Of a stretch of 23,909 nt of DNA, positions 1 through 23,909 are shown one piece after another; within the stretch, counting starts at the first letter, position 1, and the number at the start of each line of letters is the position of its first letter. A program made the position numbers and the translations under genes. Source of the DNA: a virus; IMG/VR virus record IMGVR_UViG_3300042691_004196, positions 1 to 23,909 of that record. One strand, 5' to 3'. The notes beneath the pieces were generated by a model. The model was not told where the DNA came from. It made no database searches and saw only the letters and a list, made by a program, of their open reading frames with translations.

Positions 1-1
1 G

Positions 2-1057
2 TCCTTGCAACGCCCAAATGATCCGATCAGCCTTCTTTCTGTTCCCGTGCGTCAGATCCACAATGTGACTGTAGACATTGTTCTTTCGCATCAGGTCACT
101 TAAATACGGCAGCACCGCATTCTTGAGCGCCCCCCGCTCAATCCCAATAGACAACGGCCGGTAGTCGCGCATCTTCATCAGTATCTTAGACGCCGTCTCC
201 CGAATGTCCCAGCGCCCGTGCTCAATCTCCTTGACCCACCACTTGCCATCATCCGTCACCTTCACCACCGCAATGGCCGACTCATCAAGGCGCTTCTTGG
301 CATTCGCCGCCTGCTTGGCCACCTCCTCAAAACCCGCCAGATCAACCGCTACAAAATAGCTCCCCTGCTCAGGCTCCACCCCGTACTTGACCCACTCCTC
401 CTTGAAGATGTCCGACCCGGCATTGTCAAAACTCGCCAGGTATTCCTGCTTGAAGGCAAAGCTCGACAACGTCTTCTTGGCGCTCTCAATCTCCGTGGGA
501 TCAATCAGCGGGTTGTCTTTGGTCGTAAAGTGCCAGCTCTTCCAGTCCGAATCGGTCTCATTCTGCCCCAGCTTATACAGATCATAGAACCAATTTCTAC
601 CTTTTGGCGTCCCAATAAAGATCGCCCGACCCTTCTTGTCCGATAGTGACGCCCGAATGACCTGCTCCCACGCCTCGGGCTTAATATCCGCCACCTCATC
701 GAGCACCGCATACGTCAGGCTCACACCCCGCAGCGTATCGGGCCGGTCAGCCCCGCGCACATAAATCTTCGCACCATTGATCATGGTGATGTCCATCTGG
801 TTCACATGACTGTTGGCGATCACCTCCCGCCCAATCTCCATGAGCACATCCCAAATAATCTGCCGCGCCTGCCCGTTGGTGGGCGCCACATACAACACCG
901 CACTGCCCGGTGGGCACTTGAGCGCCTCAATGATCAACGTCGTAGCCGCCAGCCTGGACTTGCCGCACCGCCGTCCAGCAGCAATTACCTTGAACCTCGT
1001 CTGGTCGGTGTAGACCGATTGCTGCCAGGGGAGGAGGCTAAAGTTGAGGTCAGACAT
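2..1057 (-). CDS. terL: terminase large subunit (3' end outside window)
   Basis: DNA-packaging motor ATPase and headful nuclease; 352 codons from the ATG at 1057 are present and the C-terminus lies beyond the left edge. The ATPase domain has Walker A AAGRRCGKS (residues 26-34), a Walker B ending in VLDE (D120, E121) and a coupling motif GTPKG (149-153). The nuclease domain begins with FVAVDLAG (D239) and SIGIERG (E307), two of the three acidic residues expected in an RNase H-fold terminase nuclease; the third would be outside. The start overlaps the terS stop by 8 bp, the usual terS-terL coupling. It is read leftward, in line with terS and the methyltransferase. The family call is firm; the packaging type (cos, pac or direct repeats) cannot be told from this piece. 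Confidence 0.96.
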   Translation of the reverse strand, partial: MSDLNFSLLPWQQSVYTDQTRFKVIAAGRRCGKSRLAATTLIIEALKCPPGSAVLYVAPTNGQARQIIWDVLMEIGREVIANSHVNQMDITMINGAKIYVRGADRPDTLRGVSLTYAVLDEVADIKPEAWEQVIRASLSDKKGRAIFIGTPKGRNWFYDLYKLGQNETDSDWKSWHFTTKDNPLIDPTEIESAKKTLSSFAFKQEYLASFDNAGSDIFKEEWVKYGVEPEQGSYFVAVDLAGFEEVAKQAANAKKRLDESAIAVVKVTDDGKWWVKEIEHGRWDIRETASKILMKMRDYRPLSIGIERGALKNAVLPYLSDLMRKNNVYSHIVDLTHGNRKKADRIIWALQG

Positions 1058-1664
1058 CCGTTATATCCTGTGCTTCTATGATTGTTGGCGCTTCACCGAT
1101 GCCAGTGATATTGATCGTGACGGCGCTTCGATTGTTCTTTTCCTTCTCAAACATCGAAACAGGCAGCATCCTGTCCATGCAAAGTTTGAGCATCGCCGCC
1201 TGCGCCGGGTGATCGTCGTTCATCGCTATCTCGATGGCCTTGGTCACCACATTCGTGCCAGCGCTCTCAAGCAGGAGTTTCTTTAGCTCCCGAATCTGCT
1301 GGTTCTCCGTCTTAGGCAGAACAATCGAACCCTCGGCCAGCCGGTGCATCGGCGTCTTTACCGCGCCCTTCGGACGCCCCCGCTTACGTTTGGCCTTCTC
1401 CTGCGTTTGTGTCCACAGCTTTAAGGACGCTGTATCTCCATCCAGTGCCTTGTTATAGATTGCCTTGGCAATTTGCCCACTGGCCTTGGCCTGCCCCAGC
1501 TCTATTTCCCGGGCATAGTGCTGCAACAGCGTTGCCTCATCAATACCCACTAGGGCGGCAATCTCGTTATACGGCAGGCCCACCCCGCTGGTGGACTCCA
1601 CCAGTCGGCGCTGCTCAGGCGTTGGCGCGTGTTCCTGCTCAGAGTTAATCGGCTGCAAGTTCAT
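1050..1664 (-). CDS. terS: terminase small subunit
   Basis: DNA-recognition subunit of the packaging terminase, 204 aa from the chosen start. Residues 21-52 form a helix-turn-helix of the kind seen in TerS N-termini (LPYNEIAALVGIDEATLLQHY). A lysine/arginine-rich KAKRKRGRPKG stretch, which could contact DNA, lies mid-protein. The C-terminal PTIIEAQDITDV is a typical peptide-like TerS tail. The frame stays open upstream to an ATG at 1718, but the ATG at 1664 is preceded by GGAGG at six bases, so it is preferred. It overlaps the methyltransferase stop (1645) by 20 bp and the terL start by 8 bp, which suggests translational coupling. Identity rests on the HTH, the size and the position before terL. 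Confidence 0.88.
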   Translation of the reverse strand: MNLQPINSEQEHAPTPEQRRLVESTSGVGLPYNEIAALVGIDEATLLQHYAREIELGQAKASGQIAKAIYNKALDGDTASLKLWTQTQEKAKRKRGRPKGAVKTPMHRLAEGSIVLPKTENQQIRELKKLLLESAGTNVVTKAIEIAMNDDHPAQAAMLKLCMDRMLPVSMFEKEKNNRSAVTINITGIGEAPTIIEAQDITDV

Positions 1665-2856
1665 CCTGGCCCTCCAGAACAGCCTTCTTGCCGGTGAACT
1701 CCTCCCAGCGCTTGACAATGACGTCGCAATACTTGGGGTCTAACTCCATGAGGCGAGCCACACGCCCGTTCTTCTCGGCGGCAATAAGGGTTGTTCCCGA
1801 GCCGCCAAAGCTGTCGAGCACCAGATCGCCACCCTTCGTGTTGTTAAGCATCTGGTACTCAAACAACGCCACCGGCTTCATGGTCGGGTGCTCGCCGTTT
1901 CGGCTGGGCTTGTCGAACTCCAGGATAGTTGTCTGCTTTCGATCAGTGGCCCAGAGGTGCCCCGCGCCGTCCTTCCATCCATACAGGCAAGGCTCGTGCT
2001 TCCAGTGGTAGTCTTGGCGACCCATGACCAGCGTGGATTTTTTCCAAATCAAGCATTGGCGAACTTTCCAACCTGCGTCCTTCGCCGCGCCACGGAAGTT
2101 ATACCCCTCCAAGTCCGCGTGCCAGATGTAAAACACCGCCCCAGGCTTCATCACCGTATCAGCCGCGGTGTAAGCATCGCGTAAGAATTGGCGAAACTGG
2201 TCGTCGCCCATGCTGTCGTTTTGGATGGTCAGCTTTTCTTTCGTGCTCCCCTCATACGCCACGTTGTACGGTGGGTCGGTCAGCCACATATCCACCAGTT
2301 GCCCTTGGCAGAGCTGGGCTAAATGCTCCATGCTCGTGCTATCCCCACACATCACCCGATGCCGCCCCAACACCCACACATCCCCAGGTTTGGTGATCGG
2401 CTCTGGCCCCGCCTCGGGCACCTCGTCCTCATCCACTAGACCATCGAGCACCTGCGGCTCTAGCAGCGCGTCTAGCTCCTTGGTGTCGAAACCTAACAGG
2501 TCAAGGTTATAACCCTCCGCGGCTAATTCCCCCAACTCCAAAGTAAGCATCTCATTGTCCCACCCGGCATTTAGCGCCAGACGGTTATCGGCAATTACAT
2601 AAGCCTTCTTCTGAGCGTCGGTTAAGTCACGCAACTCAATAGTCGGAACTTCGGTAAAGCCTAGCTTTCTCCCCGCCAGTAATCTGCCGTGGCCAGCAAT
2701 AATTACTCCCTCCCCGTCCACCAGGATCGGATTAGTCCAACCGAACTCCTTGATGGAGGCTGCTATTTGCGCGACCTGCTCATCCGAGTGCGTCCGACTG
2801 TTGCGGACGTAGGGGATAAGCTCGTCGACCTTGCGTGTGGTGATTGTGATGCTCAT
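1645..2856 (-). CDS. ParB-domain / N4-N6 DNA methyltransferase fusion
   Basis: A 403-aa two-domain protein. Residues 1-115 are a ParB/Srx-like domain (SDEQVAQIAASIKEFGW, then AGHGRLLA at 54-61 and an IADNRL segment). Residues 155-395 are an S-adenosylmethionine-dependent DNA amino-methyltransferase. The catalytic DPPY is at 194-197, HPTMKP at 323-328 and the AdoMet-binding DSFGGSGTT at 348-356; this DPPY-before-FxGxG order is the beta class. Such fusions are widespread in phages and are usually thought to modify phage DNA against host restriction or to mark it. No restriction partner is visible, so it is probably solitary. It is the first gene of the terS-terL block. No SD precedes the ATG, while a TATAGT lies 8 bases upstream, so a leaderless mRNA is possible. 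Target sequence unknown. Confidence 0.94.
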   Translation of the reverse strand: MSITITTRKVDELIPYVRNSRTHSDEQVAQIAASIKEFGWTNPILVDGEGVIIAGHGRLLAGRKLGFTEVPTIELRDLTDAQKKAYVIADNRLALNAGWDNEMLTLELGELAAEGYNLDLLGFDTKELDALLEPQVLDGLVDEDEVPEAGPEPITKPGDVWVLGRHRVMCGDSTSMEHLAQLCQGQLVDMWLTDPPYNVAYEGSTKEKLTIQNDSMGDDQFRQFLRDAYTAADTVMKPGAVFYIWHADLEGYNFRGAAKDAGWKVRQCLIWKKSTLVMGRQDYHWKHEPCLYGWKDGAGHLWATDRKQTTILEFDKPSRNGEHPTMKPVALFEYQMLNNTKGGDLVLDSFGGSGTTLIAAEKNGRVARLMELDPKYCDVIVKRWEEFTGKKAVLEGQDELAAD

Positions 2857-2864
2857 GGCCGCGC

Positions 2865-2870
2865 ACTATA
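2865..2870 (-). promoter_or_regulatory. candidate -10 element of the methyltransferase-terS-terL promoter
   Basis: TATAGT on the minus strand (5 of 6 bases of TATAAT) ends 8 bases before the methyltransferase ATG at 2856. A run of eight A's on the same strand lies just upstream (plus-strand T's at 2873-2880). No good -35 is seen at 16-18 bp. A start site 6-8 bases downstream of the -10 would fall at or next to the ATG. With no SD visible, this points to a leaderless or nearly leaderless transcript. Confidence 0.35.
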
Positions 2871-2931
2871 CGTTTTTTTTCTTCGATGCACCAGAGGGGG
2901 CACGGAAAAAGGCTAAACCGGTTTTTTTTGT

Positions 2932-2978
2932 GGGGAGGGGGCACCCACAACTATCACAAGCCGAGCCGCCCCCTCCCC
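2932..2978. repeat. 11-bp GC-tract inverted repeat beside the DnaA boxes
   Basis: GGGGAGGGGGC at 2932-2942 is perfectly complementary to GCCCCCTCCCC at 2968-2978, with a 25-base loop. The C tract continues to 2983, so the minus strand carries nine G's, an A and five G's, able in principle to form a quadruplex. It lies 8-13 bp from the first DnaA box. No T tract follows it in either direction, so it is not an intrinsic terminator. A role in origin structure is inference. Confidence 0.6.
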
Positions 2979-2990
2979 CCCCCTATCGAG

Positions 2991-3213
2991 TTATCCACAG
3001 GTTACCCACAGAACTTTAGACCTATTGTGGACAACCTGTGAGCAGAGCGCGTAAGTGTTTGATTTGTTTAGACTCTTACGCAGAGCTGACAAAATAAAAG
3101 AAATACAACAGCCATTATGTCAAATTCTGTTTAACTTTTTGGGCGTCAAAGTATTACAAAATCGGTTATGCACAGGCCGATTGTGGATAACTTGGCGCCA
3201 GATCTGTGGATAA
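2991..3213. other. candidate replication origin: DnaA-box cluster with AT-rich core
   Basis: Three perfect E. coli-type DnaA boxes are present: TTATCCACA at 2991-2999 (+) and its complement TGTGGATAA at 3182-3190 and 3205-3213 (-). A fourth, TTATGCACA at 3166-3174 (+), fits TTWTNCACA. Two one-mismatch sites, TTACCCACA (3002-3010, +) and TGTGGACAA (3026-3034, -), complete six. The boxes form two groups of three around an AT-rich stretch (about 3058-3165) that could be the unwinding element. The whole 2857-3353 gap is non-coding. By analogy with bacterial oriC and DnaA-dependent plasmids, it would recruit host DnaA. The site sequences are read directly; origin function is inferred. Confidence 0.7.
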
Positions 3214-3249
3214 CCTGGGGACAACTGGGGTCAGTCAAAAAACGGAGAG

Positions 3250-3291
3250 AAAAAACAAAAAAGAGAGGGTCGGGTGGTGCTTTTCCGACCC
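3250..3291 (-). terminator. leftward intrinsic terminator
   Basis: On the minus strand GGGTCGG (3291-3285) pairs with CCGACCC (3273-3267) across an 11-base loop. TCTC, six T's, a G and six more T's follow (3266-3250). It lies about 60 bp past the stop of the 86-codon gene, so it would end the Cro-primase transcript before the origin and leave the methyltransferase-terS-terL block to its own promoter. Confidence 0.72.
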
Positions 3292-3353
3292 ACCAAGCTG
3301 ACCAGACTTCTCAGGAAAGGTGCCCACAAGACGCCAATGCCTCTAGAACGCGT

Positions 3354-3599
3354 TTAACGGCCCTTTGAGGCGTTTTCTTTGTTGCCAAGGGGTAGGACTA
3401 GTGTTGCCTTGCTCAAGTCCATACCGGGCCTAAAGCCGAGGCTGTAGAGATATTGGTAGGTATCGAGCACCTCCAGCCAGCCAGCCGACATGTCGCCACC
3501 ACCAGCCGCCAACAGGATCGCTCTCTGGCCTTCGTCAAGGTTGCGCTGGAAGACACGCACATCCGGCTTCGCTGGCCTGCCCAACCCATAAATCCCCAT
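3354..3599 (-). CDS. small protein, possible ribbon-helix-helix-like regulator
   Basis: 81 aa from the ATG at 3599. The frame also allows a GTG at 3614 (86 aa), but GGGGGA sits seven bases before the ATG, so the shorter form is preferred. After a basic N-terminus (GLGRPAKPDVRVFQRNL), a helix carrying LLAAGGGDMSAGW matches, from memory, small phage proteins with an 'LxALGGGNxSAGIR' signature. A strand followed by two helices would suit a ribbon-helix-helix DNA binder, but this is weak. It is the last gene of the Cro-primase leftward unit, with a terminator behind it and the TTGACCCT array directly upstream. That position would suit an autoregulator, which is inference. Function unknown. Confidence 0.7.
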   Translation of the reverse strand: MGIYGLGRPAKPDVRVFQRNLDEGQRAILLAAGGGDMSAGWLEVLDTYQYLYSLGFRPGMDLSKATLVLPLGNKENASKGR

Positions 3600-3655
3600 C
3601 CTCAATTCCCCCACACTTTACTCAACAATTAAACCCCAAAAACCCTACAAGCAGC

Positions 3656-3780
3656 TTGACCCTATGACCCCAACCCTTAGGGTTGGGGGTCAGGGAGGGT
3701 CAACTTTGCTGCTTTTTTAAGCACTTTTGACCCTGACCCTAGACTTGACCCTAGGGTCATCCAGGGTCAACTTTGACCCT
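3656..3780. repeat. TTGACCCT repeat array (operator or iteron candidate)
   Basis: About ten copies of TGACCCY in both orientations occur in 125 bp. TTGACCCT is at 3656-3663, 3727-3734, 3745-3752 and 3773-3780 (+) and at 3696-3703 and 3763-3770 (-). TGACCCT is at 3734-3740 (+) and 3753-3759 (-). Variant TGACCCC is at 3665-3671 (+) and 3686-3692 (-). Pairs form a perfect 14-bp palindrome TGACCCTAGGGTCA (3746-3759) and a longer near-palindrome centred on TTA at 3677-3679. The array lies between the primase-helicase stop and the 86-codon gene. No coding frame explains it. It could be an operator set for a nearby small regulator or a second replication element. Confidence 0.85.
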
Positions 3781-3850
3781 GCACCGCAGTCGGGTATTGG
3801 CACAAATTCGACCAAGATCAAGGCCCACTTTCCCGCATCCCATGCAGTCC

Positions 3851-5866
3851 TCAAGCCCCATTCTTACGCATCATCATGGCGCTAGATTGCGCCTCATCGA
3901 CCACAATCCATCCATGCTCGGTGTTCTCGATGATGGCGGCCTGGAGCAGCGCACCGATCAACTTGTCGTTATAGGACGGGTTCACCATGTTCCTGATGGT
4001 GCGCTCTGCGTTCCCGTCCGCTGCCAGCTTGTCTTTGAGCGCTGACCTGGTGAGGTACGGCGCACCGCCCAGATCCTCCGCACCGCTGGCCCACCAAGCG
4101 TTTTCCCAGACCTTTCTAAACCCATCGATCTTAGAATCCTTTTTAGATGGTGTCGCTGGCGCAGCCGACTCAACTATTATCGCACTCGTTACAGCCTGAT
4201 TATCTTCGTCATACCAGCCAGGAATAGTTACCTGCTGCAAATCTAGGAATACCGGCTTTGCAATCTCCGCATCCTTGGATTTACGCTGCACTAATTGCAT
4301 TGGTGTATTAGTTCCAGCAGGTATGACACTTATCTCAATATCCAATGCACCGCGCCAAGCGCTTGACCCTCGAGCGCGATGCTGGGCCTCCTCGGAGACG
4401 CCGGTGTGGTGAACTAGGATAACCGAGCAGTTGAACTCGGTCATTAGATTGGCGCAGGCGTCCAGCATGGTCTTGGTGTCCTGGGCGCTGTTCTCGTCGC
4501 CTGCTAGGAAACGGTGCAGGGTATCGACGACAATCACCTTGGGGGTCTCGGGCAGCATTCTGATGTGCCCTGAAACTTTGAGGTAACCGGCTGGGGTGTT
4601 CAAGTCGCAACCATGCTTAGACAACCACATATTGATGCTAGTGGGCTTGTGCTGGTGCTTCCAAGCAGCAATTCGACCACGCAGACCGTGGTGACCTTCG
4701 CCTGCTAAATAGACCACGTTGCCGGGGCGCACTTTTTGGCCACACCAGTCGGGGGTGGCGCTTGCTATCCGTAGGCACCAGTCAAGCACCACGAAGGTCT
4801 TGCCGCCGCCTGATGGGCCATGCACCATGACCAAAGCCTGATCTTGTATCCAGCGTTTTACCAGCCATGAGATGGGGCTGGGCTGGGCTGAGAACTCATC
4901 GGCGCGAACTAGCCAATCGTCTGTAGCAGGCGATAAAAGGCTCGCCAGATCGTGCCCAGCCTGGACATAATCATTGGCGTCGCCAGATTCTGGAGGCATA
5001 ACCATGCGTGCTCCGTGCTTGGCGCAAGCCTGCTCGGCATAGCGCTGGCCTACACCACTTTTATCGTTATCGGCCACGATCACCAGCTCCTGCGCTGCAC
5101 CATGCATCTCCCGCAGGGTGCCGGTCACGGGCACGAGGTTGCTGGCGCTGTAGGCCACCACCACGGGGCGGTTGGTGGTCTCATGGATCGTGGCTGCGGT
5201 GGCAAAGCCCTCGGCCACATAGAGCGTGCCGGGTTCGTCCATCGTGCCCAGCATCCAGAACTTGCCGCCTGTCTGACCGCCAGGGTGGTAGAGCTTGCCG
5301 CCGTCGTGGTCGATGTACTGGAGGCTGGACAATGAGCCGTCGGCATCGTAGAGGGGCACGACTAGCCGCCCGTCGCCTGTGGCCCGAGCGCCATGAACGC
5401 CAATACCCTTTTTGGCTAGGTAGGGGTGATCTGGGAGCGCTGCCCATGCGCCTGTCCATATCTTTTCGACTGTCTCGCTGGCAACCTGATGCTGGCGCTC
5501 GAGGGTGGCATCCCGCAAGGCTTTGGCCTCGGCAAGGCGCTTGGCGTTGGACATCTCCTCGGTCTGGCTTAGTTTTCGCCCAACATCAGCCCGAAAAGTA
5601 AATTCAAGACCTGCCCGCCAGCAACCAAAACGCCCCGCAGGAATGCCATCGCCAAAGATCAGATACCAACCGGGCTTGTCGCCGTGACCCGGTGAGCCTT
5701 TGGTGCCGCTGCGAAAGCGGTGGATCTTTCCGTCCAGATGCACCTCATCTGGTGGCTCTAAGCCCGCCGCTCGGATGGCGTCAATTAGTTGCACCTCCGG
5801 TGGAGCGACTAGCTTTTCTGGGGACGGTGACCAGGGGCCACCTAGGATGTTAGAGAGGTCAGCCAA
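3851..5866 (-). CDS. Toprim primase / RepA-like helicase fusion
   Basis: A 671-aa replication protein that would prime and unwind phage DNA at the fork. An N-terminal primase-like region (1-200) leads to a Toprim domain with VAEGFATAAT (E219) and VADND (266-268), the metal-binding acidic residues. A RecA-fold helicase domain follows: Walker A GPSGGGKT (350-357), Walker B VIVVD (444-448) and SVILVHHTG (481-489). The C-terminal 100 residues resemble a helix-rich DNA-binding tail. No CHC2 zinc finger is seen at the N-terminus, so it is shorter there than T7 gp4-type primase-helicases. The start is a TTG at 5866, 8 bp inside the Cro-like gene. Its SD (AAGGA) is very close, so the exact start is uncertain, but no better start is visible nearby. 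Confidence 0.93.
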   Translation of the reverse strand: MADLSNILGGPWSPSPEKLVAPPEVQLIDAIRAAGLEPPDEVHLDGKIHRFRSGTKGSPGHGDKPGWYLIFGDGIPAGRFGCWRAGLEFTFRADVGRKLSQTEEMSNAKRLAEAKALRDATLERQHQVASETVEKIWTGAWAALPDHPYLAKKGIGVHGARATGDGRLVVPLYDADGSLSSLQYIDHDGGKLYHPGGQTGGKFWMLGTMDEPGTLYVAEGFATAATIHETTNRPVVVAYSASNLVPVTGTLREMHGAAQELVIVADNDKSGVGQRYAEQACAKHGARMVMPPESGDANDYVQAGHDLASLLSPATDDWLVRADEFSAQPSPISWLVKRWIQDQALVMVHGPSGGGKTFVVLDWCLRIASATPDWCGQKVRPGNVVYLAGEGHHGLRGRIAAWKHQHKPTSINMWLSKHGCDLNTPAGYLKVSGHIRMLPETPKVIVVDTLHRFLAGDENSAQDTKTMLDACANLMTEFNCSVILVHHTGVSEEAQHRARGSSAWRGALDIEISVIPAGTNTPMQLVQRKSKDAEIAKPVFLDLQQVTIPGWYDEDNQAVTSAIIVESAAPATPSKKDSKIDGFRKVWENAWWASGAEDLGGAPYLTRSALKDKLAADGNAERTIRNMVNPSYNDKLIGALLQAAIIENTEHGWIVVDEAQSSAMMMRKNGA

Positions 5867-6077
5867 GTTCCTTCTCCCGATCAGCCTTCAATTCTCCCTC
5901 AGTCTTGACCTCCAGCTCGTACTGGCGAGACATCGGTGGCCGCTCGCCCCAGGCGTACACCACCTGCGGCCATACGCCCAGCGCATCAGCCAACTTCTTC
6001 ACGCCGCCATAGTGGGCGACGGCTTCATCTGTTTTCATCTCGTTCTTTCTGGGTTTTTTTTCATCGGGTGTTGACAT
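5859..6077 (-). CDS. Cro/CI-family HTH transcriptional regulator
   Basis: 72 aa. After a lysine-rich leader, residues 16-50 (AVAHYGGVKKLADALGV then VVYAWGERPPMS) have the Cro-family helix-turn-helix layout, in which the WGE-P turn follows the recognition helix. The short, acidic-basic C-terminus leaves no room for a CI-type dimerisation or LexA-like cleavage domain, so it is Cro-like, not CI-like. It is first in the leftward primase unit and divergent from the Sak4 operon. Its ATG overlaps the consensus -35 of the rightward promoter, and a 12-bp palindrome lies 20 bp away, so it probably represses the divergent promoters. An internal ATG at 6038 would leave the HTH intact and is an alternative start. 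Confidence 0.85.
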   Translation of the reverse strand: MSTPDEKKPRKNEMKTDEAVAHYGGVKKLADALGVWPQVVYAWGERPPMSRQYELEVKTEGELKADREKELG

Positions 6078-6100
6078 CCTAACCCGAAATCGACTAGAGT
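6071..6100 (+). promoter_or_regulatory. rightward early promoter
   Basis: A perfect -35 TTGACA (6071-6076) and TAGAGT (6095-6100, 4 of 6 bases of TATAAT) lie 18 bp apart, upstream of the 6155-14285 rightward gene run. The -35 overlaps the start codon of the divergent Cro-like gene. Confidence 0.6.
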
Positions 6101-6108
6101 TGCAACTC
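6097..6108. promoter_or_regulatory. palindromic operator candidate
   Basis: GAGTTGCAACTC is a perfect 12-bp palindrome overlapping the -10 of the rightward early promoter, in the 77-bp gap between the divergent Cro-like and Sak4 genes. Its place and symmetry fit a Cro-type operator; binding is inferred. Confidence 0.55.
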
Positions 6109-6127
6109 GCCTCGAACTGATTCCCAG

Positions 6128-6150
6128 AAGGAGGTGTAAAAAAAGGAGAG
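6128..6150 (+). promoter_or_regulatory. double Shine-Dalgarno before the Sak4-like gene
   Basis: AAGGAGGTG (6128-6136), a near-full complement of the 16S rRNA 3' end, and a second GGAGAG (6145-6150) both precede the ATG at 6155. The second is at normal spacing; the first is 18 bases away and may act as a standby site for strong early translation. Confidence 0.6.
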
Positions 6151-6154
6151 CCGC

Positions 6155-6832
6155 ATGGCTATCAATTTGAAGTCAACCGGCGGTCTAACCGCCAATGGAG
6201 TGAAGCTGCTTGTGTACGGTCAGGCCGGTGCTGGCAAGACCAGTCTTGTCAAGTCCCTGCCCAATCCGATTGTCCTCTCAGCCGAAGGCGGTCTGCTGTC
6301 CATTCAGGACGCTGACCTGCCCTACATCGAGATCGCAAGCATGGATGATCTGCGCGAGGCGTTTGCTTGGTGCCGCGACAGCAAGGAGGCCGCGGCGTTT
6401 GAGTCGGTGGCGCTGGACAGCATCAGCGAGGTGGCTGAGGTGGTTCTGAATCACGAGATGAAGAAGCAGAAGGACGGACGCGCAGCCTATGGCGAGATGA
6501 ACACGACGATGCAGGAGTTGATCCGCGCCTTCCGTGATCTTCCCGGCAAGCACGTTTACATGAGCGCTAAGCTGGAGAAGTCGCAGGACGAGATGGGTAA
6601 GTTGCTTTACAACCCCGGAATGCCCGGCAAGAGCCTCACGCAAGGGTTGCCGTACTTCTTTGACGAGGTGCTGGCTCTTCGCGTTGAGCGTGACGGCGAG
6701 GGGGTAACGCAACGTGCGCTGATGTGCGATTCAGACGGCCTGTGGCTGGCCAAGGATCGCTCGGGCAAGCTCGCCGCTTGGGAAGCACCTGATCTGGGTG
6801 CGATTATTAAGAAAATTGGGGACAGAACATGA
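6155..6832 (+). CDS. Sak4-like RecA-fold ATPase (single-strand annealing/recombination)
   Basis: 225 aa, AAA_24-type RecA-core ATPase. Walker A is GQAGAGKT (residues 22-29) and Walker B is ESVALDS (D88). The segment from AAYGEMNTTMQELIRAF to YMSAKLEK and GKSLTQGLPYFFDEVLAL matches the layout of phage Sak4 and gp2.5-associated ATPases. Sak4 proteins anneal single strands with the help of a phage SSB and support recombination-dependent replication. Here the DUF669 protein two genes downstream is the likely SSB partner and the Cas4-like nuclease the resecting enzyme. First gene of the rightward operon, with a strong SD. It shares an ATGA with the next gene. The family call is good; exact biochemical role is inferred. 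Confidence 0.87.
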   Translation: MAINLKSTGGLTANGVKLLVYGQAGAGKTSLVKSLPNPIVLSAEGGLLSIQDADLPYIEIASMDDLREAFAWCRDSKEAAAFESVALDSISEVAEVVLNHEMKKQKDGRAAYGEMNTTMQELIRAFRDLPGKHVYMSAKLEKSQDEMGKLLYNPGMPGKSLTQGLPYFFDEVLALRVERDGEGVTQRALMCDSDGLWLAKDRSGKLAAWEAPDLGAIIKKIGDRT

Positions 6833-7032
6833 AACAAGCAAAAGCCTTTCCAAAGTCCTATAACGGCACTGACGGCATGACCCTGCGCGACTACTTTGCG
6901 GCCGCAACGCTGCAAGGCATTCTTGCGGGCAGCGGCGATGAAGAGGGCCTTGTCCAATACAATGCCGACGCGCTTGCAAGACAAGTCTATTTTATGGCCG
7001 ACGCCATGCTGAAGGCACGCGGACATGACTGA
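6829..7032 (+). CDS. conserved small phage protein (GMTLRDYFAA type)
   Basis: 67 aa. The core GMTLRDYFAAATLQGILAG is a recurring motif of short phage proteins encoded in replication regions; none has a function I can name. It is predicted to be mostly alpha-helical, with no transmembrane segment and no cysteines. It starts inside the stop of the Sak4-like gene (ATGA at 6829-6832) and overlaps the next gene by 8 bp, so it is translated as part of the recombination operon and may be an accessory to it. The N-terminal KQAKAFPKSYN stretch is basic. Gene reality is well supported by the overlaps; function unknown. Confidence 0.8.
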   Translation: MKQAKAFPKSYNGTDGMTLRDYFAAATLQGILAGSGDEEGLVQYNADALARQVYFMADAMLKARGHD

Positions 7033-7411
7033 GATCGACTATCTCTCCACCGACTGGCTGCGCTGGAAGGCGCAGGAAGAGGAGGCGGTCACCGAGCGCC
7101 GCAAGATCGAAGACCAGATCGTTAAGATTCTTAAGTTGCCCGAGGCATTTGAATCGACCGAGACTGTCGAGCCGCTTGGCATGGTGGTCAAGATCGCTGG
7201 ACGCATTGACCGCAAGGTTGACAGCGTCAAGTTGCAGGAGCTTGCCCTCGAGGCTGGCCTCTCTGATCACCTCCCGAATCTCTTCCGCTGGAAACCAGAG
7301 ATCAATATGTCGGTCTGGAAAGCTGCCGACGAATCAATCACGCGGCCTTTGGCTGGTGCAATCACGGTTAAACCCGGCCGTCCCTCTTTCAAAATTACCT
7401 TCAAGGAATAA
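7025..7411 (+). CDS. hypothetical protein in recombination operon
   Basis: 128 aa. The N-terminal third is a charged helix (WLRWKAQEEEAVTERRKIEDQIVKIL), which could be a coiled coil. Then come alternating strands around VEPLGMVVKIAGRIDRKVD and a C-terminal GRPSFKITFKE. The shape, a helical hairpin followed by a small beta domain, recalls small phage accessory proteins next to YqaJ-type exonucleases and DUF669 genes, but I do not recognise a named family with certainty. It overlaps the previous gene by 8 bp and is followed three bases later by the DUF669 gene, so it sits inside the Sak4/SSB/exonuclease block and probably helps DNA recombination. That role is by context only. Confidence 0.78.
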   Translation: MTEIDYLSTDWLRWKAQEEEAVTERRKIEDQIVKILKLPEAFESTETVEPLGMVVKIAGRIDRKVDSVKLQELALEAGLSDHLPNLFRWKPEINMSVWKAADESITRPLAGAITVKPGRPSFKITFKE

Positions 7412-7414
7412 ATC

Positions 7415-7900
7415 ATGGCTTTTCTCTCCGAATCTTTTGACATCAACGAGATGCCTGCGGCAAAAAGCGGCAGCTTTGAACCCCTGCCCGCTGGCTGGTA
7501 CACCGCCACCATCACGCAGGCAGAACTCAAAGACACCAAGGCAGGCACGGGTCAGTACATCAAACTGCGCTACGACATCACCGGCCCCAGCCACCAAGGG
7601 CGCATCGTGTTTGGCAACCTCAACATCAAGAACCCCAACCCGAAGGCTGAGGAGATTGGCCGCGCTGACCTGGGCGAGATCATGCGAGCAATTGGGCTGG
7701 GCAAGGTGACCGACACCGACCAGCTCATCGGCGGTCAGTTAGGCATCAAGCTGGCGATCAAAGAGGATGCTCAGTACGGTGCGAGCAACGAGGTCAAGGG
7801 CTACAAGTCGCTCGGCGGCAGCGTAGCGCCTAGCGCCACACCCGCAACCCCAGCACCCGCCGCAGCCAAGAGCGCTGCGCCGCCTTGGGCTAAGAAGTAA
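7415..7900 (+). CDS. DUF669 protein, single-stranded DNA-binding candidate
   Basis: 161 aa. Residues 20-70 (LPAGWYTATITQAELKDTKAG, then QYIKLRYDITGPSHQGRIVF and NLNIKNPNP) are the DUF669 signature. DUF669 proteins are OB-like, usually stand beside recombinases, and are treated as phage SSBs. The last 30 residues are a proline/alanine-rich linker ending in APPWAKK, a flexible tail that ends unlike the acidic DDDIPF tip of bacterial SSBs. It lies two genes after the Sak4-like ATPase, whose annealing activity in the family needs an SSB. A stem-loop follows the stop codon immediately. Family assignment is firm; ssDNA binding is inferred from family and context. Confidence 0.86.
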   Translation: MAFLSESFDINEMPAAKSGSFEPLPAGWYTATITQAELKDTKAGTGQYIKLRYDITGPSHQGRIVFGNLNIKNPNPKAEEIGRADLGEIMRAIGLGKVTDTDQLIGGQLGIKLAIKEDAQYGASNEVKGYKSLGGSVAPSATPATPAPAAAKSAAPPWAKK

Positions 7901-7932
7901 AAAAAAGCCCCGCACTTTTTACGGTGCGGGGC
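7899..7932 (-). terminator. minus-strand terminator-like stem-loop after the DUF669 gene
   Basis: GCCCCGCAC (7907-7915) and GTGCGGGGC (7924-7932) form a 9-bp perfect stem with an 8-base loop. Eight A's (7899-7906) precede it on the plus strand. On the minus strand this is a textbook intrinsic terminator (stem then T8), yet the genes here run the other way. For rightward transcription there is no T tract, so it can at most pause polymerase or protect the upstream mRNA's 3' end. Confidence 0.65.
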
Positions 7933-7961
7933 ATTCAACAACTTAAACGGAATGGACAACT

Positions 7962-8984
7962 ATGAAACTGCCCGAATCGGATCATAGCATTTCTGCGCTG
8001 ATTGACAAGCACCACGAAGGCAAAAGCGAAGCGCCAAGGGCGCATTTAGGGGCCAGCACGCTGGGCCACCCCTGTGACCGCTGGCTGTGGCTGTCGTTTC
8101 GCTGGGCGGTGCAGCCCAAGTTCTCAGGCCGAATCCTGCGCCTGTTCCGTCGGGGACAGAACGAGGAAACCACCATCATCAGCGATCTTCGCGCCATTGG
8201 GTGCGACGTTCGCAAGGTATCAGCACAGCACCGGGTGGATTTTGGAAGCCACGTTTCTGGATCGCTGGACGCCATCATCGACAAGGGTGTGCCAGAAGCG
8301 CCCAAGGCAAAACACGTTGCCGAGTTCAAGACGCACAGCAAGAAGAGTTTTGATGCGCTGGTGAAAGACGGCGTAGAGAAGTCCAAGCCCGAGCACTACG
8401 TCCAGATGCAAGTCTACATGCACGGCACTGGCATTGATCGGGCGCTGTATGTGGCGGTCTGTAAAGACGATGACAGGATGCACACCGAGCGGGTGAAGTA
8501 CGACAAAGAAGTGGCTGATAAGGCGATTCGCCGAGGCCACTACATCACGCTGTCAGACAGGATACCGCCGCCGATCAGCACCGATGCGAGTTGGTATCAG
8601 TGCAAGTTCTGTGACGCCCATGATTTCTGTCATGGGGAAAAGACCACCAAGCATGCCAACTGTCGCACCTGCGCTCATGCAACGCCATTGTCAGACAGCA
8701 CTTGGCACTGCGCTCGCTGGGACGATGTGATCCCGGTAGAGGCCCAGCAAGCCGGGTGCGAGAGCCATGTGCTGCATCCTGATCTGGTGCCGTGGCAGCG
8801 CAAGGATGGGCCGAACGAATGGACTGCGATCTACATGATCGACGGCAAGGAGGTGGCTAATGGCCAGCCAGCCAATGGCGTGTTTGGCAGCAAGGAGATC
8901 CTCGCCAACCCTAGCGAGTGCGCTGATCCTGGTGAGCAACTTTCCAAGTTGCGGGAAGAGTTCAATGGAAGGATTGTGGGGTAA
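7962..8984 (+). CDS. Cas4/RecB-like PD-(D/E)XK nuclease with Fe-S cysteines
   Basis: 340 aa. The nuclease core has D103 (GSLDAII), E121-x-K123 (VAEFKTH) and the Q-x3-Y motif (Q148, Y152). C38 (GHPCDR) together with C214-x2-C217-x5-C223 has the spacing of the [4Fe-4S] cluster in Cas4 and AddB nucleases. A second cysteine set, C234, C237, C250 and C266, follows and could bind zinc. Such phage exonucleases resect DNA ends to give single strands for a Sak4-type annealing protein. The stop overlaps by one base (TAATG) an ATG that opens a helicase remnant. The SD is weak. Confident as a PD-(D/E)XK nuclease; the cluster and the direction of digestion are inferred from motifs. Confidence 0.9.
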   Translation: MKLPESDHSISALIDKHHEGKSEAPRAHLGASTLGHPCDRWLWLSFRWAVQPKFSGRILRLFRRGQNEETTIISDLRAIGCDVRKVSAQHRVDFGSHVSGSLDAIIDKGVPEAPKAKHVAEFKTHSKKSFDALVKDGVEKSKPEHYVQMQVYMHGTGIDRALYVAVCKDDDRMHTERVKYDKEVADKAIRRGHYITLSDRIPPPISTDASWYQCKFCDAHDFCHGEKTTKHANCRTCAHATPLSDSTWHCARWDDVIPVEAQQAGCESHVLHPDLVPWQRKDGPNEWTAIYMIDGKEVANGQPANGVFGSKEILANPSECADPGEQLSKLREEFNGRIVG

Positions 8985-9052
8985 TGCTGCGTGACTACCA
9001 ACAACGCACCATAGACCAGCTCTATGCGCTACAATACAAATATTCTTACTAA
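8984..9052 (+). pseudogene. remnant of an older helicase N-terminus (15 codons plus run-on)
   Basis: An ATG overlapping the nuclease stop (TAATG) opens a 22-codon frame. Its first 15 residues, MLRDYQQRTIDQLYA, align without gaps with the start of the intact SF2 helicase (LREYQSRALSMLYA, residues 6-19), 8 of 14 identical with D/E and I/L among the rest. After Ala15 (about 9028) the similarity stops and the frame runs into AT-rich sequence ending at TAA 9050-9052. The simplest reading is the severed 5' end of a former helicase gene, cut where the HNH gene now begins. A short regulatory ORF is the less likely alternative. Confidence 0.75.
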
Positions 9053-9069
9053 GCAAGGATATTTACATC

Positions 9070-9744
9070 ATGGGCAAGCCAGTAATCAACATGATTGGAT
9101 TTAAGTCCAACCGATGGACTGTCGTATCTGAAACAGCAAAACCAGTCAATGCAAAACAAACTGGGAAGTTCTGGAATTGCATTTGTGAATGCGGAACTGA
9201 AAAAGTAGTTTATGGCGAAACGATTAGAAGTGGAACCAGTAAGTCTTGTGGATGTTTGAAGGTTGAGAAAAGCACAATTGCAATGAAGGCAATGCGATTG
9301 CGTCAGTCTGGATCTTTGCGTGATCGATTTTTTTCTAGATTCGTCAAACTTGATAGCGGCTGTTGGCAGTGGAGGGCACACACAGACAAAGACGGGTATG
9401 GCGTATTGCCTGGTGATCGTCAAAACACAAGAGCGCATCGACTCTCTTACGAAATTCACCGAGGTGCCATTCCTGATGATCTTATTGTTTGCCACCATTG
9501 CGACAACCCAAGTTGTGTCAACCCAGATCATTTATTTGTTGGCACACAAAAAGACAATGCACAAGACGCGCTGAAAAAAAGACGCCATTACGTTGGAGAA
9601 AAAAATGGGCGGTCTAAGTTGACTGAAGAAAACGTCAAAGAGATATTGGCCTCCAACCTAAATGGCCAGCAATTGGCAAACAAGTTTAGCGTCACTAGAT
9701 CAACAATCAACAATGTCAGGAAAGGCGTCTCGTGGCAAAAATAG
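9070..9744 (+). CDS. HNH homing-type endonuclease
   Basis: 224 aa. Residues 35-64 hold a zinc-binding-like module (WNCICECG then SKSCGCLK). The HNH nuclease core runs from RAHRLSYEIH (H123) through VCHHCDNPSCVNPDHLFVG (C141, H142, H143, C144, C149, N151, H154). Residues 180-224 are a helix-turn-helix of the kind used by homing enzymes for site recognition (EENVKEIL, then QQLANKFSVTRSTINNV). CAAGGAT gives an SD, and TACAAT at 9030-9035 could be its own -10. Sampled lines are AT-rich (25 of 60 G+C at both 9121-9180 and 9661-9720), unlike the upstream nuclease. It stands between a helicase remnant and an intact helicase, as expected of a mobile endonuclease gene. Its 3' end overlaps the helicase start by 13 bp. 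Confidence 0.93.
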   Translation: MGKPVINMIGFKSNRWTVVSETAKPVNAKQTGKFWNCICECGTEKVVYGETIRSGTSKSCGCLKVEKSTIAMKAMRLRQSGSLRDRFFSRFVKLDSGCWQWRAHTDKDGYGVLPGDRQNTRAHRLSYEIHRGAIPDDLIVCHHCDNPSCVNPDHLFVGTQKDNAQDALKKRRHYVGEKNGRSKLTEENVKEILASNLNGQQLANKFSVTRSTINNVRKGVSWQK

Positions 9745-11363
9745 AACTGAGAGAGTATCAGTCTCGCGCCCTCTCAATGCTCTACGCATGGTTTGAAAAG
9801 AACACAACGGGCCATCCTGTATTGAATATGCCCGGTGGTTCTGGCAAGTCTGTTGTGATTGCATCGCTGGCAAAAGATGCGCTGCAAAACTGGCCAGACA
9901 CACGCATCCTGATGTTGGTTCATTCTAAAGAGTTGATTCTTCAAAACGCTGACAAGCTACGCAAGCTGTGGCCTGGTGCGCCACTTGGGATCTATAGCGC
10001 TAGTGTTGGCAAGCGCGATCTGAGTGAACCGATCACATATGCAGGCATTGGATCTGTAGCTAAACGCGCCAAGGAGATCGGTCACATTGATCTTTGCATC
10101 ATTGACGAAGTTCACGCTGTATCAACTGCTGAGAGTGGCATTTACCGCAATCTAATTGCCGACCTGTTGGAGATCAACCCAGCCATGCGGATTGTTGGCT
10201 TGAGCGCCAGCCCGTACAGACTTGGGCACGGCTTGATAACTGAAGGCCAAACCGCGATCTTTTCCGAGATATTGGAGCCTGTCAGCATTGAGGAACTGGT
10301 GTTCAAAACGCATCTTGTCCCGCTGCGCTCCAAGATCACCAAGCACAAGCTAGAAACAGACGGTCTGCATAAACGCCAGGGTGAATATATTGCCTCTGAG
10401 ATGGAGGCAAAGTTCAATACCGATGATCACAACAGCGCTGTTGTTCAAGAAATCATTGAGAAGGCAGGCAACAGAAATCATTGGCTGATCTTTTGCTCTG
10501 GTGTTGCTCACTCTGAGGCTGTAGCCGAGTGCTTTCGCTCGGCTGGCATTGCTGCCGAATCTTTAGATGCAACACATAGCAAGCCCGAGCGCGAACGCAA
10601 GCTGGCCGATTTTGAGTCTGGAAAGATGCGGGCTATTTGCTCGGTTGGAATTTTGACCACTGGCTACGATTTTCCTGCGCTAGATTGCATTGCATTTTTG
10701 CGATCCACCATGTCGCCGGGGCTATATCTTCAAATGGCTGTGCGCGGTATGAGACCGCACCCTGGAAAGGCAGACTGTCTGGTGCTGGACTTCGCTGGCG
10801 TGGTGGAGATGCACGGCCCGATCACTGCCGTTCAGCCCCCTAAGAAGGGCGGCGACGGAGATGGCGAAGCGCCTGTCAAGGTCTGTGATAACTGCGACGA
10901 ACTGTGCCCCATCTCAGCGCTCGTTTGCCCAGCCTGTGGGCATCCTTTTCCAGAGCGCGAGGAAAAGAAACTCAAGCTGCACAACGATGACATCATGGGC
11001 ATGGCGGGCAAGGATTTTGAGGTCACCAGTTGGAGCTGGCGCAGGCACATCAGCAAGGCCAGCGGCAACCTCATGCTGGCCTGCACCTACTACGGGAGCC
11101 TGTCGGACAAGCCGATCACCGAGTACCTGCCGGTGCTAAACGATGGTTATGCTGGTCAGATGGCACTGCAAAAGCTGGTGGCCATTGCGGAAAAAGGCGG
11201 GGCTGATCTGTCTAGGATCAACATTCTGGACGGTAGTGAGGCGCTCGATTACATCGTCATCCAGATGGGCAAGGCGAAATATCCGAACTCCATTGAGTAC
11301 CGCATGGATGGCAAGTTTTTCAAAGTCGTAAGGAGAACGTGGGATGAGACACCAAGAACCTGA
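9732..11363 (+). CDS. DEAD/DEAH-box SF2 helicase with C-terminal zinc finger
   Basis: 543 aa, starting at a GTG inside the HNH gene. Motifs: PGGSGKS (34-40, Walker A), DEVH (125-128), SAS (158-160), and QMAVRGMRPHPGK (334-346, motif VI with arginine finger). A zinc-binding C385-x2-C388-x3-C392 and C399-x2-C402 cluster follows. Helicases of this type in phage replication blocks unwind DNA for recombination-dependent replication, here beside Sak4 and a Cas4-like nuclease. Base composition changes inside the gene: 24 of 60 G+C at 10441-10500 but 40 of 60 at 10801-10860, so it may be a mosaic of two alleles. It overlaps the next gene by 20 bp. Confidence 0.93.
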   Translation: MAKIELREYQSRALSMLYAWFEKNTTGHPVLNMPGGSGKSVVIASLAKDALQNWPDTRILMLVHSKELILQNADKLRKLWPGAPLGIYSASVGKRDLSEPITYAGIGSVAKRAKEIGHIDLCIIDEVHAVSTAESGIYRNLIADLLEINPAMRIVGLSASPYRLGHGLITEGQTAIFSEILEPVSIEELVFKTHLVPLRSKITKHKLETDGLHKRQGEYIASEMEAKFNTDDHNSAVVQEIIEKAGNRNHWLIFCSGVAHSEAVAECFRSAGIAAESLDATHSKPERERKLADFESGKMRAICSVGILTTGYDFPALDCIAFLRSTMSPGLYLQMAVRGMRPHPGKADCLVLDFAGVVEMHGPITAVQPPKKGGDGDGEAPVKVCDNCDELCPISALVCPACGHPFPEREEKKLKLHNDDIMGMAGKDFEVTSWSWRRHISKASGNLMLACTYYGSLSDKPITEYLPVLNDGYAGQMALQKLVAIAEKGGADLSRINILDGSEALDYIVIQMGKAKYPNSIEYRMDGKFFKVVRRTWDETPRT

Positions 11364-11535
11364 AACAGTCACGATTTACAGGGAGCGAATCAAGACCGCC
11401 CCACCCAGGTGCTGCCACACCTGCGAGCACTACGGCACCGATGGCCTGTGCATTGAGTTTTGGATGCAGCCGCCCGAGGACTTCGCCTCCACGGTGGACG
11501 GTTGCAACAAGTGGCAGCAGGAGGTGCCTTTTTGA
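11344..11535 (+). CDS. small cysteine-rich protein
   Basis: 63 aa with cysteines at 23, 24, 27, 36 and 54 (RCCHTCEHYGTDGLC, then DGCNKW). This is a probable zinc-binding knuckle shared with many small phage proteins of unknown role. AAGGAG lies eight bases before the ATG. It starts 20 bp inside the helicase gene and ends in a TTGA overlap with the VRR-NUC gene, so it sits between a helicase and a nuclease and may be translated in concert with them. No transmembrane segment or signal peptide. I cannot give a function. Confidence 0.8.
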   Translation: MRHQEPETVTIYRERIKTAPPRCCHTCEHYGTDGLCIEFWMQPPEDFASTVDGCNKWQQEVPF

Positions 11536-11912
11536 AAGAGACTTTCCCAAGCGAGCATTTTGAGCAGCGCGAGCTGGTGCGCTGGTTTCGCCAGACTTTC
11601 AAAGGCGTCCGCATCTTTGCAATCCCTAACGGAGGACTTAGGAGCCTCTCTGCTGCGGCGAAACTCAAGGCTGAAGGGGTAAGTAGCGGTGTGCCCGATC
11701 TGTGCGTCCCAGCGTGGCGCTTGTGGATTGAGATGAAGCGGGTCAAAGGCGGCACTCTCAGCGCCGAGCAGAAGGACTGGATCGAATATCTAGAAGGTGT
11801 GAATTACTGGTGTATAGTTGGAAAAGGTGAGGAGGACGCCCGAACAAAGATCCTCGCTTTTAAGGAAGAACATGACAAAAGATCGCTGGATGACCATTCG
11901 CCTACCGGCTGA
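11532..11912 (+). CDS. VRR-NUC domain nuclease
   Basis: 126 aa. Motifs of the VRR-NUC family of PD-(D/E)XK nucleases are in order: a helix with ExR near the N-terminus (FEQRELVRWFR), IPNGG (31-35), GVPD (53-56, catalytic D), IEMK (66-69, catalytic E and K) and a glutamine (Q80). The protein is a stand-alone domain, as in many phages, where it is thought to cut branched or flapped DNA such as recombination intermediates. The start is a TTG at 11532 sharing TTGA with the stop of the upstream gene. AGGAGGTG at 11517-11524 is seven bases ahead and decides this start over an in-frame ATG at 11460, which lies deep inside the upstream gene. Confidence 0.88.
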   Translation: MKETFPSEHFEQRELVRWFRQTFKGVRIFAIPNGGLRSLSAAAKLKAEGVSSGVPDLCVPAWRLWIEMKRVKGGTLSAEQKDWIEYLEGVNYWCIVGKGEEDARTKILAFKEEHDKRSLDDHSPTG

Positions 11913-12021
11913 CGTAGAAGCAGCTCTGCGCCAGCAGGCCCGAGACAACACTCGCACGCTGGCGGCGCAGGTGCTGCACTACATCAAGCTGTCGCTGGCG
12001 AAAGAAAAAAGCAAAACCTAG
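11872..12021 (+). CDS. Arc-type ribbon-helix-helix protein
   Basis: 49 aa. WMTIRLPADVEAALRQQARDN supplies the beta strand and first helix, and TRTLAAQVLHYIKLSLAKEK the second helix, of an Arc/MetJ-type ribbon-helix-helix DNA-binding domain. AAGGAAG precedes the ATG at 11872, so this start is preferred over an in-frame ATG at 11818. It overlaps the VRR-NUC gene by 41 bp in another frame. Such proteins are small phage repressors acting as dimers. It could control this operon or a late promoter; no matching operator was identified. A 76-bp gap follows, the largest break in this stretch. Confidence 0.8.
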   Translation: MTKDRWMTIRLPADVEAALRQQARDNTRTLAAQVLHYIKLSLAKEKSKT

Positions 12022-12097
12022 GGTTTGTCCCTACTTGCGGTTGTGTGGAATTGTGGGAAGATACATTCATCAACAACAATTTCTTAGGAGCTTCCCC

Positions 12098-12277
12098 GTG
12101 TTCTCTACCAACCAAATCGTTCGCGGCCATAAAGCTGGTGTCTTCGTGATTCTTTCCTTTCGTGTCGGTGCCGACGGCGAGCGTTGGGCGAACCTCAAAG
12201 AGGTCAACCCTCTGACGATGAAAACCTATTGCGGCGGTCTGTCGCTTCCTGAGTCTTCCCTGCGCCCATACGCTTAA
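12098..12277 (+). CDS. hypothetical 59-aa protein
   Basis: A GTG at 12098 with AGGAG eight bases upstream opens a 59-aa protein. The frame extends to an ATG at 12035, but there is no SD there. The sequence (QIVRGHKAGVFVILSFRVGADGERWANLKEV) looks like a small beta-rich, soluble protein. The C-terminus PESSLRPYA is unstructured-looking. I do not recognise a family. It is set apart from its neighbours by gaps of 76 bp before and 36 bp after, so it may have its own promoter, but none is clear. Gene reality rests on SD and frame only. Confidence 0.6.
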   Translation: MFSTNQIVRGHKAGVFVILSFRVGADGERWANLKEVNPLTMKTYCGGLSLPESSLRPYA

Positions 12278-12313
12278 CTAAACGGCCCTCGGGCCTTCAA
12301 CCAGGAGACCAAA

Positions 12314-12487
12314 ATGCAAACTGAAAAGCGCTTCCCTCGCACCCTAGAAGAAGCCTTCGGCCCCGGCCACCGAGGCGGCATCTACGAATCCTGCCCCGAC
12401 TTGGACTTCATAGACAAGATCCTCGTCGGCGTGTGCGGCGTGATCCTGATCGGCCTTTTGATCGCTATCTGCTCCGGGGTGATCTGA
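12314..12487 (+). CDS. small membrane protein
   Basis: 57 aa. The N-terminal half is soluble (KRFPRTLEEAFGPGHRGGIYE) and the C-terminal half is one hydrophobic segment (KILVGVCGVILIGLLIAICSG, residues about 35-55), so it is probably a single-pass inner-membrane protein. AGGAG sits six bases before the ATG. The stop shares a TGATG with the next start. Similar small phage proteins with an 'LEEAFGPG' start are known to me only as hypothetical. It opens the run of very small overlapping genes up to 14285. Role unknown; it may alter the host envelope. Confidence 0.75.
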   Translation: MQTEKRFPRTLEEAFGPGHRGGIYESCPDLDFIDKILVGVCGVILIGLLIAICSGVI

Positions 12488-12723
12488 TGCACGACAAGCT
12501 CAACACCGAGATCGATAAGATCGTCGCGGAGATGTCACCGCCAGTGAACTCCATTGGGATGCTCGCCACAGATGATGTGGCGAAGATCGTGCGCCAAGCG
12601 GCTACCCGTGGGGCAATAGCTGGCTGGGTGGCTGGCGAGCGCACAGCACGCGCCTATTGGGGCAAAGAGATGGACAAACTGCGCGAGATGATCAAAGATT
12701 TGCAGACGGAGTTGGTCAAGTGA
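12487..12723 (+). CDS. hypothetical alpha-helical protein
   Basis: 78 aa from the ATG in TGATG at 12485-12489. The one-base overlap with the stop of the small membrane protein marks coupled translation and decides this start over an in-frame ATG at 12433. It is mostly helical and charged, with a glycine/alanine patch (AATRGAIAGWVAGERTARAY) and a C-terminal coiled-coil-like helix (KEMDKLREMIKDLQTELVK). No cysteines, no signal peptide. The next gene starts in its stop codon (GTGA). I do not recognise it. Confidence 0.75.
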   Translation: MHDKLNTEIDKIVAEMSPPVNSIGMLATDDVAKIVRQAATRGAIAGWVAGERTARAYWGKEMDKLREMIKDLQTELVK

Positions 12724-12851
12724 GCGGCCCACACTTTGAAAGTTGGTCACACGAAAACCTTGTTAAGTTTTGTCAAGAGGCTTACGAGAAGCTCCAGCAG
12801 CAGGACGAGGAACTTCAACGCCTACGGCTGGAGAAAAATCATGTGGGATGA
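12720..12851 (+). CDS. very small hypothetical protein (43 aa)
   Basis: A GTG in a GTGA overlap with the upstream stop opens a 43-aa protein. It is one long amphipathic helix (ENLVKFCQEAYEKLQQQDEELQRLRLEKN), probably a coiled coil. The stop TGA at 12849-12851 lies 11 bp inside the next gene. It is supported only by its place in an unbroken chain of coupled starts. Partner and role unknown; a helix of this sort could zip onto its neighbour's C-terminal helix, which is speculation. Confidence 0.6.
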   Translation: MSGPHFESWSHENLVKFCQEAYEKLQQQDEELQRLRLEKNHVG

Positions 12852-12936
12852 CTTTTTGTACGACATTGTTTACTGGTGCCGATTGATTGTGGCGATTGTT
12901 CTGGTGCTGCTGCTGGTAGAGGTTTTTGGTGGGTAG
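12841..12936 (+). CDS. 31-aa single-pass membrane peptide
   Basis: MWDDFLYDIVYWCRL followed by IVAIVLVLLLVEVFGG. The short acidic N-terminus and one strongly hydrophobic helix make it a micro-protein of the inner membrane. It overlaps the upstream gene by 11 bp and the downstream GTG by 8 bp. An SD-like GGAG at 12829-12832 is eight bases before the ATG. Micro-proteins of this size in phage early regions often change host membrane functions, but nothing specific can be read from this one. Confidence 0.55.
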   Translation: MWDDFLYDIVYWCRLIVAIVLVLLLVEVFGG

Positions 12937-13183
12937 TAACGTCAGAATCAACCGCGTCCGAGAAATCCTACGCGCAACACCAGACGGCATGACTGTGACA
13001 GAGATTGTTGAGGCGGTGCAAACAGACCGCAGTCACGTTGGGAGAATTCTCAAGGCCATGCCCGACGCTTACATTGACCGGTGGGTCGTGAGCGAAGCCG
13101 GGAAACGATGGTGGCAAGCTGTCTGGTGTGTTGTTGTTCCCCCTGAAAATTGTCCTAGACCTACTACAGGAAAAAAGAAATGA
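12929..13183 (+). CDS. winged-helix DNA-binding protein
   Basis: 84 aa. NRVREILRATPDGMTVTEIVEAVQTDRSHVGRILKAM is a winged-helix HTH (helix, turn, recognition helix); the wing follows in YIDRWVV. The C-terminus is cysteine/proline-rich and basic (NCPRPTTGKKK). AGAGG six bases before the GTG at 12929 favours that start; a TTG at 12926 is also open. It overlaps the membrane micro-protein by 8 bp and shares ATGA with the next gene. A transcription regulator acting on this or the late region is likely by domain; target unknown. Confidence 0.75.
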   Translation: MGSNVRINRVREILRATPDGMTVTEIVEAVQTDRSHVGRILKAMPDAYIDRWVVSEAGKRWWQAVWCVVVPPENCPRPTTGKKK

Positions 13184-13407
13184 GCAAACTAAAAACACTG
13201 ACGATACCTGATCACCACAAAGTGCAAGCCAAGGCGTTGCTAAACGAGGCTATTGACGAGGCACCTGACACTGTGATCGTGCTGTGCTTTTGGAAAGACA
13301 AAGGCCAGTTCAAGATCAAGACCTCCACCGCCTCCGACCGCCTGATGGTGATTGGTGCGTTAGAAGAAGCAAAAAACAAATTTATTACGGATGGATATGC
13401 ATCATGA
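13180..13407 (+). CDS. hypothetical protein (75 aa)
   Basis: ATGA overlap with the upstream stop. A small alpha/beta protein: TVIVLCFWKDKGQFKIKTSTA is two strands and DRLMVIGALEEAKNKFI a helix. This two-strands-plus-helix pattern with a 'DRLxxxGALExAK' motif recurs, to my knowledge, in short phage proteins of unknown function. Nothing indicates a membrane location. The next gene starts in its stop codon (ATGA at 13404-13407). Confidence 0.75.
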   Translation: MSKLKTLTIPDHHKVQAKALLNEAIDEAPDTVIVLCFWKDKGQFKIKTSTASDRLMVIGALEEAKNKFITDGYAS

Positions 13408-13616
13408 GCACATTCGAAATAAAAACAACCGAAGTCACCATCAAGATGGATGGTTTGCACATCACCACGGTAACACTGCCGGATCACAAGCCGAATGAGA
13501 CAAGAGACCCAAACGAAGCCCAGATTGGCGACTTTCATATGAGCCTGTTCACGCTTGACGAGTGGGTGGAGTTTTCTGGTTTGATCGAAAAAGCAATTAG
13601 GGAGGTGACGAAATGA
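13404..13616 (+). CDS. hypothetical protein (70 aa)
   Basis: The ATG at 13404 lies in an ATGA with the upstream stop, which decides it over an in-frame ATG at 13284. Strand-rich N-terminus (FEIKTTEVTIKMDGLHITTVTLP), then a charged loop and a C-terminal helix (LDEWVEFSGLIEKAIREV). It ends in another ATGA overlap. No recognised family. The chain of such overlaps from 12487 onward argues that all are translated by re-initiation. Confidence 0.72.
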   Translation: MSTFEIKTTEVTIKMDGLHITTVTLPDHKPNETRDPNEAQIGDFHMSLFTLDEWVEFSGLIEKAIREVTK

Positions 13617-13897
13617 AACCCGTAGCGTGGATAAAGATACGCGAGTTGTCGTATATGAAAGCCGTAGCACAACACGGCAAAGACGACTGGCAAACTAACC
13701 TTGGTTTGAAGCCTCCTGCGTATCACGCCACCCGGCCTGATGACGAGGGCTTGTACACAGAGACGCAGGTGCAACGGATGATTGAGTTGCTTGAACGCTG
13801 CGAGAACGAGATGCGTTACGCGGGTTGGACAAAATACGAGGTTGACAACACTGCGCGTAATGGCGTGTACGAACAGGTCAAGGAGTTTTTGAAGTGA
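13613..13897 (+). CDS. hypothetical protein (94 aa)
   Basis: Starts in ATGA with the upstream stop. The sequence has a basic start (KPVAWIKIRELSYMKAV) and then two helices. The first holds LYTETQVQRMIELLERCENEM and the second VYEQVKEFLK. 'PDDEGLYTETQV' recalls phage proteins that are read as fragments of a 'PLYT' domain of unknown role. Not membrane-bound. It ends in a GTGA overlap with the next gene. Confidence 0.75.
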   Translation: MKPVAWIKIRELSYMKAVAQHGKDDWQTNLGLKPPAYHATRPDDEGLYTETQVQRMIELLERCENEMRYAGWTKYEVDNTARNGVYEQVKEFLK

Positions 13898-14112
13898 CCT
13901 GCACCTGCCACCCACAGTCGCCGTTCCGCTGGCGCAATGTTCCACGCCCATCGGTTTTTTCAAAGGACAACACCGCGCTACTATCTCGCCAAGCAACGGC
14001 TTATGTAGACTCTGAACGCGCTCGAAACCGCGACAGCGGCCACATCCCTGGCCTGACCACAAAAGAGCGTTTCCTTCAACCGCGCCGATTCGTTATCTTC
14101 TCAAAAGCATGA
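13894..14112 (+). CDS. basic hypothetical protein (72 aa)
   Basis: GTG start in a GTGA overlap, stop in an ATGA overlap. Arginine-rich (RARNRDSGHIPGLTTKERFLQPRRF) with two N-terminal cysteines. Little secondary structure can be guessed. No family recognised. Support comes only from the coupled start and stop, so it could be a spurious frame between two real genes, but then this stretch of the operon would lack a gene. Confidence 0.55.
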   Translation: MTCTCHPQSPFRWRNVPRPSVFSKDNTALLSRQATAYVDSERARNRDSGHIPGLTTKERFLQPRRFVIFSKA

Positions 14113-14285
14113 TCGACTACGCCTACCCCTGCATGATGGCCGAGAACGCCCTCAAAGACCTACACAACGCCGCCATCGAGGGGCGCTTAGAAGAGGCCAA
14201 GGAACACGCCCTGGAGGCGGTTACGCAAGCGCGGCTGACTTATCAGGCGCTGGTTGCTATGTCAGAACGTCAAGCGCGTGGTTGA
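14109..14285 (+). CDS. hypothetical protein, last rightward gene (58 aa)
   Basis: 58 aa from the ATG in ATGA at 14109-14112. It is almost entirely helical (CMMAENALKDLHNAAIEGRLEEAKEHALEAVTQARLTYQALVAM). The repeating heptad-like alanine/leucine pattern suggests a helical hairpin. Its 3' end overlaps the stop end of the convergent endolysin gene by 29 bp, so the early and late transcripts collide or are antisense here. Similar short helical phage proteins are uncharacterised. Confidence 0.72.
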   Translation: MIDYAYPCMMAENALKDLHNAAIEGRLEEAKEHALEAVTQARLTYQALVAMSERQARG

Positions 14286-14856
14286 TGTGCTTGATGCGGT
14301 CATCTAGACCAATCACACCGCCATTGATCTTCTTGGTCATGGCGGTGTAGTCTTTTGCGTCAGCCTCTTTGTTCAGGCTGCGCTTGTTCCAGTACCAGCC
14401 AGCCGTCATTGCAGCCCAGCGCGGAGCCAGAATCAGGTCTGGGGAGTGAATGAAGTCCTCCTGCAACGAGTCCGACGCCAGCATATAGTTATCTTTGCCG
14501 GTGAGCTGGATCAGACCTCTGCCGTGGTACAGCCAGCCATCCCCAGTTTCCTCGGTGCCGTTTCCCATCCTGCCACCATAGACGCGGTTGGCAATCTTCT
14601 CGGGGTTTCGGTGATAGGGCTGCGCGGTCTCCAACGTAGGGAAGCGGCTGGGCCAAGTCTTCATCAAGCCTTCTGCGGAGTAGTTCAGGTTCTCCTCTAG
14701 CGTCTTGAAATTCGCACTTTCATGGGCGCACTGCCCGATGAACGCAGCCTGCCGCGCTGGGGTGTTGATCTCGTAACGGTGGAAGACTTCTTCTAGCGGC
14801 TCAACCCAGTCAACGCTGATCTTGAGCTTGGTGAGGGTGTTGGCGAGGCTCATCAT
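14257..14856 (-). CDS. GH19-type endolysin
   Basis: 199 aa peptidoglycan-degrading endolysin of the chitinase-19/lysozyme-like fold. Seen: QAAFIGQCAHESANF (catalytic E46), ENLNYSAEGL (E55), then GDGWLYHGRGLIQLTGKDNY, all in the order of phage GH19 lysozymes. It has no signal peptide or N-terminal membrane anchor, so release through the adjacent holin is expected. It is a single catalytic domain of normal size and lacks a separate cell-wall-binding module, as is usual for Gram-negative hosts. Two ATGs in a row (14856 and 14853) overlap the holin stop. Last gene of the late operon. Confidence 0.92.
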   Translation of the reverse strand: MMSLANTLTKLKISVDWVEPLEEVFHRYEINTPARQAAFIGQCAHESANFKTLEENLNYSAEGLMKTWPSRFPTLETAQPYHRNPEKIANRVYGGRMGNGTEETGDGWLYHGRGLIQLTGKDNYMLASDSLQEDFIHSPDLILAPRWAAMTAGWYWNKRSLNKEADAKDYTAMTKKINGGVIGLDDRIKHINHALDVLT

Positions 14857-15350
14857 TTAATTGCCGGTGCTTTAGACAACATTTCCGTCTTGGCCTGGGA
14901 GCCAGCAGACGACCCAAAATAATAAGCAATGATGCCCGTCCAGGCGGTGGACAGAGAGCCAAGCATCATCAGGATCGTGGGGTTGTTGCCGTCCACCTTG
15001 CCGAACATCATCATCGCCAGGATACCGAAAAAGCCGACGGTGATAATGGCGGCGAGCGCTGGTGGCACGATAGAGCGGGTGGTGGCCTGCATCTCGCGAG
15101 CAGACTTGCGATCTTCTACTTCCAGCTTGGCGAAGTTAAGACCCAACTCTTGCGCTTGTTTTTGAAGCTCAATTTCTGCAACCTTGACCTGAGCAATTTG
15201 CTCTGCCGTCAGCTTGTTGTTGGAGATCATGTCCTGCACTTGGTCAGGTTCGACGCCGACAGCCTTGCTGATTGCTGAAACCGCCATGCCAGCCAGCGGC
15301 CCACCGAGCGCCGTGGCGATCGTGGGTGCAATTTGTTTGAGCCAATCCAT
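14853..15350 (-). CDS. 3TM holin (GTA-holin type)
   Basis: 165 aa. The N-terminus (MDWLKQIAPTIATALGGPLAGMA) and the central DRKSAR motif (80-85) are marks of the 'holin of 3 TMs' family first described in gene-transfer agents. Strong membrane segments are at about 94-117 and 124-146; the N-terminal LGGPLAGMAVSAISKAV is the weaker third. It would form the membrane lesion that releases the endolysin encoded next. Its start shares a base with the stop of the upstream membrane-protein gene and its stop overlaps the endolysin start, making a compact lysis cassette. Confidence 0.85.
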   Translation of the reverse strand: MDWLKQIAPTIATALGGPLAGMAVSAISKAVGVEPDQVQDMISNNKLTAEQIAQVKVAEIELQKQAQELGLNFAKLEVEDRKSAREMQATTRSIVPPALAAIITVGFFGILAMMMFGKVDGNNPTILMMLGSLSTAWTGIIAYYFGSSAGSQAKTEMLSKAPAIK

Positions 15351-15967
15351 TACTGTTTACTCCTTGAAAGCATGGTTGCCGCAATCTGCAAAAGCACGCG
15401 ATAGGCGTCGGGGTCTGGCGGCTCCTCTTTCCAGCCCACCGTGATCTGCCCGACCAGTTTACCCGGCTCGGGCGGGACTCCTACCCGGCACCCGTAGACC
15501 ATTCCCTTTTCGATATACCACAATCCAATTTCAGACTGCGCGGTTTTGTAGTGACCGCAAGGTATTTCCCCAGCCATCAGTGCCACGACATCACGGTTGT
15601 TAGATGCGTTAGAAGTAAACAACCCGACATCCAGCCCTTCGTGCGTCTTCTCGCGGCCCTGCTTGGTGTAGGCCCGGTGCAGCACGCGGGTGCCAAACAT
15701 TGGGTTGACCTTAAAAATCGCCACAACCGCAGCGTCTGTGTTTTTGAACAGATGCGCTGCTACATCCTCAACCCGGTCTTCAGCAATCGCTGGCAGCTTC
15801 TGCTGCTCCTTGTACGCCCCTAACAAAAACGCCTGGTTCTGCCAAACGAAATACCCGACGAACGCAAAGACCGCCATGAGCAAGATGGCAAACAGCTTGA
15901 ACGGAGAATCCACATACCCTAAGACCTTCTCAATCAGGCTGTTGTGGTTGATCTTCTCATCGCTCAC
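15350..15967 (-). CDS. single-pass membrane protein next to the lysis genes
   Basis: 205 aa from a GTG. A charged cytoplasmic start (SDEKINHNSLIEKVL) is followed by one membrane segment (KLFAILLMAVFAFVGYFVW, about 24-42) and a large soluble domain (about 50-205) that would face the periplasm. The soluble part has alternating helices and strands with a GAF/PAS-like look (AAVVAIFKVNPMFGTRVLHRAY, then GLWYIEKGMVYGCRVGVPPEPGK), but I cannot assign it. It lies between the last ejection-type gene and the holin. A spanin-like or lysis-timing (antiholin) role is possible by position. No lipobox, so not a two-component o-spanin. Confidence 0.75.
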   Translation of the reverse strand: MSDEKINHNSLIEKVLGYVDSPFKLFAILLMAVFAFVGYFVWQNQAFLLGAYKEQQKLPAIAEDRVEDVAAHLFKNTDAAVVAIFKVNPMFGTRVLHRAYTKQGREKTHEGLDVGLFTSNASNNRDVVALMAGEIPCGHYKTAQSEIGLWYIEKGMVYGCRVGVPPEPGKLVGQITVGWKEEPPDPDAYRVLLQIAATMLSRSKQ

Positions 15968-15969
15968 GG

Positions 15970-17694
15970 TCAGTACGTCTGCGCCCGGTTAATTTCTTCC
16001 GGCGACAGGATATCGCCCAACAAGCCCGGTGAAGCTACTGGAGCGGCAAGAGGCGCAACGGGAATACGCATATCGCGCAAAGTCAGCCCGGCTTGATAGC
16101 CAGGGGACGCCATGCGCCGCGCGGCCAGCGCGCCAGCAGCTTCGCCCGCAGCGCCGCCCAGCAAACCACCCATAACTGAGCCAGTCAAACCAAACTGCGA
16201 CCCGATCAAAGCGCCCGCGCCGCCGCCTACGCCAGAACGCGCCAAACGCGGTGTAGTGAAAAAGCCACTTGTAGCTTGCGTAGTAAACACGTCGGGGAAG
16301 TTACCGGCGATCTTGCCGAGCGCCGCGATGTCACCCGTCAGCGTATTGTCTTTGGCCGTTATGCGCCCTAACTTGCCGACATCCACCATGCCGGTGTTGA
16401 AGTCAGTCGCGCCTTCGTAGGCGTAGGTTTTGGCCATCTTCTGCCGCGCATCTCGGAAATTAGCCAACAGTTTCTTGTCGGTAATGTTGGCTTCGATCAG
16501 CGTCTCAAGTTTGGTGGCGATAGCCAATTGCGTATCCGCCAAATCAATTTGAGTCGGCGTAGCGTTGGGGTTCTTGTACGTACGTTGAGAGTCCGTACGC
16601 AAGCTCCGGATATTGTCCAGCACTTGACCGCCCGTCAAACCTTGTTGTGTCTTTTTGAGCGCATCGTCGATCAGTTTATTTGCGGCGGCGGCTGCGCGAT
16701 CTTTTCCAATCAGCGCTTGGCTAGGCCGCAAAGCGTCCAATTCACCAAGAATTGCGGCATCGGCTTTCATAACCGGAAGGCTACGCACTTCCGCATAGGG
16801 CGTTGCTATTTGAGTGCGAGCTTGCGAAAATGCGTCTTTGCCGCTCAAATCGGTTGTCAAAGGAAGATCCAATTCGTTGAGCGCAATCTCTCTGACGCGG
16901 CGCTTATTAACGCCAGCCAACACTTCAGGTCCGCGCGGCCCTGCCAAAGCCGAGGTCAATTTAGGGCCAAACGTGGGTTGGATATCCGCAGGGTTGAGCG
17001 CAATTTTCAACCGCTGTGCTTCAGCAGCAGCGTCGATTTGCGGTCCGCGTGCGTAGTCCTCTGCGGATAGCCGTTCACGCCGCGCTTGCAAAGCTGGCTC
17101 GAACGGCATCCGAAGCCCAATGCCAGCTTGTTCGACAATAGGCGCTGCCGCCCGCCCAGCCGCTTGCCCAACTTTTGGAGCAGCAATAGCGGCGCTACCA
17201 AGGTAGCTTTCAACGTCTTGAACGGGTAGACCCGTCTGTTCTGAAATCCACTTAGCGCCTTTTTGTACGTTCTGGCCAATGAAGTCCATTAACTGACGGC
17301 CAGCTTCGGTTTGGTACTCAGGGGTTCCTGACACGCCAAATGCTTTGCCAAACGGCTGATCAACGCGGCTCACCAATCGTTGCGTCATGGCTTGGGCTTC
17401 TTCAGGCGTGCGGCCAACCCGCGCCAAAGGGTAGCCAATCAGTTGTGCTGCCGCCGGGAGCACTCCGCCTACCGTCACATCCGCCAACGAGGCAGCACGG
17501 CGGCCAAACGAAGCTAGCGCGCCCGGCTCATCGCGAACTCCCATATTGGGAAGATCAATGCGCGTCGGCTGACTTTGTTGCTTCTCCGCATACGCGGCTT
17601 GTGCGGCTTGCCCAAGTTGTTCATCCGTAGCGCCTTCCGGCCCTTCAATCTCAAGAATGCTACCGTCAGGAGCTTGAACTTTGTAGACTGTCAT
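15970..17694 (-). CDS. internal virion / DNA ejection-type protein, 574 aa
   Basis: Large late protein, probably packaged in the capsid and injected ahead of DNA. The N-terminus (TVYKVQAPDGSILEIEGPEGATDEQL) is a short beta hairpin module seen in other phage ejection proteins. The centre is helix-rich with many alanine/glutamine runs. The C-terminus has a glycine-zipper stretch (GGGAGALIGSQFGLTGSVM, then GGLLGGAAGEAAGAL), able to enter a membrane. It follows two other proteins of similar make-up (17706-19172 and 19183-20223) and lies between tail and lysis genes, as internal virion proteins of podoviruses do. No lytic transglycosylase motif is seen. Class by composition and position. Confidence 0.72.
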   Translation of the reverse strand: MTVYKVQAPDGSILEIEGPEGATDEQLGQAAQAAYAEKQQSQPTRIDLPNMGVRDEPGALASFGRRAASLADVTVGGVLPAAAQLIGYPLARVGRTPEEAQAMTQRLVSRVDQPFGKAFGVSGTPEYQTEAGRQLMDFIGQNVQKGAKWISEQTGLPVQDVESYLGSAAIAAPKVGQAAGRAAAPIVEQAGIGLRMPFEPALQARRERLSAEDYARGPQIDAAAEAQRLKIALNPADIQPTFGPKLTSALAGPRGPEVLAGVNKRRVREIALNELDLPLTTDLSGKDAFSQARTQIATPYAEVRSLPVMKADAAILGELDALRPSQALIGKDRAAAAANKLIDDALKKTQQGLTGGQVLDNIRSLRTDSQRTYKNPNATPTQIDLADTQLAIATKLETLIEANITDKKLLANFRDARQKMAKTYAYEGATDFNTGMVDVGKLGRITAKDNTLTGDIAALGKIAGNFPDVFTTQATSGFFTTPRLARSGVGGGAGALIGSQFGLTGSVMGGLLGGAAGEAAGALAARRMASPGYQAGLTLRDMRIPVAPLAAPVASPGLLGDILSPEEINRAQTY

Positions 17695-17705
17695 GTGAGG
17701 AGCCT

Positions 17706-19172
17706 TTAAGGTAAGCGACGGAATCCGGAAGGCATACCGGGTGCGGTGGGGGCAGCAGGTGCGGCAGAAGTTGGGATTTGCGCCGCCGCACCGCCGCCCG
17801 CGTACTTCTTGAGTTCAGGCGAGTCGAACAGCGATTTGCCACCGTCACCTTCAATCCACGCATCTTCGGCGCCATCGTAAGATTTATTTTGCTTGAACCA
17901 ACCGGCGTAAAAGTTACGTTGCGCGATATCGCGCTTAAGTTGCGCTTTGGCGACATTTAACAAGAAACGGTTAGCTTCTTTGGTGTTGCCAAGTTGCGCG
18001 CCAGTTTGCGTGATGCGTTGCGCGTCGGCTTCCGTCTGCGGCCCCTTCTGTTCCAACTGACGTTGCAATACTGCGGCAGATGCGTTAGCCAAGAACGTCT
18101 GGGCGTCAGTAGCATATTTTTCCGCGTCTTTAACGCCAAGAGCGGCGAGTACGCGCGCGCCGGTAGCTTTAACCTCGGTTCCAAAACCAGTATCAAAACC
18201 TTTATCCAAAGTAGCGAGGTTAGATTCCAGAGCCGGAAGCGAACGCGCGGCTACCCCGGCTTGTTTCGAGATAGCGCCGTAATCTTCAACCAACATCTTA
18301 CCGCGCGCGCCCGCTTCGGCTTTCTCTTGCGTCTGAGTTATGGTGGGGGCGCCTGCTTTAGCGCGGCTAAGTGCTTTTTGTTCAGCTAGTGCATTGACTT
18401 TCGCTTTTTCATCAGGCGTTAGTTGAGCGTAGGGCTTATTAAATGGCGCTGCCTGCGCGATAGCCTCCCGATCTGTACCGACAGACGGCGCCGCCGCAGG
18501 CGCTTTAGCAATCAGTTCAGAAAATTTATCCCGGAATGCGGCGTTGTAGTCAGGTGTGCCGGGTGCGCCTTGAGTAGCCGCAAATGCACGCGCATTGGTC
18601 AACGCTTCAGTCGTTGGCTCTTTCTCTTTAGGTGGGCGCAACAAATCTAGTTCTGCTTGCAGGCCGCTTCGTTCTAGGTCGGTTAAATCAGGCGTTTGGA
18701 GCGCTCTAGTTATTTCACCCGCACGCATGGCTTTTGCAACGTCGCCCGTAGGGCCGCGTTCGCGTTTAGCGGTGGCTTCAGATGCGCGCGCCGCAGCCTC
18801 GCGTTGGCGCACCAACGCGCCACTTTCTTGCGCCTGCCGAATAACCGCGTCGAGTTGTAAAAGGCCCGCTGCGTCGTTGGATTGCCTTAGCGCTTCCCGC
18901 GCACGTTGGATTGATTCAGGATCGTTGTAATCAAGCTGGCTGGCAATCTGCTGCCGCGCCGTAATCCGCGCCAGTTCAGGGTCTTCACCACCCAGCGCAC
19001 GCCCGAGAGCGCCGCCGAGTTGGCCAGCCCCACGGTAGATGCCGTAGGTGGCCTGCGCCATAGGGTCAAGCTGTGCAAACTGGAGCGCTTGCCTATCCAA
19101 CAGCGCCGCTTGCTGGCGCTGATAAGCCTCGGGCGTTACGCCGAAAAGTGATTGGACGATGTCGGTTGCCAT
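17706..19172 (-). CDS. internal virion / DNA ejection-type protein, 488 aa
   Basis: 488 aa, long helical protein rich in Ala, Gln and Glu. N-terminal QRQQAALLDRQALQFAQLDP and RAREALRQSNDAAGLLQLDAV segments predict coiled coils. The C-terminal third (AQTFLANASAAVLQRQLEQKG, then NRFLLNVAKAQLKRDIAQRN) is a second helical domain; the last 35 residues are disordered and proline/alanine-rich. AAGGACT precedes the ATG. The middle one of three ejection-type genes, read just after the 346-aa gene with a 10-bp gap. Enzyme motifs are absent. The most likely role is scaffolding of the injected protein channel. Confidence 0.72.
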   Translation of the reverse strand: MATDIVQSLFGVTPEAYQRQQAALLDRQALQFAQLDPMAQATYGIYRGAGQLGGALGRALGGEDPELARITARQQIASQLDYNDPESIQRAREALRQSNDAAGLLQLDAVIRQAQESGALVRQREAAARASEATAKRERGPTGDVAKAMRAGEITRALQTPDLTDLERSGLQAELDLLRPPKEKEPTTEALTNARAFAATQGAPGTPDYNAAFRDKFSELIAKAPAAAPSVGTDREAIAQAAPFNKPYAQLTPDEKAKVNALAEQKALSRAKAGAPTITQTQEKAEAGARGKMLVEDYGAISKQAGVAARSLPALESNLATLDKGFDTGFGTEVKATGARVLAALGVKDAEKYATDAQTFLANASAAVLQRQLEQKGPQTEADAQRITQTGAQLGNTKEANRFLLNVAKAQLKRDIAQRNFYAGWFKQNKSYDGAEDAWIEGDGGKSLFDSPELKKYAGGGAAAQIPTSAAPAAPTAPGMPSGFRRLP

Positions 19173-19182
19173 GTTTTAGTCC

Positions 19183-20223
19183 TTAGAAACCAAGAGGAGC
19201 GCCAGTCATTGGATTGACGCCAGCACCGTATCCAGGCGTGGCGAACCCACCACCACCACCAAACATCTTACTCACCCCTTGTGCAAACATAGGATTCTGC
19301 GCGAGCCCTTGCAGCGCAGAGGCAAACGGATTGTAGGCATCTGCCGAGGCTTGCGAGCGAGCAGCGCCTGTAAGCCCTGTCAACTGTGCTTGCGCCGCAG
19401 CAGGACTCATCCCCCTCGCACCAATGTTGATGCCAACATTCAGCGGTTGCTGGGCCAAGTCTTCCAGACCCGTTGCGCCACCCAAGTACGCCTGATACGG
19501 AGCCAGAGCGCCGACTTGGCCACGGCCGTACAGGTCGTACAGTTGAGCGCCGGTGCTAAAGAGGCCCGTGCCAAAGGCCAACTGGCGCTGCCCTGCTTCT
19601 TGCGCCGATGCAGCCAGAGCGGCGTCCTGCTGGGCTAGAGCGTTGTAGTACGCCTCCAGTTCAGGATTGGCAGCGCTAAGACCCATACCGCCACCAGGAC
19701 GCAGCCCGGTGCCGCCAACTGCCAGACCGCCTCGACCTGACTGGAACAATTGATTCTGAATGCCAGCGTATTGCCGCTCACGGCTAGGGGCCAGTAAAGC
19801 CTGTTGGCTCGCCATGTACTTGGCGGCGACTTGCTCTGGCGTTTCGGCCAGATACTCTTGCCCCAGGCCGAAGAGGCTCGCGCCTGCGCCTGCCAGCGGG
19901 GCAAACCTGCCGGGGGCCATTTCAGCTTCTGTCAGTCCCTGGCCCGCCAAACCTAGCAAGCGCTCTTGCATCCCCCTAAACTCAGGTGCAAGTTGGTAGC
20001 TCGCGCCCGAAACGCGCCCTTCTGGGTCGTAGTCAAAAGCCGACTGACCAAAGCGCGTCGTGATGCCTACCGGGCGAAAGCGTGCTTCCTCGGCAGAGAT
20101 TCGTGCGGCGTCGCGCTGCGCGGCGGCTTGTGCTTCTGCGGCTTTTTGTGCGGAACGACCGCCCATCAAACCACCAACAAGTTGGGTGCCCCCAACAATT
20201 GCGCCAGTTACTGGATCAGGCAT
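19183..20223 (-). CDS. internal virion / DNA ejection-type protein, 346 aa
   Basis: 346 aa from the ATG at 20223, which has AAGGAG eight bases upstream; a TTG at 20229 is open but too close to the SD. N-terminus: glycine-rich hydrophobic patch (GAIVGGTQLVGGLMGGRSAQ), then a coiled coil (QKAAEAQAAAQRDAARISAEEA). The middle and C-terminus are rich in Ala, Gly and Gln with repeated GTG/LFGL-type turns, ending in a glycine-rich FGGGGGFATPGYGAG tail. Such proteins precede other ejection genes in podoviruses related to Bordetella phage BPP-1. It overlaps the upstream gene stop by 8 bp. Confidence 0.72.
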   Translation of the reverse strand: MPDPVTGAIVGGTQLVGGLMGGRSAQKAAEAQAAAQRDAARISAEEARFRPVGITTRFGQSAFDYDPEGRVSGASYQLAPEFRGMQERLLGLAGQGLTEAEMAPGRFAPLAGAGASLFGLGQEYLAETPEQVAAKYMASQQALLAPSRERQYAGIQNQLFQSGRGGLAVGGTGLRPGGGMGLSAANPELEAYYNALAQQDAALAASAQEAGQRQLAFGTGLFSTGAQLYDLYGRGQVGALAPYQAYLGGATGLEDLAQQPLNVGINIGARGMSPAAAQAQLTGLTGAARSQASADAYNPFASALQGLAQNPMFAQGVSKMFGGGGGFATPGYGAGVNPMTGAPLGF

Positions 20224-20662
20224 TTCCAAACTCCTTCAAATAATCTTCAAACTTCTCGCCATACAGCTCCATGACATAGCGCGAAAGGTCTTTAGCTTGT
20301 TTTGCTGAGTGGCAGAGAGTAACGGCCATCAACACAACGTCGTAGTATCCGGCTCGCCAGACAAATGATCTGGCATCTGCTTTCCCATCTCTTTCCGCTT
20401 GGTCAGAGGCTTGCCACTTCAACACCATTGTTGCCATAACAGGAAGCAGGCTGTTTGCATTGGCTTGCCAAAATGCGTTCTGATGCATCCCAACAAGAGA
20501 ATTCCAAATGACAACATCCAGGTCTTCTCGCTTGACTTCATCTCCATCAGCAACATCGTCAAAAACTTGTATGGCATCCCATACCATCAAAAGCCATTCA
20601 ATGGCTGGCGCAGGAAGGCCAAACCTAACAAAGTTTTCAACGAGCCAGTCTTTACTTTTCAC
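20216..20662 (-). CDS. all-helical protein with a DDVADGD motif, function unknown
   Basis: 148 aa from a GTG at 20662 (a GTG at 20677 is also open). The downstream GTG shares GTGA with the fibre stop and has GAAGAGGG just ahead. It is an all-helical protein with conserved-looking aromatic and acidic residues. IEWLLMVWDAIQVFDDVADGDEVKRED holds an aspartate-rich DDVADGD, followed by WNSLVGMHQNAFWQANANSLLP, MVLKWQASDQAE and FVWRAGYYDVVLM. I recall similar uncharacterised proteins in podophage structural regions. The acidic motif and helical fold recall metal-binding aspartates of isoprenoid synthases, but this is only a resemblance. Somewhat AT-richer than its neighbours. Confidence 0.78.
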   Translation of the reverse strand: MKSKDWLVENFVRFGLPAPAIEWLLMVWDAIQVFDDVADGDEVKREDLDVVIWNSLVGMHQNAFWQANANSLLPVMATMVLKWQASDQAERDGKADARSFVWRAGYYDVVLMAVTLCHSAKQAKDLSRYVMELYGEKFEDYLKEFGNA

Positions 20663-21372
20663 GAAACCCTCTTCCACATATAGACCGTGATGTACGGCTG
20701 ATAGTTGGCGTTGGTGCCGCTAGAACCTGCGCTTGCAGTTGTTCCAGAATATGTGTGATCATGAGAGCCAGCATTGTTTGTTAAATCAACAGCTCCGCTT
20801 CCTGTACCACTGTAATTTCCCTTTGTATAAGTAGCCCCCGTCCCAAAAATACCAATAGTTCCAATGGTTTCTTCGTGTTGGTGGTTTCCAATAGTAGAAG
20901 TAGTTCCGCTGAATGTGTGCGTGTGGGTCGGCAATGTCGCATCCGCAGAACCACCCGTTTCTTCAGCCGTATCAAACAACGCATTAGCGGCGTTAAATCC
21001 AACCGGCACGCGCCCTGCGCCAAATGCCGACCAAGTTCCAAAGCCAAGCAGCGTGCTGGGATTGGTGCTGTTGGTGGCATTGATGTAGATGGAGCCAACC
21101 GGATGCAGCGCCGCCATAGCGGCCTGCACAAATGCAGTAGTAGCTAGGCTTGTATCGTTGTCGCCAAAGGATTGCGTGACGCCAACAGCCCCGGAGGGAA
21201 GCGTAACGGTGCCTGTAAAAGTAGGCGAAGCCAGATCAGCCTTTGTCGCCACCGCAATAGCGATATTGGCAAACTCGGTGTTGATCTCCGTGCCCTTGAC
21301 GATCTTGAGCGGATCGCCAGATGACAGGTTATCCTTGGTCGCAAAGTTTGTGCTTTGAACGTAATCGCTCAC
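20659..21372 (-). CDS. tail-collar-domain fibre (receptor-binding candidate)
   Basis: 237 aa. The N-terminal 90 residues are a short adhesin-like or attachment region (KADLASPTFTGTVTLPSGAV, then SLATTAFVQAAMAAL, a common trimeric fibre repeat). Residues 90-135 (HPVGSIYINATNSTNPSTLLG, then TWSAFGAGRVPVG) are the phage tail-collar domain. The C-terminus has paired histidines (THTHTF, NHQHEE, SHDHTYS) able to bind metal as in long tail fibre tips, and ends NYQPYITVYMWKR, the usual collar-fibre end. Host recognition is the likely role. It shares ATGA with the nozzle stop and is read directly after it. Confidence 0.88.
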   Translation of the reverse strand: MSDYVQSTNFATKDNLSSGDPLKIVKGTEINTEFANIAIAVATKADLASPTFTGTVTLPSGAVGVTQSFGDNDTSLATTAFVQAAMAALHPVGSIYINATNSTNPSTLLGFGTWSAFGAGRVPVGFNAANALFDTAEETGGSADATLPTHTHTFSGTTSTIGNHQHEETIGTIGIFGTGATYTKGNYSGTGSGAVDLTNNAGSHDHTYSGTTASAGSSGTNANYQPYITVYMWKRVS

Positions 21373-22928
21373 GATAATTTCCCTTCCTTAGCCTGAATTT
21401 CGATCTTCTGGATCGACATAGACGCGCCGTTGATGTCGCTCTCGTAACCTGTTTGCACCACTTTCCCGTTGCCACTAGCTGAAGTTTGCAATTGTTGCAA
21501 CGCAATGCCATCAGAATACTGGGCGACAGGCACACCGTTAGCGCCATATTCAGCAATGCCGTACTCAGATTCGTTTTGAGTCGGGATCAACATATTGGCC
21601 GACAAGTAGTTTGTCGAAAAATCAAATCCCCACTTTGCTGTGACGTACTGGTTAGACCCGCCGATGACGATCACCTTCAGGCGCTTCAAAATTGAGGTGA
21701 CGTTCTGATCGCCCAGGTCAGCGTGGTTCGTGTAGTACTGCATCCGGTAAGAGGATGTGTGGTCTTGAAAACCGCTGTACTTGCAAACAAAGCCGTTCTT
21801 GCCGAGCAGCAGATCGCCGTTGCGTCGTGACAGTAGCGCAGTGGGTTCAATGGAGTCCCAAACAGTTACCCTGAATGCGCCATCTTGCAACGAGACGCGA
21901 GTGTCAAAGCAATAGACCTCTTTGACGATTGGCAACGTCAAAAGATAGAAGGCTTCTTTTTCAGAATAGACCGACTTGATGTTGGCGAGCGTCTCGCCGC
22001 TCACGATGTTCATCAAATCGTTTCGCACGTTTTTCGACAAGTCACCCAGCGGCGCTGACTTCTCGATAATCGTCCGCGCAAACGAGCGCAGGCCCGAGTT
22101 GGACAGGAACAGCACATCCTTGCCGGTGTTCTGGATCGAGTCACGCGCAATGCAACCAATCCCGCCTACTGTATCGGCGAGCGACATGGTCGATGGTGTA
22201 GTGGCATTAGCGTAGACCAAAATTTGGCGCTTGCCAAAGATGATCAGGAATCCGTTGTGCGCTGCAAGACCTTGCACCTCATCTGCGCCATTGGGCCAGA
22301 CCCGGTCTACGTTGAGCGAACCCGATGTGCCGGTAGACCAAACGTGACCGGCCAGCAGGTCAGAGAAGTACACCGTGTTCTTGATCGTAGACGTATTCGC
22401 CACCCACAGACGACCAAACGCAGCAATCACAATGTCGCCGCTGGGCACCGTGCCGACGTAACCAGACTTCTCGCTCACACGGCGATAGGTCGTGGTGCTC
22501 ACTGCCGGGTCAAAGATCAGCGGATCGTGGCCAGTCTGAAAGAAAAAGGTGATGCCGCTCAACGAAGCACATGACCAGTTGTTAGCTGTAATCGTTGGGG
22601 CTGTACCCCCTCCCCCGTAGGTCAACTCTACGACAGCATTGGAGCCGTCGAGCTTGAACAGTTTATTGTTGCCAGAAAATAAAATTGTTAACGTGCCATC
22701 CGTTTGCACCAGTTCATGGATCACCCCGACGTTGTTAGCGCCCAGGTTGCCAGAAGTGCTGTTGACGCGGCTAAACCCTTTGCGCGAGCCGACGCGACCA
22801 AACTGATCAATGATGCAGTTGGTCGCCACCAGCGCAAAACCAGCATTCAAATCAAGAGGCGAGTCTTGAGTGTTCAGCCCGTAGAAACCGGGGGCCGAAA
22901 TGCTGTAGGTGGAGAGGGGTTCGCTCAT
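21369..22928 (-). CDS. tail nozzle protein (T7 gp12-like)
   Basis: 519 aa, beta-rich throughout. The start (YSISAPGFYGLNTQDSPLDL, then ATNCIIDQFGRVGSRKGFSRV) is the sign of podovirus tail tubular protein B/nozzle, in which a hexamer forms the distal tail tube. A repeated strand pattern (GDIVIAAFGRLWVAN, DEVQGLAAHNGFLIIFGK, GGIGCIARDSIQNTG, KDVLFLSNSGLRSFA) is consistent with a beta-propeller-like body. It is clearly shorter than T7 gp12 (about 790 aa). It lies between the gp11-like adaptor and the fibre, sharing ATGA with both. No enzyme motif visible. Confidence 0.85.
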   Translation of the reverse strand: MSEPLSTYSISAPGFYGLNTQDSPLDLNAGFALVATNCIIDQFGRVGSRKGFSRVNSTSGNLGANNVGVIHELVQTDGTLTILFSGNNKLFKLDGSNAVVELTYGGGGTAPTITANNWSCASLSGITFFFQTGHDPLIFDPAVSTTTYRRVSEKSGYVGTVPSGDIVIAAFGRLWVANTSTIKNTVYFSDLLAGHVWSTGTSGSLNVDRVWPNGADEVQGLAAHNGFLIIFGKRQILVYANATTPSTMSLADTVGGIGCIARDSIQNTGKDVLFLSNSGLRSFARTIIEKSAPLGDLSKNVRNDLMNIVSGETLANIKSVYSEKEAFYLLTLPIVKEVYCFDTRVSLQDGAFRVTVWDSIEPTALLSRRNGDLLLGKNGFVCKYSGFQDHTSSYRMQYYTNHADLGDQNVTSILKRLKVIVIGGSNQYVTAKWGFDFSTNYLSANMLIPTQNESEYGIAEYGANGVPVAQYSDGIALQQLQTSASGNGKVVQTGYESDINGASMSIQKIEIQAKEGKLS

Positions 22929-23572
22929 ATCGCAAAAAACTCTTGATTTTCTGGATAGCGCGTGCCCTCTAGCGCAATGTAATCTGCCAGCATCGAGCGG
23001 TATAACTGATAGGCTTCAGACGAGGACAACCCACCGTCTTCGCCGCGCTCAACTAGCGCCCGAGCATATGCGTTTTGCACCACCAGAACATCAGGCACCA
23101 GCACAGAAGTGGCGTCCGACGACAGCGTAGCTTGTGGAATCGTTAACGAAAACGGGATTGAGTACACGCCATCGGGTCGGGGAAACAGAACCACCTTGGT
23201 GTCGCCACTTGCATCCACACCGTCAAAACTGTAGTAGGCCGGTTGACCTGTCACCGGAGCAGACAAATTCTGGTAGCGATTCATCTCGACAAACGAGATG
23301 TTTTGCATCTGGGTCAGGTTGGTGACGTTGAGCACATCCTGCACTTGAAACTTCTGCCCAGCGCCAGTGAGCGAGTAAATGTACGCCGCTGAAGTGGTGC
23401 TCAGAGTGATCGTTTGACCTAGCGCGTTCCAGCTAAAAGCATCTTCAATTTGGCGTTTGGCATCGTTGACAAACTTGCCAATGAGCGCCGAGTAAGTGGT
23501 TTCCGCATTGGTCGATACTTGCGTCTCGCGCAAGCGAACCAACACATCGTTAATCAGTTGTAGATAGGTCAT
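22925..23572 (-). CDS. tail tube adaptor protein (T7 gp11-like)
   Basis: 215 aa. The N-terminus (YLQLINDVLVRLRETQVS, then IGKFVNDAKRQIEDAFSWNAL) is the helical bundle of podovirus adaptor proteins that dock on the portal. The rest is strand-rich, with VQNAYARALVERGEDGG and LYRSMLADYIALE helices closing the fold. T7 gp11 is of similar size (about 196 aa). It would join the portal ring to the nozzle encoded next. It shares ATGA with the downstream nozzle and with the upstream small gene; the portal gene is not in the window. Confidence 0.83.
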   Translation of the reverse strand: MTYLQLINDVLVRLRETQVSTNAETTYSALIGKFVNDAKRQIEDAFSWNALGQTITLSTTSAAYIYSLTGAGQKFQVQDVLNVTNLTQMQNISFVEMNRYQNLSAPVTGQPAYYSFDGVDASGDTKVVLFPRPDGVYSIPFSLTIPQATLSSDATSVLVPDVLVVQNAYARALVERGEDGGLSSSEAYQLYRSMLADYIALEGTRYPENQEFFAI

Positions 23573-23904
23573 GTTCTTGTCAGCCCCACTTCTTCAAAGG
23601 TTGCTATAAAACTAAAAGAACTGCCCGATTCAGTCGTTATTTTGAGTTTATCGCCTTCTTCCAAAACGATATAGGCATTGCCATCAAACTGCAAATATTC
23701 TTTTGATGTAAAGGTGTAGCTAGTTAATATGTCAAGAGTTGTACTGGCACTTGCGTCAAACCATTGAACAGTTATGTGCTTGGTTGCCACGCCTGTGTTG
23801 TGGATGTACATCACGGTGAACTTGGCGTAATAGCCCGTAGGACAGGTATAGACTGTCGTATCAACTGCCGCTGTAGGACTAACTCCAACCGATAGGACTC
23901 TCAC
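23569..23904 (-). CDS. small beta-rich virion protein candidate (5' end uncertain)
   Basis: 111 aa from a GTG at 23904. The frame remains open to the right edge, so the true start may be outside. Nearly all strands (YYAKFTVMYIHNTGVATKHIT, then VQWFDAS, SYTFTSKEYLQFDGNAYIVLE and SFSFIATFEEVG), consistent with a beta sandwich such as a head-decoration or head-tail joining protein. It lies between the missing capsid/portal block and the tail adaptor, sharing ATGA with the adaptor start. I know similar podophage proteins only as hypothetical. Position argues for a structural role. Confidence 0.7.
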   Translation of the reverse strand: MRVLSVGVSPTAAVDTTVYTCPTGYYAKFTVMYIHNTGVATKHITVQWFDASASTTLDILTSYTFTSKEYLQFDGNAYIVLEEGDKLKITTESGSSFSFIATFEEVGLTRT

Positions 23905-23909
23905 TTCTT

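Follow-up and report, generated by a model that had tools for sequence, protein, structure and literature searches.

A conserved DnaA-box and IHF module around a dif-like core lies near the iterons of a phage whose primase-helicase is a putative initiator

We analysed a 23,909-base virus record from IMG/VR, referred to throughout as the window. Its minus strand carries, from one end, the gene of the terminase large subunit (terL, 2–1057), recognized by domain matches and cut by the contig end, a putative small terminase subunit (terS, 1050–1718), assigned by its position before terL only, as its family matches are of unknown function, and a ParB-like/N6-N4 DNA methyltransferase (1645–2856), identified by domain matches. 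In the latter, a ParB-like N-terminal domain is fused to the N6/N4 methyltransferase, and the gene separates the DnaA module from terS in only some close relatives. On the same strand follow a small ORF located between the DnaA module and an iteron array (3354–3614; 86 aa as listed, with an internal ATG near 3600), which has tblastn matches in 22 relatives at 46–70% identity, a primase-helicase (3851–5866), and a P22-Cro-like regulator (5859–6077). Protein scans thus yielded TerL, the methyltransferase, the primase-helicase and the Cro-like regulator, and the window further encodes Sak4-like and SSB-like proteins, a Cas4-type exonuclease, a helicase, a VRR nuclease, and lysis and tail proteins. 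No polymerase was found among the window proteins scanned, and the records of 15 relatives contained neither a PolA or PolB family polymerase nor a DnaA C-terminal domain, so that the host replisome is probably used. A tyrosine integrase was likewise missing from the records of these 15 relatives; as clues to lifestyle, this absence stands beside the P22-Cro-like regulator and a dif-like site. Rfam and tRNA scans of the window gave no matches, and the promoter/terminator scan returned nothing, including no sigma-70-like promoter in 2800–3860. Three of six fetched contigs (G001, G002 and G005) look complete because they carry terminal direct repeats, of 33, 123 and 99 bp, respectively.

The original prediction described six DnaA boxes at 2991–3213, three perfect and three with one mismatch, with three boxes on each side of an AT-rich stretch, and our motif scan confirmed this arrangement. 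Perfect boxes (TTATCCACA) lie at 2991–2999 on the plus strand and at 3182–3190 and 3205–3213 on the minus strand, and one-mismatch boxes at 3002–3010 (TTACCCACA, plus), 3026–3034 (TTGTCCACA, minus) and 3166–3174 (TTATGCACA, plus). All six are kept in the relatives of group A. The DNA between the two groups (3035–3165) has an AT content of 63%, compared to 45% for the whole window, and outside the cluster only two one-mismatch boxes occur in the 23.9 kb (13626 and 18202). Chance had been judged unlikely to place three perfect boxes so close together, and this estimate held. For 2000 first-order Markov sequences modelled on the window, the highest count per 230 bp was one perfect box (in 163 of the 2000), with two perfect boxes in none, against three observed; for boxes with at most one mismatch the maximum was two (in 175 of the 2000), against six. 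Similarly, 20,000 Markov sequences matching the gap (556 bp) in composition gave maxima of one perfect box and two boxes with at most one mismatch. Of all 9-mers in the window, just five are found three times inside 230 bp: one, CCACCACCA, is simple sequence, and the other four are shifted versions of the DnaA box (two) and versions of the iteron (two). Judged from its sequence, the DnaA-box cluster is real and selected. The minimum of GC skew that had been expected at about 3.1 kb was found elsewhere, at 6124 by plain cumulation and at 4370 after detrending, in a window whose skew is confounded by gene strand and by the incompleteness of the contig; in the named relatives, comparison with the gene tables revealed that the skew minimum tracks the gene-strand switch. 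Searching the gap against the phage collection gave four short weak matches, two of them to Microviridae at the boxes (unannotated stretches MH572269.1 3067–3095 and PQ006418.1 2269–2291, matching the box stretch 2984–3012), and no DNA similarity to the gap was found in plasmids.

The boxes are part of a larger module (2932–3213), in which they enclose, together with an IHF site, a 28-bp core; a G-rich hairpin comes next, before the terminase genes. The core (TTATGTCAAAT, 3098–3125, plus strand), recognized by its pattern and conservation, is dif/Xer-like and consists of an 11-bp left arm, a 6-bp centre and an 11-bp right arm. The IHF site (WATCAANNNNTTR, 3052–3064, minus strand) matches perfectly the consensus printed in an excerpt of PMC4585315 and sits at a fixed offset in the module, and the G-rich tract with its C-rich partner (2932–2983, minus strand) is indicated by a folding z of −2.7 and by conservation. 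Boxes around or beside a 28-bp core with an Xer-type layout are common to groups A, B and C. Column identities in group A, calculated for ten sequences after dropping the near-duplicates L017 and L029 from 12, amounted to 0.92 for the boxes, 0.95 for the IHF site and 0.93 for the G-tract, compared to 0.65 for other columns; the core arms were invariant (1.00), and the centre (0.53) was less conserved than the spacer DNA. Within box pairs the spacing is 11 bp, and indels preserve it, as illustrated by an 11-bp insertion in L012. The two apparently complete group A contigs G001 and G002 have perfect boxes at the place of the DnaA cluster alone.

The association of core and boxes was also recovered with search patterns containing no DnaA letters. 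Two such core patterns retrieved 44 stretches (27 and 17), with one or more boxes no farther than 250 bp from every core. A third pattern retrieved 60 stretches, of which 54 have a box within 300 bp, 53 two or more boxes, 51 an IHF site and 57 a G- or C-tract; the same pattern reversed gave 44 stretches, six with a box and none with two boxes, an IHF site or a tract. Six of the 60 cores are boxless, including L321, L322, L340 and L345, where the G-tract is still present; these four and L320 combine core and G-tract with at most one box. We then used the Sulfurimonas dif sequence, as given in an excerpt of PMC2731167, as a probe on 1.52 Mb and obtained 50 matches of 20–22 out of 28 positions, all located in cores, with the remaining three matches scoring 19; while the probe itself is independent of the core pattern, most of the probed contigs had been fetched by that pattern, and the presence of the 50 matches is thus not independent. 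The core has the 11-6-11 layout with a conserved right arm. In the window, this arm agrees at 10 of 11 positions with TTATGTTAAAT, which we take to be the dif right-arm reference. The left arm agrees with Sulfurimonas at 8 of 11 positions, by eye, in ATTTAATACAA cores and is weak in the window, the core of which ranks among the less dif-like versions, chiefly via this arm. Of 68 whole contigs, 13 end less than about 300 bp from the core (5.6 expected), mostly on the primase side, an excess that could come from repeats, genome ends or recombination. The module of a relative had no match among phages by DNA similarity. An alignment query of genome contigs revealed no clear integrated copy of the window's kind in 25 loci, mostly from MAGs, and a single primase used as query gave no confirmed relative in genome contigs.

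To follow the boxes across relatives, we took the best 80 of 262 viral relatives from a primase scan. Conservation tests the boxes more stringently than the chance models do: in the 811,475 bases of these 80, TTATCCACA occurs 181 times, compared to three occurrences of its letters reversed. Among the 63 loci with at least 1 kb downstream (the window counted), 59 have a box within 1250 bp 3' of the primase and 55 have two or more, whereas two or more boxes were present in just 9 of 630 upstream control stretches. The boxes lie near iterons only in 28 of the 63 loci, in the dif-like-core module only in 24, at both places in 7 and at neither in 4; in L037, L039, L048 and L053 iterons are present, and a box is absent within 1250 bp or the shorter stretch available. 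In the T3/T4 lineages, boxes are fixed on both sides of the iteron array though the iterons themselves are replaced. The named cultured relatives have kept the iterons and lack the DnaA cluster. The expectation that the boxes would be conserved was therefore borne out for the uncultured relatives and failed for the named cultured ones. Given this conservation, a chance origin of the boxes was already unlikely. One locus, L022, groups by its primase core with the window relatives L005 and L006 and has the layout of group B, in which boxes flank the iterons on either side; at the level of sequence, this suggests that the origin region was exchanged.

The primase-helicase gene is followed on its 3' side by an immediately adjacent iteron array (3657–3780, minus strand) that emerged from repeat analysis, comprises 10 copies of the unit GGGTCA/TGACCC and is the proposed phage origin. 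Such arrays are a regular feature of this position: of 73 loci that extend 235 bp or more downstream, 72 contain the best unit six or more times, compared to mostly 2–4 copies in random 250-bp stretches. L051 (6177–7343) is the exception, with iterons about 0.95–1 kb from the primase and an unchanged spacing between boxes and iterons. The unit itself varies, being GGGTCA, AGGGGG, GGTAAC or ACGGAA in the best 80 of the 262 relatives, and GGGACA, GGTACA and GGTTCA in Salicola phage CGphi29, Idiomarinaceae phage 1N2-2 and two Alteromonas phages. Relatives in genome contigs have further, different units; one of them, on a 140-kb contig of Pyramidobacter sp. C12-8 (L144, 10001–12300), pairs a primase-helicase relative with GATGCA-type iterons and is possibly a prophage. 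The second iteron block can form a long hairpin (3649–3714, minus strand) that shows compensatory changes in relatives, two pairs being changed on both sides among 10 sequences, and the 141-nt stretch at this hairpin has a folding z of −7.7. In the window's lineage the DnaA cluster lies about 0.45–0.8 kb from the iterons.

We propose the adjoining primase-helicase as the protein that reads these iterons. It combines Toprim and AAA_25 domains, with a helicase of RSF1010-RepA type (match to RepA 1g8y, E 3.5e-5), and a C-terminal winged helix. Because the model of the full-length primase was poor (mean pLDDT 65), the C-terminal part was modelled alone, and the resulting AF2 model is a winged helix with a mean pLDDT of 92.6. 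A sequence-profile search of this part against solved structures gave no match, and structure comparison of the model placed winged-helix folds among the matches, with Foldseek E values all above 1e-3 and Z of at most 6.8. Alignment and model delimit the region that tracks the iteron unit to residues ~589–671 (3851–4099, minus strand). In the best-tracking segment, residues 614–642, proteins are 80–97% identical within an iteron class and 18–51% identical between the four large classes, except for T3 and T4, which share 72%; segments before residue 550, in contrast, are at least 72% identical between the four classes. On a tree of residues 1–580, in which many forks are weak, the iteron class changes at least 14 times, the possible least being 6. 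Three T3/T4 pairs with 20, 22 and 37 protein differences combine the change from GGTAAC to GGAAC with Q626V, a change to A at 632 and P633T. Physical linkage of the gene end and the array may explain part of the covariation between unit and segment. Taken together, the sequence comparisons indicate that the phage probably has its own initiator, the primase-helicase reading the adjacent iterons. The statement that no obvious initiator gene is in view is therefore not supported, since the C-terminal winged helix of the primase-helicase tracks the unit of the adjoining array. This putative initiator with iterons of its own, about 0.45 kb from the box cluster, is what the original prediction had named as evidence against itself. 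With the iterons and a matching winged-helix segment present, the notion that DnaA alone opens the origin is weakened, and the box cluster is no evidence that the phage lacks an initiator.

The module, for its part, travels with the terminase genes. Of 62 module loci, 48 have a terS match and 46 a terL match, while just 28 have a primase match, at about 25–32% identity over roughly 200–270 residues; L310, L314 and L342 possess an iteron array of their own just 3' of a divergent primase. Tandem perfect boxes were found in at least 120 viral stretches, 10 of which, among those listed, hold this primase. Adding seven loci (L084–L090) to the 120 listed stretches gave a set of 127, in which 46 contain five or more boxes in 300 bp; a related TerL lies no more than 4 kb from 22 of these 46 dense arrays, and 19 are accompanied by a G- or C-tract, compared to 124 of 2540 random stretches with such a tract. 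The densest arrays, with 10–13 boxes within about 300 bp (L217 1466–1703, L212 482–675, L177 3859–3998, L207 5975–6150 and L268 12732–13037), occur some 1–2 kb ahead of TerL in phages without this primase. L206 and L207 encode a PolA-type polymerase and a T7-type primase-helicase and have dense boxes near a G-tract ~1–2 kb before terL; such phages should be able to initiate without DnaA. Boxes in phages with their own PolA-type polymerase count against 'origin' as the sole meaning of such arrays.

Several explanations of the module were weighed. A stand-alone, oriC-like origin, whose AT-rich core would be opened by host DnaA together with IHF for copying by the host replisome, without a phage initiator, would account for the co-occurrence of boxes, IHF site and AT-rich core and for the polymerase and DnaA genes not found in the 15 relatives. 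We regard it as improbable, because the primase-helicase has a winged-helix segment that matches the iterons, boxes are dispensable in cultured relatives, the skew minimum is not at 3.1 kb, and conservation within the AT-rich stretch is highest in the dif-like core, which resembles a protein site and not an unwinding element. Alternatively, host XerCD might act at the core for dif integration or multimer resolution, with DnaA and IHF shaping the synapse. The invariant arms and variable centre in group A, the 50 cores matched by the Sulfurimonas probe, the lack of integrase in the 15 relatives and the use of Xer by integrase-less phages described in an excerpt of PMC7062461 all argue for such a site; against it stand the core-pattern-fetched contigs behind most of these matches, the window's lineage, in which the right arm alone fits well, the genome contigs, among which an integrated copy was not recognized, and the existence of dense box arrays lacking such a core. 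We consider this account unlikely, if plausible. A related version, in which DnaA and IHF would form an accessory complex of the Xer site and the host replication state would license integration or multimer resolution before the terminase operon, is rather unlikely in our estimation.

The module could also serve as a sink in which rising phage copies titrate or inactivate host DnaA in the manner of datA and stop host re-initiation. Arrays of up to 13 boxes per 300 bp in other viral contigs, including phages with their own polymerase, and an IHF site like that of datA, as described in an excerpt of PMC4585315, are consistent with this possibility; group C loci, however, retain 1–3 boxes near the core, and the fixed geometry about core and iterons exceeds what a sink needs, and we are accordingly doubtful. 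Given that terS/terL are preceded by the module whichever of the two primase groups is considered and that 22 of the 46 dense arrays in the 127-stretch set are within 4 kb of a related terL, it might instead be a packaging (cos/pac) region in which IHF and DnaA are architectural. An IHF site is also present in lambda cos. Contigs with terminal repeats nevertheless run through the module, and the boxes of group E are found at iterons with the module absent, making a packaging role very unlikely. Coincidence, or a mere DnaA-regulated promoter, is hardly credible: DnaA also acts as a transcription factor (PMC8203912), but the null models, the conservation and the lack of a sigma-70-like promoter in 2800–3860 speak against both.

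The reading that we favour, tentatively and with slightly less than even confidence, is a helper site for host DnaA and IHF in a replicon that is copied by the host replisome and has its own iteron origin alongside. On the sequence evidence, the DnaA cluster is probably such a helper site and not the only origin. The proposal that host DnaA opens the origin thus survives in part, as the boxes are real and conserved and use of the host replisome is probable; it loses ground to the phage's own putative initiator with its iterons and to the missing skew minimum. Several observations also weigh against the helper-site reading: the distance of 0.45–0.8 kb between boxes and iterons in the window's lineage, the four iteron loci without a nearby box, the named cultured relatives lacking the cluster, the dense arrays of phages with their own PolA-type polymerase, the linkage of the module to terS/terL beside distant primases, the five loci with core and G-tract and at most one box, the lack of a skew minimum at the cluster and the less dif-like core of the window. 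According to this helper-site model, phage replication would start at the iteron/hairpin array (3657–3780), which would be read by the winged helix of the primase-helicase, and the host would supply the polymerase. Host DnaA and IHF would most likely assemble at the module (2932–3213) and aid the same replicon through strand opening and helicase loading when the phage initiator is scarce, while the Xer-like core would serve the host recombinases in resolving multimers or integrating the circle. The sequences themselves show the boxes, the IHF site, the core, the G-tract, the iterons, the hairpin, the winged-helix covariation and the conservation, from which we infer the binding of DnaA, IHF and XerCD, initiation by the primase-helicase and all functional steps.

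These phage families seem to combine a co-changing initiator-iteron pair with a conserved host-DnaA/IHF/dif-like module. The many iteron variants represent matched pairs of domain and site with which the DNA preference of a winged helix could be tested, and the module raises the question why phages, some with their own polymerase, retain host DnaA arrays before their packaging genes. Should the licensing scenario be true, integrase-less phages would possess a DnaA-gated Xer switch beside a self-specifying origin read by the primase-helicase. Literature searches combining DnaA boxes with phage terms listed no title or abstract opening on a module of this kind, which is not proof of absence.

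Individual components have parallels in known systems. The plasmid origins of pSC101 and P1 oriR are iteron origins with DnaA boxes and an IHF site, and they resemble the phage locus in these elements and in having a replicon-encoded initiator close by; the proposed phage initiator differs in being fused to primase and helicase, and in the window's lineage the boxes and IHF site are 0.45–0.8 kb from the iterons, around a dif-like core. In RSF1010, a hairpin adjoins the iterons. This hairpin and a RepA-type helicase are common to the RSF1010 RepA/RepB/RepC system and the phage, which has its functions fused in one protein and DnaA boxes added. The Rep proteins of SaPIs have lineage-specific iterons, and the P4 alpha protein, according to an excerpt of PMC7145576, is an initiator with helicase activity fused to a primase. 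An initiator with helicase activity and lineage-specific iterons resemble the pair proposed here, whereas the phage system has an RSF1010-RepA-type helicase, belongs to full tailed phages and uses a winged helix without a sequence match to a solved structure. The core shares with dif, cer and psi sites and those of Xer phages the 11+6+11 layout, the better conserved right arm and the variable centre, as presented in excerpts of PMC2731167 and PMC5357621, and is distinguished by its enclosure by DnaA boxes and an IHF site and, in the window's lineage, by a weak left arm. Finally, the E. coli loci datA and DARS2 are non-coding stretches with DnaA boxes and an IHF site (PMC4585315); the phage module can be likened to them by these types of components and differs in sitting on a phage, together with a dif-like core and a G-tract.

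Follow-up and report, generated by a model that had tools for sequence, protein, structure and literature searches.

A displaced helicase start, an HNH endonuclease gene and a replacement helicase motor in a viral genome: a probable intronless homing event with co-conversion

Genes at the locus and a relic of a helicase start

The window analyzed here is the whole 23,909-nucleotide stretch of IMG/VR virus record IMGVR_UViG_3300042691_004196. Its plus strand carries a Cas4-domain exonuclease gene (7962..8984; PHROG 1990, E 1.5e-99), a 22-codon ORF (8984-9052) that reads MLRDYQQRTIDQLYALQYKYSY and then stops, an HNH endonuclease gene (9070..9744), and a helicase gene whose GTG start at 9732 overlaps the end of the HNH gene. 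As the original prediction stated, the short ORF is coupled to the exonuclease gene by TAATG: the TAA at 8982-8984 is the exonuclease stop, and the ATG at 8984-8986 overlaps it.

The HNH gene encodes 224 amino acids and matches Pfam HNH_3 (E 7.9e-13; 48.3 bits, against a cut-off of 24.8). The protein has an N-terminal CxC...CGC zinc-ribbon-like region, an HNH core, and a C-terminal helix-turn-helix-like tail. The core, CHxCDNPxCVNPxHLFxGT, is conserved in 14 relatives, all of which share every C, H, N, and P position. In eight pairs dN/dS is ~0.03-0.1, and the gene is under purifying selection. An AlphaFold model of the protein had a mean pLDDT of 45.8, and a PDB sequence search with it returned no meaningful match. 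Based on these motifs, the product is a putative homing endonuclease of the HNH_3 / I-HmuI-like kind, which would be expected to cleave DNA. The stretch at the insertion site, DYQQRTID, ranks 7th of 341 24-nt windows for conservation among the targets, which is well conserved but not the best, and target-site conservation is only a weak pointer to the cut position.

The first 15 codons of the short ORF (8984..9028, plus strand; MLRDYQQRTIDQLYA) are a relic of a displaced helicase of the type that we call A. Compared with the intact helicase start of L046, a nuclease-free relative, the relic is identical at 15/15 residues and 40/45 nt, and in L046 that start has the same TAATG joint to the Cas4-exonuclease stop. 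The relic therefore shows what was replaced, as had been proposed. The remaining 7 codons are element sequence, so the helicase-derived part is 15 codons long and the insertion point lies after codon 15, not exactly at the helicase start as first described. A recount gave the same 8/14 identical residues between the relic (LRDYQQRTIDQLYA) and the start of the downstream helicase (LREYQSRALSMLYA). The HNH gene does lie between these two helicase starts, although the two copies start 760 bp apart rather than 750 bp.

An alignment of the helicase N-terminus with the DNA preceding the HNH gene scored 46, compared with a mean of 27 and a maximum of 40 for shuffles, so the match is not due to chance. 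Relic DNA aligned to the type A helicase start scored 45, with a shuffle maximum of 11. Among annotated phage records, the helicase start of MW202867 is an 89% match to the first 45 nt of the relic, and this match stops exactly at the relic border; 43 nt of the relic match Salicola phage CGphi29. Beyond the border is the left end of the inserted element (9029..9069, plus strand), with a conserved [CT]TACAAT start, the stop of the relic ORF at 9050-9052, and a Shine-Dalgarno-like AAGGA at 9055-9059. Loci of the P0001 type have the same border and a closely similar leader.

In L046, L049, L050, L054, L062, and other nuclease-free relatives, the exonuclease stop is joined directly to an intact helicase (MLRDYQQRTIDQLYAWF), and HNH-helicase pairs were found in about 30 viral contigs. 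Empty and filled alleles are thus both present at the same site in related genomes. Helicases that begin like the relic are common: 36 type A loci, and 19 in a sample chosen by exonuclease, have a helicase starting MLRDYQQRT behind a TAATG or equally tight joint. An endonuclease gene stands behind every relic found, and the 22-codon ORF was not seen before an intact helicase without the HNH gene. We found no relic in the other HNH-helicase pairs that we searched (Vibrio phage 1.191.O, Roseobacter phage CRP-902, and L109).

A mosaic of foreign and native sequence

Compared with L046, the window is a sharp mosaic. The exonuclease gene, which is recipient sequence to the left of the insertion, is ~90% identical in nucleotides overall (82-97% per 30 codons) and is followed by the nearly identical relic. 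The HNH gene is absent from L046. The helicase motor (9732..10777, plus strand), with its new GTG start overlapping the HNH stop, falls to ~60% identity (49-70% per 30 codons), and then the C-terminal part of the helicase, the zinc-finger and tail (10779..11363, plus strand), returns to about 89%, with 92-100% over most of its length. The GC content is 0.44-0.53 from 9600 to 10,800 and mostly 0.53-0.64 on both sides of the insert. The closest kin of the motor, which is of a second type (B), are the motors of other HNH carriers: it is 93% identical in amino acids to those of L007 and L229. As originally claimed, the downstream helicase is not the severed half of the relic, since it is so much less similar to the relic's gene type than the flanks are.

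The right junction can be placed closely. The sequence CTGGTGCTGGACTTCGCTGGCGT (LVLDFAGV; 10779..10801, plus strand), a 23-nt exact identity, is the first long run shared by the window and L046; within the motor, no exact run exceeds 14 nt. At the codon level, the switch from motor to native sequence, at helicase codon 345 (2lnLR 175), falls at 10,773-10,784, and the affected stretch extends to ~10,790. The junction coincides with the conserved border at which the RecA-like motor domain ends. By these comparisons, the helicase is a chimera of a foreign motor and a native C-terminal part, and the tract spans the whole motor, ~1.05 kb.

Recurrence in relatives and alternative explanations

The same switch between motor and tail, at helicase codon 341-348, occurs in about ten recipient backgrounds, among them L229, L178, L090, L213, L004, L006, L201, and L058, each against a different closest empty relative. 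Two shorter tracts (L218 and L245) switch at codon ~153-158. For L021-L023, L057, and L095, no close enough empty relative was found and no clear switch was visible. In 400 pairs of type A helicases, which are nuclease-free, the codon-345 switch was found in 0/400. In these pairs the motor is more alike than the tail (75.9 vs 65.4%), so a more conserved tail was rejected as the cause of the mosaic. At least five kinds of endonuclease occupy the same helicase site; besides the 224-aa HNH protein, the kinds include a 191-aa HNH protein, an Endonuclease VII-like protein, and a GIY-YIG protein. The end of the relic varies by nuclease group within ~13 nt (38, 45, 50, and at least 51 nt). That unrelated endonucleases share the site, and that the tract takes in the whole motor, goes beyond the original prediction.

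A type B query had yielded our first collection, and type A loci had been picked out by the relic pattern, which could have produced a sampling artefact. To exclude this, a second sample was drawn by the exonuclease alone. There, an endonuclease was found in front of 0/57 target-type (A) helicases and 15/18 of the other type; after de-replication the nuclease-bearing loci were 0/31 and 13/16 (Fisher p 4e-9). Because this sample agrees, we rejected sampling as the source of the split. By sequence, the gap genes before type A helicases are methyltransferases, DUF551 proteins, and others; a nuclease domain scan of four representatives detected none, and the remaining gap genes were judged by eye.

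Ordinary modular recombination could in principle have swapped the motor at conserved hinges, with the HNH gene as a passenger beside one of them. The position of the right junction at a domain border would fit, as would type B motors without a recognized nuclease (L008, L011, L035, and L013), which suggest that motor exchange can occur, or persist, without a nuclease; L008 and L011 also have tails resembling those of their type A relatives. Against it, none of the 400 nuclease-free type A pairs has the switch, and unrelated nucleases at the same point precede non-target motors and, in the exonuclease-chosen sample, never target-type ones. The relic border is also one-sided and does not represent a crossover between alleles at homologous positions. 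We consider this explanation unlikely, and homing with co-conversion very probable. In HNH carriers, exonuclease distances follow those of the helicase tail (r 0.74) and hardly those of the motor (r 0.21). HNH and motor distances agree only moderately (r 0.46), so the nuclease and motor may sometimes have parted.

The relic might instead have been retained as a functional leader coupling HNH translation to the exonuclease. The TAATG coupling has been kept, and the relics of L005 and L026 are in frame with the HNH ORF and are read straight through. But in many carriers of the same HNH gene (L007, L085, L095, and L097) the relic has shrunk to a few bases while the conserved leader and AAGGA were kept, and we give this explanation very little weight. 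Coupling of HNH translation may be a side benefit of the relic, not the reason for its existence.

An illegitimate HNH insertion in which the helicase 5' end was simply duplicated on the spot, involving nothing foreign, would account for the two copies of the same 14 residues flanking the HNH gene, yet it is refuted by the mosaic, as the copy downstream and ~1 kb beyond it belong to a different allele type whose closest kin are other HNH carriers, and its probability is close to nil. HNH genes often reside in group I introns, which would favor reading the relic as the 5' exon of an intron or intein, but the downstream gene starts over with the relic residues rather than picking up where they end, its own start codon overlaps the HNH stop, the HNH gene has its own start, and an Rfam scan around it gave no intron match, so we rejected an intron-borne endonuclease as having hardly any chance of being right. 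Phage cases of HNH genes in group I introns are listed in PMC3984707.

A proposed homing event and its parallels

Homing with co-conversion is familiar from laboratory crosses of T-even phages, and natural events are usually visible only as the presence or absence of a gene. At this locus the old 5' end has survived, an empty relative is available for comparison, and about ten recipient backgrounds allow the end of the converted tract to be mapped. We favor, with high confidence, an intronless homing event in which the element brought a replacement motor, which upholds the homing with flanking co-conversion of the original prediction. The ancestor would have had a type A helicase TAATG-joined to the exonuclease, as in L046. 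In a mixed infection, the HNH endonuclease of another phage would have cleaved or nicked this allele at codon 15 or shortly after it, and repair would have copied the donor allele, that is, the HNH gene and the donor's own diverged motor. Copying would have stopped at the first real homology block past the motor, LVLDFAGV. On the left, the element would end after codon 15 of the old gene, the first 15 codons persisting as a dead relic. The 3' end of the HNH gene would provide the new overlapping start codon, so that the helicase is rebuilt as foreign motor plus native C-terminal part. Because the target is interrupted on its left side and differently worded on its right, the rebuilt allele would be expected to withstand the nuclease, and each element's replacement motor would both rescue the helicase and remove the target.

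In T4, co-conversion is known around free-standing endonucleases, and the T-even free-standing homing endonucleases SegF, SegG, and MobE are linked to marker exclusion and co-conversion (PMC2988022); the concept of a resistant donor allele is restated in PMC12724721. As with these enzymes, an intronless endonuclease gene lies beside a DNA-metabolism gene, the donor flank is converted together with it, and the donor allele is assumed to be resistant. Unlike them, the nuclease gene here is inside the 5' coding region of its target gene, the rebuilt gene has gained a new start codon and an entire replacement motor, an old 5' fossil is left behind, and unrelated endonuclease groups use one site.

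Mobile ORFs that bring a foreign gene end are described in fungal mitochondria, for atp6 of Allomyces macrogynus and for atp6, atp9, cox2, and nad3 of Glomus sp. (PMC3630166). In those cases too, an endonuclease ORF and a diverged terminal coding piece replace the native end, and the native terminus is left as an unused remnant. The fungal ORFs replace the 3' end, in organelles, with the remnant downstream, whereas in these phages we see only the mirror image, a foreign 5' piece in phase with the native rest and a remnant upstream, and the replacement extends ~1 kb into the gene. Our element works in the manner of these terminal-replacement ORFs, a likeness of mechanism that carries no claim of common descent. 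In the HEG islands of phages, nuclease genes stand where genetically exchanged DNA begins or ends (Barth et al. 2023, PMC10448857). There, as here, exchanged segments beside core genes are bordered by endonuclease genes, but the islands are large and lie between nucleases, and ours is a single tract shorter than a gene, whose border was mapped by comparison with an empty relative.

A broader reading, on which we are evenly divided, is that the locus hosts a natural home-and-rescue gene drive, in which, within one phage group, at least five kinds of endonuclease became independently paired with a reworded, cleavage-resistant motor and spread among phages with the old motor. The engineered counterpart is HomeR (PMC7968924), in which the nuclease likewise targets a gene and the inserted cassette carries a functional copy that it should not cut, as we infer for the phage motor. 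Unlike HomeR, the phage system would be natural, with protein endonucleases and a naturally diverged rescue allele, and the necessity of the helicase is only assumed. If this reading is true, the population falls into two classes at a single site within the gene, target alleles and resistant alleles borne with a nuclease, and the relics record one invasion after another. Apart from the drive reading, the locus shows nucleases of unrelated kinds arriving at one gene with one rescue strategy, and a selfish nuclease moving the greater part of a replication or repair enzyme, beyond a neutral flank. The locus offers a natural test set for the coexistence of nucleases, target alleles, and resistant alleles. 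For annotation, phylogenies of whole genes will be misleading where such chimeric helicases are included.

Gene layout and the displaced helicase start

The Cas4-type exonuclease gene (PHROG 1990) ends in a TAA at 8982-8984, and the ATG at 8984-8986 opens a 22-codon ORF, MLRDYQQRTIDQLYALQYKYSY*. Downstream, an HNH_3 endonuclease gene (9070-9744) overlaps at its 3' end the start of the helicase, a GTG at 9732. Among the related loci collected for comparison (L-numbers), those without a nuclease gene have the exonuclease stop joined via TAATG to an intact helicase (L046, L049, L050, L054, L062, and more), which starts as the relic does, as the original prediction had anticipated. The relic is the first 15 codons of the ORF (8984-9028), and it matches the helicase start of L046, an empty-site relative, at 15/15 residues and 40/45 nt. 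We call the helicase found intact at empty sites type A (start MLRDYQQRTIDQLYAWF...GNPCLVLPTGSGKSH); against its start the relic DNA scores 45, with a shuffle maximum of 11. Two annotated phage records also have this start: MW202867, in which exactly the 45 relic bases match at 89%, and Salicola phage CGphi29.

The window's downstream helicase is of another allele type, type B (GHPVLNMPGGSGKSVV). Alignment confirmed the claimed match between the relic, LRDYQQRTIDQLYA, and the new helicase, LREYQSRALSMLYA (8/14 residues identical), and at the protein level this similarity is beyond chance (score 46, shuffle maximum 40).

In eight pairs, the HNH gene has a dN/dS of about 0.03-0.1, indicating strong purifying selection, and the HNH core is conserved, as would be expected of an active element. 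Relics decay, and several carriers keep just ATGCTG or less ahead of [CT]TACAAT, the conserved start of the element. In L005/L229 and L026/L027 the relic ORF is in frame with the HNH ORF with no stop between, which could yield a nuclease fused to 15 helicase codons. The window is a 23.9-kb viral contig; no relative was found among sequenced bacterial genomes.

The helicase mosaic and its recurrence

That a foreign helicase 5' region accompanies the HNH gene is borne out by the type A relic beside a type B copy and by comparison with L046, measured as nucleotide identity per 30 codons. Identity is 82-97% in the exonuclease, mostly 49-70% in the helicase to about codon 350, and 92-100% from codon 361 to the end, except for two blocks at 84 and 72%. 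Counting codons from the L of LREYQ, a two-rate model places the switch at codon 345 (95% range 343-346; 10,773-10,784 in the window; 2lnLR 175), with 60% identity to its left and 90% to its right. A 23-nt exact identity, CTGGTGCTGGACTTCGCTGGCGT (10,779-10,801), begins at the switch. The longest exact run within the N-terminal motor (9732 to about 10,777) is 14 nt. GC is 0.40-0.53 across the insert and motor, and mostly 0.53-0.64 in the flanks. Because the helicase is RadD-like (PDB 6jde, E 1.4e-43, match 5-372), the exchange appears to have taken in nearly all of the two-domain motor and to have spared the zinc-finger tail, with the domains read from the family.

When other filled loci were each compared with their own closest empty relative, a switch at codon 341-348 was found in L229, L178, L090, L213, L004, L003, L006, L201, and L058, with right-side identities of 78-96%; in L218 and L245 it comes earlier, at codon 153 and 158. 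These events are probably independent, since their closest recipients differ, a judgment made from the recipients rather than from a formal tree. L004 and L055, one filled and one empty, share the gene that separates exonuclease from helicase, with a spacing of 587 nt in both, and L178/L231 is a third filled/empty pair. Many carriers without a visible relic have the same switch (L085, L096, L101, L020, L018, L009, L031, L040, and GIY-YIG loci). Among 400 control pairs of nuclease-free type A helicases, none had a rise at codon 338-350, and the motor was more alike than the tail (75.9 vs 65.4%). In 13 distinct HNH carriers, exonuclease distances follow the helicase tail (r 0.74) and hardly the motor (r 0.21), and motors can be up to 96% identical where exonucleases share no more than 65% (L095 and L101).

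Different nucleases at one site

Several kinds of nuclease stand directly 5' of type B motors or of type C motors (GHPCxVLPTGSGKSxVI): a second HNH_3 group (191 aa), an Endonuclease VII-like protein (211 aa, PF02945, E 7.7e-20), GIY-YIG proteins, and a 253-aa protein without a Pfam match that carries an H-N-H-like motif. The 238-aa protein of L063 was assigned to GIY-YIG by eye, its Pfam matches being in NUMOD-like parts only. Among established homing endonucleases are enzymes of the Endonuclease VII type (F-CphI, PMC6083498). The relics are type A throughout, and they end at nt 38 with GIY-YIG, 45 with the window-type HNH, 50 with the 191-aa HNH, and at least 51 with the Endonuclease VII-like protein. 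Because these ends and the 3' joints between nuclease and helicase differ by nuclease group, the insertions of different groups look independent.

In a sample of 75 loci selected by exonuclease alone, which covers relatives of the window's exonuclease rather than all phages, one of these nucleases is 5' of the helicase in 0/57 loci with a target-type helicase vs 15/18 others (0/31 vs 13/16 with near-duplicates removed, p 4e-9). No nuclease domain was found in type A gap genes in the four representatives scanned. In the larger set, which is biased by its query, four loci (L069-L072) carry an Endonuclease VII-like gene (49%) 5' of a more distant helicase that was labelled type A by script. Type B motors also occur with no nuclease recognised (L008, L011, L035, and L013), which could reflect later nuclease loss or separate exchanges. 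In L016 (1883-2081) just an 88-aa end of the Endonuclease VII-like protein survives, followed by a type B helicase: the nuclease has decayed, and its motor is still there.

Proposed mechanism and other insertions

Intronless homing is the best reading of the window, with cleavage presumed. The type A allele would be cut or nicked at the insertion point or downstream of it and repaired from a donor allele comprising the nuclease gene and a presumably resistant motor, with copying stopping where real homology is first met. Identity does not drop in the exonuclease, and the tract covers about 1.05 kb on the right; from this one-sidedness we infer a cut at codon 15 or to its right. The inserted sequence supplies the helicase with a new start that overlaps the HNH stop, and the helicase gene thus survives insertion.

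Free-standing endonucleases of T-even phages are known for flank conversion and marker exclusion (PMC2988022), and that model, in its accepted form, includes a resistant donor allele (PMC12724721). In fungal mitochondrial mobile ORFs, the 3' end of a gene is replaced and the native end is left as a remnant (PMC3630166); the window is the mirror image of this, in phages. Helicases go unmentioned in a survey of nucleases at exchange borders in phages (PMC10448857). Text searches of open-licence papers found no published description of this arrangement, which we file as a variant of intronless homing not described before in the papers searched.

Vibrio phage 1.191.O (L318, 3001-5660) has a full-length homologue (52%) of the HNH protein in the window, directly 5' of a different, larger SF1/2 helicase whose start it overlaps; no relic was found at this pair. 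In L017 (1603-2425), L027 (2171-2894), and L043 (366-1068), inserts of 700-820 nt interrupt the Cas4-type exonuclease gene near codon 221-231, with an ORF that is GIY-YIG-like in L017 and zinc-ribbon nuclease-like in the other two; this is a second nuclease insertion site of the same operon, and no Rfam intron was found. Type A loci (L128, L130, L131, L061, L048, L052, L055, and others) have a hot spot for cargo genes at the joint between the exonuclease stop and the helicase ATG: C5 and N4/N6 DNA methyltransferases, DUF551 proteins, a gene resembling PAPS reductase by eye, and others lie there, 5' of an intact helicase. L084, L213, L088, L091, L012, L003, and L004 have stacked insertions in the order exonuclease, other gene or sequence, relic, nuclease, and foreign motor, so that successive invasions can be ordered.
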